From contig NZ_VFNX01000001.1 of assembly GCF_006715785.1 (NCBI RefSeq), positions 3,176,501 to 3,240,500 on the forward strand: a DNA stretch of 64,000 nucleotides. Direction: 5' to 3'. Below, piece after piece: positions 1 to 64,000 of this stretch. Position numbers and translations under genes: made by a program. Under the pieces are notes generated by a model. That model had not been told where the DNA came from and ran no database searches. It saw nothing but the letters and a program-made list of their open reading frames with translations. Positions within the stretch are counted from its first letter, which is position 1. Each line of letters opens with the position of its first letter. Origin of the DNA: Streptomyces puniciscabiei (GTDB lineage: Bacteria; Actinomycetota; Actinomycetes; Streptomycetales; Streptomycetaceae).

Positions 1-282
1 TTCGGGCGTGAGCTGCTGATCGACGGCGTCGGCCGGCCGTGCGGGGAAGGGGATGTCCACATCGCTCCCGCCGAATCCGAGGTGTTGGGCGAGGTGCTGA
101 TCAGGCTTCAGGTCGGCAGCGACCAGGCCCTGTTCCGTGCCTCCGCGCCGCCGCTGGTGGCCTTCCTGGACCGCACGGACAAGCTCGTGCCGCTCGGTCA
201 GGAGGGTGCGCTGGCCGACTTCGACGCCCATCTGGAAGAGGCCCTGGACCGCATCCTGGCGGAGGAGCAGAGCGCCGGCTGA
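1..282 (+). CDS. ssgA: SsgA sporulation/cell-division protein, 3' part
   Basis: The gene enters from the left edge in frame 1; 93 codons and the stop are present. The visible protein has the SsgA-like (SALP) signatures FGRELLIDG, GDVHIAP, LIRLQVGSDQALFR and FLDRTDKLVPLGQE, and ends in the acidic tail LDRILAEEQSAG that I associate with SsgA itself rather than SsgB-G. SsgA activates sporulation-specific cell division in streptomycetes by helping position SsgB and FtsZ at septum sites; it acts in the cytoplasm near the membrane. The N-terminal third lies outside the window. The following 130 bases hold no clear gene or terminator. Confidence 0.85.
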   Translation, partial: FGRELLIDGVGRPCGEGDVHIAPAESEVLGEVLIRLQVGSDQALFRASAPPLVAFLDRTDKLVPLGQEGALADFDAHLEEALDRILAEEQSAG

Positions 283-416
283 AGCGTTGGCACGGGGCGT
301 AGAGCGGTCCGCCCTGCCGTGCGGGATTGTGCAGGAACGCTTCTGCGTGGGGAGCGCCGAGAGTCGAGGATCAGGCGGCTCACCTTGTGCAGGGCTCGGC
401 CCTACCGCTTCCGCCG

Positions 417-968
417 TCACCCCCGGCCGCCGCGTGCCGACGCCGACCGTGCCCCGGCCGGGGCCGCGGTGCCCGGTCCGGGGCGGTCGGTGGAGACGAC
501 GAGGGCGGCGAGGGCGGTGGTGAGGGGGACGGAGGCGACGAGTCCGATGGAGCCTACGAGGGTGCGGATGATTTCTTCGGCGACGAGTTCGCTGTTGGCG
601 ACGGTGGTGATGCTGCTCTGGGCGATGGTGAAGAGGAGCAGGAGGGGGAGTGCGGCGCCGGCGTAGGCGAGGACGAGGGTGTTGACCACGGAGGCGATGT
701 GGTCGCGGCCGATGCGGATGCCTGTCCGGTACAGGGCGCGTCGGCCGAGGGTGGGGTTGGCGTCGTGCAGTTCCCAGACGGCCGATGTCTGCGTCACGGT
801 GACATCGTCGAGCACGCCGAGGGAGCCGATGATGACGTCGGCGAGGAGGTGGCCGTGACCGTCGTCCCGGCGGCCTTCCCGCTCGGGCGCGTGGTCGTCG
901 CCCGGCCCTGAACGCGGTCGGTGGGGCGGCTCGGGCGGCGGATACGGGTACTGCTCCATCCGGGTCAC
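417..968 (-). pseudogene. YibE/F-like membrane protein, probably internally deleted
   Basis: The 183-residue product starts with a Pro-rich, charged segment (YPYPPPEPPHRP), then runs directly into the C-terminal half of a YibE/F-type membrane protein: GSLGVLDDVTVTQTSAVWEL, GRDHIASVVNTLVLAYAG and a second hydrophobic stretch ending VPLTTALAALVVS. YibE/F proteins are usually more than 350 residues, with several membrane spans before the part seen here. The simplest reading is an in-frame deletion of the extracytoplasmic domain and first spans, leaving a remnant with two spans. Starts are possible at GTG 968 or ATG 959. It is divergent from thiC. It could instead be a short functional paralogue; no frameshift or stop is visible. 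Confidence 0.55.
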
Positions 969-1049
969 CGCCCGATCATCGCAACAGCGGAAGGGGGCCT
1001 ACTGTTCACGGCGCCACAAATGACGCTAGCGTGGAGGCACCTTTGCACA

Positions 1050-2995
<1,946 letters not shown>

Positions 2996-3408
2996 CGGCT
3001 CGCCTCTGGGCGGTGCTCGAGCGTAGCGCGTCATGAGTACCGTCCAAGGGCACGCTCACAGGTGCTCCGATGCGGTTGGTCTCGGCCTGCCTTGGCCCCG
3101 GCGCCGTTGTCAGAGGCGGGCGTTACGGTTCGCTGTGACACGGGAACTGTCGGAACGGTCGTATGTGATGGTCCACCGGATGGAGGGCCGCTCCACACCG
3201 ATCCAGATGCATCTGGAGGCCTGGGCCACTGCGGGGCTCGCCCATGCCGGCAGAGCGGCGCGCGGCGTGCCATGGTGCTGAGCCTGATCGGCGCCTGGAT
3301 GACGGCATGACGCCGACCCGGCCGGCCGGACGGGACGACGGCACACCGTTGGCCTCCCGGGCGGGCCCACGACGGCGTCGGCGTGAGCCGTGTCCGGGCT
3401 GCCGCGGG
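2996..3408. other. Intergenic region, no confident gene
   Basis: 413 bases between thiC and the convergent membrane-protein gene. The only protein-like stretch is a possible 48-codon frame from GTG 3135 to 3281 (VTRELSERSYVMVHRMEGRS and onward), which lacks a ribosome site; I do not call it. No tRNA, strong terminator or mobile sequence is visible. Confidence 0.4.
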
Positions 3409-4263
3409 CTATTCGGGCTGGTGCTCCGGGCCGCCGAAGTCCGGGCTCGTGTAGTCCGGGCTGGTGAAGCCCGTCCGGCCGGACCGGGTGCCGTCGTCGG
3501 GGCTGCTGAAACCCGGGCGGTCGTATCCCAGGCGGGGCATACGGCCGCTCGGGGCGGGCGGGGTCGTACGGTGCACGGGGGCCCGTCCGGGCTCGGCGAG
3601 CGCCTCGGCGAGGAACGGCAGGATGCCGCGCTCCAGCAAGGCGCCCCGCCAGGCCTCTCTGGCGCTGTCCAGTTCCCGGTGCGCCGCGTCCAGTGCCTGG
3701 GCCTGCTCAGAACTTCCGTTGCGCAGGGCGGTGAGGAGCAGCCCGACGGCGGCGACGAGGATCGCGGCCGCGGTCACCGCGCCGAACACCCACCCGGCGG
3801 TGAGCATGGTCTGGGCGAAGGCCTGTCCGGGGCTCAGGGACTTCAGGATGTATCCGACGAGCAGGAAGATCGCCGCGGCGGTTCCGGAGAGGACGGGAGC
3901 CAGTACGGCGATGACCGCGACGGCGCCCGCGCCGGTGGTCTCGGCCGCGTCGCCGAAGGCGGTGACGAGCCCGGTGCCGGCCGAACTCTGGTCGGCGGGA
4001 GCGGAGTCGCCGGAGGCCGAGGGAGTCATCGCCGGCTGACGCAGTTCCTGGCGGACCTTCACATAGTGCTGGTATTCGGCCGCGGCGGCGGCCGTTATCA
4101 GTGCGGTGGCGTTGAGTGCCATGGTGCGCAGTTGTTCGGGATTGAGCCGCTGTCCGACAGCGGCCAGTTCCGGCCGCTGTGGTGCGGAGCGCAGCGCCTC
4201 ATCGAGGAGCCGCTCGAATTCCTGGCGGTCCTCGCTCTGCAGGTGCTGCGGAACGCTGTTCAT
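3409..4263 (-). CDS. Two-span membrane protein with acidic/aromatic tail repeats
   Basis: I do not recognise a named family. ATG 4263 is preferred over upstream ATGs because GGGGG lies 6 nt before it. The 284-residue product has a charged N-terminal region (QSEDRQEFERLLDEALRSA) and two long hydrophobic segments at roughly residues 110-140 and 150-180. A helical, Ala/Glu-rich stretch follows (about 190-230). The Pro/Ser/Asp tail carries short repeats FSSPDDG, FTSPDY, TSPDFGG. This suggests a membrane protein whose N- and C-terminal parts both face the cytoplasm. It stands alone, convergent with thiC. Confidence 0.75.
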   Translation of the reverse strand: MNSVPQHLQSEDRQEFERLLDEALRSAPQRPELAAVGQRLNPEQLRTMALNATALITAAAAAEYQHYVKVRQELRQPAMTPSASGDSAPADQSSAGTGLVTAFGDAAETTGAGAVAVIAVLAPVLSGTAAAIFLLVGYILKSLSPGQAFAQTMLTAGWVFGAVTAAAILVAAVGLLLTALRNGSSEQAQALDAAHRELDSAREAWRGALLERGILPFLAEALAEPGRAPVHRTTPPAPSGRMPRLGYDRPGFSSPDDGTRSGRTGFTSPDYTSPDFGGPEHQPE

Positions 4264-4448
4264 GTGCATCCCCCGATGCTCCGTAGGGCTTGGGGCTCGC
4301 ACGCCGGCGAGCCGTCGGGCAGAAACGGAGGGGAGCCTGCTACGGATAAGTCGATGGTAGAGCCGTGACGGCACACGGTGACAGGGGGTTGCCGGAAATT
4401 GCCCTCCGGCCTGCGGTACGGAAGCCCGGGAAGCCCGCCCGCGAAGGG

Positions 4449-5528
4449 TCAGGTGGCCAGGGGAAGTTGCCGGACCAGTAGCTTTCCGGCCATGGTCACT
4501 CCGCCGTCCATCGCGATGGCGAGCCCGTCGGCGTAGACGTGCGGTCCCTCCACGACCGGGCCGGTGCCCTCCTCGCCGTCCTCGGAGCCGACCTCACCGA
4601 GGAGGTAGGGGATCGGACTGTGACCGTGAACGATGCGGGTGCCGCCGTACGTATCGAGGAGGGAGCGCACGGCGTCGGCGCCGCCCTCGTCGCGGAAGGA
4701 GAAGCGCTTGGTGAACTTGCGGAACAGATCCCAGCACTCGTCCGCGTCGTTGCGGGTGAGGGTCTCGCGGACGGTGTCGTTGACCGCCTCGATCGAGTCG
4801 CCGTAGTCGAGGTAGGCGGTGGTGTCCGAGTGCACGAGGAGATAGCCGTCGACCTCCTCTACGGCGTCGAGGCGGGCCATCCACTGCAGATGGTGGTCCT
4901 GGAGACGGTCCATGTCGGTCTTCTGTCCGCCGTTGAGGAGCCAGGCGGCCTGGAAGGTCGCGGTTCCCGCGCCGGAGTTGACGGGTGTGTCGCCGAACCG
5001 CTTGGCGCCGAGCAGCAGCAGCTCGTGGTTGCCCATGAGGGCCTTGCAGTAGCCGCCGGCCGCCGCGGCCTCGGCGGACAGCCGCATCACCAGGTCGATG
5101 ACGCCGATGCCGTCGGGTCCGCGGTCGGTGAAGTCGCCGAGGAACCACAGCCGGGTGGTGCCGGCGCACCACTGGCCGGAGGCGTCGATCAGCCCCTGCT
5201 CCTGCAGTGCGGCCACCAGTTCGTCGAGGTACCCGTGGACGTCTCCGACGACGAACAGCGGTCCGGGCCCGGTCGCGGGCTGCGGAGCCGGGGCCGCGGG
5301 TGCCGTCTCGACGGAGACCTGGAGCGTCTCCGCCCGGTTGACGACGGGAAGGTCGCGCTGGGTGGGGGTGTAGCCGTCGGGGTACGCCTCGTCGGCGGGC
5401 GACGCGTTCTCGCCCGGGGGGACGGTGCGGACGTACGGACCGGTCTCGTGGACGTACGCAGGTACCCGGAAGTCGCGCAGCGTTGCCGTCCGCTCCACTT
5501 CGGGTCCCTGACCGGCCCCCTGAGTCAT
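4449..5528 (-). CDS. Calcineurin-like metallophosphoesterase
   Basis: The 359-residue product has a roughly 85-residue Pro/Ala-rich N-terminal extension. The metallophosphoesterase core then begins with the ordered motifs GDVHGY, GDFTDRGPDG, GNHELLLLG and VHGHSPI, giving the Asp/His/Asn ligands of a two-metal centre. The motif spacing resembles PPP-family protein phosphatases and diadenosine-tetraphosphatase-like enzymes; the substrate cannot be read from sequence. No signal peptide is seen, so it should be cytoplasmic. ATG 5528 is preceded by a GGAGGGG ribosome site. The gene appears monocistronic; 279 bases upstream hold nothing I can name. Confidence 0.88.
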   Translation of the reverse strand: MTQGAGQGPEVERTATLRDFRVPAYVHETGPYVRTVPPGENASPADEAYPDGYTPTQRDLPVVNRAETLQVSVETAPAAPAPQPATGPGPLFVVGDVHGYLDELVAALQEQGLIDASGQWCAGTTRLWFLGDFTDRGPDGIGVIDLVMRLSAEAAAAGGYCKALMGNHELLLLGAKRFGDTPVNSGAGTATFQAAWLLNGGQKTDMDRLQDHHLQWMARLDAVEEVDGYLLVHSDTTAYLDYGDSIEAVNDTVRETLTRNDADECWDLFRKFTKRFSFRDEGGADAVRSLLDTYGGTRIVHGHSPIPYLLGEVGSEDGEEGTGPVVEGPHVYADGLAIAMDGGVTMAGKLLVRQLPLAT

Positions 5529-5807
5529 CAGACCCCTCCACCATCGCGCCGCATCTGCACCGCTTCGGACTGCCTGGTCGCAGCGGTCCGCGGTGTCGTG
5601 GGCCCATCATAGGAATGCGCGTCGCGCCGTGTGATGACCCAGGGGCGGTGAATCGGAACAAGACTCCAGTTCACCGCGGCTTTCGCCCCGTTTGGGCAGG
5701 TGTTCGGCCGGCTCCGCGCCGACCGGACCCCGGCCCTCCGGTCGCAGGCCCGCCGAGCCCCGTCCCTCGGCCGGTGCGGGCACGGGGCGAGCGCCCCGCT
5801 TTTGGCG

Positions 5808-6920
5808 CTACTTCTCGTCCGGCGTCCGTGGCGGGCTGACCGTCGTGCGCGGCGGACGCCGCTGTGAGGAGGTGCGCACGATCAGCTCGGTCGGTATCAC
5901 CTGCTCGACCGGCTGGTCCGACTCCACGCCCTCGATGGCGTCGATGAGGAGCTGGACCACCGCGGTGCCGATGCGGCGGGGCTTCAGGGAGAGCGTGGTG
6001 ATGGGCGGCTCGGTGCTGGCGTACACCATGGACTCGCTGCAGCACACGAGCAGCAGGTCCTCGGGGACGCGGAGCCCGTAGCGCCGGGCGGCGGCCAGCA
6101 GGTCGGTGCCGTTGGGATCGAACAGGCCGTAGACCGCGTCGGGCCGGTCGGGACGGGCGAGCAGCCGGTCGGCGGCGACGGCGCCCGCGCACGGGTCGTG
6201 CGCCGGGTAGGCCTCGTAGACCGGGTCCTGGCCGACCCGCTCGCACCAGCGCAGGTAGGCGGTGGTGGACAGGTGGGTGTACGTGTCCGTCGTGGTGCCC
6301 GTGAGCAGGCCGATGCGCCGGGCGCCGGCGTCGGCGAGGTGGTCGAGGATGCCGAGGACGGCAGCCTCGTGGTCGTTGTCGACCCAGGCGGTGACCGGCA
6401 GCGAGCCGGCCGGGCGGCCGTCGGAGACGACCGGCAGGCCCTGGCGGACGAGCTCGCTGACCACCGGGTCCTGATCGGAGGGGTCGATGACGACCGTGCC
6501 GTCCAGGGCGACGTTGGACCACACGTCGTGGCGGGAGGTCGCGGGGAGGATCACGAGGGCGTAGCCGCGGGCGAGCGCGGCCGAGGTGGCGGCTCGTGCC
6601 ATCTCGGCGAAGTACGCGAACTCGGTGAAGGTGAAAGGTTCATCCCCGTAGGTCGTCACGGTCAGGCCGATCAGGCCCGACTTGCCGGTACGGAGGGTGC
6701 GGGCGGCGGCGGAGGGGCGGTATCCCAGCCGGTCGGCGACCTCTCGGACATGGCGCCGGGTGGCATCCGGGAGCCGGCCCTTGCCGTTGAGGGCGTCGGA
6801 GACGGTCGTGATGGAGACTCCGGCGGCGGCGGCCACGTCTCTGATGCCCGCCCGGCCCGGCCGGCTGCCTCGACGGGAGGTTTCCGCGCGGCTCACCTGG
6901 TGCTTCCCTGCTGCTGTCAT
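5808..6920 (-). CDS. LacI-family transcriptional regulator
   Basis: About 370 residues from ATG 6920 (MTAAGKHQV); a longer frame exists, but its extra 22 residues do not look like protein. The N-terminal LacI helix-turn-helix and hinge are clear: IRDVAAAAGVSITTVSDALN, then DRLGYRPSAAARTLRTGKSG. The periplasmic-binding-protein-like effector domain follows, with VWVDNDHEAA-type (VTAWVDNDH), GLFDPNGTDLLAAARR and TTLSLKPRRIG segments. Such proteins repress sugar or nucleoside genes until a ligand binds. No sugar operon adjoins it, so it may act elsewhere or on its own promoter. It is divergent from hisC across 432 bases. Confidence 0.92.
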   Translation of the reverse strand: MTAAGKHQVSRAETSRRGSRPGRAGIRDVAAAAGVSITTVSDALNGKGRLPDATRRHVREVADRLGYRPSAAARTLRTGKSGLIGLTVTTYGDEPFTFTEFAYFAEMARAATSAALARGYALVILPATSRHDVWSNVALDGTVVIDPSDQDPVVSELVRQGLPVVSDGRPAGSLPVTAWVDNDHEAAVLGILDHLADAGARRIGLLTGTTTDTYTHLSTTAYLRWCERVGQDPVYEAYPAHDPCAGAVAADRLLARPDRPDAVYGLFDPNGTDLLAAARRYGLRVPEDLLLVCCSESMVYASTEPPITTLSLKPRRIGTAVVQLLIDAIEGVESDQPVEQVIPTELIVRTSSQRRPPRTTVSPPRTPDEK

Positions 6921-7352
6921 GGCGAGCCGATAGTAGGGCTCATGTGGTGGGGTAGTGCGGACGCATATGCACGCGTTGACAGGCACGTTTCTGCATGGTC
7001 ACGCTGCACCAACTGCATTAGAAACAAAGGTAGTTGAACGATCCTGCAGTAAGACGTGACGTGGCGACGCGTATGGACCTGCCAAGTGCTCGATGTCTCG
7101 AAGAGGTCTCAACTCACCTGCACGAGGGATGCGCGCCACGGCGCAAGCCACCGGCGCATAGATATATGTACGGCGCGCCCCCTGATACGTACGCCTTCGT
7201 ACGGCGATGCCCCGGGATAGCGCCGGGGCGGATCGCGGTTCACGTTTTCCCCGGCCGCCACCTGTACGCACCGGGGCCGAATCCTCATAAGGTGAGGAGT
7301 ATTGGAAGCCGGCGGCGTCGACGGTCCGCCGGTGGTCGCGAGGAGGACTGCG
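6921..7352. promoter_or_regulatory. Divergent promoter region of the LacI gene and hisC
   Basis: 432 bases with no gene. There are several short palindromes, including GCATATGC near 6964, TACGTA near 7187 and CGTACG-CCTT-CGTACG near 7188-7203, that could be operators for the LacI protein, but none is a convincing LacI-type central-CG site. AT-richer blocks at about 7000-7030 and 7160-7170 are probably promoter elements. Assignment is tentative. Confidence 0.35.
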
Positions 7353-8432
7353 GTGAGCGAGACGAGCCCGAAGCTGCGCGCCGAGCTGGAGGGTATCCCC
7401 ACCTACAAGCCGGGCAAGCCTGCCGCGGCCGGCGGGCCGGTCGCCTACAAGCTGTCCTCGAACGAGAATCCGTACCCGCCGCTGCCCGGCGTGATGGAGA
7501 GCGTGACGGCGGCCGCCTGTGACTTCAACCGCTACCCCGACATGGGATGCACCGGGTTGATGGCCGAGCTGTCGGAACGCTTCGGCGTCCCGGTCTCTCA
7601 CCTGGCCACCGGCACCGGCTCGGTGGGCGTCGCCCAGCAGCTCATCCAGGCCACCAGCGGTCCCGGCGACGAGGTGATCTACGCCTGGCGGTCCTTCGAG
7701 GCGTACCCGATCATCACGCAGATCAGTGGCGCCCGGTCGGTGCAGGTGCCGCTCACGCCCGGCGATGTGCACGACCTGGACGCGATGGCGGACGCGATCA
7801 CCGACCGGACGCGTCTGATTTTCGTATGCAACCCCAACAACCCGACCGGAACGGTGGTGCGGCGGGCCGAGCTGGAGCGATTCCTCGACCGGGTGCCCGG
7901 CGATGTCCTGGTGGTGCTGGACGAGGCCTACCGCGAGTTCATTCGCGATCCCGAGGTGCCCGACGGCGTCGAGCTGTACCGGAACCGGCCCAACGTCTGC
8001 GTTCTGCGCACGTTCTCCAAGGCCTACGGGCTCGCCGGGCTTCGCGTCGGCTTCGCGATCGCCCATGAGCCGGTCGCGGCGGCGCTGCGCAAGACGGCGG
8101 TGCCCTTCGGCGTCAGCCAGCTCGCGCAGGAAGCGGCGATCGCCTCACTGCGGGCGGAGGACGAGCTGCTCGGGCGGGTCGGCTCGTTGGTGTGCGAGCG
8201 CAAGCGCGTGGTCGACGCGCTGCGCGCCCAGGGCTGGACGGTGCCGGAGACGCAGGCGAACTTCGTCTGGCTGCGGCTGGGGGAGCGTACGGTCGCGTTC
8301 GCTCAGGCCTGTGAGCAGCACGGTGTGGTGATCCGGCCGTTCCCGGGCGAGGGTGTGCGGGTGACGGTCGGAGAGACCGAGGCGAACGACATCTTCGTGA
8401 AGGTGGCGGAGGCGTTCCGCAAGGAGCTGTAG
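7353..8432 (+). CDS. hisC: Histidinol-phosphate/aromatic aminotransferase
   Basis: A fold-type I PLP aminotransferase of the HisC/Pat group. GTG 7353 lies 6 nt after a perfect AGGAGG, so the frame's upstream ATG is rejected; 359 residues. Visible features are [28 protein letters not shown] and the PLP-lysine segment [13 protein letters not shown], with the arginine [11 protein letters not shown] near the end. It transfers amino groups between glutamate and histidinol-phosphate or aromatic 2-oxoacids. It is not in a his operon, so a role in aromatic amino-acid synthesis, or as a second HisC, is likely. It converges with the cyclophilin-like gene, sharing a tiny hairpin terminator. Confidence 0.93.
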
Positions 8433-8447
8433 CCCGAGGCGGGCTTT
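8431..8447. terminator. Compact terminator between convergent genes
   Basis: AGCCCG-AGG-CGGGCT followed by TTT forms a 6-bp stem overlapping the hisC stop and abutting the stop of the opposing gene. Confidence 0.6.
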
Positions 8448-8823
8448 ACTCGTCGATCAGTTCCACCCGGACGGGGTCGCCGTCTCGTACGGTCGCCAGC
8501 GCGCGGGCGTCCCCGTCCAGGCTTCCCAGGATGTTGCACGGACTCGCGAGGCGGCACTCCTCGCCTCGCGAGATCGGTGTCGGGCCATAGGGGAGGGCGA
8601 GCGCGTCGCCATCCGTCCAGAAGGCCACCGTGCCCGGCTCCACCACCTGCCGGGCGTCCGTTTCACATGAAACAGAGACTCCTGTGTCGAAATACACCTC
8701 CTCGCCCCATGTGCAGGCGCTGGAGGTGAGCGGCAGTGCCTTGGCGAGAGCCTGTGCGGTCGGGCTGTCTGCGTCGAGGGTCGCGGTGATGTTGCCCGCA
8801 GGCCAGGAAATACGTATCTGCAT
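8446..8823 (-). CDS. Cyclophilin-like (TM1367-type) protein
   Basis: The 125-residue product has the cyclophilin-like DUF3830/TM1367 pattern: a short beta start (MQIRISWPAGNITATL), then TAQALAKALP, WGEEVYFDTG, VEPGTVAFWTDGDALALPYG-like loop and an SRGEECRLASPCNILG stretch. Family members have a small beta-barrel fold of unknown activity and lack the usual prolyl-isomerase residues. ATG 8823 is chosen; a TTG 9 nt upstream is possible and there is no good ribosome site. A parS-like site lies inside the gene at 8660-8673. It is divergent from cydA, so its promoter abuts the Rex operator region. Confidence 0.75.
   Translation of the reverse strand: MQIRISWPAGNITATLDADSPTAQALAKALPLTSSACTWGEEVYFDTGVSVSCETDARQVVEPGTVAFWTDGDALALPYGPTPISRGEECRLASPCNILGSLDGDARALATVRDGDPVRVELIDE
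8660..8673. other. parS-like site inside the cyclophilin-like gene
   Basis: GTTTCACATGAAAC differs from the parS consensus at one position and is a near-perfect palindrome. It is in coding sequence (codons for SVSCETD on the minus strand). Confidence 0.8.
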
Positions 8824-8932
8824 GACGCGCAATTCAACAAGATGTTGAAGTTGATGCCAAGGTCTTGACGCGAAGGCAGAGGGGGGACCCCCCGTTGGTT
8901 GCCGAAAATCAGTGAGTCATAATGGCTTGTGA

Positions 8933-8950
8933 ATGTGAACGCGTTCACAA
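8933..8950. promoter_or_regulatory. Rex operator of the cyd operon
   Basis: ATGTGAACGCGTTCACAA contains the inverted repeat TGTGAAC-GCGTTCACA, matching the Rex operator core TGTGAACGCGTTCACA of S. coelicolor. It lies about 80 bases upstream of the cydA start. Rex represses when NAD+/NADH is high and releases on NADH build-up, so the oxidase would be induced under oxygen limitation. Confidence 0.92.
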
Positions 8951-9031
8951 GCGCGTCCCGATTGCCCTGTCTGTGCGCGATAAGCGGGGCAAACCGCCGC
9001 TGTACCACGCCGTAGTAAGGAGAGTGACGAC

Positions 9032-10540
9032 GTGGACCTGGCTCTGGCGCCGGAGACACTGGCGCGCTGGCAGTTCGGCATCACCACCGTCTACCACTTC
9101 CTGTTCGTCCCCCTGACCATCTCCCTGGCCGCTCTCACGGCCGGGCTGCAGACGGCCTGGGTGCGCACGGAGAAGGAGAAGTACCTCAGGGCCACCAAGT
9201 TCTGGGGCAAGCTCTTCCTGATCAACATCGCCATGGGCGTGGTCACGGGCATCGTCCAGGAGTTCCAGTTCGGCATGAACTGGTCCGACTACTCGCGCTT
9301 CGTCGGTGACATCTTCGGTGCGCCGCTCGCCTTCGAGGCGCTGATCGCGTTCTTCTTCGAGTCCACGTTCATCGGCCTGTGGATCTTCGGCTGGGACAAG
9401 CTGCCCAAGAGGATCCACCTGGCCTGCATCTGGATGGTCTCGATCGGCACGATCCTGTCGGCCTACTTCATCCTCGCGGCCAACTCCTGGATGCAGCACC
9501 CGGTCGGCTACAAGATCGACAAGGCCAAGGGCCGGGCCGAGCTGACCGACTTCTGGGCCGTGCTGACCCAGAACACCGCCCTCAGCCAGGCCTTCCACAC
9601 CCTGTCCGCGGCCTTCCTGACCGGCGGCGCCTTCATGGTGGGCATCGCCGCCTACCACCTGGCCCGCAAGAAGCACATACGCGAGATGAAGACCTCGCTG
9701 CGGCTCGGCCTGGTTACCGTCGTCATCGCCGGTCTGCTCACCGCGGTCAGCGGCGACACCCTCGGCAAGGTCATGTTCAAGCAGCAGCCGATGAAGATGG
9801 CGGCGGCCGAGGCGCTGTGGGACGGCCAGAAGCCGGCACCATTCTCGATCTTCGCCTACGGCGATGTGGAGAAGGGCCACAACACGGTGGCCATCGAGGT
9901 CCCCGGGCTGCTGTCCTTCCTCGCCGACGACTCCTTCACCTCGTACGTCCCCGGCATCAACGACATCAACAAGGCCGAGCAGCAGAAGTTCGGCCCGGGC
10001 GACTACCGGCCCAACATCCCGGTCGCCTTCTGGGGCTTCCGCTGGATGATCGGCTTCGGCATGGCCTCCTTCGCCATCGGCCTGGCCGGGCTGTGGCTGA
10101 CCCGCAAGAAGTTCATGCTGCCGCAGCATCTGCGGGTCGGCGAGGACGAGGTGCCGCATCTGGTGCTCTTCAAGAACAAGGCGCTCAGCCCCAAGCTCAC
10201 GCCCTGGTGCTGGCGCATCGCGACCTGGACCCTGGCCTTCCCGCTGATCGCCAACTCCTGGGGCTGGATCTTCACCGAGATGGGCCGCCAGCCGTGGGTC
10301 GTCTACGGCGTCCTGCAGACCCGGCACGCGGTCTCCCCCGGTGTCTCGCAGGCCGAGGTCCTCACCTCGATGGTCGTCTTTACTTCGCTGTACGCGATCC
10401 TCGCCGTGGTCGAGGTCAAGCTGCTCGCGAAGTACGTCAAGGCCGGCCCGCCCGAGCTGACCGAGGCCGACCTCAACCCGCCCATGAAGATCGGCGGCGA
10501 CACCCGTGACGCCGACAAGCCGATGGCCTTCTCGTACTAG
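9032..10540 (+). CDS. cydA: Cytochrome bd ubiquinol/menaquinol oxidase subunit I
   Basis: The haem-bearing subunit of cytochrome bd, which oxidises quinol and reduces oxygen at low concentration in the cell membrane. 502 residues from GTG 9032, with AAGGAG 8-13 nt upstream. Recognisable parts are ARWQFGITTVYHFLFVPLTI (His ligand of haem b595), the many transmembrane helices, and GWIFTEMGRQPWVVYG, the family signature near residue 410. The quinol (Q) loop looks short, as in the actinobacterial/Bacillus type. It is the first gene of cydA-cydB-cydDC under the Rex operator; cydB starts 15 bases after its stop. Confidence 0.98.
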   Translation: MDLALAPETLARWQFGITTVYHFLFVPLTISLAALTAGLQTAWVRTEKEKYLRATKFWGKLFLINIAMGVVTGIVQEFQFGMNWSDYSRFVGDIFGAPLAFEALIAFFFESTFIGLWIFGWDKLPKRIHLACIWMVSIGTILSAYFILAANSWMQHPVGYKIDKAKGRAELTDFWAVLTQNTALSQAFHTLSAAFLTGGAFMVGIAAYHLARKKHIREMKTSLRLGLVTVVIAGLLTAVSGDTLGKVMFKQQPMKMAAAEALWDGQKPAPFSIFAYGDVEKGHNTVAIEVPGLLSFLADDSFTSYVPGINDINKAEQQKFGPGDYRPNIPVAFWGFRWMIGFGMASFAIGLAGLWLTRKKFMLPQHLRVGEDEVPHLVLFKNKALSPKLTPWCWRIATWTLAFPLIANSWGWIFTEMGRQPWVVYGVLQTRHAVSPGVSQAEVLTSMVVFTSLYAILAVVEVKLLAKYVKAGPPELTEADLNPPMKIGGDTRDADKPMAFSY

Positions 10541-10555
10541 GCCGGGGGAACAGTC

Positions 10556-11575
10556 ATGCAACTTCACGACGTCTGGTTCGTCCTGATCGCCGTCCTGTGG
10601 ACCGGCTACTTCTTCCTGGAGGGCTTCGACTTCGGGGTCGGCATCCTCACCAAGCTGCTGGCCCGCAACCGGCCCGAGCGGCGAGTGCTGATCAACACCA
10701 TCGGGCCCGTCTGGGACGGAAACGAGGTGTGGCTGCTCACGGCCGGCGGCGCGACCTTCGCCGCGTTCCCCGAGTGGTATGCCACCCTCTTCTCCGGCTT
10801 CTACCTGCCGCTGCTGGTCATCCTGGTCTGCCTGATCGTCCGGGGTGTCGCCTTCGAGTACCGGGCCAAGCGAACAGAGGACAACTGGCAGCGCAACTGG
10901 GAGACGGCCATCTTCTGGACCTCGCTGATCCCGGCGTTCCTGTGGGGCGTGGCCTTCGGGAACATCGTGCGGGGCGTGAAGATCGACCAGCACTTCGAGT
11001 ACGTCGGCAGTGTCGGGGACCTGCTCAACCCCTACGCCCTGCTCGGCGGCCTGGTCACGCTCACGCTGTTCACCTTCCACGGAGCGGTCTTCACCGCGCT
11101 CAAGACCGTGGGGGACATCCGGGTGCGGGCACGGAAGCTGGCTCTGTGGGTCGGCCTCGGCACGGCAGTCGTGACGCTCGGCTTCCTGCTGTGGACGCAG
11201 GCCGACAGCGGTGACGGCAAGAGCCTGGTGGCGCTCGTCGTGTCGGTCGCCGCCCTGGTGGCCGCGCTGGTGGCCAACCAGTTCGGACGTGAGGGCTGGG
11301 CCTTCACGCTGTCCGGCGTCACCATCGTGGCCGCGGTGGCGATGCTCTTCCTGTCGCTCTTCCCGGACGTGATGCCGTCCACGCTCAACCGGGACTGGAG
11401 CCTGACGGTCACCAACGCCTCGTCGAGTCCCTACACCCTGAAGATCATGACCTGGTTGGCGGCCATCGCCACGCCCATGGTGGTGCTCTATCAGGGCTGG
11501 ACCTACTGGGTCTTCCGCAAGCGGATCGGCACGCAGCACATCGCTCCCGATGCTGCGGCCGGCGCCGCGCACTGA
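10556..11575 (+). CDS. cydB: Cytochrome bd oxidase subunit II
   Basis: 339 residues, multi-span membrane protein that pairs with CydA. Family signatures are FFLEGFDFGVGIL near the N terminus, GPVWDGNEVWLLTAGGATFAAFP (given in shortened form GNEVWLLTAG), and FHGAVFTALKT. ATG 10556 follows GGGGGAAC. The 15-base gap from cydA suggests co-transcription. It is followed by two perfect parS palindromes in the 59 bases before cydDC. Confidence 0.97.
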   Translation: MQLHDVWFVLIAVLWTGYFFLEGFDFGVGILTKLLARNRPERRVLINTIGPVWDGNEVWLLTAGGATFAAFPEWYATLFSGFYLPLLVILVCLIVRGVAFEYRAKRTEDNWQRNWETAIFWTSLIPAFLWGVAFGNIVRGVKIDQHFEYVGSVGDLLNPYALLGGLVTLTLFTFHGAVFTALKTVGDIRVRARKLALWVGLGTAVVTLGFLLWTQADSGDGKSLVALVVSVAALVAALVANQFGREGWAFTLSGVTIVAAVAMLFLSLFPDVMPSTLNRDWSLTVTNASSSPYTLKIMTWLAAIATPMVVLYQGWTYWVFRKRIGTQHIAPDAAAGAAH

Positions 11576-11590
11576 GTCCGTCGAGGGTGT

Positions 11591-11604
11591 GTTTCACGTG
11601 AAAC
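11591..11604. other. Perfect parS site between cydB and cydDC
   Basis: GTTTCACGTGAAAC, exact consensus. The symmetry extends outward to a perfect 26-bp palindrome at 11585-11610, so the RNA could also form a strong hairpin between cydB and cydDC. Confidence 0.95.
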
Positions 11605-11627
11605 ACACCCTCTGGGCCGAAGGGCAC

Positions 11628-11641
11628 GTTTCACGTGAAAC
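11628..11641. other. Perfect parS site containing the cydDC start codon
   Basis: GTTTCACGTGAAAC, exact consensus, 37 bases after the previous site (start to start). The GTG at 11635-11637 in its centre is the predicted start codon of cydDC. Confidence 0.95.
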
Positions 11642-14600
11642 CAATCGATCCACGTCTGCTGCGGTACGCCCGCGCCACGCGCTTCTTCCTCGTGGCGGTC
11701 GTCGGGCTGGGAGCCGTCGGTGCGGGGCTGGTCATCGCTCAGGCGATGCTCATCGCCGGGGTCGTCGTCGGTGCGTTCCAGCACGGGCGGTCCGTCGCTG
11801 AGCTGCGCACTCCCCTGCTGCTCTTGGTCGCCGTAGCCGGGGGCCGGTCGGTTGTCGCGTGGCTCACCGAACTCGCCGCCCATCGGGCGAGTGCGGCGGT
11901 GAAGTCCGAATTGCGGGGGCGTCTTCTCGACCGGGCGGTGGCGCTCGGTCCCGGGTGGCTGGCGGGGCAGCGCACCGGTTCACTGGTCACGCTGGCCACG
12001 CGCGGGGTCGACGCCCTGGACGACTATTTCTCGCGCTATCTGCCGCAGCTGGGGCTCGCCGTGGTGGTTCCGGTGGCGGTGCTGGCGCGGATCGTCACCG
12101 AGGACTGGGTTTCGGCGGCGATCATCGTCGGCACCCTGCCTCTCATTCCGCTGTTCATGATGTTGATCGGCTGGGCCACCCAGTCCCGGATGGACCGTCA
12201 GTGGCGGCTCCTGTCCCGGTTGTCGGGGCACTTCCTGGACGTGGTCGCCGGACTGCCCACGCTGAAGGTGTTCGGCCGGGCCAAGGCACAGGCGGATTCC
12301 ATCCGGCGGATCACCGGCGAGTACCGGCAGGCCACCCTGCGGACCCTGCGGATCGCCTTCCTCTCCTCCTTCGCGCTGGAGTTGCTCGCCACGCTGTCGG
12401 TCGCCCTGGTCGCGGTGACGATCGGCATGCGGCTGGTGCACGGGGACATGGATCTGTACATCGGCCTGGTGATCCTTGTGCTGGCGCCCGAGGCGTACCT
12501 TCCGTTGCGGCAGGTCGGTGCGCAGTACCACGCGGCGGCGGAGGGGCTGGCCGCGGCGGAGGAGATTTTCAGCGTGCTGCAGACGCCGGTTCCGGCGTCC
12601 GGTACCGGTGAAGTGCCTTCCGGTGCGGTGGCGTTCGAGGGGGTCACCGTTCGCTACCCCGGTCGTTCGGCGGACGCCGTGACGGAGGTGTCGTTCAGCG
12701 TCGAGCCCGGTGAGACGGTCGCGCTGGTGGGGCCCAGCGGGGTGGGCAAGTCGACGTTGCTCAATGTGCTGCTCGGGTTCGTCTCGCCCAGCGAGGGGCG
12801 GGTCCGGGTCGGGGGAGCGGATCTCGCGGAACTCGATCTGGAGGAGTGGCGGTCGCGGATCGCGTGGGTGCCGCAGCGGCCGCATCTGTATGCCGGGACC
12901 ATCGCGGAGAACGTACGGCTGGCGCGGCCCGAGGCGGACGACCGTGCCGTACGGCAGGCGCTGCGGGATGCCGGTGCGCTGGAGTTCGTGGATGCGTTGC
13001 CCGACGGGGCGGAGACCGTGCTCGGGGAGGACGGGGCCGGGCTGTCGGCGGGGCAGCGGCAGCGGCTGGCCCTTGCTCGCGCGTTTCTCGCCGACCGGCC
13101 CGTGCTGTTGTTGGACGAGCCGACGGCCTCGCTGGACGGGGGGACGGAGGCGGAGGTCGTGGCGGCGGTGCGGAGGTTGGCTGCCGGGCGGACGGTGCTG
13201 CTCGTGGTGCATCGGCCGGCGTTGCTGGGGGTTGCCGGTCGGGTCGTGCGGCTGGAGAGCGCGGAGGCGTCCGGCGCGGGGTTGTCCGGCGCCGAGTTGC
13301 TGAGTGCCCGGAGTTGCAGCCGGCCTGCCAGGGGGCTCCGCCCCCTGGACCCCCGTCCTCGCCCACCCGCCACCCGACTCGGTGGGCTGGAAGGTGACCC
13401 GACGGTGTCACGGCTCGGTGGGCTGGAGGGTGGCCCGACGGTGTCACGGCTCGGTGGGCTGGAGGGTGGCCCGTTGGTGTCACGGCTCGGTGGGCTGGGG
13501 GGTGACCCGGCCGCGTCCGGGGCCGACGGGGTGGAGGGTCGTCCGTCGGTGTCCGGGCTCGGTGGGCTGGAGGGTGGCCCGGCCGCGTCCGGGGGCGGTC
13601 GGTTGGAAGGGGGCTCGTCGGTGTCTGGGCTCGGGTCGATGGAAAGCGGCTCGAGTGGGGTGGGCTCGGCGCGGGGGCGGCGGGTGCTTGCACGGGTGCG
13701 GGCGCTTGCCGGGCCGCGGCGCGGGCGGCTTGTGTGGGCGTTGGTGCTGGGCAGCCTCGCGCTCGGGAGTGCCGTCGGGCTGATGGCGACCTCGGGATGG
13801 CTCATCTCGCGGGCATCGCAGCAGCCTCCGGTGCTGTATCTGATGGTGGCCGTGACGGCCACGCGGGCCTTCGGGATCGGGCGGGCGGTGTTCCGGTACG
13901 CCGAGCGGTTGGTGTCGCACGACGCCGTGCTGCGGATGCTGGCCGACACCCGGGTCGCCGTGTACCGGCGGCTGGAGCGGCTGGCGCCGGCGGGACTGCG
14001 GAGCGCCCGGCGCGGCGATCTGCTGACCCGGCTGGTCGCGGACGTGGACGAGCTCCAGGACTACTGGCTGCGCTGGCTGTTGCCCGCGTCGGTCGCCGTC
14101 GCCGTCTCCGCCGCCTCCGTCGGCTTCACGGTCTGGCTGCTCCCCGAGGCCGGCGCCGCCCTGGCGGGGGGTCTCGTGGCGGCCGGCGCCGGCGTCCCCC
14201 TCGTCACCGCGGCCGTGGCCCGGCGGACCGAGCGGCGGCTGGCCCCGGCCCGGGGTGCCCTCGCCACCCGCGTCACCGACCTGCTCTCCGGCACCGCCGA
14301 GCTGACCGTCGCCGGTGCGCTCCCCGCCCGTACGGACGCTGCCCGGCGAGCTGACGGCGCCCTGACCCGGATCGCCTCGCGTGCCGCCGCCGTGACCGCG
14401 CTCGGTGACGGGCTCACCGCGCTGATCTCCGGCCTGACGGTCACGGCGGCCGCGCTGTTCGGCGCCCAGGCGGTGGCCGCGGGCCGGCTCGACGGCGTGA
14501 CGATGGCCGTGGTCGTCCTCACTCCCCTGGCCGCCTTCGAGGCCGTACAGGGGCTGCCGCTCGCCGTACGCCACCGGCAGCGGGTGCGGCACAGCGCGGA

Positions 14601-15426
14601 GCGCGTCCACGAGGTGCTGGACGCTCCGGAGCCCGTCCGGGAGCCCGAGCGGCCCCGGCAGGCGCCCGCCTCGCCGTTCCCGGTGGTGGTCAAGGGGGTG
14701 GGCGCGCGGTACGAAGGGCAGCGGCGGGACGCGCTGGCGGACTTCGATCTCACCCTGGAAGAGGGGCGGCGGATCGCGGTGGTCGGGGCATCCGGTGCCG
14801 GTAAGACGACCCTCGCCCAGGTGCTGCTGCGCTTCCTCGACCCGCGGGAGGGCTCGTACACGCTCGCCGGTGTGGACGCGTACGCGCTGGCCGGTGACGA
14901 CGTACGGCGGCTCGTCGGGTTGTGTGCGCAGGACGCGCATCTCTTCGACAGCTCGGTGCGCGAGAACCTCCTGCTGGCCAGGAAGGGCGCCACCGAGGCC
15001 GAGCTGCGCCGGGTGCTGGACCGGGCCCGGCTGCTGGACTGGGTGGACGGGCTGCCCCACGGTCTGGACACGCTGGTCGGCGAGCACGGGGCCCGGCTGT
15101 CCGGCGGTCAGCGGCAGCGCCTGGCGCTGGCCCGCGCCCTGCTGGCCGACTTCCCCGTCCTGGTCCTCGACGAGCCCGCCGAACATCTGGACCTGCCGAC
15201 GGCCGACGCGCTGACCGCCGATCTGCTGGCGGCCACTCAGGGCCGTACGACGCTGCTGATCACGCACCGGCTGGCGGGGCTGGAGGCGGTGGACGAGGTG
15301 ATCGTGCTCGACGCCGGCCGGGTGGTGCAGCGGGGAAGCCACGCGGAGCTTCTCGCGGTGGACGGGCCGCTGCGGGCGCTCGCACGGCGGGAGGCCGAGG
15401 TGGATTCGCCGGCCGGAGCGCGGTGA
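11635..15426 (+). CDS. cydDC: CydD-CydC fused ABC exporter with repeat linker
   Basis: A single 1263-residue chain joining the two halves of the CydDC heterodimeric exporter (thiol/haem export needed to assemble cytochrome bd). Half 1 (about 1-560): six spans, Walker A GPSGVGKST, signature LSAGQRQRL, Walker B VLLLDEPTA. Half 2 (about 680-1263): Walker A GASGAGKTT, signature LSGGQRQRL, Walker B VLVLDEPAE. Between them is a disordered linker with eight tandem 12-residue repeats (from residue 581) preceded by a translated palindromic repeat. GTG 11635 lies in a parS site, with GAAGGG about 10 nt upstream. Separate CydD and CydC proteins are usual elsewhere; fused forms are common in streptomycetes. 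Confidence 0.95.
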   Translation: MKPIDPRLLRYARATRFFLVAVVGLGAVGAGLVIAQAMLIAGVVVGAFQHGRSVAELRTPLLLLVAVAGGRSVVAWLTELAAHRASAAVKSELRGRLLDRAVALGPGWLAGQRTGSLVTLATRGVDALDDYFSRYLPQLGLAVVVPVAVLARIVTEDWVSAAIIVGTLPLIPLFMMLIGWATQSRMDRQWRLLSRLSGHFLDVVAGLPTLKVFGRAKAQADSIRRITGEYRQATLRTLRIAFLSSFALELLATLSVALVAVTIGMRLVHGDMDLYIGLVILVLAPEAYLPLRQVGAQYHAAAEGLAAAEEIFSVLQTPVPASGTGEVPSGAVAFEGVTVRYPGRSADAVTEVSFSVEPGETVALVGPSGVGKSTLLNVLLGFVSPSEGRVRVGGADLAELDLEEWRSRIAWVPQRPHLYAGTIAENVRLARPEADDRAVRQALRDAGALEFVDALPDGAETVLGEDGAGLSAGQRQRLALARAFLADRPVLLLDEPTASLDGGTEAEVVAAVRRLAAGRTVLLVVHRPALLGVAGRVVRLESAEASGAGLSGAELLSARSCSRPARGLRPLDPRPRPPATRLGGLEGDPTVSRLGGLEGGPTVSRLGGLEGGPLVSRLGGLGGDPAASGADGVEGRPSVSGLGGLEGGPAASGGGRLEGGSSVSGLGSMESGSSGVGSARGRRVLARVRALAGPRRGRLVWALVLGSLALGSAVGLMATSGWLISRASQQPPVLYLMVAVTATRAFGIGRAVFRYAERLVSHDAVLRMLADTRVAVYRRLERLAPAGLRSARRGDLLTRLVADVDELQDYWLRWLLPASVAVAVSAASVGFTVWLLPEAGAALAGGLVAAGAGVPLVTAAVARRTERRLAPARGALATRVTDLLSGTAELTVAGALPARTDAARRADGALTRIASRAAAVTALGDGLTALISGLTVTAAALFGAQAVAAGRLDGVTMAVVVLTPLAAFEAVQGLPLAVRHRQRVRHSAERVHEVLDAPEPVREPERPRQAPASPFPVVVKGVGARYEGQRRDALADFDLTLEEGRRIAVVGASGAGKTTLAQVLLRFLDPREGSYTLAGVDAYALAGDDVRRLVGLCAQDAHLFDSSVRENLLLARKGATEAELRRVLDRARLLDWVDGLPHGLDTLVGEHGARLSGGQRQRLALARALLADFPVLVLDEPAEHLDLPTADALTADLLAATQGRTTLLITHRLAGLEAVDEVIVLDAGRVVQRGSHAELLAVDGPLRALARREAEVDSPAGAR
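13328..13348. repeat. Streptomyces dispersed palindromic repeat inside cydDC
   Basis: CCAGGGGGC-TCC-GCCCCCTGG, a 9-bp stem with a 3-base loop, followed by ACCCCCG. I recognise this as a palindrome common between genes in streptomycetes; here it is translated in frame (ARGLRPLDPR) within the linker of the fused exporter. Confidence 0.7.
13375..13662 (+). repeat. Tandem 36-bp repeats encoding the CydDC linker
   Basis: Eight head-to-tail 36-base units encode 12-residue repeats of the type RLGGLEGGPTVS. The first three are nearly identical; the last four are degenerate (for example GADGVEGRPSVS, GGGRLEGGSSVS). The array keeps the reading frame and should be flexible, Gly/Ser-rich and length-variable between strains. 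Confidence 0.9.
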
Positions 15427-15444
15427 CCGTCACTCCGGTCACCG
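15421..15444. terminator. Hairpin at the end of cydDC
   Basis: CGGTGACCG-TCACTC-CGGTCACCG, a 9-bp stem overlapping the cydDC stop codon, between convergent genes. There is no T tract, as usual for streptomycete terminators. Confidence 0.55.
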
Positions 15445-15468
15445 GCTTCTGCCGGCCCAGGGAGTGTG

Positions 15469-16338
15469 TCAGAAGCAGTCGGCGAGCAGCTGCTCGATCA
15501 CCACTGCGACGCCGTCCTCGTTGTTGGCGACCGTACGGCCCGACGCTGCGGCGATGACGTCCGGGTGGGCGTTGCCCATCGCGTACGACTGGCCGGCCCA
15601 GGTCAGCATCTCGACGTCGTTGGGCATGTCGCCGAACGCGACGACCTCCTCGTGCGAGATACCGCGCTCGGCGCAGCACAGGGCGAGCGTGCTGGCCTTG
15701 GAGACGTCCGGGCCGCTCAGTTCCAGCAGGGCGCTGGGGCTGGAGCGGGTGACGTTGGCGCGGTCGCCGATCGCGAGCCGGGCCAGGGTGAGGAAGGCGT
15801 CCGGGTCGAGATCCGGGTGGTAGGCCAGGATCTTGAGCACGGGCTGGTCGGCGTCGGGGCCGTCGGGGGCGAGGAGGTGCTCGGCGGGCAGGAGGTTGTC
15901 CGGTATCTCCATGTGCAGCTTGGGATAGTCCGGCTCCTGGTGGAAGCCGTACGTCTGCTCCACCGCGAACACCGTGCCGGGCGCCGCCGCGCGCAGCAGA
16001 CGTACGGCGTCCAGGGCGTTCTTGCGCGCCAGTTCGCGCACCTTCACGAAGCGGTGGGCGCCGGGGCCGCCGTGCAGGTCGACCACGGCGGCGCCGTTGC
16101 CGCAGATCGCCAGGCCGTGGCCGTGGACGTGGTCGGCGACGACGCCCATCCAGCGGGCCGGACGGCCGGTGACGAAGAAGACCTCGATACCTGCCTCTTC
16201 GGCGGCGGCCAGCGCGGCCACGGTGCGCGGGGACACCGACTTGTCGTCGCGCAGCAGGGTGCCGTCGAGGTCGGTGGCGATCAGCCGCGGCCGTAGGGCG
16301 GCGGACGGGGTCCCGGGCTGTCTGGTCGCTGAGGTCAC
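15469..16338 (-). CDS. Cof-type HAD hydrolase (first copy)
   Basis: A HAD-superfamily phosphatase of the Cof/YidA subgroup, about 289 residues. Motif I is [11 protein letters not shown], motif [12 protein letters not shown], and motif [16 protein letters not shown], giving the nucleophilic Asp and metal-binding Asp pair; the C2 cap lies between. Substrates of this group are sugar or cofactor phosphates and cannot be predicted here. I prefer GTG 16338, matching the second copy's start, but ATG 16356 is possible. It converges with cydDC. The paralogue at 25584 has the same architecture. Confidence 0.9.
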
Positions 16339-16456
16339 CCGGTCATTCTCGCGCATATGCCCGCACGGTCGTGCGGAACTCCGCACAGATGAGACACAGA
16401 TGACGCCCGGCCGCGCCGCCGCACCGGTCGGTCCGGCGGGGCGGTCGTCGCATCGG

Positions 16457-17359
16457 TCAGTCCAGCTGGGCGGTGGCCTCCATGGCGATCTGCTCGAAGA
16501 CCTTCTCGTCCGCGGCGAAGTCGGAGTTCGGGATGGGCCAGTGGATCACGATCTCGGTGAAGCCCAGTTCCCGGTGGCGGCCGGCGAAGTCCACGAAGGC
16601 GTCCAGGGACCGCAGCGGCCGGGCGCGGTCCGGGGTGAAGCCCGTGAGCAGGATCCTGTCCAGGCCGGCCATGTCCCGCCCGGCGTCCGCGCAGGCCTCG
16701 GACAGCTTGGCGATCTGCCCGCGCAGGGCCTCGACGGACTGCTCCGGGGTGCCGTTCTCGTACAGCTTCGGGTCGCCGGTGGTCACCCACGCCTGGCCGT
16801 GCCGCGCGGCGAGCTTGAGACCGCGCGGTCCGGTGGCCGCCACCGCGAACGGCAGCCGCGGCCGCTGCACGCAACCCGGGATGTTCCGGGCCTCGTGCGC
16901 CGAGTAGAAGCGGCCCTCGTGGGTCACCGCGTCCTCGGTGAGGAGCCGGTCCAGCAGTGGCACGAACTCGGCGAACCGGTCGGCGCGCTCGCGCGGGCTC
17001 CACGGCTCCTGGCCCAGCGCGGTGGCGTCGAAGCCGGTGCCGCCGGCGCCGATGCCGAGGGTGATCCGGCCGCCGGAGATGTCGTCGAGGGAGATCAGCT
17101 CCTTGGCGAGGGTCACCGGGTGCCGGAAGTTCGGCGAGGTGACCAGTGTGCCGAGGCGCAGCCGCCCGGTGGCGGCAGCGGCGGCCGTCAGGGTCGGGAC
17201 CGCGCCGAACCACGGGCCGTCACGGAAGCTGCGCCAGGACAGGTGGTCGTAGGTGTACGCGGTGTGGAAGCCGAGCTGTTCGGCCCGCACCCAGGCCGAA
17301 CGGCCGCCCTCGTTCCAGCGGCGGTACGGCAGGATCACGGTGCTCAGACGCAGACTCAT
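16457..17359 (-). CDS. LLM-class F420-dependent oxidoreductase
   Basis: A luciferase-like monooxygenase-fold protein of about 300 residues ([15 protein letters not shown] start at 17359). It shows the family pattern [38 protein letters not shown] loop (here seen as [12 protein letters not shown]) and [12 protein letters not shown]. In actinobacteria most such proteins use coenzyme F420 rather than FMN; the substrate is unknown. An upstream frame extension of ten residues is rejected. It stands between the HAD gene and kptA, all on the minus strand, with gaps of about 120-130 bases. Confidence 0.88.
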
Positions 17360-17490
17360 GCGTCCGAGAGTAAGCGGCCCCACCGACAACCGGCCAAAAC
17401 GTCACCGTACGCGGCCGCTCAGCCACGGACTGGGCAGGACCAGGTGGACCTGCTCCTTGTGCGTGCGCTGATCACGACGGGAGCGCGCGT

Positions 17491-18039
17491 TCAGTGCGGT
17501 CCCGGAAAGCGCAGGTAGCGCGGGGGTACGGCCCTCGTCAGCCAGACACCGTTGGCGCTGACGTGGAAGACGTGGCCGTCGCGGTGCATGGCTCCGGCGT
17601 CGACGGTGAGCACCACGGGGCGGCCGCGCCGGGCACCGACCCGGGTGGCGGTCTCGCGGTCGGCGGAGAGGTGGACGTCGTGCCGGCTCATGGGCCTGAG
17701 GCCGTCCGCCCGGATCGCGTCCAGACTGCGGGCGACGGTTCCGTGGTAGAGGTACGGCGGCGGGGTCGCCGGGGGCAGGCCGAGGTCGACCTCGATGCTG
17801 TGGCCCTGGCTGGCGCGGATTCGGCTGCCGTCGATCGCGAAGCGCTGTTTGTCGTTGGCCGCCACCACGTGGTCCAGTTCCTCGCGCGTGAACCGGAAGC
17901 CGTGGGCGGCGGCCGCGGCGATCAGCGTGTCGATCTCCACCCAGCCGCCCGGATCCGGGGTGAGCCCGATGCGCTCCGGTTGGTGGCGCAGGTGTTTCGA
18001 GAGGTACTTCGACACCTTCACGGTACGTCTTTCGTCCAT
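17491..18039 (-). CDS. kptA: RNA 2'-phosphotransferase (Tpt1/KptA)
   Basis: 182 residues, the usual KptA size. It has [19 protein letters not shown] at the N terminus, [43 protein letters not shown] and the C-terminal [12 protein letters not shown], which together carry the conserved Arg-His-Arg-Arg set. In yeast the enzyme transfers the splice-junction 2'-phosphate of tRNA to NAD+. Bacteria lack that splicing route, so the natural substrate here is unknown; NAD+-dependent removal of 2'-phosphate from damaged or capped RNA has been proposed. ATG 18039. DnaA boxes lie just upstream. Confidence 0.95.
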
Positions 18040-18094
18040 GTCTCCAGCGTGCGGGAGCGACGCGGATCACGCAGGTTTTTTTGGCGCGTAGGTT

Positions 18095-18148
18095 TGATCC
18101 ACAACCAACTCGGTTTATCCACAGGCAAATTGACTGACCTGTGGACAA
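18095..18148. promoter_or_regulatory. Small DnaA-box cluster upstream of kptA
   Basis: Two perfect Streptomyces-type DnaA boxes, TTATCCACA at 18115-18123 (+) and TTGTCCACA at 18140-18148 (reverse strand), with a one-mismatch box TGATCCACA at 18095-18103. They lie between the end of the hydrolase-dehydrogenase gene and kptA, in a stretch richer in A/T than its surroundings. Confidence 0.75.
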
Positions 18149-18325
18149 TCACCTTGTGGAGTACGGTGATTCGCGAAATCCCTTATGACATAGGCTGTGT
18201 GAGGCACGACGGCCCAAGGGGCGTGCAGCGGCCTCGCGTTCGGCGGAGGGAGCCCCGGCATCCAGCCGTCCGCGCAGACGCCGGGTCGGCAAGCTCCGTA
18301 CATAACATGCGAGTTCGGCGGGCCC

Positions 18326-20080
18326 TCACAACTTCGGTTCCACACGCGCCAGTCGACGCAGCAATCCAGGCAACGCCCGTGACAGCACATGCGCGCCCCG
18401 TGCTTCCGGTGTCACCGGCACCACCGCCCTGTTGCGGGCCACGGCCTCCAGGATGGCCTCGGCGACCTTCTCCGGCGGGTAGTTGCGCAGGCCGTACAGG
18501 CGGGCCGAGTTCTTCTGGCGGCGGCGCTCCTCCGCCTCGTCCACACCGGCGAAGCGGGCCGTGGAGGTGATGTTCGTGTTGACGATGCCGGGGCAGATCG
18601 CGCTCACCCCGATGCCCTGCCCGGCGAGTTCGGCGCGCAGGCACTCCGAGAGCATCAGCACCGCGGCCTTGGAGGTGCTGTAGGCGGGCAGGGCCCGGGA
18701 GGGCTGAAAGGCGGCCGCGGAAGCGGTGTTGACGATGTGACCGCCCTGGCCGCGCTCGGCCATCCGCGCGCCGAAGAGCCGGCAACCGTGGATCACACCC
18801 CAGAGATTGACGTCCAGCACCTTGCGCCAGTCCTCGGTCGTGGTGGCGAAGAAGGAGCCCGACAGGCCGATGCCCGCGTTGTTGACCAGCACGTCCAGCA
18901 CGCCGTACTCGCGGTGCACCTTCTCCGCGAGCTTCTCCATCGCCTGCTCGTCGGAGACGTCTGCCGTCTCCGCCCAGGCCTCGGACGCGCCGATCAGACG
19001 GGACAGTTCGGCGGTGCGGGCGGCGGCCTCGGCGTCCCGGTCGACGGCCACCACACGCGCGCCGGCCTCCGCGAACGCGAACGCCGTGGCCCGGCCGATA
19101 CCGCTGCCCGCCCCGGTGATCAGGACCAACTGGCCGCCGAACCGGTCGGCATGGCGGCCGGTGGCCTTCGGCTCGGGTCGGCCGCCGTCCACGGACATGA
19201 CGAAGTCCTCTATCCATGAAGCGAGTTGGTCGGGTCGGGTACGCGGGACCCAGTGTTTGGCGGGGAGTGTCCGGCGGGTCAGCTGGGGCACCCACCGCTC
19301 CAGGTCGTCGTACAGGCGCTCCGAGAGGAACGCGTCCGCCTGGGGCGTGATGAGCTGCACGGGCGCGTGCGCGTACGCGTCCGGGCGCGGCCTGAGCAGC
19401 CGGGCGCGGACGTTGTCCCGGTACAGCCAGGCGCCGTGCGCCGCGTCGGAGGGCAGCGAGGAGGTCGGATAGTCGCCGCCGGGGACCTTCTCCACCCGCT
19501 CGAGGATCTTCGGCCAGCGCTTGCCGAGCGGGCCGCGCCAGGCCAGCTCGGGCAGGGCCGGAGTGTGCAGCAGGTACACGTACCAGGACTTGGCGCCCTG
19601 GCCGAGGAGCTGGCCCACCCGGCGGGGCGTCGGACGCTGCACGCGCGCGTTGATCCAGTGCCCGAAGTGGTCGAGGGACGGACCGGAGATGGAGGTGAAG
19701 GAGGCGATGCGGCCCTCGGTGCGGCCGACCGTGACGAACTCCCAGGACTGCACCGAGCCCCAGTCGTGCCCGACCAGGTGGACCGGGCGGTCCGGGCTCA
19801 CCGCGTCGATGACGGCCAGGAAGTCGTCGGTGAGCTTGGCGAGGGTGAAGCCGCCGCGCAGGGGCTTGGGCGCCGTCGAGCGGCCGTGGCCCCGGACGTC
19901 GTACAGGACCACGTGGAAGCGGTCGGCCAGGCGGACGGCGACCTGGGACCAGACCTCCTTGCTGTCCGGGTAGCCGTGCACCAGCACCACCGTGGGCCGC
20001 TGCGGATCGCCCAGCTCGGCCACGCACAGCTCGACCCCGCCGGTCGCCACCCGGCGCTCCCGCGCACCCTTCAGCGCCAT
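18326..20080 (-). CDS. Alpha/beta-hydrolase fused to short-chain dehydrogenase
   Basis: A two-domain protein of about 584 residues. Residues about 1-290 are an epoxide-hydrolase-like alpha/beta-hydrolase: VVLVHGYPDSKEVW oxyanion loop, YDVRGHGRS, nucleophile elbow GHDWGSVQ and a C-terminal KHWVPRTRPD histidine. Residues about 315-560 are an SDR: GAGSGIGRATAFAF (NAD(P) site), NNAGIG, the serine in NTASAAA, and YSTSK (Tyr-Lys). Starts are possible at ATG 20080, GTG 20092 or GTG 20116, the last overlapping the upstream stop as GTGA. The fusion suggests consecutive steps on one substrate, but none can be named. Confidence 0.92.
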   Translation of the reverse strand: MALKGARERRVATGGVELCVAELGDPQRPTVVLVHGYPDSKEVWSQVAVRLADRFHVVLYDVRGHGRSTAPKPLRGGFTLAKLTDDFLAVIDAVSPDRPVHLVGHDWGSVQSWEFVTVGRTEGRIASFTSISGPSLDHFGHWINARVQRPTPRRVGQLLGQGAKSWYVYLLHTPALPELAWRGPLGKRWPKILERVEKVPGGDYPTSSLPSDAAHGAWLYRDNVRARLLRPRPDAYAHAPVQLITPQADAFLSERLYDDLERWVPQLTRRTLPAKHWVPRTRPDQLASWIEDFVMSVDGGRPEPKATGRHADRFGGQLVLITGAGSGIGRATAFAFAEAGARVVAVDRDAEAAARTAELSRLIGASEAWAETADVSDEQAMEKLAEKVHREYGVLDVLVNNAGIGLSGSFFATTTEDWRKVLDVNLWGVIHGCRLFGARMAERGQGGHIVNTASAAAFQPSRALPAYSTSKAAVLMLSECLRAELAGQGIGVSAICPGIVNTNITSTARFAGVDEAEERRRQKNSARLYGLRNYPPEKVAEAILEAVARNRAVVPVTPEARGAHVLSRALPGLLRRLARVEPKL

Positions 20081-20112
20081 GTCCGCCGTCACCTCTCCCG
20101 TGCCGTCCGCCG

Positions 20113-20955
20113 TCACTTCTCCTCCGCCCAGCGCCGCACGTGCGGCAGATCGTCGTCCAGCCAGAACGCGCTCTGCTCGGGGTCCTTCGAGTCGGTGACC
20201 ACGAGGATCTCCTCGAACTTCGCGCCCGTACCCCGGAAACCGAGGTGCGGTTCGACCGCCCACAGGCCCGGTTGCGGCGGATGGTCGGAGAAGCGGTACG
20301 GCGACCACAGCGGCGACCAGCCCTCGCGGTGGCCGTGCAGCGCGTCGGCGGCCAGACCCTTCAGGGACTGCGTGCCGAACCCGAACAGGTGGGGGGAGAA
20401 GCGGCGTTGCTTGACGCGGTCCACCTTGTGGGCGATCACGCCGAAGGGGTACGCGCGGTGCCGGTTGGCATAGCCCTGGCGGACCATGAGCCGGTCCACG
20501 TCCTCGTAGATCTCGCGCAGCGGGCGCCGTTCGCGCACCTCGCGCAGGATCAGCTCGCGGTGTGCCTCCAGGTCGGCCATCAGCCGGTCCTGCACCGGAT
20601 TGACCCCGAGCGAGCCCGCGTAGCCGATGTCCGCCGTGTATCCCTCGAAGACCGGCGCCATGTCGAGGATGAACGGCATGCCGGGCGCCAGGGCGCGGTC
20701 GGTGGGGAAGAACTGCAGGGGGATGCGGAAGTTCACGAACGCCGTGCGGTCGCCGAACCAGGCGAAGGGCAGGTGGAACCAGTCCCGCACCCCGCGCTCG
20801 CGCAGCCACTCCCGCTGCATCCGCGCCGCCTCGCGCTCGGTCACGCCCGGCTCCAGCCGCGCCGCGACCGCCTCCGCGCACTCGTAGGCGAGGCGCTGCA
20901 CCCGCCTGAACCCCCGCAACTCCACGGAGAGTTCGCTGCTCACTGCCGTCGTCAT
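20113..20955 (-). CDS. M24-family (Xaa-Pro peptidase-like) metallohydrolase
   Basis: 280 residues with the pita-bread M24 fold: FILDMAPVFEGYTADIGYAG supplies two Asp ligands (listed here as ILDMAP and YTADIGY), FGVIAHKVD a His, WAVEPHLG and KFEEILVV the two Glu. It is about 100 residues shorter than full aminopeptidase P, lacking the N-terminal creatinase-like domain. It could be a peptidase or a related hydrolase. It probably forms an operon with the downstream fusion gene, whose earliest start overlaps this stop. Confidence 0.87.
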   Translation of the reverse strand: MTTAVSSELSVELRGFRRVQRLAYECAEAVAARLEPGVTEREAARMQREWLRERGVRDWFHLPFAWFGDRTAFVNFRIPLQFFPTDRALAPGMPFILDMAPVFEGYTADIGYAGSLGVNPVQDRLMADLEAHRELILREVRERRPLREIYEDVDRLMVRQGYANRHRAYPFGVIAHKVDRVKQRRFSPHLFGFGTQSLKGLAADALHGHREGWSPLWSPYRFSDHPPQPGLWAVEPHLGFRGTGAKFEEILVVTDSKDPEQSAFWLDDDLPHVRRWAEEK

Positions 20956-21214
20956 GCCGCCCCGTCCTGTCGCGGTGTCGACTCGTCCCGTCGCTGCGCC
21001 GACTCGTCCACGGACCGCCTACTCGTCCGTAACTTGACACTGGTGAATGTGGCAGTTGTTAGAGGCGGCGTCAATAGGAGGGTGGCAGGCTGTGGAAAAC
21101 CCGGGGTAACCCTGAGGCAGGGCATCCCCTAGGGCCCCGTAATACTTGGGTCTGACGCCAAGACGGCTCTGAGGTCTGACGACCGGCGTGGCCCGCGTCA
21201 CTACCGTCGTATGC
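20956..21214. promoter_or_regulatory. Divergent promoter region of the M24 gene and ABC operon
   Basis: 259 bases. TTGACA at about 21036 with downstream AT-rich sequence could be a promoter. CTTGGGTC-TGAC-GCCAAG-like symmetry occurs near 21147. No site can be assigned to a known regulator. Confidence 0.35.
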
Positions 21215-22201
21215 GTGACTGTGATCGCGACCGAAAGCCTGAGCAAGCGGTTCCCCCGGGTGACCGCGCTCGACCGGCTGTCCGTGGACATCGGGCCCGG
21301 TGTGACCGGACTCGTCGGGGCCAACGGCGCCGGCAAGTCCACCCTGATCAAGATCCTGCTGGGTCTGTCCCCCGCCACGGAGGGCCGCGCCGAGGTGCTC
21401 GGCCTCGACGTCGCCACCAAGGGCGGCGCCATCCGCGAGCGCGTCGGCTACATGCCGGAGCACGACTGCCTGCCGCCCGACGTCTCGGCCACCGAGTTCG
21501 TCGTCCACATGGCACGCATGTCCGGCCTGCCGCCCACCGCCGCGCGTGAGCGCACCGCGGACACCCTGCGCCACGTCGGGCTGTACGAGGAGCGCTACCG
21601 CCCCATCGGCGGTTACTCGACCGGCATGAAGCAGCGCGTGAAGCTCGCCCAGGCGCTGGTGCACGACCCGAAGCTGGTCTTCCTGGACGAACCGACCAAC
21701 GGCCTGGACCCGGTCGGCCGGGACGAGATGCTCGGCCTGATCCGCCGCATCCACACCGAGTTCGGCATCTCGGTCCTGGTCACCTCCCACCTCCTCGGCG
21801 AACTGGAGCGCACCTGCGACCACGTCGTCGTCATCGACGGCGGCAAGCTCCTGCGCTCCAGCTCCACCACCGACTTCACCCAGACCACGACCACCCTCGC
21901 GATCGAGGTCACCGACAGCGACACCCACCCCGACGGCACCCGCGCGGTCCGCGAGGCGCTGCACGCACGCGGGGTGGAGATCGAGAGCGAGGGCGCCGGA
22001 CTGCCCGGCGCCGGACACATCCTGCTGCTGACCGCCCAGGGCGACGAGACGTACGACCTGGTCCGGGACGTCGTCGCCGACCTCGGCCTCGGCCTGGTGC
22101 GCATGGAGCAGCGCCGGCACCACATCTCCGAGGTGTTCACCAGCAGCGCCGAGCACAGCGGCGACGAGCAGCGGAAGGAGGCCGTCGGCCATGGCGGTTG
22201 A
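21215..22201 (+). CDS. ABC transporter ATP-binding protein (1)
   Basis: About 328 residues, starting at GTG 21215 (VTVIATESLSKRF); an upstream GTG at 21188 adds residues not typical of the family. It has Walker A GANGAGKST, Q-loop region, signature YSTGMKQRV, Walker B LVFLDEPTNGLDP and the H-loop TSHLLGELE, followed by a C-terminal domain typical of ABC-2 export ATPases. It is the first gene of a four-gene operon with two ATPase/permease pairs; its stop overlaps the start of the first permease. The substrate is unknown. Confidence 0.95.
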   Translation: MTVIATESLSKRFPRVTALDRLSVDIGPGVTGLVGANGAGKSTLIKILLGLSPATEGRAEVLGLDVATKGGAIRERVGYMPEHDCLPPDVSATEFVVHMARMSGLPPTAARERTADTLRHVGLYEERYRPIGGYSTGMKQRVKLAQALVHDPKLVFLDEPTNGLDPVGRDEMLGLIRRIHTEFGISVLVTSHLLGELERTCDHVVVIDGGKLLRSSSTTDFTQTTTTLAIEVTDSDTHPDGTRAVREALHARGVEIESEGAGLPGAGHILLLTAQGDETYDLVRDVVADLGLGLVRMEQRRHHISEVFTSSAEHSGDEQRKEAVGHGG

Positions 22202-23108
22202 GCACCCCGTGCAGCCCCTGACCTCGCCCACGGGCGACCAGACCCGCATCCACGACATCGGCTACCGCGGCTACGACGGCCCGCGCCTCGGCCGCGCCTA
22301 CGCCCGCCGCTCGCTGTACGCACAGTCCCTGCGCGGCGCCTACGGCCTCGGCCGCTCGGCCAAGACCAAGGTGCTGCCGATGCTGCTGTTCGCGGTGATG
22401 TGCGTGCCCGCGGCCATCATGGTGGCCGTCGCGGTCTTCACCAAGGCGCACGAACTGCCGGTGGCCTACACCCGCTACGCGATCATGCTGCAGGCCGTGA
22501 TCAGCCTGTACGTCGCCTCGCAGGCACCCCAGGCCGTCTCCCGCGACCTGCGCTTCAAGACCGTACCGCTGTACTTCTCGCGGCCCATCGAGACCGCCGA
22601 CTACGTACGTGCCAAGTTCGCCGCGCTCGCCTCGGCGATCTTCATCCTGACCGCCGCTCCCCTGCTCGTGATGTACGTGGGCTCCCTGCTGGCCAAGCTG
22701 GGCTTCGCCCACCAGACGAAGGAATTCGCCGAGGGACTGGTCTCCGTGGCCCTGCTCTCCCTGCTCTTCGCCGGCATCGGCCTGGTCATCGCCGCCGTCA
22801 CCCCGCGCCGCGGCTTCGGCATCGCCGCCGTGATCGCCGTGCTGATCATCTCCTACGGCGCGGTCAGCACGCTCCAGGCCATCGCCAATGTGCAGAACCA
22901 CTCCGAGGCCATCCCGTGGATCGGCCTGTTCTCGCCCATCACGCTCATCGACGGCGTCCAGTCCGCCTTCCTGGGCGCGACCGCCCGCAACCCCGGGGCG
23001 GTCGATCCCTCGGCCGGTCAGGGCGTGGTCTACGTCCTGGTCGTGCTCGCTCTGATCGCCGGCAGCTACGGCCTCCTGATGCGCCGCTACAAGAAGGTGG
23101 GCCTGTGA
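22191..23108 (+). CDS. ABC-2 type transporter permease (1)
   Basis: 305 residues, with a hydrophilic N-terminal segment HDIGYRGYDGPRLGRAYARR, which I know from streptomycete ABC-2 permeases, then about six membrane spans. ATG 22191 overlaps the ATPase gene by 11 bases, and its stop overlaps the next GTG, indicating translational coupling. The phrase VSRDLRFKTVPLYFSRPIE is typical of this permease subgroup. It is expected to pair with one or both ATPases of this operon. Confidence 0.92.
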   Translation: MAVEHPVQPLTSPTGDQTRIHDIGYRGYDGPRLGRAYARRSLYAQSLRGAYGLGRSAKTKVLPMLLFAVMCVPAAIMVAVAVFTKAHELPVAYTRYAIMLQAVISLYVASQAPQAVSRDLRFKTVPLYFSRPIETADYVRAKFAALASAIFILTAAPLLVMYVGSLLAKLGFAHQTKEFAEGLVSVALLSLLFAGIGLVIAAVTPRRGFGIAAVIAVLIISYGAVSTLQAIANVQNHSEAIPWIGLFSPITLIDGVQSAFLGATARNPGAVDPSAGQGVVYVLVVLALIAGSYGLLMRRYKKVGL

Positions 23109-24016
23109 CCACGCTCTCCATCGACCACGTCTCCCGCTGGTTCGGCAACGTGGTCGCCGTCAACGACATCACCATGACCATCGGCCCCGGCGTCACCGGC
23201 CTGCTCGGCCCCAACGGCGCCGGGAAGTCCACCCTGATCAACATGATGGGCGGCTTCCTCGCCCCCTCCACCGGCACGGTCACCCTCGACGGACAGCCGG
23301 TGTGGCGCAACGAGCAGATCTACCGGCACATCGGCATCGTCCCCGAGCGCGAGGCGATGTACGACTTCCTCACCGGCCGCGAATTCGTCGTCGCCAACGC
23401 CGAGTTGCACGGCCTGGGCGACAAAGCCGCCAGGCGGGCCCTCGCCACGGTCGAGATGGAGTACGCGCAGGACCGGAGGATCTCCACGTACTCCAAGGGC
23501 ATGCGGCAGCGCGTGAAGATGGCGAGCGCCCTGGTCCACGACCCGTCGCTGCTGCTGCTGGACGAGCCGTTCAACGGCATGGACCCGCGCCAGCGCATGC
23601 AACTGATGGATCTGCTGCGGAAGATGGGCGACGAGGGCCGCACGGTGCTGTTCTCCTCGCACATCCTCGAAGAGGTCGAACAGCTCGCCCGGCACATCGA
23701 GGTCGTCGTCGCGGGGAGGCACGCGGCCAGCGGCGACTTCCGCAAGATCCGCCGGCTGATGACCGACCGCCCGCACCGCTATCTGGTCCGCTCCAGCGAC
23801 GACCGCGCCCTCGCGGCCGCGCTGATCGCCGACCCCTCGACGGCCGGCATCGAGGTCGACCTGACCGAGGGCGCGCTGCGCGTCCAGGCCGTCGACTTCG
23901 GCCGCTTCACCGCCCTGCTGCCGCGGGTCGCCCGGGACCACGGCATCCGGCTCCTCACGGTCTCGCCGTCCGACGAGTCCCTGGAGTCCGTCTTCTCGTA
24001 TCTGGTCGCGGCGTAG
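23105..24016 (+). CDS. ABC transporter ATP-binding protein (2)
   Basis: 303 residues from GTG 23105, which overlaps the permease stop (GTGA). Walker A GPNGAGKST, signature YSKGMRQRV, Walker B LLLLDEPFNGMDP and H-loop SSHILEEVE are intact. A roughly 90-residue C-terminal domain follows. Paralogous to the first ATPase of the operon, so the exporter may use a heterodimeric ATPase. Confidence 0.95.
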   Translation: MTTLSIDHVSRWFGNVVAVNDITMTIGPGVTGLLGPNGAGKSTLINMMGGFLAPSTGTVTLDGQPVWRNEQIYRHIGIVPEREAMYDFLTGREFVVANAELHGLGDKAARRALATVEMEYAQDRRISTYSKGMRQRVKMASALVHDPSLLLLDEPFNGMDPRQRMQLMDLLRKMGDEGRTVLFSSHILEEVEQLARHIEVVVAGRHAASGDFRKIRRLMTDRPHRYLVRSSDDRALAAALIADPSTAGIEVDLTEGALRVQAVDFGRFTALLPRVARDHGIRLLTVSPSDESLESVFSYLVAA

Positions 24017-24026
24017 GAGGCCGAAG

Positions 24027-24746
24027 ATGTACGACCCCACCGTCGCCCGGCTCACCTACCGGGCCCTGCTCGGCCGCCGCCGGGCCCTCATCCTCGGCGC
24101 GCTGCCGCTGCTGCTGATCGTGATCTCCGTGGCCGTACGCGGTCTGACCGGAGCCGACGACCAGACGGCCGCCGATGTGCTCAGCGGCTTCGCGATCGCC
24201 ACCATGGTGCCGATCATCGGCGTCATCGCGGGCACGGGCGCGATCGGACCGGAGATCGACGACGGCTCCGTCGTCTATCTGCTGTCCAAGCCGCTGAAAC
24301 GGCCCGCGATCATCTTCACCAAGCTGATCGTCGCCATCGCCGTCACCATGGTCTTCTCGGCGGTGCCGACCCTGATCGCGGGCCTGATCCTCAACGGCAA
24401 CGGCCAGCAGGTCGCCGTCGCCTACACGGTCGCCGCACTGGTCTCCTCCATCGCCTACTCGGCGCTGTTCCTGCTGCTCGGCACGGTCTCCCGGCACGCG
24501 GTGGTCTTCGGACTCGTCTACGCCCTGGTCTGGGAGGCGCTGTTCGGCTCGCTGGTGCCCGGCGCGCGCACGCTCAGCGTCCAGCAGTGGTCGCTGGCCG
24601 TCGCTCACAAGGTCGCCGGCGGTGACCTGGTGACCTCGGACGTGGGCCTGCCGACGGCCACGGTGCTGCTGGTCGCGGTGACCGTGCTGGCCACCTGGTA
24701 CGCCGGGCAGAAGCTGCGGACGCTGAAGCTGGCGGGCGAGGAGTAG
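24027..24746 (+). CDS. ABC-2 type transporter permease (2)
   Basis: 239 residues with about six hydrophobic segments (for example ALILGALPLLLIVISVAV and FGLVYALVWEALFGSLVPG). ATG 24027 follows an AGGAGG that starts in the previous stop region. The phrase DDGSVVYLLSKPLKRP resembles the loop between spans in NosY/ABC-2 permeases. It is the last gene of the exporter operon. Confidence 0.92.
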   Translation: MYDPTVARLTYRALLGRRRALILGALPLLLIVISVAVRGLTGADDQTAADVLSGFAIATMVPIIGVIAGTGAIGPEIDDGSVVYLLSKPLKRPAIIFTKLIVAIAVTMVFSAVPTLIAGLILNGNGQQVAVAYTVAALVSSIAYSALFLLLGTVSRHAVVFGLVYALVWEALFGSLVPGARTLSVQQWSLAVAHKVAGGDLVTSDVGLPTATVLLVAVTVLATWYAGQKLRTLKLAGEE

Positions 24747-24824
24747 GCCTGTGGCGCCTTGACGCGGGCTTGACCTCGTCCCCGGCAAACTGGGCGAACC
24801 GGATGTACGGCTAGGAGGCCGGTG

Positions 24825-25067
24825 ATGGCGGAGGAGATGCCGCGGAACGACGAGCGCGGGCGGTCCGAGGCCGACGTCTGGGACGGCCTGGTCCTCGACG
24901 AGGGCTTCATACAGGGTGCCGAGGCCTCGGAGCCGTCCGCGCGGGCCCGGATGCTCGCCGCCCGCTGGCGGGCCGAGGAACCGGAGCCGCAGCCGTGGCG
25001 CTCCGACGAGCCGCCGGCGGGCTGGTTCTTCAGCAGGGCGCGGCGCCGCAGGTGGCGCCGCCGGTAA
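24825..25067 (+). CDS. Small conserved hypothetical protein
   Basis: 80 residues from ATG 24825, 6 nt after AGGAGG; GTG 24822 is too close to the ribosome site. The acidic N-terminal part (ADVWDGLVLDEGFIQGAEASEPSARARML) reads like a streptomycete family of short proteins, and the tail is strongly basic (SRARRRRWRRR). No domain or function recognised. It may be the last gene of the ABC operon, 78 bases downstream. Confidence 0.7.
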   Translation: MAEEMPRNDERGRSEADVWDGLVLDEGFIQGAEASEPSARARMLAARWRAEEPEPQPWRSDEPPAGWFFSRARRRRWRRR

Positions 25068-25306
25068 TTCGGTGGCGCCCAACTCGGCGGTGGGGCAGTG
25101 TGGTTGTGCCCCTTCCGCCGGGAACGTCCCGGCGCCGTGTTCTGGGAGTGGAGGTGGGCGGTGTCCATGCACGGCAGTACGCCCAGCTCCCGACAGGGCA
25201 GCCCGAGGCCGGCTCCGGTGTAGTTACCCCACCGTGGAGCCCAAGGGGGCAGCCCGGGGCGGCCGCTTCGAGCACGCGATGTCGCTCTCGCGTGGGCCGC
25301 CCACCC

Positions 25307-25393
<87 letters not shown>

Positions 25394-25494
25394 GAGACGT
25401 TGTCACTGGGACTTGGCCGACCTGTCGGCCGACGGCGCCAGGAGTGGGGCACGACTGCCCGCAGCTGCGGCGACTTCGCAGACAACGGCACGGT

Positions 25495-25575
25495 AACCCC
25501 CTGGGGGCGCGGGGAACTGCGCGACCGGCCAGGCACGGACCGCACCCGGCGACGGGCCGCAAGCCCTACGGCGGA
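25495..25575. repeat. Dispersed Streptomyces intergenic repeat
   Basis: The stretch beginning CCCCCTGGGGGCGCGGGGAA and continuing CTGCGCGACCGGCCA resembles the GGGGGCGCGGGGAACTGCGC repeat found between many streptomycete genes. It sits between the tRNA and the HAD gene. Borders are approximate. Confidence 0.65.
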
Positions 25576-25583
25576 CCCAGCTG

Positions 25584-26384
25584 CTAAGACAGCAACCGCT
25601 CCAGCACCACCGCGATCCCGTCCTCCTCGTGGGAGGAGGTAACCTCGTCGGCCACCGCGCGGAGATCCTCATGGGCGTTGGCCATGGCTACGCCCCGGGC
25701 CGCCCAGGCGAACATCGGGATGTCGTTGGGCATGTCGCCGAAGGCGATCGTGTCCGTGGCCTTCAGGCCGAGACGGCGGGCGGCGAGAGACAGCCCCGTG
25801 GCCTTGGACAGGCCCAGCGGGAGGAGTTCCACGATGCCCTCGCCCGCCATGGCCACGGTGACGAAACCGCCGGCGGCCTGCCGGGCGGCCTCCGCCAGCT
25901 CGTCGTCGCCCAGCGTCGGATGCTGTATGTAGATCTTGCCCAGCGGAGCAGCCCAGAGGTCGGACGCGTCCGTGAACGGGGTCGCCGGCAGCGTGCCCGT
26001 GACCGCGTAACCGGGTCCCACCAGTACCTCGCCGTCGAGCCCGTCCCGGCTGGCCGCCAGGTACAGCGGACCCACCTCGGCCTCGATCTTGGCCAGGGCC
26101 ACGCCCGCCAGCTGCCGGTCCAGGGTGACCGAGGTCAGCAGGCGGTGCGCCCCGGCGTCGTAGACCTGCGCGCCCTGGCCGCAGACGGCGAGGCCCTTGT
26201 AGCCGAGGTCGTCCAGGATGGGCCGGGTCCACGGGGCCGCGCGGCCGGTGACGACGATGTGGGCCGCGCCCGCCGCGGTGGCCGCGGCGAGCGCGTCACG
26301 GGTGCGCTGCGAGACCGACCCGTCGGAGCGCAGGAGCGTTCCATCGAGGTCGGTCGCGATCAGCCGGTAGGGAAAGCCGGTCAC
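25584..26384 (-). CDS. Cof-type HAD hydrolase (second copy)
   Basis: 266 residues from GTG 26384, which overlaps the serS stop as GTGA, so it is translationally coupled to serS. Motif [12 protein letters not shown], motif [13 protein letters not shown], motif III-region Lys in GLSKATGL, motif [17 protein letters not shown] Cof-type phosphatase of unknown substrate. Its coupling to serS, as in several streptomycetes I recall, may reflect shared expression rather than a shared pathway. It is paralogous to the gene at 15469. Confidence 0.92.
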
Positions 26385-27658
26385 TTGGCGACCGGCTCCA
26401 GGACCTCCCGGCCGCCCAGGTACGGGCGCAGCACCTCGGGGACCCGGACCGAGCCGTCGGCCTGCTGGTGGTTCTCCAGGATCGCCACGATCGTGCGCGG
26501 GACGGCGCACAGCGTGCCGTTGAGCGTGGCGAGCGGCTTGACCTGCTTGCCGTCGCGGACCCGGATGGACAGCCGGCGGGACTGGAACTCGGTGCAGTCC
26601 GAGGTGGAGGTCAGCTCGCGGTACTTGCCCTGGGTCGGGATCCAGGCCTCGCAGTCGAACTTGCGGGAGGCCGAGGCGCCGAGGTCACCGGAGGCGACGT
26701 CGATGACGCGGAACGGCAGCTCCAGCGAGGTCAGCCACTGCTTCTCCCACTCCAGCAGCCGCTGGTGCTCGGCCTGGGAGTCCTCGGGCGCGACGTACGA
26801 GAACATCTCGACCTTGTCGAACTGGTGCACGCGGAAGATGCCCCGCGTGTCCTTGCCGTGCGAGCCGGCCTCGCGGCGGAAGCAGGGCGAGAAGCCCGCG
26901 TACCGCAGCGGCAGCCTGTCCGCGTCGATGATCTCGTCCATGTGGTAGGCCGCCAGCGGGACCTCGGAAGTGCCGACCAGGTACAGGTCGTCCTTGTCGA
27001 GGTGGTAGACGTCCTGGGCGGCCTGGCCGAGGAAGCCGGTGCCGGCCATGGACTGCGGGCGGACCAGCGCCGGGGTGAGCATCGGGGTGAAGCCGGCCGC
27101 GGTGGCCTGGGCGATGGCCGCGTTCACCAGGGCCAGCTCCAGCAGGGCGCCGACACCGGTGAGGAAGTAGAAGCGGGAGCCGGAGACCTTGGCGCCGCGC
27201 TCGACGTCGATGGCGCCGAGCAGCTGGCCGAGCTCCAGGTGGTCCCTGGGCTCGAAGCCCTCGGCGCCGAAGTCGCGGATCGTGCCGTGCGTCTCCAGCG
27301 TGGCGAAGTCCTCCTCGCCGCCGACGGGCACGTCGGGGTGGACGAGGTTGCCGAGCTGGAGCAGCAGCTCCTGAGTCTCGGCGTCGGCCGCGTCGCGCTC
27401 GGCGTCGGCGGCCTTGACGTCGGCGGCGAGCTGGCTCGCCCGCTTCAGCAGCTCGGCCTTCTCGTCGCCGGTGGCCTTGGGGATGAGCTTGCCGAGCTGC
27501 TTCTGCTCGGCGCGCAACTCGTCGAAGCGGACGCCGGAGGACCTGCGCCGCTCGTCGGCAGACAGGAGGGAGTCGACGAGCGCGACGTCCTCTCCACGGG
27601 CGCGCTGGGACGCGCGCACACGGTCGGGGTCCTCACGGAGCAGGCGAAGGTCAATCAC
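26381..27658 (-). CDS. serS: Seryl-tRNA synthetase
   Basis: A class II synthetase charging tRNA-Ser. 425 residues from GTG 27658 ([18 protein letters not shown]); an upstream frame extension is rejected. The N-terminal coiled-coil arm (about 30-100) is followed by catalytic motifs: motif 2 [21 protein letters not shown] (key residues FRREAG and RGIFRVHQF) and motif 3 [18 protein letters not shown] (key Arg in VPRT). No T-box leader is visible. It overlaps the HAD gene; upstream lies a DnaA-box cluster. Two tRNA-Ser(GCT) genes and a tRNA-Ser(TGA) gene occur in the same window. Confidence 0.97.
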
Positions 27659-28240
27659 GAGGCCAAGGCTACCGGTGCGGGCTTGCCGCTCACGAATCAC
27701 TATTACGCCGAGTTCGTATTCGCCATACTTTGTCGCTTACGTTCCGTTATGAGCGAATTGCACAACGTGTCGGAACTTATCGGTACCCGTCAAGGAAAAG
27801 TGTCTCACTCCCTGGGACGGGGCAGCGCTCCGGCGCCGGGTTGACCGGATTCCCTTGTGGAGAACGGGACTTCGCAAGCGTGCTGTCCACAGGGATCCAC
27901 ACCCCCGGGAGAGTTATCCACAGGCTGTGTGGAAGGTCTGTGGATTTCGGAATTGATCACTCCGGATCCTTGTGGCGGACCGAAGAATTCCCAGGGCAAA
28001 CCCGGTTCACACCCACTTTTGAGTGGAAAGCGGTCGCTCCAAAAGATGAATCAATGGAAACGAGTGGACGAAGGGTGAGCTGCGGGGCAGTGGCCGCATC
28101 GGGGGCGTCGGGGGCGATTTGTCGACCGACTCACGCACCCTTGTCGACTTGTCCCCAGGTCGAGAAGCGGACCTGTGGATAACTTCTGTGGATAACGAAG
28201 ATATGCAGGTAGTACTGGCTGGAAGCAGTCTACGGTCGGC
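27659..28240. promoter_or_regulatory. Gene-free region with a DnaA-box cluster between pheA and serS
   Basis: 582 bases, notably less GC-rich than the neighbours. Perfect boxes TTATCCACA occur at 27914-27922 (+), 28174-28182 (-) and 28187-28195 (-). One-mismatch boxes are CTGTCCACA 27883-27891, TTGTCCCCA 28149-28157 and TTCTCCACA (reverse, 27856-27864). Weaker copies lie at 27893-27901 and 27939-27947. The 3' part (27660-27790) should hold the serS promoter. DnaA-box clusters outside oriC that affect replication have been reported in S. coelicolor; this may be the counterpart of one. Confidence 0.8.
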
Positions 28241-29176
28241 TCAGAACCGGCCGTCCTGGCAGCGCGCCACCCAGTCCGCCGCCGCCATGAACTCCTCGTC
28301 CGAGGTCCCCGCCCGGGTCGCCGGAGCCTCCGCCGGCCCGATGTCCGCACGCGGGTAGGAGCCGAGGAAACGCACCTGCAGGCAGATCCGCTTCAGGCCC
28401 ATCAGCGCCTCCGCCATCCGCCGGTCGGAGATATGGCCCTCGGCGTCGATGCAGAAGCAGTAGTTGCCGATGCCGGCGCCGGTCGGCCGGGACTGCAGCA
28501 GCATGAGGTTGATCCCTCGGGAGGCGAACTCCCCCAGCAGGTCGCGCAGCGCGCCGGGGTGGTCGTCGCGCTGCCACAGCACGACCGAGGTCTTGTCGGC
28601 GCCGGTCGGTGCGGCGGGCCGGGCCGGACGGCCGACCAGCACGAACCGGGTCTGCGCGGTCTCCGGGAAGTCGTGGATCCCGGTCTCCAGGGCATCGAGA
28701 CCGTACCGAGAGGCGGCGAACTCGCCCGCGAAGGCGGCGTCGTACCGGCCCTCCTGGACCAGCCGGGCCGCGTCCGCGTTGGAGGCGGCCGACTCCCAGG
28801 CGGCGTCGGGAAGGTTCTTGCGCAGCCAGTTGCGCACCTGCGACTGGGCCGCCGGGTGGGCGGAGACGGTCTTGATGTCCGACAGCTTGGTGCCGGGCCG
28901 GACCAGCAGCGCGAAGGTGATCGACAGCAGCACCTCGCGGTAGATCATCAGCGGCTCGCCGGCGACCAGTTCGTCCAGGGTGGTGGTGATGCCGCCCTCG
29001 ACCGAGTTCTCGATCGGCACGAACGCCGCCTCGGCCTCCCCGGCCCGCACCGCGTCCAGCGCGGACTGCACCGACACATACGGGACGAGTTCCCGGGTGG
29101 CCGCTTCCGGGAGCGTCCGCAGGGCCACCTCGGTGAAGGTGCCCTCCGGGCCGAGATACGCATAGCTCGCTGGCAT
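28241..29176 (-). CDS. pheA: Prephenate dehydratase
   Basis: Converts prephenate to phenylpyruvate, the committed step to phenylalanine. 311 residues. The dehydratase domain (about 1-185) has YLGPEGTFTE, PIENSVEGGI and the catalytic TRFVLVGR; the regulatory ACT domain (about 200-285) has LWQRDDHPGALRDLLGEF and LMLLQSRPTGAGIGNYCFC-type sequence (key GNYCFCID), which binds Phe for feedback inhibition. Monofunctional, without chorismate mutase. ATG 29176 follows GGTGAGGAC. It appears monocistronic. Confidence 0.97.
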   Translation of the reverse strand: MPASYAYLGPEGTFTEVALRTLPEAATRELVPYVSVQSALDAVRAGEAEAAFVPIENSVEGGITTTLDELVAGEPLMIYREVLLSITFALLVRPGTKLSDIKTVSAHPAAQSQVRNWLRKNLPDAAWESAASNADAARLVQEGRYDAAFAGEFAASRYGLDALETGIHDFPETAQTRFVLVGRPARPAAPTGADKTSVVLWQRDDHPGALRDLLGEFASRGINLMLLQSRPTGAGIGNYCFCIDAEGHISDRRMAEALMGLKRICLQVRFLGSYPRADIGPAEAPATRAGTSDEEFMAAADWVARCQDGRF

Positions 29177-29273
29177 GTCCTCACCCTAATGGCCGCAGCG
29201 GAAAGCGGCTTCCGTGTCTCAGGAACACCACTCGACCGGGTGGTTTGAAACCCCGATCGCCACTGAAAGGAGG

Positions 29274-30557
29274 TCAGCCCTCCAGCAGCCGCTGCCCCAC
29301 GTACTCGCCCTTCGCGGCCCCGCCCGGCACCGCGAACAGCCCGCTCGTCTCGTGCCGGATGTACTGCGACAGCGCGTCGCCCCGGTCGAGCTTGCGCTGC
29401 ACCGGGACGAAGCCGCGCAGCGGGTCCGCCTGCCAGCAGACGAAGAGCAGACCGGCGTCGGGCGTGCCGTCCGCGTCGAAGCCGTCGTGGTAGGAGAAGG
29501 GGCGCCGCAGCATGGCCGCGCCGCCGTTCTTGTCGGGCCGGGTGATCCGGGCGTGGGCGTTGAGGGGGACGACGTACTCGCCCTTGGCGTCGGTCTTCTC
29601 CAGGTCCATCGGGGTCGTCTCGTCGCCCCCGGACAGCGGCGCCCCGTTGGACTTCCGGCGACCGATGACCGCCTCCTGTGCCGGCACCGACAGCTTCTCC
29701 CAGTCGTCGAGGAGCATGCGGATACGGCGTACGACGGCGTAGGAGCCGTTCGCCATCCAGGCCGGCTCGCCCGAGGCGGGCACGAAGATCCGCCGGTCGA
29801 AGTCCGGGTCGGCCGGCTTGGGATTGCGGGTGCCGTCGAGCTGGCCCATGAGGTTGCGGGCCGTCATGGGGTGCGCCGTGGCGCCCGGGGTGCGGTTGAA
29901 GCCGTTCATCTGCCAGCGCAGCCGGGCCGCGCCGCCCGCGTCCTTCTGGATCGCGCGCAGGGCGTGGAAGGCGACCAGGGCGTCGTTCGCGCCGATCTGC
30001 ACCCACAGGTCGCCGTCGCTGCGCGCCTTGTCGAGGTGGTCGGAGGAGAAGTCCGGCAGCGGGTCGAGCGCGGTCGGCCGTTGTTTCTCCAGACCCGTCC
30101 TGCCGAAGAAGGAGCGCCCGAAGCCGAAGGTGACCGTCAGCGAGGAGGGCCCGGCGTCGCGGGCCACATCGGTGTCGTCGTGCGGCGCGGCCTCGCCCGC
30201 CATCAGCCGCTCGGCCGTCGTGGACCAGCGGCGCAGCAGGGCTGCGGCCTCCCTGCGGCCGGCGCCCGCCACGAGGTCGAAGGCGACGAGATGGCCGCGC
30301 GCCTGGAGGCCCTCGGTGATGCCGGGCTGATGTTTCCCGTGAAACATCGCCCGGTCGGAGCCGACCGAGGTCAGCGGGGTGGCCGGGGCGGGTGCGGCGG
30401 CGTAGCCCACGGCCCCGCCGGCGGCGCCGAGCACGAGCCCGGTGGCGCCCGCGGTGCCGAGCAGCGCACGCCGGGAGAGGCCGTGGCCGCCCGCGGGCTC
30501 GGACGCCTCGGGCACCTCGGCGGAGGTAGGGGCCTGGGGGAGGGACTGGTCGGGCAT
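29274..30557 (-). CDS. dtpA: Tat-exported DyP-type haem peroxidase (DtpA/EfeB-like)
   Basis: 427 residues from ATG 30557, just after the copCD stop. The N terminus has a twin-arginine signal, LSRRALLGTAGATG, so it is folded before export. The DyP signature GQLDGTRNP (GxxDG) and NAHARITRP, with the probable haem-ligand His, identify the family. In S. lividans the related DtpA receives haem and works with the copper chaperones encoded next to it in copper-dependent development; the matching gene order supports that role here. A parS-like site lies within the gene. EfeB-type iron handling is an alternative, but no efeU or efeO is adjacent. Confidence 0.88.
   Translation of the reverse strand: MPDQSLPQAPTSAEVPEASEPAGGHGLSRRALLGTAGATGLVLGAAGGAVGYAAAPAPATPLTSVGSDRAMFHGKHQPGITEGLQARGHLVAFDLVAGAGRREAAALLRRWSTTAERLMAGEAAPHDDTDVARDAGPSSLTVTFGFGRSFFGRTGLEKQRPTALDPLPDFSSDHLDKARSDGDLWVQIGANDALVAFHALRAIQKDAGGAARLRWQMNGFNRTPGATAHPMTARNLMGQLDGTRNPKPADPDFDRRIFVPASGEPAWMANGSYAVVRRIRMLLDDWEKLSVPAQEAVIGRRKSNGAPLSGGDETTPMDLEKTDAKGEYVVPLNAHARITRPDKNGGAAMLRRPFSYHDGFDADGTPDAGLLFVCWQADPLRGFVPVQRKLDRGDALSQYIRHETSGLFAVPGGAAKGEYVGQRLLEG
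30332..30345. other. parS-like site inside the DyP peroxidase gene
   Basis: GTTTCCCGTGAAAC, 13 of 14 matches to the parS consensus. It encodes part of MFHGKHQ on the minus strand, just after the signal peptide. Confidence 0.7.
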
Positions 30558-30565
30558 GGTGTCGT

Positions 30566-32485
30566 TCAGCCGATCTGCGCGTTCTTGGAGACGGTCACCT
30601 GGTTGATGTCGGAGGTCCGCACGGTGACGGCGATCTTCCAGTCGCCGGCCATGGGGATCTGCACGCCGCTCGCTGCCCAGTGGCCGGTGGTGATGTGGTC
30701 GGGGGTCACGGGAAGCGGGCCGATCTTCTTCGCCTCCAGGGTGAACTCGACCTTCACCTCGGGGATGTCGAAGGCCCGGCCGCCCAGCCGCTGGACGTAC
30801 ACATGCATCTCGTTGCCGCCCACGCGCGCGGGGTCGAGGTCGACGCTGACGACGCCCTTGCCGTCGGCGCCGCCGGTGTCGAAGGGCATGTCCAGGGTCA
30901 GCGCGCCGTTCGAGGGTGCCGTGGCCGAGGCGGAGGAGGACGAGGAGGCGGCCTTGGCGTCCAGTTCGGTGCGGCCCGGCTCGGTCTGGGTCAGCCAGGT
31001 GGTGACGGCGAGCAGCACGACTGCGACACCGGCCTCGGCGAGCACCGTACGGCGCAGCCCGAAGCGGTTCGTGTCGCCGTCCCGCAGCCGCTTCTGCCGG
31101 GCGGCGTCCATCGCGGCCCGCTGCCGGGCGAGCTCGGCGGCGCGCCGGGGATCTCCGCTGCTCTTGCCCTTGTTGGACTGTTTGGCCGCACCCGAGGTGA
31201 CCCGTTCCTTCGCGGGATTCTCGGCTGTGACGCCGGCCGTGTCGGCCAGCCGGCCCGTCCACCGCCGCGAGACCGACGCGATGCCGACCATGACCGCCAC
31301 CAGCCCGATCTTGACCAGGAGCAGCTGTCCGTACCGGGTGTCGGTGAACGCCGACCAGGAGCCCAGCTGCCGCCAGGACTGGTAGGTGCCGGTCGCGACG
31401 AGCGCGACGACGGAGCCGAAGGCCAGGCGGGAGAAGCGGCGGACGGCGGCGGCCTCCACCGGCGTCTCGGCGGGCGCCCGGTACAGGGCGACCAGCAGCG
31501 CGGTGAGCCCGCCCAGCCACGCGGCGACGGCCAGCAGATGGACGACGTCGACGGGCATGGCGATGCCCGGCTGGAGCCCGACCGAGGCATGCTCGGCCAT
31601 GGCCCAGCTGCTCGCGAGCCCCGCCGCGACGACCACACCGCCGACGGCGAGCCCGAAGGTCAGATCGCGTTTCTCCGCACCCTCCTCGCGCTTGGTGTAG
31701 GCGCCGAAGAGGACGGCGATGAACAGCGCGGCGGCGGCGAGCAGCAGCAGCCGGGAGACCAGCGCCGCGCCGGTCTTGGTCTGCAGCACCTGGCCCAGCA
31801 GACCGAGGTCGAAGACGTCGGCGAGCTTCCCGGAGGTGGTGTAGGAGCCGCGCAGGAGCAGCAGCCACAGGGTGGCCGCGGTGAGCGTGAGCCAGCCGCC
31901 GACGACCAGCCGCTGCAGGGGCCGTACGCCCGCACCGCGCTGCCAGCAGGCGAGCACGAAGGCCGCGCCGCCGGCGAGCACGATGAAACCGGCGTACGAC
32001 GCGTAGCGCCCGAAGGCGTAGAGCGCGCCCACGACCCCGCCGCCCGCGACCGGCCCGGTGCCGGAGACCACGGTCTGCGAGGGCGCCCCGATGGAGAAGG
32101 TGTAGGCGCCGGAGACGGGATGGCTGTCGGCGGAGACGACCTGGTAGGTCACCGTGTAGGTGCCCTTGCCCAGGCCGCTCCTGAGCTTCACGGCGTACGT
32201 CGTCCCGCTCAGGTTGGCCGGTGCGCCGGTCTGGACCGGCTTGCCCCGGGGGTCGAGGACGCGCAGGGAGTCGTCGTTCATCGCCACCTTCTCGGAGAAG
32301 GTGAGCGCGACCTGGCTCGGTGCCTGCTTGACCACCACCCCCTGCGCGGGGTCGCTGCCGGTCAGCGCCGCGTGCGCGGAGGCCGGTGCGGCCCCCGCGA
32401 GCAGTGCGCCGATGACGGCGAGGAGCAGCAGCACCAGGGTGCGCAGGCTGCCCTTGTGTCGCGTGGGGGTGATGGTCCGCGTCAC
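30566..32485 (-). CDS. CopC-CopD fusion copper protein
   Basis: 639 residues. After a signal peptide ending APASAHAAL, a CopC domain (about 38-140) begins at the mature His and has DSHPVSGAY, the copper-binding pattern. A CopD-like membrane part (about 155-450) has eight or so spans with conserved histidines (MAEHASVG, VDVVHLLAVAAWLGG). A basic cytoplasmic loop, another span and an exported YtkA-like beta domain (about 530-639) complete it. The role is copper binding at the surface and transfer across the membrane. It is the second gene after ecuC in this operon. Confidence 0.93.
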   Translation of the reverse strand: MTRTITPTRHKGSLRTLVLLLLAVIGALLAGAAPASAHAALTGSDPAQGVVVKQAPSQVALTFSEKVAMNDDSLRVLDPRGKPVQTGAPANLSGTTYAVKLRSGLGKGTYTVTYQVVSADSHPVSGAYTFSIGAPSQTVVSGTGPVAGGGVVGALYAFGRYASYAGFIVLAGGAAFVLACWQRGAGVRPLQRLVVGGWLTLTAATLWLLLLRGSYTTSGKLADVFDLGLLGQVLQTKTGAALVSRLLLLAAAALFIAVLFGAYTKREEGAEKRDLTFGLAVGGVVVAAGLASSWAMAEHASVGLQPGIAMPVDVVHLLAVAAWLGGLTALLVALYRAPAETPVEAAAVRRFSRLAFGSVVALVATGTYQSWRQLGSWSAFTDTRYGQLLLVKIGLVAVMVGIASVSRRWTGRLADTAGVTAENPAKERVTSGAAKQSNKGKSSGDPRRAAELARQRAAMDAARQKRLRDGDTNRFGLRRTVLAEAGVAVVLLAVTTWLTQTEPGRTELDAKAASSSSSASATAPSNGALTLDMPFDTGGADGKGVVSVDLDPARVGGNEMHVYVQRLGGRAFDIPEVKVEFTLEAKKIGPLPVTPDHITTGHWAASGVQIPMAGDWKIAVTVRTSDINQVTVSKNAQIG

Positions 32486-32501
32486 GGTGTCGGTCCCTCC
32501 C

Positions 32502-32975
32502 TCAGTGGCCGGTCGACGGGTTGTACGTGGCGGACTTCACCGGCATCTCGACGGTGAGGGGCCCGGACTGGGCGAAGGTGAGCTTCACGGTGACCGTCTG
32601 GCCCTTTTTCGGCTGATGCCTCAGCTTCTCGAACATCAGATGGTTGCCCCCGCTTTTGAAGACGAGTTGACCGTGGGCGGGTATCGCGAAGGAGCTCTTC
32701 TCCTGCATGGCGCCGCCCATGGTGCTGTGCATGGTGATCTGGCCGGCGGCGTCGCTGGTCACCCCGGTCAGCTCGTCCTGGGTGCCGCCGTTGTTGGTGA
32801 TCGTCAGAAAGCCGGCCGCCATGTCGGCGGAGACCGGCTGCGGTATGTACGGCCCGCTCACCGACAGTTCGGCCTTCGATGAGCCGGAGGCGGAGCCGGA
32901 GTCCGAGCAGCCCGTGAGGGCCAGCGCACCCGCGAGCGCGGCGGCCGCGGTCAGGACGGCGGGGCGGTGCCTCAC
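32502..32975 (-). CDS. ecuC: PCu(A)C-type extracytoplasmic copper chaperone
   Basis: 157 residues from GTG 32975, overlapping the sco stop (GTGA). A lipoprotein signal with lipobox ALTGC places it on the outer face of the membrane. The PCuAC motif H(M)X10MX21HXM-type ligands are seen in TMHSTMGGAMQEK and GGNHLMFEKL. Such proteins deliver Cu(I) to the CuA/CuB sites of cytochrome c oxidase. Downstream of sco and upstream of copCD, as in the S. lividans ECuC locus. Confidence 0.92.
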   Translation of the reverse strand: MRHRPAVLTAAAALAGALALTGCSDSGSASGSSKAELSVSGPYIPQPVSADMAAGFLTITNNGGTQDELTGVTSDAAGQITMHSTMGGAMQEKSSFAIPAHGQLVFKSGGNHLMFEKLRHQPKKGQTVTVKLTFAQSGPLTVEMPVKSATYNPSTGH

Positions 32976-33625
32976 GGGTTCGCCCCCTTGACGAGCTTCG
33001 GCAGGTCCTTGGTGTAGTCGTCGACCGTGGCGTCCTCGCCGTAGAGGACGTAACCGCCGTTCGTCTTCGGGGAGAAGACGATGACCTGGGTGCCGTGGAC
33101 GGAGACGAGCTTGCCGTTCTTGTCCTTCGTGGTCGGCTCCACGGAGATGCCGACGGAGCGGGCACCGGCCTGGACGGTGGCGAAGTCCCCGGTCAGCCCG
33201 ATGAACTGCGGGTCGATGCCCTTGAGCCACTTGCCCAGTTCGGCGGGGGTGTCGCGGCCGGGGTCGGTGGTGACGAACACGACCCTCAGATCGTTCTGCT
33301 CGGCCTTGGGCAGCGCCTTCTTGGCGACGGCGATGTTGCTCATCGTCGTCGGGCAGATGTCGGGGCAGTGCGTGTAGCCGAAGTACAGCAGGGTCGGACG
33401 GCCCTTGGTCTCCTGGCGCAGGTCGTACTTCTTGCCATGCGTGTCGGTGAGGACCAGGTCCGGCTTCTGGAAGGGCTGGTCGAGGACGGTGGCGGCCTTG
33501 CCCGAGCCGGACTCCTCCGAGACCGCGGTGACCGGCGACTTGCCGTCGTTCCCGCTGCCGCAGGCGGAGAGGGTCAGGGTGGCGGCGGCGAGCAGCGCGG
33601 CCGCGGCGAACGTCTTCTTGCGCAT
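32972..33625 (-). CDS. sco: Sco1/SenC family copper chaperone
   Basis: 217 residues from ATG 33625. Lipobox LSAC; thioredoxin-like fold with the copper-binding pair in YTHCPDICPTTM (CXXXC) and a later His in SVHGTQVIVFSP. Sco proteins act as copper metallochaperones or thiol reductants for CuA assembly of cytochrome oxidase; in S. lividans Sco is needed for development under low copper. The operon order here is ycnI, sco, ecuC, copCD, dtpA. Confidence 0.95.
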   Translation of the reverse strand: MRKKTFAAAALLAAATLTLSACGSGNDGKSPVTAVSEESGSGKAATVLDQPFQKPDLVLTDTHGKKYDLRQETKGRPTLLYFGYTHCPDICPTTMSNIAVAKKALPKAEQNDLRVVFVTTDPGRDTPAELGKWLKGIDPQFIGLTGDFATVQAGARSVGISVEPTTKDKNGKLVSVHGTQVIVFSPKTNGGYVLYGEDATVDDYTKDLPKLVKGANP

Positions 33626-33730
33626 AGAAAAATGTCCCAGATGTGAGTGCTCCGGCGCGCACCGGGGTCGTACGGCGGCCACGACAGCGTCGCACGCCTC
33701 GCACGACCCCCGTGCGCGGTCCGGAAGGGC

Positions 33731-34495
33731 TTAGGCGGTCCGGCGACGGCCCGCGAGGACGCCGTAGGCGACGCCCCCGATGCCGGCGGCGATGCCGATC
33801 ACGCCGAGCACGCGCGCGGTGGTGTCGGTGTCGTGGGAGCCGGAATCGGCGGCGGCCGTGTCCGCGGTCTTGTCGGAGGCGTCCTCGGTGGCGCCCGCCG
33901 TGCCGTGGTGGTCGTCGGTCGCGGCGGACAGCTGCAGCACCGGCGCCGGGTTCTCCGGCTCGTCCTGACCGGCCTGCGGCACCTCGATCCAGCGCACGAC
34001 CTCCTTGTTGGAGTACGTCTGGATCGCCTTGAAGACGAGCTGGTCGGTGTTCTCGGGCAGGGCGCCGAGGGACAGCGGGAACTTCTGGAAGTAGCCGGGC
34101 CGGATGCCCTTGCCGTCGGCGGCGGTCCAGGTGACCTTGGTGACGGCCTCGTCGATCTTCTCGCCGTGCATGGTCAGCGGCTTGTCCAGCCTGGACTTGG
34201 TGACCTGCACGTTCCAGCCGGCGACGGACTCGGGCATGACCGAGGCGAGCGGGTGGTCGGCCGGGAAGTTGACCTCGACCTTGGTGGTCGAGGCGTTGTC
34301 GCGCTCGTTGGGGACCTTGAAGTCGACTACCGCGTAGCCGCCCTTGGCCGCGGCCCCCTCCGGCTGCACGGTGACGTGCGCGAAGGCGGGGACGGACAGC
34401 GCCAGGACGGCCGTGCCCGCGACGGCGCCGGCGGCGGCGACACGAGCGGCGGTGCGACGAGAGGCGACACGGGGGGCGATATGAGAAGCCTGCAT
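33731..34495 (-). CDS. YcnI-type copper-binding surface protein
   Basis: 254 residues from ATG 34495; a longer frame is spurious. A signal peptide ends VPAFAHVTVQPE, so the mature protein begins with the His that binds copper in DUF1775/YcnI proteins. The DUF1775 domain runs to about residue 185 with YAVVDFKVPNE and WTAADGKGIRPGYF. A Thr/Asp-rich linker and a C-terminal span with RRRTA tail anchor it in the membrane. It probably leads the copper operon with sco 105 bases downstream. Confidence 0.9.
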   Translation of the reverse strand: MQASHIAPRVASRRTAARVAAAGAVAGTAVLALSVPAFAHVTVQPEGAAAKGGYAVVDFKVPNERDNASTTKVEVNFPADHPLASVMPESVAGWNVQVTKSRLDKPLTMHGEKIDEAVTKVTWTAADGKGIRPGYFQKFPLSLGALPENTDQLVFKAIQTYSNKEVVRWIEVPQAGQDEPENPAPVLQLSAATDDHHGTAGATEDASDKTADTAAADSGSHDTDTTARVLGVIGIAAGIGGVAYGVLAGRRRTA

Positions 34496-34611
34496 GGCAG
34501 GAGCACTCCACTCCGAGAGTTCCGATGGCGAAGAGAGGTACGCGCACGCGCGCGTACCGCGCGACGGCGGCAGCCCTCTTCCCGGATCGGTGGAGCGGTG
34601 CGCGCGTCGCG

Positions 34612-35490
34612 TCAGGCGGCGAGAGGGAAGCGGGCGGCGGGCGGACCGCGCCGGATCACCGTGTGCTGGAGTGCGGTGGTGTGCGGGTCGGGCGCCTCGT
34701 CCCGGGCGGTACGACGGCCGCGCGGGAGGGGCTCGGAGACGGGCAGCAGCCCGGCACACAGGGCGCGCGCCAGCGCGAGCGCGGCGCGCAGAGAACGTAC
34801 GAGCACTCCCTCTGTGACTCCGTGCGCCGACAGCTCGATCAGCCGCAACAGCGCCAGGTCACCGCGGCGCAGCAGCCAGCCCGCTGCGACGGCCGCGAGG
34901 ACGTGGCCGAGCAGCATCGGCAGCGAGGGCAGCAGCGCGGCGGAGGAGCCGGTGACGTCGTACGCGTGGTGCATGCCGCCCATGACCGCCACGGGCCGGC
35001 CCGAGCGGTCGACGAGGTGCGCGGCGAGCAGCAGGTGGAAGGCGCGCCCCGGGGTCAGGGCGGCCGGGCTCGCCCCGCACAGCAGCCTCGTGGCCTGCTC
35101 GACCAGCGCGGTGTCGCTGAGCGAGGAGACCGCCGTACCGGCCGAAGGGGAGCCCGTCGAGCCGGCGGAGCTCATCGAGCCCGTCGCCGTCCCGCCGGCG
35201 GCCATGGCGGCCCCGTGCTGGCCCAGCCCGAACAGCGTGTGCAGCGCGCTCTGGCCGAGCGCGAGGAGCGCGGCGATGCCCGGAAGCGAGCGGGCGCGCC
35301 CGGCAAGCGGCACCACGAGCAGCAGACAGCCGAGGAAGCCCGCGCCCAGCGTCCACAGGGGCACGCTCGCGCAGGAGGCGAGGGTGTGACCACACGCGGC
35401 CAGCGCGACGCAGACCGCGGCGAACACCGCGGCCCGCAGGATCCGGAGCCCCGCTCCGGGACGCGCCGTGGGCGGGTGGGGGGCAGTCAT
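34612..35490 (-). CDS. Membrane protein beside the copper operon
   Basis: About 292 residues from ATG 35490 (MTAPHPPTARPG). Several hydrophobic segments, a Ser/Thr/Gly-rich loop, and conserved His/Met clusters (GQHGAAMAAGG, VMGGMHHAYD) that could bind metal. I do not recognise a named family. It lies upstream of ycnI on the same strand and may be part of the copper cluster. Confidence 0.72.
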   Translation of the reverse strand: MTAPHPPTARPGAGLRILRAAVFAAVCVALAACGHTLASCASVPLWTLGAGFLGCLLLVVPLAGRARSLPGIAALLALGQSALHTLFGLGQHGAAMAAGGTATGSMSSAGSTGSPSAGTAVSSLSDTALVEQATRLLCGASPAALTPGRAFHLLLAAHLVDRSGRPVAVMGGMHHAYDVTGSSAALLPSLPMLLGHVLAAVAAGWLLRRGDLALLRLIELSAHGVTEGVLVRSLRAALALARALCAGLLPVSEPLPRGRRTARDEAPDPHTTALQHTVIRRGPPAARFPLAA

Positions 35491-35676
35491 GGCGGCCTCA
35501 TCATCGCACTGCGTGTACAGGCGCCCTACGACGGGGCCGGGGGAACGTCCCTCATACACCGATTCCTCCCTTGGCGCATCGGCCGTATGGGCGGAGTCAC
35601 GTCAACTGTGTGCTTACGGCCCCCTACGGGCGGCAATACGTATCGGTATGTCGAGCCGCGGCCAGGAGGCTGGAGC

Positions 35677-36123
35677 ATGAGCATCTGGTGGTCACTCCAT
35701 CTGCGCCGCGAGGCCGCGAGCGTGCCGCTCGCCCGGCGCCTGCTGATCGGCACCATGGAGACGGCGGGCGTCGACCCCGAGATCTCCTACGACCTGTCCG
35801 TCGCCCTGACCGAGGCCTGCGCGAACGCCGTCGAGCACGGCGGGAGTGCCTCGCACGGCGGCACCTCGGAGGCGTACCGGGTGACGGCGTATCTCGACGG
35901 CGAGAAGTGCCGTATCGAAGTGGCCGATTCCGGACCGGGGTTCTTTCGCTCCCAGGAGATCCGGGCCGCCCGGGCGGACGCCGAGCACGGCCGCGGGCTC
36001 TGTCTCATCAAGGAACTCGCCGATCACGTGCACATCGGCGCCAAGCCCGGCCGGGGCGGCACGGTGGTGAGCTTCGACAAGATCCTCAAGTGGCGGAAGG
36101 ACACCCCTCTCCTGGTGGTGTGA
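35677..36123 (+). CDS. RsbW-like ATP-binding protein
   Basis: 148 residues from ATG 35677, with AGGAGG 7 nt upstream. A stand-alone HATPase_c (GHKL) domain: N box LTEACANAVEHGG, G1 VADSGPGFF, G2 EHGRGLCLIKELAD. Such proteins in streptomycetes act as anti-sigma factors or kinases of anti-sigma-factor antagonists. No partner sigma factor or antagonist adjoins it; a GAF-PP2C phosphatase at 39264 could be a functional opposite. Confidence 0.9.
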   Translation: MSIWWSLHLRREAASVPLARRLLIGTMETAGVDPEISYDLSVALTEACANAVEHGGSASHGGTSEAYRVTAYLDGEKCRIEVADSGPGFFRSQEIRAARADAEHGRGLCLIKELADHVHIGAKPGRGGTVVSFDKILKWRKDTPLLVV

Positions 36124-36194
36124 CGACACCCGCTCCCGTGTGTTCCGCCGAAGGTGGCACTGGCAGTGACAGCCTCCGCAGGACTGCCGTCAAG

Positions 36195-37556
36195 TCAGCA
36201 CAGCACCTTCGCCAGCGCCTCCAGCGCCTTCGGATACACCCGCTCACGCGGGGTGCCGTAGCCGACGACCAGGCCCTGCGGCCGGTCCCCGCCCGGCGCG
36301 TGCCAGTGGGTGCCGAGGGCACCGAGGGCCAGCCCGCGCGCCTCCGCCTGTGCCAGCACCTCCGCCTCGTCGGGCACGTCGATCAGGGCGTGCAGTCCGG
36401 CAGCGATGCCGTGCACGCTCCGGCCCGCGCCCAGCCGGTCCAGCAACTGGTCCCGGCGGCGCCGGTAGCGCAGCCGGCACGCGCGCACGTGCCGGTCGTA
36501 CGCGTGGCTGTCGATCAGCTCGGCCAGGGCCAGCTGGCCGATGGTCTCGGTGTGGTGGTCGCTGTGCAGCTTGGCGTCGGCGACCGCGTCGACCAGATGC
36601 GCCGGCAGCACCATCCAGCCCAGGCGGAGTGCGGGGCCCAGCGTCTTGGAGGCGGTGCCGAGATACACCACCTGTCCGGGTGCCATGCCCTGCAGCGCGC
36701 CCACCGGCTGGCGGTCGTAGCGGAACTCGCCGTCGTAGTCGTCCTCGACGATCAGCCCGCCACGCGCGCGTGCCCAGTCGCCGAGCGCCCGCCGCCGCTC
36801 CGGGTGCAGGGTCACCCCGGTCGGGTACTGGTGCGCCGGTGTGACCACCACGGCGGCGGCCTCGCCCAGTTCCTCGGGACGCACCCCGTGCGCGTCGACC
36901 GGTGCCGGCAGGACCGTTCCGCCACCCCGCCGCACGACCTCCCGGTGGAACGGCAGCCCGGGGTCCTCCATGGCGACGGCGGCGCCGTCCAGCACGCGCG
37001 TGAGCAGCGCGAGGCCCTGGACGTACCCGGAGGTGATGACGATCCGCTCCGGCGGCGCCAGCACTCCGCGCGCCCGGCCCAGATAGCCGGAGAGCGCCGT
37101 GCGCAGCTCGATCCGGCCGCGCGGGTCGCCGTAGTCGTACGCCAGTGAGGGCGCCGTCGCCATGGCCCGGCGCAGCGCGCGCAGCCAGGCCGCCGCCGGG
37201 AACGCGCCGACGTCCGGGCTGCCGGGGCGCAGATCGAAACGCGGGGCACGCGTGCGTGCCGCCGTGCCGGGTTCGGCGGAGGCGACGGGCGGCAGCTCGG
37301 CGACCCGGGTGCCCGAGCCCTGGCGCGCCGTCAGATACCCCTCGGCGACGAGCTGGTCGTAGGCCGCCTTGGTGGTGCCGCGTGAGATGCCGAGCTCGGT
37401 GGCGAGCCGCCGGGTGGCCGGCAGCCGGGTCCCGGGCACGAGCCGCCCGTCGCGTACGGCGTCCCGCAGGGCCCGCTCCAGTCCGGCACGGCGGCCGGCC
37501 GCCGAGTCCGGCTCCAGATGCAGATCGACACCGACACCGGACCAGAAGTCGTCCAC
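36195..37556 (-). CDS. MocR/PdxR-type GntR-aminotransferase regulator
   Basis: About 453 residues from GTG 37556, which follows GGGGGGAAGG. The GntR winged helix (about 20-85) reads PATRRLATELGISRGTTKAAYDQL; the aminotransferase-like domain (about 110-450) has ITSGYVQGLALL, DYDGEFRYDRQPVG and the PLP-lysine region YLGTASKTLGPALRLGW. MocR proteins sense PLP or amine ligands; PdxR controls vitamin B6 synthesis. No pdxST gene is adjacent, so the target is unknown. The pepP terminator lies between the two genes. Confidence 0.9.
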   Translation of the reverse strand: MDDFWSGVGVDLHLEPDSAAGRRAGLERALRDAVRDGRLVPGTRLPATRRLATELGISRGTTKAAYDQLVAEGYLTARQGSGTRVAELPPVASAEPGTAARTRAPRFDLRPGSPDVGAFPAAAWLRALRRAMATAPSLAYDYGDPRGRIELRTALSGYLGRARGVLAPPERIVITSGYVQGLALLTRVLDGAAVAMEDPGLPFHREVVRRGGGTVLPAPVDAHGVRPEELGEAAAVVVTPAHQYPTGVTLHPERRRALGDWARARGGLIVEDDYDGEFRYDRQPVGALQGMAPGQVVYLGTASKTLGPALRLGWMVLPAHLVDAVADAKLHSDHHTETIGQLALAELIDSHAYDRHVRACRLRYRRRRDQLLDRLGAGRSVHGIAAGLHALIDVPDEAEVLAQAEARGLALGALGTHWHAPGGDRPQGLVVGYGTPRERVYPKALEALAKVLC

Positions 37557-37579
37557 GAGACCTTCCCCCCAGGCACGCG

Positions 37580-37612
37580 AATGGCCGGGCACCTGCCCGG
37601 TACCCGGCCATT
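37580..37612 (-). terminator. Hairpin after pepP
   Basis: AATGGCCGGG at 37580-37589 pairs with CCCGGCCATT at 37603-37612, a 10-bp stem just after the pepP stop and in front of the MocR gene on the same strand. Confidence 0.6.
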
Positions 37613-37622
37613 GAATCTCAGG

Positions 37623-39107
37623 TCAGCCCTTGAGCGCGGCCATCCACGCCTCGACCTCGTCGGAGCGGCGCGGCAGACCGGCCGAAAGGTTTCGGTTGCC
37701 GTCCTCGGTGACGAGGATGTCGTCCTCGATCCGGACGCCGATGCCCCGGTACTCCTCCGGCACGGTCAGGTCGTCGGCCTGGAAGTACAGGCCCGGCTCG
37801 ACGGTGAGCACCATGCCCGGCTCCAGGGTGCCGTCCACGTACGTCTCGGTCCGCGCGGCGGCGCAGTCGTGGACGTCCATGCCGAGCATGTGGCCGGTGC
37901 CGTGCAGGGTCCAGCGGCGCTGCAGGCCCAGCTCCAGGACGCGCTCGACCGGGCCCTCGACCAGGCCCCACTCGACGAGCTTCTCGGCGAGCACGCGCTG
38001 GGCGGCGTCGTGGAAGTCGCGGTACTTGGCGCCCGGCTTGACCGCCGCGATACCGGCCTCCTGGGCCTCGTACACGGCGTCGTAGATCTTCTTCTGGATC
38101 TCGCTGTACGTGCCGTTGACCGGCAGCGTGCGCGTCACGTCCGCGGTGTACAGGGTGTGGGTCTCCACGCCCGCGTCCAGCAGGAGCAGGTCGCCGGAGC
38201 GGACCGGGCCGTCGTTGCGGACCCAGTGCAGGGTGCAGGCGTGCGGGCCGGACGCGCAGATGGAGCCGTAGCCGACGTCGTTGCCCTCCACACGCGCGCG
38301 GAGGAAGAACGTGCCCTCGATGTAGCGCTCGGACGTGGCCTCGGCCCTGTCGAGGACCTTCACGACGTCCTCGAAGCCGCGGACCGTGGAGTCGACGGCC
38401 TTCTGCAGCTCGCCGATCTCGAACTCGTCCTTGATCAGCCGGGCCTCGGAGAGGAAGACGCGCAGCTCCTCGTCGCGCTCGGCGGTGACCTTGTCGGTCA
38501 GGGCGGCCTCGATGCCGGCGTCGTGGCCGCGCACCACGCGCACCGGGCCGGTGGCCTCGCGCAGCTTGTCGGCCAGCTCGCGCACGTCGGCGGCCGGGAT
38601 GCCGTACAGCGCCTCCGACTCGGCGAGGGAGTGGCGGCGGCCGACCCACAGCTCGCCCTGGCCGGAGAGCCAGAACTCGCCGTTCTCCCGGTTGGAGCGG
38701 GGCAGGAGGTAGATCGTCTCCTGGTGGCCGTCGGCGGTGGGCTCCAGGACCAGGACGCCGTCCTCGGTCTGGTTGCCGGTGAGGTACGCGTACTCGACGG
38801 AGGCGCGGAAGGGATACTCGGTGTCGTTCGAGCGGGTCTTCAGGTTGCCCGCCGGGATCACCAGGCGCTCGCCCGGGAAGCGGGCGGAGAGCGCGGCGCG
38901 GCGGCGGGCGGTCTCGGCGGCCTGCGGGATCGGCTGCAGGTCGCGCAGCTCCGTGTCGGCCCAGCCGGACTGCATGTTCTCGGCCAGCTCGTCGGAGACG
39001 CCCGGGTACAGGCCGTTCTTCCGCTGCTTGATGGGCTCCTCGGACTCGGCCTCCGGGCCCTCCGCGGTAGCGGAGTCGGGGACAGCCGGGTTGAGCTCCT
39101 CGGACAC
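37623..39107 (-). CDS. Xaa-Pro aminopeptidase (aminopeptidase P)
   Basis: 494 residues from GTG 39107, with GAGGAGGA close upstream; longer frame starts are spurious. The N-terminal aminopeptidase-P domain (about 50-200) precedes the M24 catalytic domain with metal ligands in LLLDAGVETHTLYTADVTRT (Asp pair), TGHMLGMDVHD (His), VLTVEPGLYF (Glu) and GVRIEDDILV (Glu). Removes N-terminal residues preceding proline; cytoplasmic. An acidic N-terminal extension (about 40 residues) is not part of the core. Confidence 0.94.
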   Translation of the reverse strand: MSEELNPAVPDSATAEGPEAESEEPIKQRKNGLYPGVSDELAENMQSGWADTELRDLQPIPQAAETARRRAALSARFPGERLVIPAGNLKTRSNDTEYPFRASVEYAYLTGNQTEDGVLVLEPTADGHQETIYLLPRSNRENGEFWLSGQGELWVGRRHSLAESEALYGIPAADVRELADKLREATGPVRVVRGHDAGIEAALTDKVTAERDEELRVFLSEARLIKDEFEIGELQKAVDSTVRGFEDVVKVLDRAEATSERYIEGTFFLRARVEGNDVGYGSICASGPHACTLHWVRNDGPVRSGDLLLLDAGVETHTLYTADVTRTLPVNGTYSEIQKKIYDAVYEAQEAGIAAVKPGAKYRDFHDAAQRVLAEKLVEWGLVEGPVERVLELGLQRRWTLHGTGHMLGMDVHDCAAARTETYVDGTLEPGMVLTVEPGLYFQADDLTVPEEYRGIGVRIEDDILVTEDGNRNLSAGLPRRSDEVEAWMAALKG

Positions 39108-39263
39108 GTGATCCTCCTCGATACGCCTTGTGATCTCCCCCGGGGCCCGCGACGCTCCTGCTTGTGGCCGAGCGGGGACCACCATCATCGTACGGTCGTA
39201 CCGTGGCCGGACCGGGACCGGATGACCTGTTATGCCCGGTCATGCCGTCCTCTGGGGCGGTGC

Positions 39264-40661
39264 TCAGTCGAAGCGGGCCGCCAGCAGCACCACGTCCTCC
39301 TCGCTGTCGGCCGCGTCCAGAGCGTCCGGCAGGACGGTGCGCAGGACGTGGTCGGCGACGGCGCCGGGGTCGTGGCGCAACGTGCGCGGGATGCTCGCGG
39401 CGGCCGCGTGCAGGCGGGCGAAGGCGCGGTCCGTCGGGTCGCCGGTACGGTGCAGCAGCCCGTCGGTGTAGAGCAGCATCGTCTCCCCGGCCTCGGCCTG
39501 GATCTCCACGCTGGGCGCCTCCCAGCAGGCGAGCATGCCGAGCGGGGCGGAGACGGAGGTCTCGGCGAACTCGGTGCGCCGCTCGCCGATCAGCAGCGGC
39601 GGGCTGTGCCCGGCACCGGCCAGGGTGATCTTGCGCAGCGCGGGCTCGCAGTAGGCGAACAGCGCGGTGGCCGAGCGGGCGGGCTCGGTAAGCCGCAGCA
39701 GCAGCTCCAGGTCGGACAGGACGGCGACCGGGTCCTCGCCCTCCATCACGGCGTAGGCGCGCAGGGAGGCGCGCAGCCGGCCCATGGCGGCCACCGCGCT
39801 GGGGCCGGAGCCGGTGACCGAGCCGACGGACAGGCCGAGGGCGGCGTCCGGCAGCGGCAGCGCGTCGTACCAGTCGCCGCCGCCGCGCGGGCCGGTGCGG
39901 TGCCGGGCGGCGAGCTGGACGCCGGGCACCCGGGGCAGCCGGGCGGGCAGCAGTTCCTCGGTGATGGTCGCCACGCGCGCGCGTGCGCTTTCCACCTCCA
40001 GCAGCCGGGCGAGGTGCTCGGTGGCGTGCCGGACGTAGAGCCCGGCGAGGTGGCGCTGCCGCTCGTGGGGCTGGGCAGGTTCGTCGTAGAACCAGACGGC
40101 GGCGCCGAGGCGGCCCGCGGAGTCGGTGGCGAGGGGCAGGGCGTAGCTGGCGGCGTAGCCGAGACGGACGGCCACCTCGCGGTGCCGGGGGTCGAGACCG
40201 TCCTCGGCGAGCAGGTCGGGGTGGAGGACCTCGGTGGCCGTGCCGGTGTCGTACGGCAGCGCGCCGCGCGGGACGGTCTCGATGTGGCCGAGATCGGCCC
40301 GGCCGAGGCCGAGGCCGAGAGTGGTGCGGGGGCCGAGCCCGTCGCCGGGTTCCAGGGCGACCAGGCCGCGGCGGGCGCCGACGAGGGCGGCTCCGGCGCG
40401 CAGGAGCTCATGGAGGGCCGGTTCCAGCGCGTTCGTGCGGGACAGGCGCTCGGTGAGCTCGTGGAGGGTCGTGAGATCCGAGACCCACCCGGCCAGCCGG
40501 TCCTGGAGGAGGGCGCCGGGCGCGGGGGTGTTGGGGGCGGGAACGGCGGCGGTCTCCGGGGAGGGTCCGGCGCCGGCGGCGGGGGGAGCGGGCGCAGTGT
40601 GTGCGGGCGCCGGAACGGCTGGATCGATTCCAGCCACTTTCGGAGGGTGCGGGGCGTTCAT
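39264..40661 (-). CDS. GAF-PP2C (SpoIIE-type) protein phosphatase
   Basis: 465 residues. A Pro/Ala-rich N-terminal 50 residues, a GAF domain (about 65-215; ARRGLVALEPGDG, YAASYALPLATDS), a short coiled segment, then a PP2C/SpoIIE phosphatase domain (about 235-460) with RGGGDWYDALPL, SVTGSGPSAVAAM, LAGAGHSPPLL and LLYTDGLLHR. The metal-binding Asp residues are retained in GGGDW and YTDGLL; the usual VGDV is VGSV, losing one. Such proteins usually dephosphorylate anti-sigma-factor antagonists. Confidence 0.9.
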   Translation of the reverse strand: MNAPHPPKVAGIDPAVPAPAHTAPAPPAAGAGPSPETAAVPAPNTPAPGALLQDRLAGWVSDLTTLHELTERLSRTNALEPALHELLRAGAALVGARRGLVALEPGDGLGPRTTLGLGLGRADLGHIETVPRGALPYDTGTATEVLHPDLLAEDGLDPRHREVAVRLGYAASYALPLATDSAGRLGAAVWFYDEPAQPHERQRHLAGLYVRHATEHLARLLEVESARARVATITEELLPARLPRVPGVQLAARHRTGPRGGGDWYDALPLPDAALGLSVGSVTGSGPSAVAAMGRLRASLRAYAVMEGEDPVAVLSDLELLLRLTEPARSATALFAYCEPALRKITLAGAGHSPPLLIGERRTEFAETSVSAPLGMLACWEAPSVEIQAEAGETMLLYTDGLLHRTGDPTDRAFARLHAAAASIPRTLRHDPGAVADHVLRTVLPDALDAADSEEDVVLLAARFD

Positions 40662-41269
40662 GGCGTCCGGCCTTCAGACCGGTGCGTATTGCTGAAAAGC
40701 ATCGCAAACCCCCATGTCATTCTGCGCCGCTAGCAGTGTCTCCACATGTACACGCACTCGTGAGGGGATGTCCAGCATTGTCCTGCGGGGATTCCTGGTG
40801 TCCATGAGTCTCACGAGGTTTCCCTCGAACCCCTTGCCTTACTGCCAAGTTGGCTGAAAACTGCACCAGGTATCGGTCCATTGCGGTCGACTGGCCTTGC
40901 TCCACGGAGCGTCACAGCGGTCGTGATGGGTACGTACTCGGTGAAGGCCAGGGGTGGTTGGGGACCACCCGGAACCTGGCGACGGACCCGGGCGTCATAG
41001 CCACCGACGGCCGAGCCCCATCCTCCCTGGCGGAGGCGGAGAGAACCACGCGCGACGGCAAAACGCCAGACTTCGCCACCCCCGCGCCGCACCCGCGCTT
41101 TATGGACGCACTATGGACGCGGACGCGGCCCATGCTCGACCCCCTGGGGTTCCCCCTGCCGTGCGCGGGGGTGTGATGCGCCAACAGGTACGCACAGTGA
41201 AGTGATCGACACATGTTGTGATGTGGACCACGGTGTTGCCAGCGGTGCAACGGAAAGGAACGAGCGCTC
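40662..41269. other. Gene-free stretch upstream of the Prim-Pol-like gene
   Basis: 608 bases with only spurious short frames. AT-rich islands at about 40690-40720 and 41190-41240 are likely promoters for the divergent genes. GTGGTTGG-GGACCAC-like dyads occur near 40964-40980, and GGTTTCCCTCGAACC lies near 40817. I see no tRNA, riboswitch or mobile sequence. Confidence 0.45.
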
Positions 41270-41953
41270 ATGCGCGAGATCCTCGGAAGGCGACGCAGGC
41301 TCCTGTCCAGGCGGAACGACGGGAGGCCCCGGCGTGAGGAGAGGCCTGAGCTGATCAGCGCGGCCCTGACCTTCGCGACCGAATGGCAGTGGCCGGTACT
41401 CCCGGGCGTGGCCCCGGACCCGCAGGGGCGTGCCCGGTGCGCCTGCCCCGACCCGGAGTGCACGGTGCCCGGTGCGCACCCCTTCGATCCCGGCCTGCTC
41501 GCCGCCACGACCGACGCCCGCATGGTGCGCTGGTGGTGGGCCAACCGGCCGAGCGCGCCGATCGTCCTGGCCACCGGGGGCAAGGCGCCCTGTGCGGTCA
41601 GCCTGCCGGCGCTCGCCGCCTCCCGCGCCCTCGCCCTGCTCGACCGGCGGGGCATGCGCCTCGGTCCGGTGATCGCCGCCCCGGCACGCTGGGCGCTGCT
41701 GGTGAAGCCGTACTCCCTGGAGCAGTTGGGCGAACTGCTCTACGCCAAGGACTTCGTCCCCGGCTCCCTGCGGTTCCACGGCGAGGGCGGTTACCTCGCC
41801 CTGCCCCCGTCGGAGACCGGCCAGGGCGCCGTCCGCTGGGAGCGTGCCCCGCTACCGGGCTCGGCCTCACCCTGGGTGCCCGATGTGGAGGCCGTGGTGG
41901 ACGCCGTGGTCGACGCCCTCACTCGTACGGGTGTGAGCGCGCCCGAGTTGTAG
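41270..41953 (+). CDS. Prim-Pol-like protein lacking the catalytic acidic pair
   Basis: 227 residues. It aligns with the N-terminal domain of bifunctional DNA primase/polymerase (archaeo-eukaryotic primase type): AALTFATEWQWPVLPGVAPD, CPDPECTVPGAHPF, VRWWWANRPSAPIVLATG, then GEGGYLALPPS. The position where Prim-Pols have the metal-binding DxD is CAVSLPALAA here, with no Asp, so polymerase activity is unlikely. ATG 41270 follows AAAGGAA. Such short proteins are widespread in streptomycetes without a known role. Confidence 0.8.
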   Translation: MREILGRRRRLLSRRNDGRPRREERPELISAALTFATEWQWPVLPGVAPDPQGRARCACPDPECTVPGAHPFDPGLLAATTDARMVRWWWANRPSAPIVLATGGKAPCAVSLPALAASRALALLDRRGMRLGPVIAAPARWALLVKPYSLEQLGELLYAKDFVPGSLRFHGEGGYLALPPSETGQGAVRWERAPLPGSASPWVPDVEAVVDAVVDALTRTGVSAPEL

Positions 41954-42007
41954 CGGCGTGCGGCGCGGGCGCGGTCGCGAGCACCGCCGGGTCGTTATCT
42001 TCCGCAC

Positions 42008-42859
42008 ATGCTGCATATGTCTGGGGGACATGGCCGTCGGGCCTCTGGGGGGCCTTCTGGGCGGCACGGCCGCCGATCGACACGGGGCGCGGCGCGGCCG
42101 CCGAGAGTACGGCCGGCCGGGGCGCGCGAGCCGGACTCCCGGAAGCTGCGGTTGCTCGCGCTCGTGGGTGTCGTGACGGCCGCGGTCGTGCTGCCGCTCG
42201 CCGTGGCGTCCGCCGGGCAGGTGGGCGGGTCGATCCGGCACACGGTGGCCGAGAAGGCACGGGACGCCGTACGGGCCACCGCGGGTGAGGGCGCTTCGGG
42301 GCGCGCCCTCGCGAGCGACAAGGGCGCCGGGAGCGAGCCGGGTTCCGGGCGGAGTGAGCGGGGTTCCCGCCGGAAGGGGGGCTCCGGGCAGGGTGACGCG
42401 GGCTCTGGGCAAGGTGATGCGGGTGCCGGGCGGGAGGACGCCAAGCTGCCCTCGCTCGACGGGTCCCCTCGACTGCTCGGGCTGGGTCTGGCCACCGCCG
42501 CGCGGTGCGGCGCCCAGCTCACCTCTCCCGACGGCATCGAGGCGCAGACCTGCGTCCTGGCCCAGGGCGGCGACACCTGGGCCCGCACCTACTACCGCAA
42601 CTCCACCGGCGAGCGGCTGGATGCCGTGCTCAGTCTGATGGGTCCGGCTGGTCACAGTGTGCAGATGCACTGTGTCACGGGCGGCGACGACGAGCCCGCC
42701 ACCTGCGAGACGCCCCGGGAACGCAGCAGGGGCGGCATGGACGGCTACACGGCCGTCACCGAGTTCGCCAGGCGCGGGGCCGACGGCGCGCTGCTGCTGC
42801 GCTCGAGCAGCGACTCGGCGGACGGCGACGGCAAGTACGGTTCCGACAACGGCAGTTGA
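42008..42859 (+). CDS. Membrane-anchored or secreted hypothetical protein
   Basis: 283 residues with a basic N-terminal region of about 45 residues, one hydrophobic segment (LRLLALVGVVTAAVVLPLAV) and an exported part. After a Gly/Ser/Asp-rich repetitive linker (GSGQGDAGSGQGDAGAG) comes a compact domain (about 150-260) with four Cys (AARCGAQL, AQTCVLAQGG, QMHCVTGG, ATCETP) that could form two disulphides. I do not recognise the family. ATG 42008 or ATG 42017 could be the start. Confidence 0.75.
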   Translation: MLHMSGGHGRRASGGPSGRHGRRSTRGAARPPRVRPAGAREPDSRKLRLLALVGVVTAAVVLPLAVASAGQVGGSIRHTVAEKARDAVRATAGEGASGRALASDKGAGSEPGSGRSERGSRRKGGSGQGDAGSGQGDAGAGREDAKLPSLDGSPRLLGLGLATAARCGAQLTSPDGIEAQTCVLAQGGDTWARTYYRNSTGERLDAVLSLMGPAGHSVQMHCVTGGDDEPATCETPRERSRGGMDGYTAVTEFARRGADGALLLRSSSDSADGDGKYGSDNGS

Positions 42860-42903
42860 TGCTCCGCGGCGCGCTGTGGGCGGCGTACGCGGACATGGAA
42901 AGA

Positions 42904-42941
42904 CCCGGTTGCTGGCGACGGGGGATGCACCAGCAACCGGG
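42904..42941. terminator. Bidirectional terminator hairpin
   Basis: CCCGGTTGCTGG at 42904-42915 pairs perfectly with CCAGCAACCGGG at 42930-42941 (12 bp). It lies between convergent genes. Confidence 0.75.
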
Positions 42942-43103
42942 CTACTGGAACGGTAACAAGAGATCGGCGGTTCGCAAATTCCGTCTGGGGCATTCGGCCA
43001 CCGATTTCCCTGTCAGCAGGGCGAGTTGTGACAGGAGTCACCTGCTTTGCGGGCTGTGCGCGCGCCTTACCGACCGTTCAGTCGTCAGGCGCGCGCGGCG
43101 GCG

Positions 43104-44066
43104 TCAGCTGAGCGTGACCTGCCGGTTGGTCAGTCCGCCACGGGCCCGGCGCTCGTCCGCGGTGAGCGGCTCGGTGGCGGCCAGGGCGGCGCCCAGGCGC
43201 TCGGCGAACTCGGCGGCCGGCTTCTCCACGTCGTCCGCCGTGACCCCGCTCGGCAGGTCCCAGACCGGCACGGTGAGGCCGTGAGCACGGAAGGAGCCCA
43301 CGAGGCGGGTGCCCTCGCCCAGCTGGGAACGGCCCGCCGCGTGCAGTCGCGCCAGAGCGTCCAGAAGCTGCTCCTCCGGATGCGGCATCACCCAGCGCAG
43401 GTGGTTCTTCTCGGGGGTCTCGCACCAGTACGCGGCGTCCACACCGGTCAGTCTCGCCGTCGGGATGGCGGCCGCGTTGGCCCGCTCCAGGGAGGCGGTC
43501 ACCTCGGGCGTGGCGTTCTCCGCGTCCGGCACCCAGAACTCGAAGCCGCTGTGCACGACCGGCTCGAACGGCGCCTGGAGGTCGAGCACGTCCTGCAGCC
43601 GCGGGCCGCCGGCCGGGGCGCGGCGGCCCTGCACCGGGGTGCCGGCCTCGGCCGTCAGGGCGCGCTGGAGGGTGTCGGCGAGGTCGCGGCTGAGGTCACC
43701 GGACGCCGTGTCGTTCTGCAGGCCCAGCAGGACCGAGCCGTCGTCACGCCGCAGTGCGGGCCAGGCCATCGGCAGCACCGTGGCCAGCGTGACGGACGGG
43801 ACGCCCTCGGGCAGGCCGTCCTTGAGGGTCAGCTCGACCGTCGCGGCCGGCACCAGCTCGCGCAGCGCCACCCAGTCGCACTCGCCGGGCAGCCCCTCGA
43901 ACGGGCGGTGCACCAGCTCCGTCGCCGCGTGCGCCGCGGCCCGGCCGTGGCACGCCTTGTAGCGCCGGCCGCTGCCGCAGGGGCAGGGCTCGCGCGCGCC
44001 GACGACCGGGATCTCCTCATCGGTCAGCTGTGGCTTGGCCTTCGTCTGGGGTCGCTTCTTGGCCAT
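43104..44066 (-). CDS. SEC-C motif protein (DUF5926-like)
   Basis: 320 residues from ATG 44066 ([14 protein letters not shown]). A zinc-binding SEC-C motif, [16 protein letters not shown], lies near residue 30, as at the end of SecA and in many small proteins. The rest is a conserved actinobacterial domain (DUF5926 from memory) without known activity: [22 protein letters not shown] start (seen as [12 protein letters not shown]), [20 protein letters not shown] and [15 protein letters not shown]. Possible links to ribosomes or secretion are inference only. DnaA-like boxes lie upstream. Confidence 0.85.
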
Positions 44067-44746
44067 CGTGGGTGTCTCCCGGTTACGGCGCTTCTCGTAC
44101 GGGCGGGAGCCTAGCCGTTCAGGCCATGACCGGCGGGAACCTGTGGACAACGCACGCCCGCTCGACGCCAACGGTGTGAACCTGTGGAGAACTTCGGGGC
44201 GTCCCCGACTCGCCGCAGCGTCTTCCGAGGAGGGGTCCTGGCTCACCGGCCCGGCTCTCGACCGCCGGTCCGGTCCAGGTCGGGTGGTGCCGGCTTTCGT
44301 CCGGTGGTTCTGGCTTTCGGGCGCCGTGCGGTCTGTCGGGCCGACGTCGGGTGGTGCCGGCCCTCGTCCGCCCGTCCCGCCCTCGGGCACCGACCGGCCT
44401 GTCCGGCCGACGTCCGGTGGTCCTGGCCCTCGTCCGCCGGTCCCGCCTCGGGCTCCGTCTGCCGGGACCGGCTTCAGGCCTCCGTCCGGCGGCGCGGGTC
44501 ACGGTGCGCGTCCGCCGGTCCAGGATCTCGCGCTCCGTCCGCCGGTCCTGGATCTGGCGCTCCGCTTGCCAGGCTCGGCTCTCAGGCTCCGTTCAGCTGG
44601 TCCGGTTCCTCGACCGCGTCCTTCGGACCGGTGTCGTTCACCGCGTGACCCAGGTCCTCGAAAATGACCGTCGGTCCGGTGTCCCGGGTCGCGCGGTGCC
44701 AGGGCCTCGATCAGGCCCGGCGCGTCCAACTCGCCGACCGTGTCCG
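44067..44746. other. Gene-free repetitive stretch
   Basis: 680 bases between two minus-strand genes. A perfect DnaA box TTGTCCACA (reverse) lies at 44142-44150 and a one-mismatch box at 44183-44191. From 44280 to about 44475 there are about three degenerate direct repeats of 66-67 bases, starting TCGGGTGGTGCCGG (44280), TCGGGTGGTGCCGG (44347) and TCCGGTGGTCCTGG (44413). Both strands are open in places, but the translations are Pro/Arg/Gly repeats without family features, so I call no gene. Confidence 0.55.
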
Positions 44747-45433
44747 TCAGTCGAGGTCCTTGAAGGCGTCCGCGAAGTCCAGCTCGGGCAGGTCCGGGAG
44801 TGCGGGGGACGTGACGCGCGTAGCGAAGCCGTTCCGGCGGCAGCCTGCATCGGGATCGTGCACGTCCTCGTGGACCACCACCCAGACCGTCACCTCGCCG
44901 TGGACGTCGTCCCGGACGCCCCAGTCGTCGGCGAGGGCCGTGATGATGTTCAGCCCACGGCCGCCGTGTGCGGTCACCGACGGGGTGGCCGGCGCCGGGC
45001 GGGTCGGACCGCCACCGTCCGTCACCTCGACGATGAGCCGTCCCCGCGCGTCCACTCGCCACGCGGCGCGCACGTCACCGTCGCCGGCCGGCGCGTCGCC
45101 GAGGGGCCGCCCGTGTTTGCACGCATTGCTCAGCAGTTCGGAAAGGATCAGTACGGCATCGTCGATGACCGATTCGGCCACGCCACCGCTGCGCAACTGC
45201 GAACGCATCCGGTGTCTCGCCTTCCCCACGCCCGCAGGGCCATGGGGTACGGCCATGCTCGACGACGTGGGCACCTCCTGTGCCACCACCAACGCCACCC
45301 CCGAGACCTCCTTTGCCCCACGCCACGGTGTGGATGCCCCATTGGCCTGTACCGGAAACCGGCCAATCCTCTTCCGGTGACGCATTCGCAACGGCCCTGC
45401 ACGGAGCGAACGCGCCGGAGCACTCCCTGTGAC
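44747..45433 (-). CDS. RsbW-like ATP-binding regulator
   Basis: About 228 residues from GTG 45433, with AAAGG 5 nt upstream; other starts are possible. A HATPase_c domain (about 95-190) with N box ILSELLSNACKHG, G1 VEVTDGGGPT and G2 HGGRGLNIITALAD, flanked by a basic N-terminal region and a Pro/acid-rich tail LPDLPELDFADAF. It belongs to the same broad group as the gene at 35677. It may act as an anti-sigma factor or phosphotransfer kinase; no partner lies beside it. Confidence 0.85.
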   Translation of the reverse strand, partial: VTGSAPARSLRAGPLRMRHRKRIGRFPVQANGASTPWRGAKEVSGVALVVAQEVPTSSSMAVPHGPAGVGKARHRMRSQLRSGGVAESVIDDAVLILSELLSNACKHGRPLGDAPAGDGDVRAAWRVDARGRLIVEVTDGGGPTRPAPATPSVTAHGGRGLNIITALADDWGVRDDVHGEVTVWVVVHEDVHDPDAGCRRNGFATRVTSPALPDLPELDFADAFKDLD

Positions 45434-45553
45434 GAAGGCCTTTTCTCTGGACGTCGTATGGCTGGATTTCAGTGGTGTGGCCGAGAGTGGAGGATTCAGC
45501 AGCCGCACAGCGGGGTCAAGGGACGGACACAGCTCCTTACCCGCCTCTTGAGG

Positions 45554-46384
45554 TCACAGGCGCCCCAGCCGGCGCAGCACCGCGCGCGGGCGGTTGGTGA
45601 TGATGGCGTCGATGCCCAGCTCGACGCAGAGATCGACGTCCTCGGGCTCGTTCACGGTCCACACGTGCACCTGGTGACCGGCGCGTCGCAGCCGCTCCAC
45701 ATAGGCGGGGTTGTTGCGCACGATGCGGATCGAGGGCCCCGCGATCCGCACTCCCGCGGGCAGCCGTCCGTCGCGCAGCCGGGGCGTGAGGAACTGCACC
45801 AGATAGACCGTCGGCAGCGTCGGCGCGGCGGCACGCACGCGGTGCAGCGAGCGCGCGGAGAAGCTCATGACCCGGACCTGGGACTCGGCGGCGGAGGCCG
45901 GTGCGTCCAGTCCGAACCGCTTCAGCAGGGTCAGCAGCCGCTCCTCGACCTGGCCGGCCCAGCGCGTGGGGTGCTTGGTCTCGATGGCGAGTTCCACCCG
46001 CCGTCCGGCGTCCGCGACCAGCTCCAGCAGCCGCTCCAGCGTGAGCACGGAGGTCTCCTCGCGGTCCTCCGGCCGGTGCTCCCAGTCGGGCTCCTCGTCC
46101 CGTCCGCGCCAGCTCTCGCGCGTCTTCCAGGAACCGAAGTCGAGCGCGGCGAGATCGGCCAGTTCCAGCGCGGAGACGGCGCCGCGGCCGTTGGAGGTAC
46201 GGTTCACCCGCCGGTCGTGGACGCAGACCAGGTGGCCGTCGGCGGTGAGCCGTACGTCGCACTCGAGGGCGTCGGCGCCGTCCTCGATCGCCTTCTTGTA
46301 GGCGGCCAGGGTGTGCTCGGGCGCGTCCTCGGAGGCGCCACGGTGGGCGACGACCTGGACGGAGCGCTGTAGTGCGTGGGTCAC
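45554..46384 (-). CDS. Glycerophosphodiester phosphodiesterase
   Basis: 276 residues from GTG 46384. A TIM-barrel GDPD: VVAHRGASEDAPEHTLAAY (His and Glu), ALECDVRLTADGHLVCVHD (Glu, Asp, His), LELAIETKHP (Glu-Lys) and VHVWTVNEPEDV near the end. It hydrolyses deacylated phospholipids to glycerol-3-phosphate and alcohol. No signal peptide is seen, so the enzyme is probably cytoplasmic. It stands alone. Confidence 0.93.
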   Translation of the reverse strand: MTHALQRSVQVVAHRGASEDAPEHTLAAYKKAIEDGADALECDVRLTADGHLVCVHDRRVNRTSNGRGAVSALELADLAALDFGSWKTRESWRGRDEEPDWEHRPEDREETSVLTLERLLELVADAGRRVELAIETKHPTRWAGQVEERLLTLLKRFGLDAPASAAESQVRVMSFSARSLHRVRAAAPTLPTVYLVQFLTPRLRDGRLPAGVRIAGPSIRIVRNNPAYVERLRRAGHQVHVWTVNEPEDVDLCVELGIDAIITNRPRAVLRRLGRL

Positions 46385-46642
46385 CGCGTCATGGTGCCAC
46401 CGTCCGGGGGTGCGTGGGGGTGCTCAGGCGCACTTCTGCCCGTTTATGTAACTTTTGAAAGCAAGGCCCTATGTAAGGACTGGTCATGGACCCACAGCCA
46501 CCGCTTATGGTGCCCTGACGGCTCGTGGGAAAAGCTGACCGCATACAAACGGAACCGTGAAGACTGACCACAGCACCATGCGCAGCCGCCGAGCGTGACC
46601 GTGCGACCGAACACCAACAGCCGTGGACCGAGGAGAAGAGCT
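46385..46642. promoter_or_regulatory. Divergent promoter region of the GDPD and HtrA genes
   Basis: 258 bases with an AT-rich block at about 46440-46560, where promoter elements are expected (TTATGTAACTTTTG, CTATGTAAGG). No regulator site is identified. Confidence 0.4.
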
Positions 46643-48136
46643 GTGAGCACCGAGAACGAGGGCAACGAGGTACCCCAGGCCCCGTCCGCACCTCCTGTGC
46701 CGGTGGCCTCTCCCGCCGCTTCCCCGCAGGGCTCCGCCCCCGGGGGGAACGAGCCGACGGCCCCCCTCCCGCCCGTACCCCACGACGCTCCCGCCGCGGC
46801 CGGAACCCACCCGGGCGAGCCCACCACCGCGCACGGGTCCGGCCCGGCCGCCTCGGGTCCGGCCCCCGACGGCTCCTGGCCGCCCCCGCCGCCGGCCACC
46901 CCGCCCTACGGCGAGGGCGCGGCCCACGGTGACGGCGCCATCGGTGGCTTCGGTGCGGGTGGCGTGGGCGCCGGCGGCTGGGGAGCGTCGTGGCAGCAGC
47001 CCGCGCCCAAGCCCCGCAGCGGCCGCGGCGGTCTCGTCGCCGCCGTCCTGGTGGCCGCGCTGGTCGCGGGCGGCCTGGGCGGCGGCCTCGGCTACACCCT
47101 GGCCAAGGACAACGACAGCAGTGGCTCCACCACCGTCTCCGCCTCCGACAGCGGCGCCACCCAGGTCAAGCGCGCGCCCGGCACGATCGCCAACGTGGCC
47201 GCCCGGGCGCTGCCCAGCACCGTCACCATCGAGGCCGAGAGCACCAACGGCGAGGGCGGCACGGGCACCGGCTTCGTCTTCGACAAGCAGGGGCACATCG
47301 TCACCAACAACCACGTGGTGGCGGACGCGCTCGACGGCGGCAAGCTGACCGCCACCTTCCCGAACGGCAGGAAGTACGACGCCGAGGTCGTCGGCCACGC
47401 GCAGGGCTACGACGTGGCGGTCATCAAGCTCAAGAACCCCCCGTCCGACCTCAACCCGCTGGCCCTCGGCGACTCCGACAAGGTGGCCGTCGGCGATGAG
47501 ACGATCGCCATCGGCGCCCCCTTCGGCCTGTCCAACACGGTGACGACCGGCATCATCAGTGCCAAGAACCGCCCGGTGGCCTCCAGCGACGGCAGCTCCA
47601 GCAGCAAGGCGTCGTACATGAGCGCGCTGCAGACCGACGCGTCGATCAACCCGGGCAACTCCGGCGGCCCGCTGCTGGACGCCTCCGGGGCGGTGATCGG
47701 GATCAACTCGGCGATCCAGTCGACCAACAGCGGCGGCTTCGGCTCCGGCCAGTCCGGCTCGATCGGCCTGGGCTTCGCCATCCCGATCAACCAGGCCAAG
47801 TACGTCGCCCAGCAGCTGATCAAGACCGGCAAGCCGGTGTACGCCAAGATCGGCGCCTCGGTGTCGCTGCAGGACTCCTCCAACGGCGCGAAGATCACCG
47901 ACCAGGGCTTGGGCGGCTCCGCCGCGGTCGAGCCGGGCGGCCCCGCCGAAAAGGCGGGCCTCAAGCCGGGTGACGTCATCACCAAGCTGGACGACATGGT
48001 GATCGACAGCGGCCCGACCCTGATCGGCGAGATCTGGACCCACAAGCCCGGCGACAAGGTCACGATCACCTACAAGCGCGGCGGCCAGGAACACACGGTC
48101 CAGCTGACCCTGGGCTCCCGAGTCGGCGACAACTGA
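46643..48136 (+). CDS. HtrA/DegP-like membrane serine protease with PDZ domain
   Basis: 497 residues from GTG 46643, which follows GAGGAGAAG. A Pro-rich cytoplasmic region of about 130 residues precedes one membrane span (LVAAVLVAALVAGGLGGGLG). Outside is a trypsin-like domain with the triad His in TNNHVVADAL, Asp in GYDVAVIKL and Ser in NPGNSGGPLL, then a PDZ domain (about 395-490) with AEKAGLKPGDVITKL. Quality-control protease for envelope proteins. It is monocistronic and followed by tRNA-Ser. Confidence 0.95.
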   Translation: MSTENEGNEVPQAPSAPPVPVASPAASPQGSAPGGNEPTAPLPPVPHDAPAAAGTHPGEPTTAHGSGPAASGPAPDGSWPPPPPATPPYGEGAAHGDGAIGGFGAGGVGAGGWGASWQQPAPKPRSGRGGLVAAVLVAALVAGGLGGGLGYTLAKDNDSSGSTTVSASDSGATQVKRAPGTIANVAARALPSTVTIEAESTNGEGGTGTGFVFDKQGHIVTNNHVVADALDGGKLTATFPNGRKYDAEVVGHAQGYDVAVIKLKNPPSDLNPLALGDSDKVAVGDETIAIGAPFGLSNTVTTGIISAKNRPVASSDGSSSSKASYMSALQTDASINPGNSGGPLLDASGAVIGINSAIQSTNSGGFGSGQSGSIGLGFAIPINQAKYVAQQLIKTGKPVYAKIGASVSLQDSSNGAKITDQGLGGSAAVEPGGPAEKAGLKPGDVITKLDDMVIDSGPTLIGEIWTHKPGDKVTITYKRGGQEHTVQLTLGSRVGDN

Positions 48137-48209
48137 CCCGACCGACCGGCACGCCGGACGTCCGATCCCGGTACGCTGTACCCGCTCCGTCCCAGGTGGG
48201 CGCGAGCGA

Positions 48210-48297
48210 GGTGGGTTGCCCGAGCGGCCTAAGGGAACGGTCTTGAAAACCGTCGTGGCGCGAGTCACCGTGGGTTCAAATCCCACACCCACCGCCA
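48210..48297 (+). tRNA. tRNA-Ser(TGA), CCA encoded
   Basis: Acceptor GGTGGGT/ACCCACC, discriminator G and an encoded CCA at 48295-48297. Anticodon stem ACGGT/ACCGT with loop CTTGAAA (TGA); long variable arm as expected of serine tRNAs; T arm GTGGG-TTCAAAT-CCCAC. A strong hairpin terminator follows. Confidence 0.96.
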
Positions 48298-48301
48298 GCT
48301 C

Positions 48302-48338
48302 AATGGCCCCTGACCAGGCAGACCGGTCAGGGGCCATT
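48302..48338 (+). terminator. Terminator after tRNA-Ser(TGA)
   Basis: AATGGCCCCTGACC at 48302-48315 pairs with GGTCAGGGGCCATT at 48325-48338, a 14-bp stem with a 9-base loop, then GTGTT. Confidence 0.85.
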
Positions 48339-48397
48339 GTGTTGGGCGCTGCCCATGAGTGGCCGCTGTTCCCCGCGGTTCCCCGTCATCCCTGGCA

Positions 48398-48426
48398 TTG
48401 ACATGCCCGAAACACCTTAATATGTG
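48398..48426 (+). promoter_or_regulatory. Promoter of the accessory gene
   Basis: TTGACA at 48398-48403 and TATGTG at 48421-48426, spaced 17 bases, with TAATAT overlapping. The predicted start codon lies 20 bases further on behind GGAGGGGG. Confidence 0.7.
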
Positions 48427-48446
48427 CAGGTCACCGGAGGGGGAGC

Positions 48447-49487
48447 ATGATCGAAGTGAGACACACGTGCCCACATTGCGGACACGGCACAGGCCGGCTG
48501 ATGCGTGTCGACCACGAAGGCGTTTCCAACTGCGCGCGCTGCCACAGGAGTGACTGGTCCCGTCGGTTCCCGTTTCCTGAGCCGGATCCCCACCGGGCGC
48601 AGCAGGAAGCACGCCGTGCAGAACTGAACGCGCTCTTCTCCGACTGGCTGTCACGCAACAAGCAGTCCACCCGTGACAAGACTCCCGAACCCATCACCCT
48701 GCCCCCGCCACGGCGCCCGGAGATGAAACGGGAGCGACTTGTCGAGCACGTCCCCGACAGGAAGCCCACCGAATCCAACACGGCTCAGGACACGAAGAAC
48801 AGAGTGAGGAAGAGCCTCCTGGGCTACGGAGGCCTGTTGGTAGGGCTGGTGGCTTGGTTCGCCATCGTCGCGGGGGTCGCTGACGGTGACCAGGTCAAGG
48901 CCGCATCCGCCAAGCCAACAGCGTCGCCTGGCGTGTCCGCCCGTCCATCGGTCAAATCCTCCGTGCCTCCGTCGCCTTCACAGCAGCCGGCTCCCACGGA
49001 GCCGGTGAGGGACTACCAGGACTGGGACCTTGCCAAGGCTGTGGCGGACGCCCACAAGCGCCACGCCAGGTCGGTGACGTACACGGACCTGAGCGACCTG
49101 AACCGTAGTCCGGTTCACCTCGGCAATTGGAAGGTGTGCTCTCAATGGCCTGATGCTGGTGCCAACAGCACCGGAACTGTCACGTTCGCGGTTCTGAAGA
49201 CGAACGAGGCGTGCGCCTGGCCGCCGCTGCCCGACTCCGGTCACGACTCGTCCTCGAACGGCAGCTCTGGCTCCAGCTCGGGCGGAAGCACGTCGACGTC
49301 TGCCGGCTCGCCCGCATCAGGCAGCTCCACCACGACGCAGTTGTGCAGCATCCGGTCCAACGCCGGTAACTGCTATCACGCCGGTCAGTTCTGCCGGAGG
49401 ATCGACGTGGGGGCAACGACCACGGACGCGGCAGGGCGGGAGATCACCTGCGACTACGAGGCCGGCGCGAATCGCTGGCACTACTGA
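48447..49487 (+). CDS. Zinc-ribbon, transmembrane, Cys-rich accessory protein
   Basis: 346 residues from ATG 48447 behind GGAGGGGG. N-terminal zinc ribbon CPHCGHG...CARCHRS (about 8-35), a charged coiled region, one span (about 128-148, LLGYGGLLVGLVAWFAIVAG), a Pro/Ser linker, then a PASTA-like domain (DLAKAVADAHKRHARSVTYT...VCSQWPDAG), a Ser/Gly linker and a C-terminal module with four Cys, CSIRSNAGNCYHAGQFC...ITCDYEAGANRWHY, which I associate with secreted or phage-linked streptomycete proteins. The topology suggests a cytoplasmic zinc domain coupled to an outside binding domain. Codon use is visibly less GC3-rich than its neighbours, and it follows a tRNA gene, hinting at acquisition. Function unknown. 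Confidence 0.8.
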   Translation: MIEVRHTCPHCGHGTGRLMRVDHEGVSNCARCHRSDWSRRFPFPEPDPHRAQQEARRAELNALFSDWLSRNKQSTRDKTPEPITLPPPRRPEMKRERLVEHVPDRKPTESNTAQDTKNRVRKSLLGYGGLLVGLVAWFAIVAGVADGDQVKAASAKPTASPGVSARPSVKSSVPPSPSQQPAPTEPVRDYQDWDLAKAVADAHKRHARSVTYTDLSDLNRSPVHLGNWKVCSQWPDAGANSTGTVTFAVLKTNEACAWPPLPDSGHDSSSNGSSGSSSGGSTSTSAGSPASGSSTTTQLCSIRSNAGNCYHAGQFCRRIDVGATTTDAAGREITCDYEAGANRWHY

Positions 49488-49608
49488 GGGGCCGGCGTGC
49501 TCGTCTGGGACACGCACCGGGCACGACGACGATGACGGCGGCTCCGCAGGGATGCCGGCGCGCCTCTGACCTGCGGCGCAGCGGTCAACGGCCGTGATCG
49601 GCCCGCTG

Positions 49609-50481
49609 TCACGGCCGGTGCCCCGTCATCCGGGCCGCGGAGGCGATCGTCGCGCGGGCCTCGCGTTCGGACAGGCCGGTGCCCAGGGCCGCCTCGGTCA
49701 GGGGGTCGGCCAGGGCGGGGCCGATGCCGTTCTCGTAGGCGCGGCAGGCCGCCCAGAAGAGGCGGGTGTTGCGCTGGCCCTCATGCGCGGCGAGGACGAA
49801 CTGGACCAGGCCGCGGCCGTGGTCGCCGGGGACCGAAGGGTGCGCGTGCGGGGACCGGGGTGGCGGCACGAGCAGGCGCAGGAGGGACGGCGGGCAGGGG
49901 GCGGGGGCCAGGTGCGCGGTGCCGGGGGCGGTCGTGTACACGCCGTGGTCGGTGCGGGAGCCGGGGCCCACGAGGTAGCCGCCGGCGCCGCGGATGTCGA
50001 TGCCGGGGGCGAGGCGCCCGGCTGAGTTCGGTACGACGACGTCCGGCGGGCCGGTGAGCCACAGGTGGCGCCCGCCGCTCGGGGTGCGGACCACGACCGT
50101 CTCCGGGATGGTGAACAGATGGCGCAGGGCCAGCTCGCGCAGCGCGGTCGAGGAGCTCGTGCCGGACTTGGTGTCCAGGTCGACGCCGATCAGGTGGTGG
50201 GGCGGCAGCCCGCAGGCGATGCCGTACCCCGTGGCCCAGGGCGCGGCGGCGAACAGCTCGCGGATGCGGACGGGGTCGGTCGAGGCGTCGTACACGCCGT
50301 GTCCGAAGCGGCCGCACTCGCCGTGGCAGCGCGGTCCGGCCGGGTCGGGGTCGTCGCGGTGGGGGGAGCGCAGGGCCGGAAGCTTCGTCCGGGACAGGGG
50401 GATGACGGCCAGGCCGCGTTCGGCGGCTGACAGTGCGTGTGCGAGGGCCAGCGTCGTGGCCTGCCGGTCGGTGTAGGCCAT
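49609..50481 (-). CDS. Bifunctional DNA primase/polymerase (Prim-Pol), domain only
   Basis: 290 residues from ATG 50481 (MAYTDRQATTLALAHALSAA). An archaeo-eukaryotic-primase Prim-Pol domain: RGLAVIPLSRTKLPAL, CGRFGHGVYDAST, TGYGIACG, catalytic acids IGVDLDTKSG, GRHLWLTG with the conserved His, and the third acid in APGIDIRGAGGYLVGPGS (seen as GIDIRGAGG). All expected catalytic residues are present. It lacks the helicase domain seen in plasmid and phage Prim-Pols. A candidate LexA box lies 11 bases upstream, suggesting SOS control. Confidence 0.9.
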   Translation of the reverse strand: MAYTDRQATTLALAHALSAAERGLAVIPLSRTKLPALRSPHRDDPDPAGPRCHGECGRFGHGVYDASTDPVRIRELFAAAPWATGYGIACGLPPHHLIGVDLDTKSGTSSSTALRELALRHLFTIPETVVVRTPSGGRHLWLTGPPDVVVPNSAGRLAPGIDIRGAGGYLVGPGSRTDHGVYTTAPGTAHLAPAPCPPSLLRLLVPPPRSPHAHPSVPGDHGRGLVQFVLAAHEGQRNTRLFWAACRAYENGIGPALADPLTEAALGTGLSEREARATIASAARMTGHRP

Positions 50482-50491
50482 GTCTCCATGT

Positions 50492-50507
50492 TCGTACGTA
50501 CGTTCGA
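50492..50507. promoter_or_regulatory. Candidate LexA (SOS) box before the Prim-Pol gene
   Basis: TCGTACGTACGTTCGA matches the actinobacterial LexA consensus TCGAAC-N4-GTTCGA with one mismatch. It sits within 11-26 bases upstream of the minus-strand start codon, where LexA binding would block transcription. Confidence 0.6.
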
Positions 50508-50852
50508 AAAAGGGAAGGGGTGGCCGGTGGCGGCGCGCCCGGACCCGGAAGGTGGCCGGATGTTCGAAGGAACGGTTCATCCCTTGTGGTGCTTTGCAGC
50601 GGAAAAGCTCTGTCTGATCTCTTCTGCTCTGTGAAGGCGCGAAAGACGGCGATAGGGGTTTATCGACTTGTCATCACGCTTGCGTGCGAATCAGGCCTTA
50701 CCTGGTGGTTCGCCGGGGATTCGGTGGGCAACCCTGATCTCGCGACGTCGTCCACGACCGTCAGAGCGGCCGGCCAACTGCCCTGACACAAGCCGTACTT
50801 CACGCACTGCCGGCCCAAGGGGCCGCAGGGTTCTCTGTTCTGGAGGAACAAC

Positions 50853-51170
50853 ATGGCAAGTATCCGTACCGCCCGCGTTCTCGCCGCTGTCGCCGCGCTC
50901 CCCCTCGCAGCCGCCCTCCTCGGCGGCGTCGCGGCCGCCGACAACGGCTCCCTCGCGGACAACGGATCGAGCGCCAACACCGGTGTGGCGGGCGTCATCG
51001 GCAGCGGAGTCGGCCACGACAACCACGGAAACTCGTCCACCACGCAGCAGAACGCGGTCGGCAACGGCGCCTCGAACCAGAGCAGCTCCGCCCAGGTCAA
51101 CGGCTCCGCGTGGACGGCGATCCAGCAGGGCAACGACAACGTCGCCGTCCACTTCACCGAGCTGTGGTGA
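50853..51170 (+). CDS. Small secreted Asn/Gln/Ser-rich protein
   Basis: 105 residues from ATG 50853 behind GGAGGAAC. A clear signal peptide (about 1-30, cleavage after VAAA) is followed by a 75-residue mature part rich in Asn, Gly, Ser and Gln: VGHDNHGNSSTTQQNAVG, NGASNQSSSAQVNGS, AIQQGNDNVAVHF. The QxGxxN-like spacing faintly resembles curlin repeats. It is not a chaplin (no paired Cys, no chaplin domain) and I do not think it is a rodlin. Likely a surface or extracellular structural protein; function unknown. Confidence 0.75.
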   Translation: MASIRTARVLAAVAALPLAAALLGGVAAADNGSLADNGSSANTGVAGVIGSGVGHDNHGNSSTTQQNAVGNGASNQSSSAQVNGSAWTAIQQGNDNVAVHFTELW

Positions 51171-51233
51171 CCCGGCGGCGAGGTCCCTCCCGCTGAGGGC
51201 CCTCGCGGGGTGTGCTTCGGGGTCGTCACACGT

Positions 51234-51265
51234 CTGCGCGGCGGTACTTCGGTGCCGCCGCGCAG
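51234..51265. terminator. Strong UUCG-loop terminator
   Basis: 14-bp stem, CTGCGCGGCGGTAC at 51234-51247 with GTGCCGCCGCGCAG at 51252-51265 (one G-U pair), closed by TTCG. It lies after the small secreted protein gene. Confidence 0.85.
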
Positions 51266-51386
51266 GCGTTCTGCCGCGTCCGGCTCCGTGCCCGGCGACC
51301 TTGACACCCACCGAGATCTGACGGACAGTCAGAAACTGGCGGGCGTTCGTCATGATGATGCGGCCCGGGACGGCGAGGAGGCGGCG

Positions 51387-52322
51387 GTGAGCGCGCAGGA
51401 GGCGGTTCACGACCCGCTCGGCGCACGGCTCAAGGCGTACGAGGGGCGGCCGGCGGCCGTCGCGGGGCTGGGCAAGGACCCGGTGAACGCGCCGATGATC
51501 CGGCACTGGTGCGAGGCCATGGGCGACACCAACCCGGCCTACTCGGGCCCGGACGCCATCGCCCCGCCCACCATGCTCCAGGCCTGGACGATGGGCGGCC
51601 TGTCCGGACACGAGGGCCGCACGGGCGCCTACGACGACCTGCTGTCCCTCCTCGACGCCTCGGGCTGTACGGCCGTGGTGGCCACGGACTGCGAGCAGGA
51701 GTACCTACGGCCCCTGCGCCCGGGTGACCGGGTCACGTTCGACTCGGTGATCGAGTCGGTCTCCGGCCGCAAGACGACGAAGCTGGGCACCGGGTACTTC
51801 ATCACGACCCGCACGGACGTCCGGGTCGACGGCGACCTCGTGGGCACTCACCGCTTCCGCATCCTCAAGTACGCCCCGGCCCGCCGCACACCCCCGGCCC
51901 CGCGCCCGCGTCCGGTGGTGGGCCGGGACAACGCCGGCTTCTGGCAGGGCGTGGCCGAGCGCAGACTCCTCATCCAGCGCTGCACGGACTGCGGCACCCT
52001 GCGCCACCCCTGGCTGCCGGGCTGCAACGCGTGCGGCTGCCTGGACTGGGACACGGTCGAGGCGAGCGGTGAGGGCACGGTCTACTCGTACGTGGTGATG
52101 CACCACCCGCCCTTCCCGGCCTTCGACCCTCCCTACGCGGTCGCCCTCGTCGAACTCGCCGAGGGCGTGCGGATGGTGAGCAATGTGACCGGGGTGCCGT
52201 ACGACAAGGTGCGCATCGGGTTGCCCGTCCGGGTGGAGTTCCGCAGCTACGAGGACGTGGAGGGCACGCTGGTCCTCCCCGTCTTCCGGGTCGCCGAGGG
52301 CCACGGCGGGGACGAGGCCTGA
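51387..52322 (+). CDS. ChsH2-like MaoC/DUF35 fusion
   Basis: 311 residues from GTG 51387 behind GAGGAGG. N-terminal MaoC-like half (about 1-165; PMIRHWCEAMGDTNPAY, PPTMLQAW, LRPGDRVTF) and C-terminal DUF35 OB-fold half with a rubredoxin-like zinc ribbon CTDCGTLRHPWLPGCNACGC (pairs at about 200-220). ChsH2 in mycobacteria pairs with ChsH1 to hydrate 3-carbon steroid side-chain enoyl-CoA, and its DUF35 part binds the aldolase Ltp2. The next two genes match ChsH1 and Ltp2, so this operon probably does the same with a steroid or related acyl-CoA. Confidence 0.87.
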   Translation: MSAQEAVHDPLGARLKAYEGRPAAVAGLGKDPVNAPMIRHWCEAMGDTNPAYSGPDAIAPPTMLQAWTMGGLSGHEGRTGAYDDLLSLLDASGCTAVVATDCEQEYLRPLRPGDRVTFDSVIESVSGRKTTKLGTGYFITTRTDVRVDGDLVGTHRFRILKYAPARRTPPAPRPRPVVGRDNAGFWQGVAERRLLIQRCTDCGTLRHPWLPGCNACGCLDWDTVEASGEGTVYSYVVMHHPPFPAFDPPYAVALVELAEGVRMVSNVTGVPYDKVRIGLPVRVEFRSYEDVEGTLVLPVFRVAEGHGGDEA

Positions 52323-52325
52323 CCC

Positions 52326-52817
52326 ATGGACACCGAGGCGACAGGGGCGTTGATCGCACGTGGGGAGCGGGTCATGAAGACGGCGCCGAAAACGGCACTC
52401 ACGGCGGGCGCCGAGCTGCCCCCGCTGGAGATCCCGGTCACGCGGACGCTGATCGTGGCGGGAGCGATCGCGTCGCGGGACTACCAGGACGTGCACCACG
52501 ACGCCGAGTCGGCCCGGCAGAAGGGCTCACCGGACGTCTTCATGAACATCCTGACGACGAACGGCCTGGTCGGGAGGTACATCACGGACCACTTCGGCCC
52601 GACGGCGGTGCTCCGCAAGGTCGCCATCCGGCTCGGTGCCCCCAACTACCCGGGAGACACGATGGTGTTGACGGGCACGGTCGAGGCGGTCGACGGCGAC
52701 ACCGCCACCGTGCGGGTCGTCGGCGCCAACTCCCTCGGCAGGCATGTGACGGGCACGGTGACGGTCACGGTCCCGGCGGTCCCCGCCCCCGCCCCGGACG
52801 CGGAGGGCCGTTCATGA
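52326..52817 (+). CDS. ChsH1-like MaoC enoyl-CoA hydratase
   Basis: 163 residues from ATG 52326; ATG 52374 (MKTAPKTALTAG), behind GGGAG, is the other candidate. Hot-dog fold MaoC dehydratase with the hydratase segment ASRDYQDVHHDAESAR carrying the catalytic Asp and His, then GSPDVFMNILTTNGLVGRYI-like alpha helix. It would supply the catalytic half of the ChsH1-ChsH2 hydratase. Its stop overlaps the next start (ATGA). Confidence 0.87.
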   Translation: MDTEATGALIARGERVMKTAPKTALTAGAELPPLEIPVTRTLIVAGAIASRDYQDVHHDAESARQKGSPDVFMNILTTNGLVGRYITDHFGPTAVLRKVAIRLGAPNYPGDTMVLTGTVEAVDGDTATVRVVGANSLGRHVTGTVTVTVPAVPAPAPDAEGRS

Positions 52818-53980
52818 GCGCCCGGGTGCGCGACACCCTGGCCGGGCGCGCCGCGATCGCCGGGATCGGGGCCACCGAGTTCTCCAAGGACTCGGGCCGC
52901 AGCGAGCTGCGGCTGGCCGTGGAGGCGGTACGGGCCGCGCTGGACGACGCGGGGCTGGCGCCGGCGGACGTGGACGGGATGGTGACGTTCACGATGGACA
53001 CCAACCCGGAGATCACGGTGGCCCAGGCCTGCGGGATGGGCGAGCTGTCCTTCTTCTCCCGGGTGCACTACGGCGGCGGCGCGGCCTGCGCGACCGTGCT
53101 CCAGGCGGCGCTGGCGGTGGCGACGGGCGTGGCGGAAGTGGTGGTCTGCTACCGCGCCTTCAATGAACGCTCGGGCCGGAGGTTCGGCGCCGGCGTGCAG
53201 CACCGGGAGCCGTCGGCGGAGGGCGTGGCGCTCGGCTGGGTGCTGCCGTTCGGGCTGCTCACGCCGGCCTCCTGGGTGGCGATGGCGGCCCAGCGGTATC
53301 TGCACGCGTACGGGCTCACGCCGGAGGTGTTCGGGCACGTGGCCGTGGTGGACCGCAGACACGCGGCGACGAACCCGGCGGCGTACTTCCACGGCCGCCC
53401 GATCACGCTCGCCGAACACGCGGCGTCCCGCTGGATCGTGGAGCCGCTGCGGCTGCTGGACTGCTGCCAGGAGACGGACGGCGGGCAGGCGATCGTCGTC
53501 ACCTCGGTGGAGCGGGCCCGGGACCTGCCGCACCCCCCGGCCGTGATCGCGGCGGCCGCCCAGGGCGCGGGCCGGGCGCAGGAGCAGATGACCAGCTTCT
53601 ACCGGGACGATCTGACCGGCCTGCCGGAGATGGGCGCGGTGGCCCGCCGGCTGTGGCGGGCCTCCGGGCTCGGCCCCGCCGACATCGACGTGGGGATCCT
53701 GTACGACCACTTCACCCCGTTCGTGCTGATGCAGCTGGAGGAGTTCGGGTTCTGCGGGAACGGGGAGGCGGCGGACTTCGTGGCCGAGGAGCGGCTGCCG
53801 CTGAACACCCACGGGGGCCAGCTCGGGGAGGCGTATCTGCACGGGATGAACGGCATCGCGGAGGCGGTACGCCAGTTGCGGGGCACGGCGGTGAACCAGA
53901 TACCGGGCGCGACCCGGACCCTGGTGACGGCCGGCACCGGGGTGCCTACATCGGGCCTGGTCCTGACGGCGGACGGCTGA
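52814..53980 (+). CDS. Ltp2-like thiolase-fold aldolase
   Basis: 388 residues from ATG 52814. A thiolase-superfamily lipid-transfer protein: AAIAGIGATEFSKDSGRS, GGGAACATVLQAALAV, LDCCQETDGGQAIVV, YDHFTPFVLMQLEEFGFC and NTHGGQLGEAYLHGMNG. Ltp2 cleaves the hydrated side chain by retro-aldol reaction and needs the DUF35 domain of ChsH2, which is supplied two genes upstream. It is the last gene of the three-gene operon. Confidence 0.9.
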   Translation: MSARVRDTLAGRAAIAGIGATEFSKDSGRSELRLAVEAVRAALDDAGLAPADVDGMVTFTMDTNPEITVAQACGMGELSFFSRVHYGGGAACATVLQAALAVATGVAEVVVCYRAFNERSGRRFGAGVQHREPSAEGVALGWVLPFGLLTPASWVAMAAQRYLHAYGLTPEVFGHVAVVDRRHAATNPAAYFHGRPITLAEHAASRWIVEPLRLLDCCQETDGGQAIVVTSVERARDLPHPPAVIAAAAQGAGRAQEQMTSFYRDDLTGLPEMGAVARRLWRASGLGPADIDVGILYDHFTPFVLMQLEEFGFCGNGEAADFVAEERLPLNTHGGQLGEAYLHGMNGIAEAVRQLRGTAVNQIPGATRTLVTAGTGVPTSGLVLTADG

Positions 53981-54149
53981 GCGGCGGGCCCGCCCGCCGC
54001 AGGGAGTCAGGGTCGAACCCGTAGAAGGCGTCATCCCCCCGTCCACCTTCAGGAGGTGCAGCCGGCCCCACTCCTACAACCTGAGGGGGACGCTGCTTCG
54101 GGACCTGCGGCCGATCCGCCGGGCCTGGGCCCGCCCCTAGCGTGGAGCC

Positions 54150-54704
54150 ATGACCACACCCGTCTGCACCAGCGCCTCGGCCCCCGCCGCACCAGCGCGG
54201 CAGACCCCTTACCCGTCGTTCGCGTCGTATGTGCGGGCCCGGCAGCCGGTCCTGCTGCGCACGGCGCGCTCGCTCACCGCGAACCTGAGCGACGCCGAGG
54301 ACCTGCTGCAGACCGCGCTCGCCAAGACCTATGTGGCCTGGGAGCGGATCGAGGACCAGCGGGCGCTGGACGGCTATGTGCGCCGGGCGCTGCTGAACAC
54401 CCGGACCTCGCAGTGGCGCAAGCGCAGGGTGGACGAGTTCACCTGCGACGAGCTGCCCGAGCCGGAGCCCGTGCCGGGCGACGACGACCCGGCCGAGCGG
54501 CAGGCGCTGCACGACGCCATGTGGCGGGCCATCACCAGGCTGCCGGCGCGGCAGCGGGCGATGGTCGTGCTCCGGTACTACGAGGACCTCAGCGAGGCGC
54601 AGACCGCCGAGGTGCTCGGGGTGTCGGTGGGCACGGTGAAGTCGGCGGTGTCGCGTGCGCTGGCCAAGCTGCGTGAGGATCCCGAGCTGGGCCTGGTCCG
54701 GTAG
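54150..54704 (+). CDS. SigE-family (ECF) RNA polymerase sigma factor
   Basis: 184 residues. Region 2 (about 25-90) has FASYVRARQPVLLRTARSLT, DAEDLLQTALAKTYVAWERI and YVRRALLNTRTSQWRKRR; region 4 (about 125-175) has ITRLPARQRAMVVLRYYED and the helix-turn-helix LSEAQTAEVLGVSVGTVKSAVSRALAKL. It belongs to the actinobacterial SigE-family group, which often lacks a linked anti-sigma gene, as here. ATG 54150 lies close behind TAGCGT, which could be a -10 element, so the mRNA may be nearly leaderless. Confidence 0.93.
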   Translation: MTTPVCTSASAPAAPARQTPYPSFASYVRARQPVLLRTARSLTANLSDAEDLLQTALAKTYVAWERIEDQRALDGYVRRALLNTRTSQWRKRRVDEFTCDELPEPEPVPGDDDPAERQALHDAMWRAITRLPARQRAMVVLRYYEDLSEAQTAEVLGVSVGTVKSAVSRALAKLREDPELGLVR

Positions 54705-54744
54705 CGGCCGGATCGCGGAGGGCCGAATTGGGCTCGCCCTAGTG

Positions 54745-54762
54745 ACATACCGCGCGGTATGT
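54745..54762. promoter_or_regulatory. 18-bp perfect palindrome before the acyl-CoA synthetase
   Basis: ACATACCGCGCGGTATGT, a perfect inverted repeat 57 bases upstream of the start codon. The size and symmetry suit a TetR-family dimer. TetR regulators controlling acyl-CoA genes are common in actinobacteria, but no regulator gene lies beside it. Confidence 0.75.
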
Positions 54763-54819
54763 GCGCAGAATCAGCGGAACCTCTACCACCGCACAGGCAA
54801 TGTCGCCCAGGAGGACTCC

Positions 54820-56475
<1,656 letters not shown>

Positions 56476-56489
56476 CACCGCCGGACGCG

Positions 56490-56515
56490 CCCCGGGCCGC
56501 AGCGGCGGCCCGGGG
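56490..56515. terminator. Bidirectional terminator
   Basis: CCCCGGGCCGC at 56490-56500 pairs with GCGGCCCGGGG at 56505-56515 (11 bp, loop AGCG), between the convergent ligase and hybrid-kinase genes. Confidence 0.75.
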
Positions 56516-56541
56516 TTCTACGCGTACGAGCGGCGCCTGAG

Positions 56542-59500
56542 CTAGTTGGTGCCGATCCGCGCCAGCAGATCCACGATCCGGCTCTGCACCTCCGTGCTCG
56601 TCGACCGCTCCGCGAGGAACAGCACCGTCTCGCCCGAGGCCAGCCGGGGCAGGTCGGCCTGGTCGACGGCGGCGGTGTAGACGACCAGCGGGGTGCGGTT
56701 GAGCTGCCCGTTGGCGCGGAGCCAGTCGATGATCCCGGTGAACCCGGCCTGCCGGCGCCGCACCTGCATCAGGTCCATCACCACCAGGTTCGGCCGGAAC
56801 TGCCCCGCCAGCGTCACCGCGTCGTTGTCGCTCGCGGCCCGCGCCACCTGCATCCCGCGCCGCTCCAGCGTCGACGTCAGCGCCAGCGCGATCTCCGCGT
56901 GCTCCTCGATGAGCAGCACCCGCGGCGGATGCTGCTCGCTGTCCCGCGGCGCCAGCGCCTTCAGCAGTACGGCGGGATCGGCGCCGTACGCCGCCTCGCG
57001 CGTCGCCTGTCCGAGCCCGGCCGTGACCAGCACCGGCACCTCGGCCGCGACGGCGGCCTGCCGCAGCGACTGCAGGGCCGTACGCGTGATGGGGCCCGTC
57101 AGCGGATCCACGAACAGCGCGGCCGGGAACGCCGCGATCTGCGCGTCGACCTCCTCACGGGAGTGCACGATCACCGGCCGGTAGCCGCGGTCGCTCAGCG
57201 CCTGCTGGGTCGTCGCGTCCGGCGCGGGCCACACCAGCAGCCGGCGCGGGTTGTCCAGCGGCTCCGGCGGCAGCTCGTCGTCGAGCGGCTGCGGACGCGG
57301 GGTGTCCGCGATCTCGACCGCACCACCGGGACCGTCCAGCGGCTCGGGGCCCTCGGCGGCGTCGGCGTCCGGCGCGCCTATGGCGTACGACCGTCCGGCG
57401 CCCTCGGTGGCCGGGGCGAGCCGGGACTGCCCGGCCAGGGACGGATGCGCCGAGGCCGGCTGTGCGGCCGCCTGCTCCGGCTCCTGGCGCTCGGCCGGGT
57501 CGGGAGGCGTGCCGAGCTTGCGCCGGCGGCCGGAACCGCCCGGCGCGTGCGGCGGCGGGGTGGGCGTCGGCTGCTGCACCTGGGCGGCCTGCCGCGAGAA
57601 CGGCACACCCTGCCCGAGCGTGCGGACGCTGATCGCCCGTCCCTGCGTCGAGTCCTCGGCGGGCAACGGCTGCGCGGCCCGCGGCGCCTGGGCTGCGGCG
57701 GGTTCCGCGGGCAGCGGCGTGCCGGGGGCCGGCGCACCGGTCTGCGGTACGGGCGTGCCCGCGCCGGAGGTGTCGTCGGACGCGGCACCGGGCCACTGCT
57801 GCGGCACGCCGGCCGCCGGCACCGGTCCGGTACCGGCCTGCGCGGGCAGCGGCTGGGCGCTCGGTACACCTCCGGGCGGGGTCGAGGTCGTTGCCGGGGC
57901 GGACTGCTGGGCCGGGACTGCCTGTCCCCCGGCCGCCGGGACCGGCCGGCCGGCAGTGCCCTGCGCGGGCGCGGCGGGCTGGGCCACGGGCGCCTGCGGT
58001 ACGGCCGCCTGCTGACCGGGCGCGGAGGCACCGGCGGGGGCGACACCGGCCGGGGCGCCGGGTGCCGCCGCGGGCGCCGCCGCCGGAACGGCCTGGGCGG
58101 GGATGCCCTGTCCGGCCGTACCCTGCGCCGGAATGCCGTGAACCGGCGTGCCCTGACGGGGAGTCGGCGTACCCGCAGTCCGGGGTCCGGCCTGCCCGGG
58201 AGCGACCGGTACGCCCTGAGGGGGAGTCATCTGCCCCGGCACGGTCGGTACGGCCTGCCCGGGAGCCGCCTGGGCGGGAGCGACCTGTCCCTGTGCGGCC
58301 TGTGCCTGCTGAGCGGGATCCGCCGACTGGGCCACGGCGCGGCGCCGCCGACCGGTCGGGGCGCTGGTCGGATGCGGCTGCGGCGGGGTGTGGTCCCCGG
58401 ACTGGTCGAGCGGTACGGCGTCGTGCCGGCCCTCGGCACCCGGTGCCCCCGCGGCGGACAGCGGCGGCTGAGCGGGCACCTGCACCGGCCCAGAGGCCTG
58501 AGGTGGAACGGGAACCGGACCGGCAGCCGGCCCGGCGCCCTGCGGCTGCCCCTCGGCAGCACCGGGAACGGCGGCAGCACCGGGAACGGCGGCCGCGCCA
58601 GGACCGACGGGCACGGCCGTACCCGGGCCGACCGGCACGGCCGGACCCCCAGGACCGACCGGCACGGCGCCTCCCGTCCCCACCGGCACACCGGCACCCG
58701 GAAGGCCACCGGCCGGCGGAACCGTACCCACTCCGCTCGCCGCGTCCGCGGACTCCGGGGAACGGTCGGCCTCGGCCGGCGGCAGGGCGAAGACCGTACG
58801 CACACCGGCCTCCTGGGCGGCGGCGCGCTCCGCCGCCGCGGCCAGCGCGCGCCGACGCCGGCCGGTCGGCCGGCCGCCCTCGGCCGGAACGGCCTCGGCA
58901 CCCGGAACGGCCTGCGCGCCCGGAACGGTCTCGGCACCCGGAGCCGGCGCGCTGCCCGCCGCCGGCAGTGCGGGCGCGGGCGGCAGGGCGGCCTGCGGGG
59001 CGCCGGAGGCGGGGCGGGCACGCCGGCCCGCGGGCGCGGGCACGCCCTGCGGCGGAACGGCGGAGCCGAGTCCCGTACCGGAGGCGGCGGCCCCCGCGGC
59101 ATGCTCGGCCGCGGTCACCACCGCGCCCTCGCTCACACCCGCGCCGGCACCGGCGCCGCTGTCGGCGGGGCGGCCGCGGCGTCGTCCGGTACCCCCGGAC
59201 GCGGCCTCCGCGCCCTCGGCCGGGACCGCGCCGGTCTCGTCGGCGGGCGCGGCGGCACGCCGGCGGCGGCGCCCGGTCGGCGCGGGGCCGTCGGGGTCAC
59301 CGGCCTGACCGGCACCGGAAACGTCACTCTCCAGGAAGGCGTCGGTGGAGGACCGCCGGGCCCGCCGCCGCCCACCGGCTGCCTGCTCGCCGGCACCGGC
59401 CTCGAACACGGCCACCTCGCCGGCGCCGGAGCCCTGCCCGCCCGCGTCCGGCGCGGCGGCCGGGAGTTCGGCGGCGGGCGCCTGCCCCGCGGCCACCCCG

Positions 59501-61173
59501 TCGACCGTCCCGGCGCCACCGCCGAGCGGCACCTCCAGGACGTACGCGCTGCCGCTCATGCCCGGCACCTCGTGCGTCTGCAGCACGCCGCCGTGGGCCC
59601 GTACGATCCCGCGCACGATCGGCTCGTGCACCGCGTCTCCACCGGCGTACGGCCCGCGCACCTCGATCCGCGCGACCTCACCGCGCTGCGCGGCCGCGAC
59701 CACGACGGTGTTGTCCAGGTAACCGCCCGCGGAGACGGGCGAGTTGCCGGTGGCGTCGACACCGGCGACGTCCGCCACCAGGTGAGCGAGCGCGGTGGCG
59801 AGCCGCTGCGGGTCGACCTCGGCCTCGATGGGCGGCGCGTGCACGGCGAACTGCACCCGCCCCGGTCCGATCAGCTCGACGGCCCCGTCCACACCGGCGG
59901 CGACGACGGCGTCCAGCAGTACCTTCGTACGGGTGATGTCCTCGGCGCCCGCGTCCAGCCGCTGGTAGCCGAGGACGTTGTCGATGAGGGTGGTGATCCG
60001 GGAGTACCCGGCGCTCAGGTGGTGCAGCACCTGGTTGGCCTCGGGCCACAGCTGCCCGGCGTCGTCGGCGGCCAGGGCCGCCAGCTCGCGCCGCAGCTCC
60101 TCCAGCGGCCCGCGCAGCGACTGGCCCAGCAGGGTCAGCAACTGCTCGTGCCGCCCGGCGAGCGCCTCGTACCGGTCCTTCTCCCGCTCGGCGAGCGCGG
60201 CGTAGCGCTCCTCGCCGGCCGCGAGCTCCTCGGCGTGCTTCTCCCGCAGCTCCTCGAGCTCGGTGACGTGCTGCTGGCGCAGCGCGGTCAGATCGGAGGC
60301 GTGCTCCTCGGTGAGCCGCTCGACCTCCTCCGCGTGCGCCTTCTCCAGCGCGGCCTTCTCCTCGGCGAGGGTCTCGTACGGCCGCCGGTCGGTGAAGGTC
60401 ATCACGGCGCCGACGAGCTGGTCCCCGTCCCGCACGGGCGCGGTGGTCAGATCGACGGAGACCTTCTCGTCCCCCTTGGACCACAGCACCTGCCCGCGCA
60501 CCCGGTGCTTGCGCCCGGAGCGCAGGGTGTCGGCGAGCGGCGACTCCTCGTACGGGAACGGTGACCCGTCGGCACGCGAGTGCAGCACCAGCGCGTGCAG
60601 CTCCCTGCCGCCGAGCTCCCCGGCCCGGTAACCCAGTATCTGGGCGGCGGCCGGATTGACGAGCACGATCCGCCCGTCGGTGTCCGTCCCCACCACACCT
60701 TCCGAGGCGGCCCGCAGGATCATCTCGGTCTGCCGCTGCGAGCGCGCCAGCTCGGCCTCGGTGTCGACGGTCCCGGAGAGGTCCCGGACGACGATCATCA
60801 GCAGCTCGTCACCGGTGTACCCGTAACCGTCGTACGCCTGCTGCCCGTTCTCCAGATTCGCGCTCGTGACCTCGACGGGGAACTCGGACCCGTCGGTCCG
60901 CCGCGCGACCATCCGCGTCGGCTTGGTCCGCCCCCGCGGATCCATGTGATCGGGCCGCCGCATGGACCCCGGGATCAGCCGCGAGTCGAAATCGGGCAGC
61001 AGATCGAGCAGCCCACGCCCCACGAGAGCCGTACCGGGTGCCTCGAACGCCTCGAGCGCGATGGTGTTGGCGTTGACGACGGTTCCGTTGGCGTTGACCA
61101 GGACCAACGCGTCCGGCAGCGCGTCGAGTATGGCTGCGAGGCGAGCAGCGCCTCGGGATGGCCTGCTGCTCAC
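56542..61173 (-). CDS. PAS-PAS-kinase-like-receiver protein with degenerate kinase core
   Basis: 1543 residues from GTG 61173 behind GGGAGGAAGG. Order: PAS 1 (about 5-130), PAS 2 (about 145-265), coiled coil (about 270-345; EEVERLTEEHASDL), HisKA-like helices (345-420), HATPase-like domain (430-555), an approximately 750-residue Pro/Ala/Gly/Gln-rich region with at least six basic GRRRR/GRRAR-type motifs, then one or two receiver-like domains (1320-1543). The H-box reads GQSLRGPL where SHELRTPL is usual, so the phospho-His is absent. The N box has lost both Asn. The receiver keeps VVMDLM but has EE for the acidic pair. Signalling by conformation, or scaffolding, is more likely than autophosphorylation. 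Confidence 0.85.
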   Translation of the reverse strand: MSSRPSRGAARLAAILDALPDALVLVNANGTVVNANTIALEAFEAPGTALVGRGLLDLLPDFDSRLIPGSMRRPDHMDPRGRTKPTRMVARRTDGSEFPVEVTSANLENGQQAYDGYGYTGDELLMIVVRDLSGTVDTEAELARSQRQTEMILRAASEGVVGTDTDGRIVLVNPAAAQILGYRAGELGGRELHALVLHSRADGSPFPYEESPLADTLRSGRKHRVRGQVLWSKGDEKVSVDLTTAPVRDGDQLVGAVMTFTDRRPYETLAEEKAALEKAHAEEVERLTEEHASDLTALRQQHVTELEELREKHAEELAAGEERYAALAEREKDRYEALAGRHEQLLTLLGQSLRGPLEELRRELAALAADDAGQLWPEANQVLHHLSAGYSRITTLIDNVLGYQRLDAGAEDITRTKVLLDAVVAAGVDGAVELIGPGRVQFAVHAPPIEAEVDPQRLATALAHLVADVAGVDATGNSPVSAGGYLDNTVVVAAAQRGEVARIEVRGPYAGGDAVHEPIVRGIVRAHGGVLQTHEVPGMSGSAYVLEVPLGGGAGTVDGVAAGQAPAAELPAAAPDAGGQGSGAGEVAVFEAGAGEQAAGGRRRARRSSTDAFLESDVSGAGQAGDPDGPAPTGRRRRRAAAPADETGAVPAEGAEAASGGTGRRRGRPADSGAGAGAGVSEGAVVTAAEHAAGAAASGTGLGSAVPPQGVPAPAGRRARPASGAPQAALPPAPALPAAGSAPAPGAETVPGAQAVPGAEAVPAEGGRPTGRRRRALAAAAERAAAQEAGVRTVFALPPAEADRSPESADAASGVGTVPPAGGLPGAGVPVGTGGAVPVGPGGPAVPVGPGTAVPVGPGAAAVPGAAAVPGAAEGQPQGAGPAAGPVPVPPQASGPVQVPAQPPLSAAGAPGAEGRHDAVPLDQSGDHTPPQPHPTSAPTGRRRRAVAQSADPAQQAQAAQGQVAPAQAAPGQAVPTVPGQMTPPQGVPVAPGQAGPRTAGTPTPRQGTPVHGIPAQGTAGQGIPAQAVPAAAPAAAPGAPAGVAPAGASAPGQQAAVPQAPVAQPAAPAQGTAGRPVPAAGGQAVPAQQSAPATTSTPPGGVPSAQPLPAQAGTGPVPAAGVPQQWPGAASDDTSGAGTPVPQTGAPAPGTPLPAEPAAAQAPRAAQPLPAEDSTQGRAISVRTLGQGVPFSRQAAQVQQPTPTPPPHAPGGSGRRRKLGTPPDPAERQEPEQAAAQPASAHPSLAGQSRLAPATEGAGRSYAIGAPDADAAEGPEPLDGPGGAVEIADTPRPQPLDDELPPEPLDNPRRLLVWPAPDATTQQALSDRGYRPVIVHSREEVDAQIAAFPAALFVDPLTGPITRTALQSLRQAAVAAEVPVLVTAGLGQATREAAYGADPAVLLKALAPRDSEQHPPRVLLIEEHAEIALALTSTLERRGMQVARAASDNDAVTLAGQFRPNLVVMDLMQVRRRQAGFTGIIDWLRANGQLNRTPLVVYTAAVDQADLPRLASGETVLFLAERSTSTEVQSRIVDLLARIGTN

Positions 61174-61452
61174 GAGACGCCTTCCTCCCTGTTACCGCAC
61201 CTTGCCGACCGCTCGGGCCATCTTGCCAACCGGCCCGCGACGTGTCACGCGAGGGAGTCTAAGCGCACACGTTGCGCTCGCGACGCCGGATGAGAGGGAG
61301 GTCCCACGACGAAGTGACACCGAACCGGCCACCACCCGCCGACCACCCCCTGCGGCTCCGCGAGACCTTCGCGGGACTTTTACGGGAGCGTTGATTTCAC
61401 CGGGGGAGCCCCGCGCGCCGGGTGGCCGGCCGGGGCGGGGCCTCACACGGCA
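61174..61452. other. Gene-free gap before the hybrid kinase gene
   Basis: 279 bases that should carry the promoter of the large kinase-like gene. I see no clear -35/-10 pair, RNA or repeat. CGAGGGAGTC and AAGCGCACAC stretches near 61250-61270 may be part of it. Confidence 0.35.
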
Positions 61453-61974
61453 TTACGTCGCCGGGCCCGACTTCGGGAGCAGTGGCACCATCCGGTCCCA
61501 CCGCCCGGTCTCGCACCCGTCGCTGCGGTCGTAGGCGGCATCGATGCCGCGTCCGGCCCAGGTGCCGGTCACCCGCGCGGTGGCCGGTCCGCCGTAGAGC
61601 ATGGTGCAGTCGGTGCCGGACGCGACGGGGGCGAAGAGGTCCCGCCCCCACCGTGCGCGCTCGTCCAGCATCCGACAGGCCTCCGCCGCGTCCGGATGAC
61701 TGCCACCGGCCGGATGACAGAACAGCTCGTACGTCCCGTCCCACCCGGACCCGGCATGCCGCACGACGACGGTGAGGTGATCACCGGGCCGGTCCTCGGG
61801 CCGCACGGGCGGCGGCACGACGGGCGCGGCGACGGCGGGTACGGCGGAGAGGCCGACCAGGGCGGACAGGACCACCGGGACGGACGCGCCGGCGAGCACG
61901 GCCGCGCCCCCGCCATGCGCATGCCGCCGTCGCCGGGCCCTGCGCCCCGGACCCCGCTGAAGAGGAAAAACCAT
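61453..61974 (-). CDS. Subtilisin-inhibitor-like (SSI family) secreted protein
   Basis: 173 residues. A basic N terminus and a hydrophobic stretch (about 27-50, ending VPAVAAPVV) form a long signal peptide. The mature domain follows the SSI pattern: LTVVVRHAGSG, ELFCHPAGGSHPDAAEAC, DCTMLYGGPATARVTGTWAG and SDGCETGRWDRMVPLLP, with the four Cys of the two disulphides. The reactive-site loop reads CTM-LYGG, so P1 is Met, as in the classic S. albogriseolus inhibitor. It should inhibit extracellular subtilisin-type proteases. The N-terminal region is longer than usual. Confidence 0.85.
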   Translation of the reverse strand: MVFPLQRGPGRRARRRRHAHGGGAAVLAGASVPVVLSALVGLSAVPAVAAPVVPPPVRPEDRPGDHLTVVVRHAGSGWDGTYELFCHPAGGSHPDAAEACRMLDERARWGRDLFAPVASGTDCTMLYGGPATARVTGTWAGRGIDAAYDRSDGCETGRWDRMVPLLPKSGPAT

Positions 61975-62035
61975 GCCCTGCCCAACGCCCCGACCGCCCG
62001 GACGTTGCGTCCGCGCCGCGCCGGGCAGAAGCCCT

Positions 62036-62062
62036 TTGCCCTGCGACCCGACTGCCTAGTAC
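62036..62062 (+). promoter_or_regulatory. Likely promoter of tRNA-Ser(GCT)
   Basis: TTGCCC (62036-62041) and TAGTAC (62057-62062) resemble a HrdB promoter, with spacing of 15 or, one base earlier, 16. Confidence 0.5.
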
Positions 62063-62145
62063 CGTGGGGGTCGATTGGTGACAGGCCGCGTGGCTGTGTC
62101 ATCATCTGCACGCACCACTCGCGCGCTCGCGTGAGCGGTTGTGCT

Positions 62146-62236
62146 GGAGGCGTCGCCTAGTCCGGTCTATGGCGCCGCACTGCTAATGCGGTTTGGGCCT
62201 TAAAGCCCATCGAGGGTTCAAATCCCTCCGCCTCCG
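62146..62236 (+). tRNA. tRNA-Ser(GCT)
   Basis: Acceptor GGAGGCG/CGCCTCC with discriminator G, anticodon stem CCGCA/TGCGG with loop CTGCTAA (GCT), long variable arm GGGCC-TTAAA-GCCC, T arm GAGGG-TTCAAAT-CCCTC. CCA is not encoded. All stems pair fully. Confidence 0.96.
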
Positions 62237-62244
62237 CACCGATC

Positions 62245-62277
62245 CCGAAGCCCCGGTCCCCAGGACCGGGGCTTCGG
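62245..62277 (+). terminator. Terminator after tRNA-Ser(GCT)
   Basis: CCGAAGCCCCGGTCC at 62245-62259 pairs with GGACCGGGGCTTCGG at 62263-62277 (15 bp). Confidence 0.85.
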
Positions 62278-62350
62278 CGTTCCCACCCTCCGCCGCCCCA
62301 CAGCCCCCTGCGGGCGTTTCCGCAGGTCACAAGGGGTGTGCCAATCGGAT

Positions 62351-62379
62351 TTCACATGTCGGCGGCAGTCATGTAATGT
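62351..62379 (+). promoter_or_regulatory. Likely promoter of tRNA-Arg
   Basis: TTCACA at 62351-62356 and TAATGT at 62374-62379, spacing 17, some 60 bases before the tRNA. Confidence 0.6.
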
Positions 62380-62438
62380 TCTTCCTGTCGCCGGGACGGG
62401 CCGAAAGGGCCGAAACGGAGACAAGAACAAAAGAACAA

Positions 62439-62511
62439 GCACTCGTAGCTTAACGGATAGAGCATCTGACTACGGATCAGAAGGTTGCAGGTTCGAATCC
62501 TGCCGAGTGCG
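62439..62511 (+). tRNA. tRNA-Arg(ACG)
   Basis: Acceptor GCACTCG/CGAGTGC with discriminator G, D arm GCTTAACGGATAGAGC, anticodon stem TCTGA/TCAGA with loop CTACGGA (ACG), T arm GCAGG-TTCGAAT-CCTGC. CCA is not encoded. Confidence 0.97.
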
Positions 62512-62519
62512 CACAGAGC

Positions 62520-62547
62520 AGAGGCCCCGGAGCGATCCGGGGCCTCT
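62520..62547 (+). terminator. Terminator after tRNA-Arg
   Basis: AGAGGCCCCGG at 62520-62530 pairs with CCGGGGCCTCT at 62537-62547, then GGCGTTTC. Confidence 0.8.
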
Positions 62548-62667
62548 GGCGTTTCAGGGGCGGATGCCTCCTTGAAACTCCAGGTCAGGGGCGTGAGCGG
62601 GGGGCAGCCGTCTGGATCTGTGCCCATGGCCACAGCAAACCGGCTGAATGTGGGGTCATACTGAGCC

Positions 62668-62889
62668 ATGACAAAGCCTGCTGCGCCGAAGCGTCATCTG
62701 CCCACCAGCCCCTTCAAAGCGCCGGTCACACCGGCTCCCAAGCACTTCGCCGTGGGCGACAAGGTCACACACGACGTGTACGGCCTGGGCCGAGTGGTCG
62801 GCATCGAGGACGGAGTCGCGGCGCTCGTGGATTTCGGTTCCGCGCAGATGCGGATCTTGAGCCCGTACGCCAAGATGACCAAGCTGTAG
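62668..62889 (+). CDS. Small Tudor/CarD-like beta-rich protein
   Basis: 73 residues from ATG 62668. After a Pro/Lys-rich start, HFAVGDKVTHDVYGLGRVVGIE and ALVDFGSAQMRILSPYAKMTKL form a compact beta barrel pattern like the Tudor-type domain at the C terminus of UvrD or the N-terminal part of CarD (first part seen as GDKVTHDVYGLGRVVGIE). I associate it with a short protein family common in streptomycetes. A role in binding nucleic acid or RNA polymerase is inference. Confidence 0.78.
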   Translation: MTKPAAPKRHLPTSPFKAPVTPAPKHFAVGDKVTHDVYGLGRVVGIEDGVAALVDFGSAQMRILSPYAKMTKL

Positions 62890-63138
62890 CACCGCTGTGC
62901 CCGGTCACGGCACACCAGGTCCCTTGAGGGATCTGCAACGAAAGAGAGTCCTCTCATCGACCTGACGTCGCTGTTCTCCGCCCCTGAAGGGCAACCCCGC
63001 GGCCGCACCGCGGCATCGCCGCCTCCGGCGACCAACCCCTTCCAGGCCCCTGACTTCGGGGAGGACGAGACCTTCCCGCTCGAAGACGAACAGGAGTCCC
63101 CCACGGGCATGCGTGCGGCGCGGCCCAAGGCGGCCTAG
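62890..63138 (+). other. Startless open frame continuing from the preceding stop codon
   Basis: The frame of the Tudor-like gene stays open for 82 codons after its TAG. From 62956 it reads as a plausible acidic, Pro-rich tail: IDLTSLFSAPEGQPRGRT, then ATNPFQAPDFGEDETFPL and PTGMRAARPKAA. No ATG, GTG or TTG precedes it in frame; the only candidate would be ATC 62956. It may be a gene with a non-standard start, a readthrough extension, or a decayed 3' fragment. Confidence 0.4.
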
Positions 63139-63213
63139 TTCCGCGTACGACGGCCGCTCCGGCAGCCGGCCGCGGGCCGTCTCCCATCCTGCGCCGAAAC
63201 CGTTGACCGTCGG

Positions 63214-63705
63214 TCAGCACTCCTCGTCGGGGTCGTTCCGGTTCAGCTTCTCCAGATACTCGTGCGCCAGGGCGGTGGCCCTGGTGAACCAGTCGGTGAT
63301 GACGGCCAGTTCCTCGGCGGAGTAGTCGGAGAACAGGGCCGTCAGGCGTTTGTAGTGGCCCGCGTACACCGCCTCCACGCGGGTCACGGCATCCGGTACG
63401 GCGGCCACGCGGACCCGGCGGCGGTCGGTGGGGTCGGGGCGCCGGGTGACGTAGCCGGCGCGTTCCAGGCGGTTGAGGATGCCGGTCACCGCGCCGGTGG
63501 TGACATGGGCGCGGGCGGCGAGATCGCCGGCCGTCAGCAGCTCGTCGCCGGCCTCCAGCACGAAGGCGAAACAGGTCAGGTCCGTGACGTTCAGGCCCAG
63601 GCGCCGGGCCAGCTCCTGCTGCCCGATCAGGTGGGCGGCGATGAGGTGGTCCATCGCCGACAGCGCCTGGGCCGGACTGGCGGATGGTCGCGGCGTGCCG
63701 TGCAT
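63214..63705 (-). CDS. MarR-family transcriptional regulator
   Basis: 163 residues with a winged-helix MarR core: LNVTDLTCFAFVLEAGDE, LTAGDLAARAHVTTGAVTGILNRLERAGYVTRRPD (recognition helix in HVTTGAVTGILNRLE) and DRRRVRVAAVP in the wing, with helices for dimerisation at both ends. Divergent from a small membrane-protein gene; two 13-base direct repeats lie between them and probably form the operator. Confidence 0.93.
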   Translation of the reverse strand: MHGTPRPSASPAQALSAMDHLIAAHLIGQQELARRLGLNVTDLTCFAFVLEAGDELLTAGDLAARAHVTTGAVTGILNRLERAGYVTRRPDPTDRRRVRVAAVPDAVTRVEAVYAGHYKRLTALFSDYSAEELAVITDWFTRATALAHEYLEKLNRNDPDEEC

Positions 63706-63717
63706 CTTTCGGAATCC

Positions 63718-63763
63718 CTTAGCTCGTGAGATATTCGTCCTGCGGAACTTCTTAGCTCGTGAG
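63718..63763. promoter_or_regulatory. Paired direct repeats in the MarR intergenic region
   Basis: CTTAGCTCGTGAG occurs at 63718-63730 and again at 63751-63763, 33 bases apart. AGCTCGTGAG is partly palindromic around CTCG. They lie between the divergent MarR and membrane-protein genes and could be the MarR operator. Confidence 0.65.
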
Positions 63764-63794
63764 GGAATCTGTATCCCGTTCCCGGAGGCGCTGT

Positions 63795-64000
63795 ATGAGT
63801 CTGTACGACGAGGGTCACACGGTCGCCGGCTGGACCGGCTTCGGCATCGCGACGGCGGGAAGCGGTGTGGTGGGGGTGGGAGTGTGCACCGCCTCGCTGC
63901 CGCTGGTCGTGGGCGGGCTCGCCGTGGTGGCCGTGAGCGTTCTGGTGACCTGGGTCCTGCATCTGGCCGGCTGGGGCAAGCCGCCGGGGGTGCGGCCGCG
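63795..64000 (+). CDS. HGxxPAAW-like small membrane protein, 5' part
   Basis: 68 codons are visible before the window ends. MSLYDEGHTVAGWTGFGIA is typical of the streptomycete family of two-span proteins named for HGxxPAAW, though here the motif reads EGHTVAGW. Two hydrophobic segments follow (GSGVVGVGVCTASLPLVV and LAVVAVSVLVTWVLHLAGW). Divergent from the MarR gene and possibly its target. The C terminus is outside the window. Confidence 0.75.
   Translation, partial: MSLYDEGHTVAGWTGFGIATAGSGVVGVGVCTASLPLVVGGLAVVAVSVLVTWVLHLAGWGKPPGVRP

What the first reader, a model, noticed from the sequence alone, without database searches (positions are those of the whole stretch)
27856..28195. DnaA-box cluster between pheA and serS
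Three perfect TTATCCACA boxes and at least three one-mismatch boxes occur within 340 bases in a gene-free, less GC-rich region. DnaA-box clusters outside oriC that influence replication timing or copy number have been reported in S. coelicolor; from memory, one lies in cosmid D78, which I believe covers this neighbourhood. This may be its counterpart and may titrate DnaA.
Basis: partly seen in the sequence, partly recalled or inferred. Interest (0 to 1): 0.7.

Follow-up and report, generated by a model that had tools for sequence, protein, structure and literature searches.

The report
DnaA-binding control element near replication origin
A 340-base stretch between two housekeeping genes carries strong binding sites for the protein that starts chromosome copying; a site of this kind sits at the same place in most sampled relatives of its bacterial family and probably helps to hold back or time the start of replication, as reported for one such site in Streptomyces coelicolor.

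Summary
The cluster is real and not chance: 3 perfect TTATCCACA boxes plus 3 boxes one mismatch from TT(G/A)TCCACA (strictly against TTATCCACA: 1 at one mismatch, 4 at two). It lies between serS and pheA, about 80 kb from oriC.

A cluster sits 3' of pheA in 15 of 17 sampled genera of the family (80 of 80 named Streptomyces loci) and in 0 of 20 loci examined outside it. In 184 of 212 loci (9 genera) it has a two-arm plan: A and B (+, 12-13 bp apart), about 260 bp, C and D (inverted, 29-33 bp apart). Six genera have other arrangements. Non-box blocks are conserved too, including the predicted ScbR2 site of S. coelicolor serS and a GGANTGATCANTTCC palindrome. B-C length changes fall near multiples of 10.5 bp more often (14 of 19 independent pairs) than in neighbouring intervals (38 of 96). 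The cluster stays by pheA where serS is displaced.

Best reading: counterpart of the S. coelicolor D78 cluster (identity recalled; paper not held), probably titrating DnaA, perhaps through a looped two-arm complex. DnaA binding, titration and looping are inferred, not shown.

The parts
27856..28195 (.). whole DnaA-box element, between serS and pheA
28187..28195 (-). box A, TTATCCACA (left arm)
   Evidence: a box within 2 mismatches lies 12-13 bp before B in 158 of 183 loci
28174..28182 (-). box B, TTATCCACA (left arm)
28142..28157 (+). conserved block TGTCGACTTGTCCCCA (serS sense TGGGGACAAGTCGACA) holding a weak box TTGTCCCCA at 28149
   Evidence: exact in 145 of 183 loci; weak box
28116..28126 (+). 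conserved block GATTTGTCGAC (serS sense GTCGACAAATC)
   Evidence: GTCGACANATC in 146 of 183 loci
28052..28081 (-). spacer block aligned with the predicted ScbR2 site of S. coelicolor sco3961
   Evidence: site from PMC4595836 Table 2; position in genome G223; TTCGTCCA core in 105 of 183 loci
28013..28026 (.). inverted repeat CCACTTTTGAGTGG in the spacer
   Evidence: consensus within 2 mismatches in 114 of 183 loci
27949..27963 (.). palindrome GGAATTGATCACTCC (serS sense GGAGTGATCAATTCC), factor unknown
   Evidence: within 2 mismatches in 131 of 183 loci, 126 of them at -41 from C
27939..27947 (-). weak box AAATCCACA next to C
   Evidence: TCCACAG at -22 from C in 175 of 183 loci
27914..27922 (+). 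box C, TTATCCACA (right arm, inverted relative to A and B)
27883..27891 (+). box D, CTGTCCACA, 31 bp from C
   Evidence: C-D spacing 29-33 bp in 184 loci, 30 or 31 in 170
27856..27864 (-). box E, TTCTCCACA, 58 bp from C
26381..27658 (-). serS, seryl-tRNA synthetase (neighbour, not part of the element)
   Evidence: Pfam
28241..29176 (-). pheA, prephenate dehydratase (neighbour, not part of the element)
   Evidence: Pfam

Best explanation
An oriC-proximal DnaA-binding element of the Streptomycetaceae-type family, the counterpart of the cluster reported as D78 in S. coelicolor. DnaA binds two inverted arms (A, B and weaker sites; C, D, E and weaker sites) about 25 helical turns apart. Kept on matching faces of the helix, the bound arms can be bridged into one looped complex. 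Lying 80 kb from oriC it is copied soon after initiation and then takes up DnaA, so that oriC, built of weaker boxes, does not fire again too soon. Shown here: the boxes, their rarity, their conservation, the two-arm plan in most loci, the distance to oriC, the lack of perfect boxes in oriC, and non-random length steps. Inferred: DnaA binding, bridging, titration and the effect on initiation.
For: Boxes exceed every one of 2000 shuffles; 3 of the genome's 17 perfect boxes; oriC-like region beside dnaA has 25 boxes within 2 mismatches and none perfect. Conserved at this place in 80 of 80 named loci and 15 of 17 genera. B-C-D plan in 184 of 212 loci; B-C 259 or 260 bp in 115 of 184. Length steps near n x 10.5 bp: 14 of 19 independent pairs against 38 of 96 in eight neighbouring intervals, Fisher p 0.006. 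Cluster kept by pheA where serS is displaced. Held reviews: S. coelicolor clusters close to oriC repress untimely initiation (passages); S. lividans DnaA domain I with a long domain II was proposed to link distant box clusters in oriC (passage).
Against: No binding, copy-number or looping data. Identity with D78 is recalled. Two genera (g2, g5; 7 loci) have no boxes there, and six genera (g3, g4, g10, g11, g14, g15) lack the B-C-D plan. C-to-serS is phased as well (30 of 45 pairs), which titration alone does not predict. Some spacings are out of step (255, 263, 274). Constant distance from oriC may only reflect gene order. One review doubts that such clusters matter much in B. subtilis (passage).
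Confidence: 0.72

Rival explanations
1. DnaA-responsive control region of serS: the DnaA complex, in helical phase with the serS promoter, couples seryl-tRNA synthetase expression to replication state. It could coexist with titration.
For: The element lies directly upstream of serS in most loci; C-to-serS length changes prefer steps near 10.5 bp, 30 of 45 independent pairs.
Against: The cluster stays beside pheA where serS is displaced or not in the locus (L118, L128, L130, L133, L136, L202, L213), with a polysaccharide-deacetylase gene on the other strand in between in L130 (Pfam) and by sequence likeness in L128 and L136. ScbR2 binding in S. coelicolor went with an unchanged serS level (0.947).
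Confidence: 0.12
2. A datA- or DARS-like element: it changes the nucleotide state of DnaA (hydrolysis or exchange) rather than only binding it, with a partner protein at the conserved palindrome.
For: Fixed spacing and conserved non-box blocks, including a GGANTGATCANTTCC palindrome in 131 of 183 loci, go beyond what simple titration needs.
Against: No biochemical data and no known partner; sequence alone cannot tell binding from catalysis. Perfect boxes fit titration equally well.
Confidence: 0.12
3. A conserved structured RNA (serS leader or pheA 3' region).
For: The serS-sense strand folds better than shuffles, z -2.54, 1 of 100 shuffles as good.
Against: The inverted box arms by themselves make such a fold; no Rfam match up to E 1. 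A conserved AATAGTG block lies 46-47 bp from the serS start in the 58 of 183 loci where it was found; if it belongs to the promoter (inference) the element lies upstream of the transcript.
Confidence: 0.03

Closest known systems
D78 DnaA-box cluster of S. coelicolor (Smulczyk-Krawczyszyn et al. 2006, J Bacteriol 188:6184; title seen in reference lists, content recalled)
   Same: DnaA-box cluster outside oriC but close to it; strong boxes; a S. coelicolor-type genome has the cluster between the same genes.
   Different: Nothing known to differ; identity of place not verified. The two-arm plan, length steps and ScbR2-site overlap described here could not be compared with the paper.
datA of E. 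coli
   Same: Cluster of DnaA boxes outside oriC; reviews call the S. coelicolor cluster analogous (passage).
   Different: datA works with IHF and promotes DnaA-ATP hydrolysis (passages); neither was tested here. No sequence relation was looked for.
DnaA-box clusters (DBCs) of B. subtilis
   Same: oriC-proximal clusters whose joint deletion advances initiation (passages).
   Different: Six clusters act together there; here one element with a fixed inverted two-arm plan, conserved at one place in the family.
Streptomyces oriC
   Different: Not beside dnaA, and few strong boxes instead of many weak ones.

Membership tests
Streptomyces D78-type oriC-proximal DnaA-box cluster | several DnaA boxes outside oriC, near oriC | tested here: met
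   3 perfect and 3 one-mismatch boxes, about 80 kb from the oriC-like region
Streptomyces D78-type oriC-proximal DnaA-box cluster | same genomic place as S. coelicolor D78 | tested here: inconclusive
   cluster present between serS and pheA in a genome with the exact sco3961 ScbR2 site; cosmid assignment recalled, paper not held
Streptomyces D78-type oriC-proximal DnaA-box cluster | higher DnaA affinity than oriC | not testable with these tools
   only the box strengths fit: perfect boxes here, none in the oriC-like region
Streptomyces D78-type oriC-proximal DnaA-box cluster | deletion raises initiation frequency | not testable with these tools
   needs an experiment; effect recalled from the 2006 abstract and stated in general form in reviews
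datA / DARS (E. coli) | needs IHF (or Fis) and changes the DnaA nucleotide state | not testable with these tools
   no biochemical data; a conserved palindrome of unknown factor is present
oriC | lies beside dnaA | tested here: not met
   dnaA is about 80 kb away and has its own box-rich region beside it

The most novel reading that the evidence does not exclude
The element is a looped, two-arm DnaA regulatory platform of this family. A developmental regulator (ScbR2, EMSA-confirmed at the S. coelicolor serS upstream region, its predicted site lying in this spacer, with serS expression unchanged) and an unknown factor at the GGANTGATCANTTCC palindrome act on loop formation, tying antibiotic/gamma-butyrolactone signalling to replication initiation.
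Probability: 0.2. Interest if true: 0.8.

Novelty: new member of a known kind. Interest (0 to 1): 0.52.

Why it matters
It gives a replication-control element known from one species a fixed address across most of a bacterial family, and an anatomy that can be tested: two inverted arms, a spacer that changes in near-helical steps, and two conserved non-DnaA sites. It raises a testable link between ScbR2 signalling and DnaA, and a place where chromosome copy number in antibiotic producers might be tuned.

Tried and rejected
Phasing, first try: with C-to-serS as control, B-C showed no excess (resampling p 0.48), and I noted it as unproven. Two intervals beside a tRNA gene (7 of 17 and 6 of 16) and eight neighbouring intervals in up to 61 loci, 60 genomes plus the window (54 of 129) showed no preference over the 42% expected. 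Three of those eight behave as coding, with all length changes multiples of three; without them the pair control is 23 of 64. One single control interval reached 8 of 13. pheA-to-B is only weakly phased (28 of 50, p 0.03), and 11-bp tandem copies are visible there in L003. Element pairs come from 183 loci and control pairs from 61, so sampling differs; in the 61 loci B-C gave 8 of 8 changes, C-serS 21 of 27, pheA-B 18 of 32.

Rows dropped before counts: L081 (the window's own copy); L088 from the phasing and motif counts (spacing 308 caused by N in the assembly); 28 of 212 loci without a recognised B-C-D set are in neither the phasing nor the 183-locus motif counts, so those counts are conditional on the plan; 8 loci without serS are absent from the interval set but present in the tally. 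Several genera are represented by one genome (g4, g6, g10, g12, g15, g17). An earlier count said 15 families outside; the correct number for the 20 loci is 9.

Second copies: none found in the own genome or in the plasmid and phage collections. RNA explanation: no Rfam match in the region. Papers: eight term searches. None of the titles and openings listed places D78 at serS/pheA; the ChIP-seq search listed one paper on methods for finding origins, the ScbR2 plus DnaA search one transcriptome paper; both were seen as listings only.

Full report
OBSERVATION. The window lies at C1:3176501-3240500 of a 9.1-Mb genome whose nearest named relatives at pheA are Streptomyces. Counted against both TTATCCACA and TTGTCCACA (the S. 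coelicolor high-affinity box in PMC4285127; passage) three further boxes have one mismatch: 27856, 27883, 28149. Strictly against TTATCCACA there is one such box and four with two mismatches. None of 2000 dinucleotide-preserving shuffles reached the observed 3, 4 and 8 boxes at 0, <=1 and <=2 mismatches. The genome has 17 perfect boxes; among the 100 of 102 TTNTCCACA places listed this is the only group of four within 350 bp.

POSITION. The dnaA match lies at C1:3125550-3126035. Beside it, C1:3124290-3124854 holds 25 boxes within two mismatches of TT(G/A)TCCACA, none perfect; I take it as oriC from box density and place, dnaN was not looked for. The element is about 80 kb away. In 42 genomes of the genus the pheA-dnaA distance is 79-105 kb, median 85 kb. 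Of 11 genomes of other genera eight lie at 68-105 kb and three further off: two of g14 (195 and 251 kb) and one of g3 (161 kb) (from coordinates). Shared gene order could explain the constancy.

CONSERVATION. Each of the 80 named loci has at least two perfect and at least three <=1-mismatch boxes. In one search (at least three <=1-mismatch boxes, one perfect, within 1 kb 3' of pheA): 80 of 80 named loci, 84 of 89 further loci of the genus (the five exceptions have two perfect boxes) and 43 of 50 loci of 16 other genera; the seven misses are the loci of g2 (3) and g5 (4). So 15 of 17 sampled genera have a cluster there. Outside the family searched 108 genomes; 20 of them (9 families) were laid as loci and examined. 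None has a cluster, one (L319) has a single one-mismatch box, and 8 of the 20 have serS in the locus. pheA-serS neighbourhood is thus found outside the family without the element.

ANATOMY (serS sense). Box A, box B 12-13 bp on, both +; about 260 bp; box C and box D 29-33 bp on, both -; E (+) 58 bp from C in the window. B, C and D were recognised in 184 of 212 loci, which fall in 9 genera (g1, g6-g9, g12, g13, g16, g17). Clusters of g3, g4, g10, g11, g14 and g15 are arranged otherwise: g14, for example, keeps a + box and a - box about 245 bp apart, has no D, and has + boxes about 37 and 58 bp further on. The identity of boxes varies while places hold: in several genera C is TTGTCCACA and D TTATCCACA. 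Blocks beyond the boxes are kept (183 loci with the plan): TGGGGACAAGTCGACA after B (145 exact), GTCGACANATC (146), TTCGTCCA (105), CCACTCGAAAGTGG within 2 mismatches (114), GGANTGATCANTTCC within 2 mismatches (131, 126 of them at -41 from C), TCCACAG at -22 from C (175). One shuffle per locus gave 0 for each.

SPACING. B-C is 259 or 260 bp in 115 of 184 loci; most other values lie near 248-249, 267-271, 278-282, 290 and 301-303, with a few out of step (255, 263, 274 twice; 308 is an assembly gap). The chance level for 'within 2 bp of n x 10.5' among changes of 5-47 bp is 18 of 43 values, 42%. On a serS tree 24 of 29 B-C changes fit. With path-disjoint pairs of genomes 14 of 19 fit (binomial p 0.005; Fisher against eight neighbouring intervals, 38 of 96, p 0.006). 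C-to-serS fits too (30 of 45 pairs, Fisher p 0.002) and pheA-to-B weakly (28 of 50, p 0.04). Against me: my first test, with C-to-serS as control, showed no difference, reconstructed changes are less independent than pairs, and controls come from fewer genomes. I take this as moderate evidence that the arms, and perhaps the serS promoter, are held on defined faces of the helix.

LINK TO S. COELICOLOR. PMC4595836 (passages and the figures-and-tables section seen) lists sco3961 serS among ScbR2 targets confirmed by EMSA, with a MEME-predicted site and a serS fold change of 0.947; it is not in the ScbR table. That 28-base site occurs exactly in genome G223 and within two mismatches in 8 of 392 genomes of the genus. 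In G223 it lies between B and C of an element with boxes A to E. PMC6585502 names SCO3962 as pheA (passage). So the locus exists in a S. coelicolor-type genome and its centre coincides with a predicted regulator site. That the published D78 cluster is this locus is recollection; the paper is not held and a search for its cosmid name found nothing on it.

FUNCTION. Held reviews say that S. coelicolor and B. subtilis clusters close to oriC repress untimely initiation, like datA (passages); [quoted passage not shown] subtilis (passage). Strong boxes here and only weaker ones in the oriC-like region fit titration (inference). S. [quoted passage not shown] Control of serS alone is unlikely: the cluster stays beside pheA where serS is displaced or absent from the locus (L118, L128, L130, L133, L136, L202, L213). 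The phasing towards serS keeps a double role open.

NOVELTY. As an element it is a new member of a known kind, probably the ortholog of a studied one.

Noticed in passing
window 18095-18148: A second small group: TGATCCACA, perfect TTATCCACA and TTGTCCACA within 54 bases.
   Followed up: no
window 44142-44191: TTGTCCACA and TTCTCCACA 41 bases apart on the same strand.
   Followed up: no
G000 C1:3067300-3220691 (window included from 3176501): 26 of the genome's 102 TTNTCCACA boxes lie in this stretch of about 153 kb around dnaA (hand count, which lists 100 of 102), many as close pairs.
   Followed up: partly
L221 5653-5867 (G000 C1:3098652-3098866): Another cluster, two perfect boxes and one TTGTCCACA within 215 bases, about 27 kb from dnaA on the side away from the window.
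   Followed up: partly
genomes of g2 and g5: Genera without the pheA cluster: 6 of 7 genomes have a perfect inverted pair of TTATCCACA with starts 31 bases apart elsewhere; perhaps a displaced or different element.
   Followed up: no
L128, L130, L136 (genus g3), between element and serS: A polysaccharide-deacetylase-like gene on the opposite strand separates the element from serS (Pfam run on L130 only).
   Followed up: partly
window 62146-62511, 48210-48294, 25307-25392: Four tRNA genes found by Rfam; ordinary.
   Followed up: no
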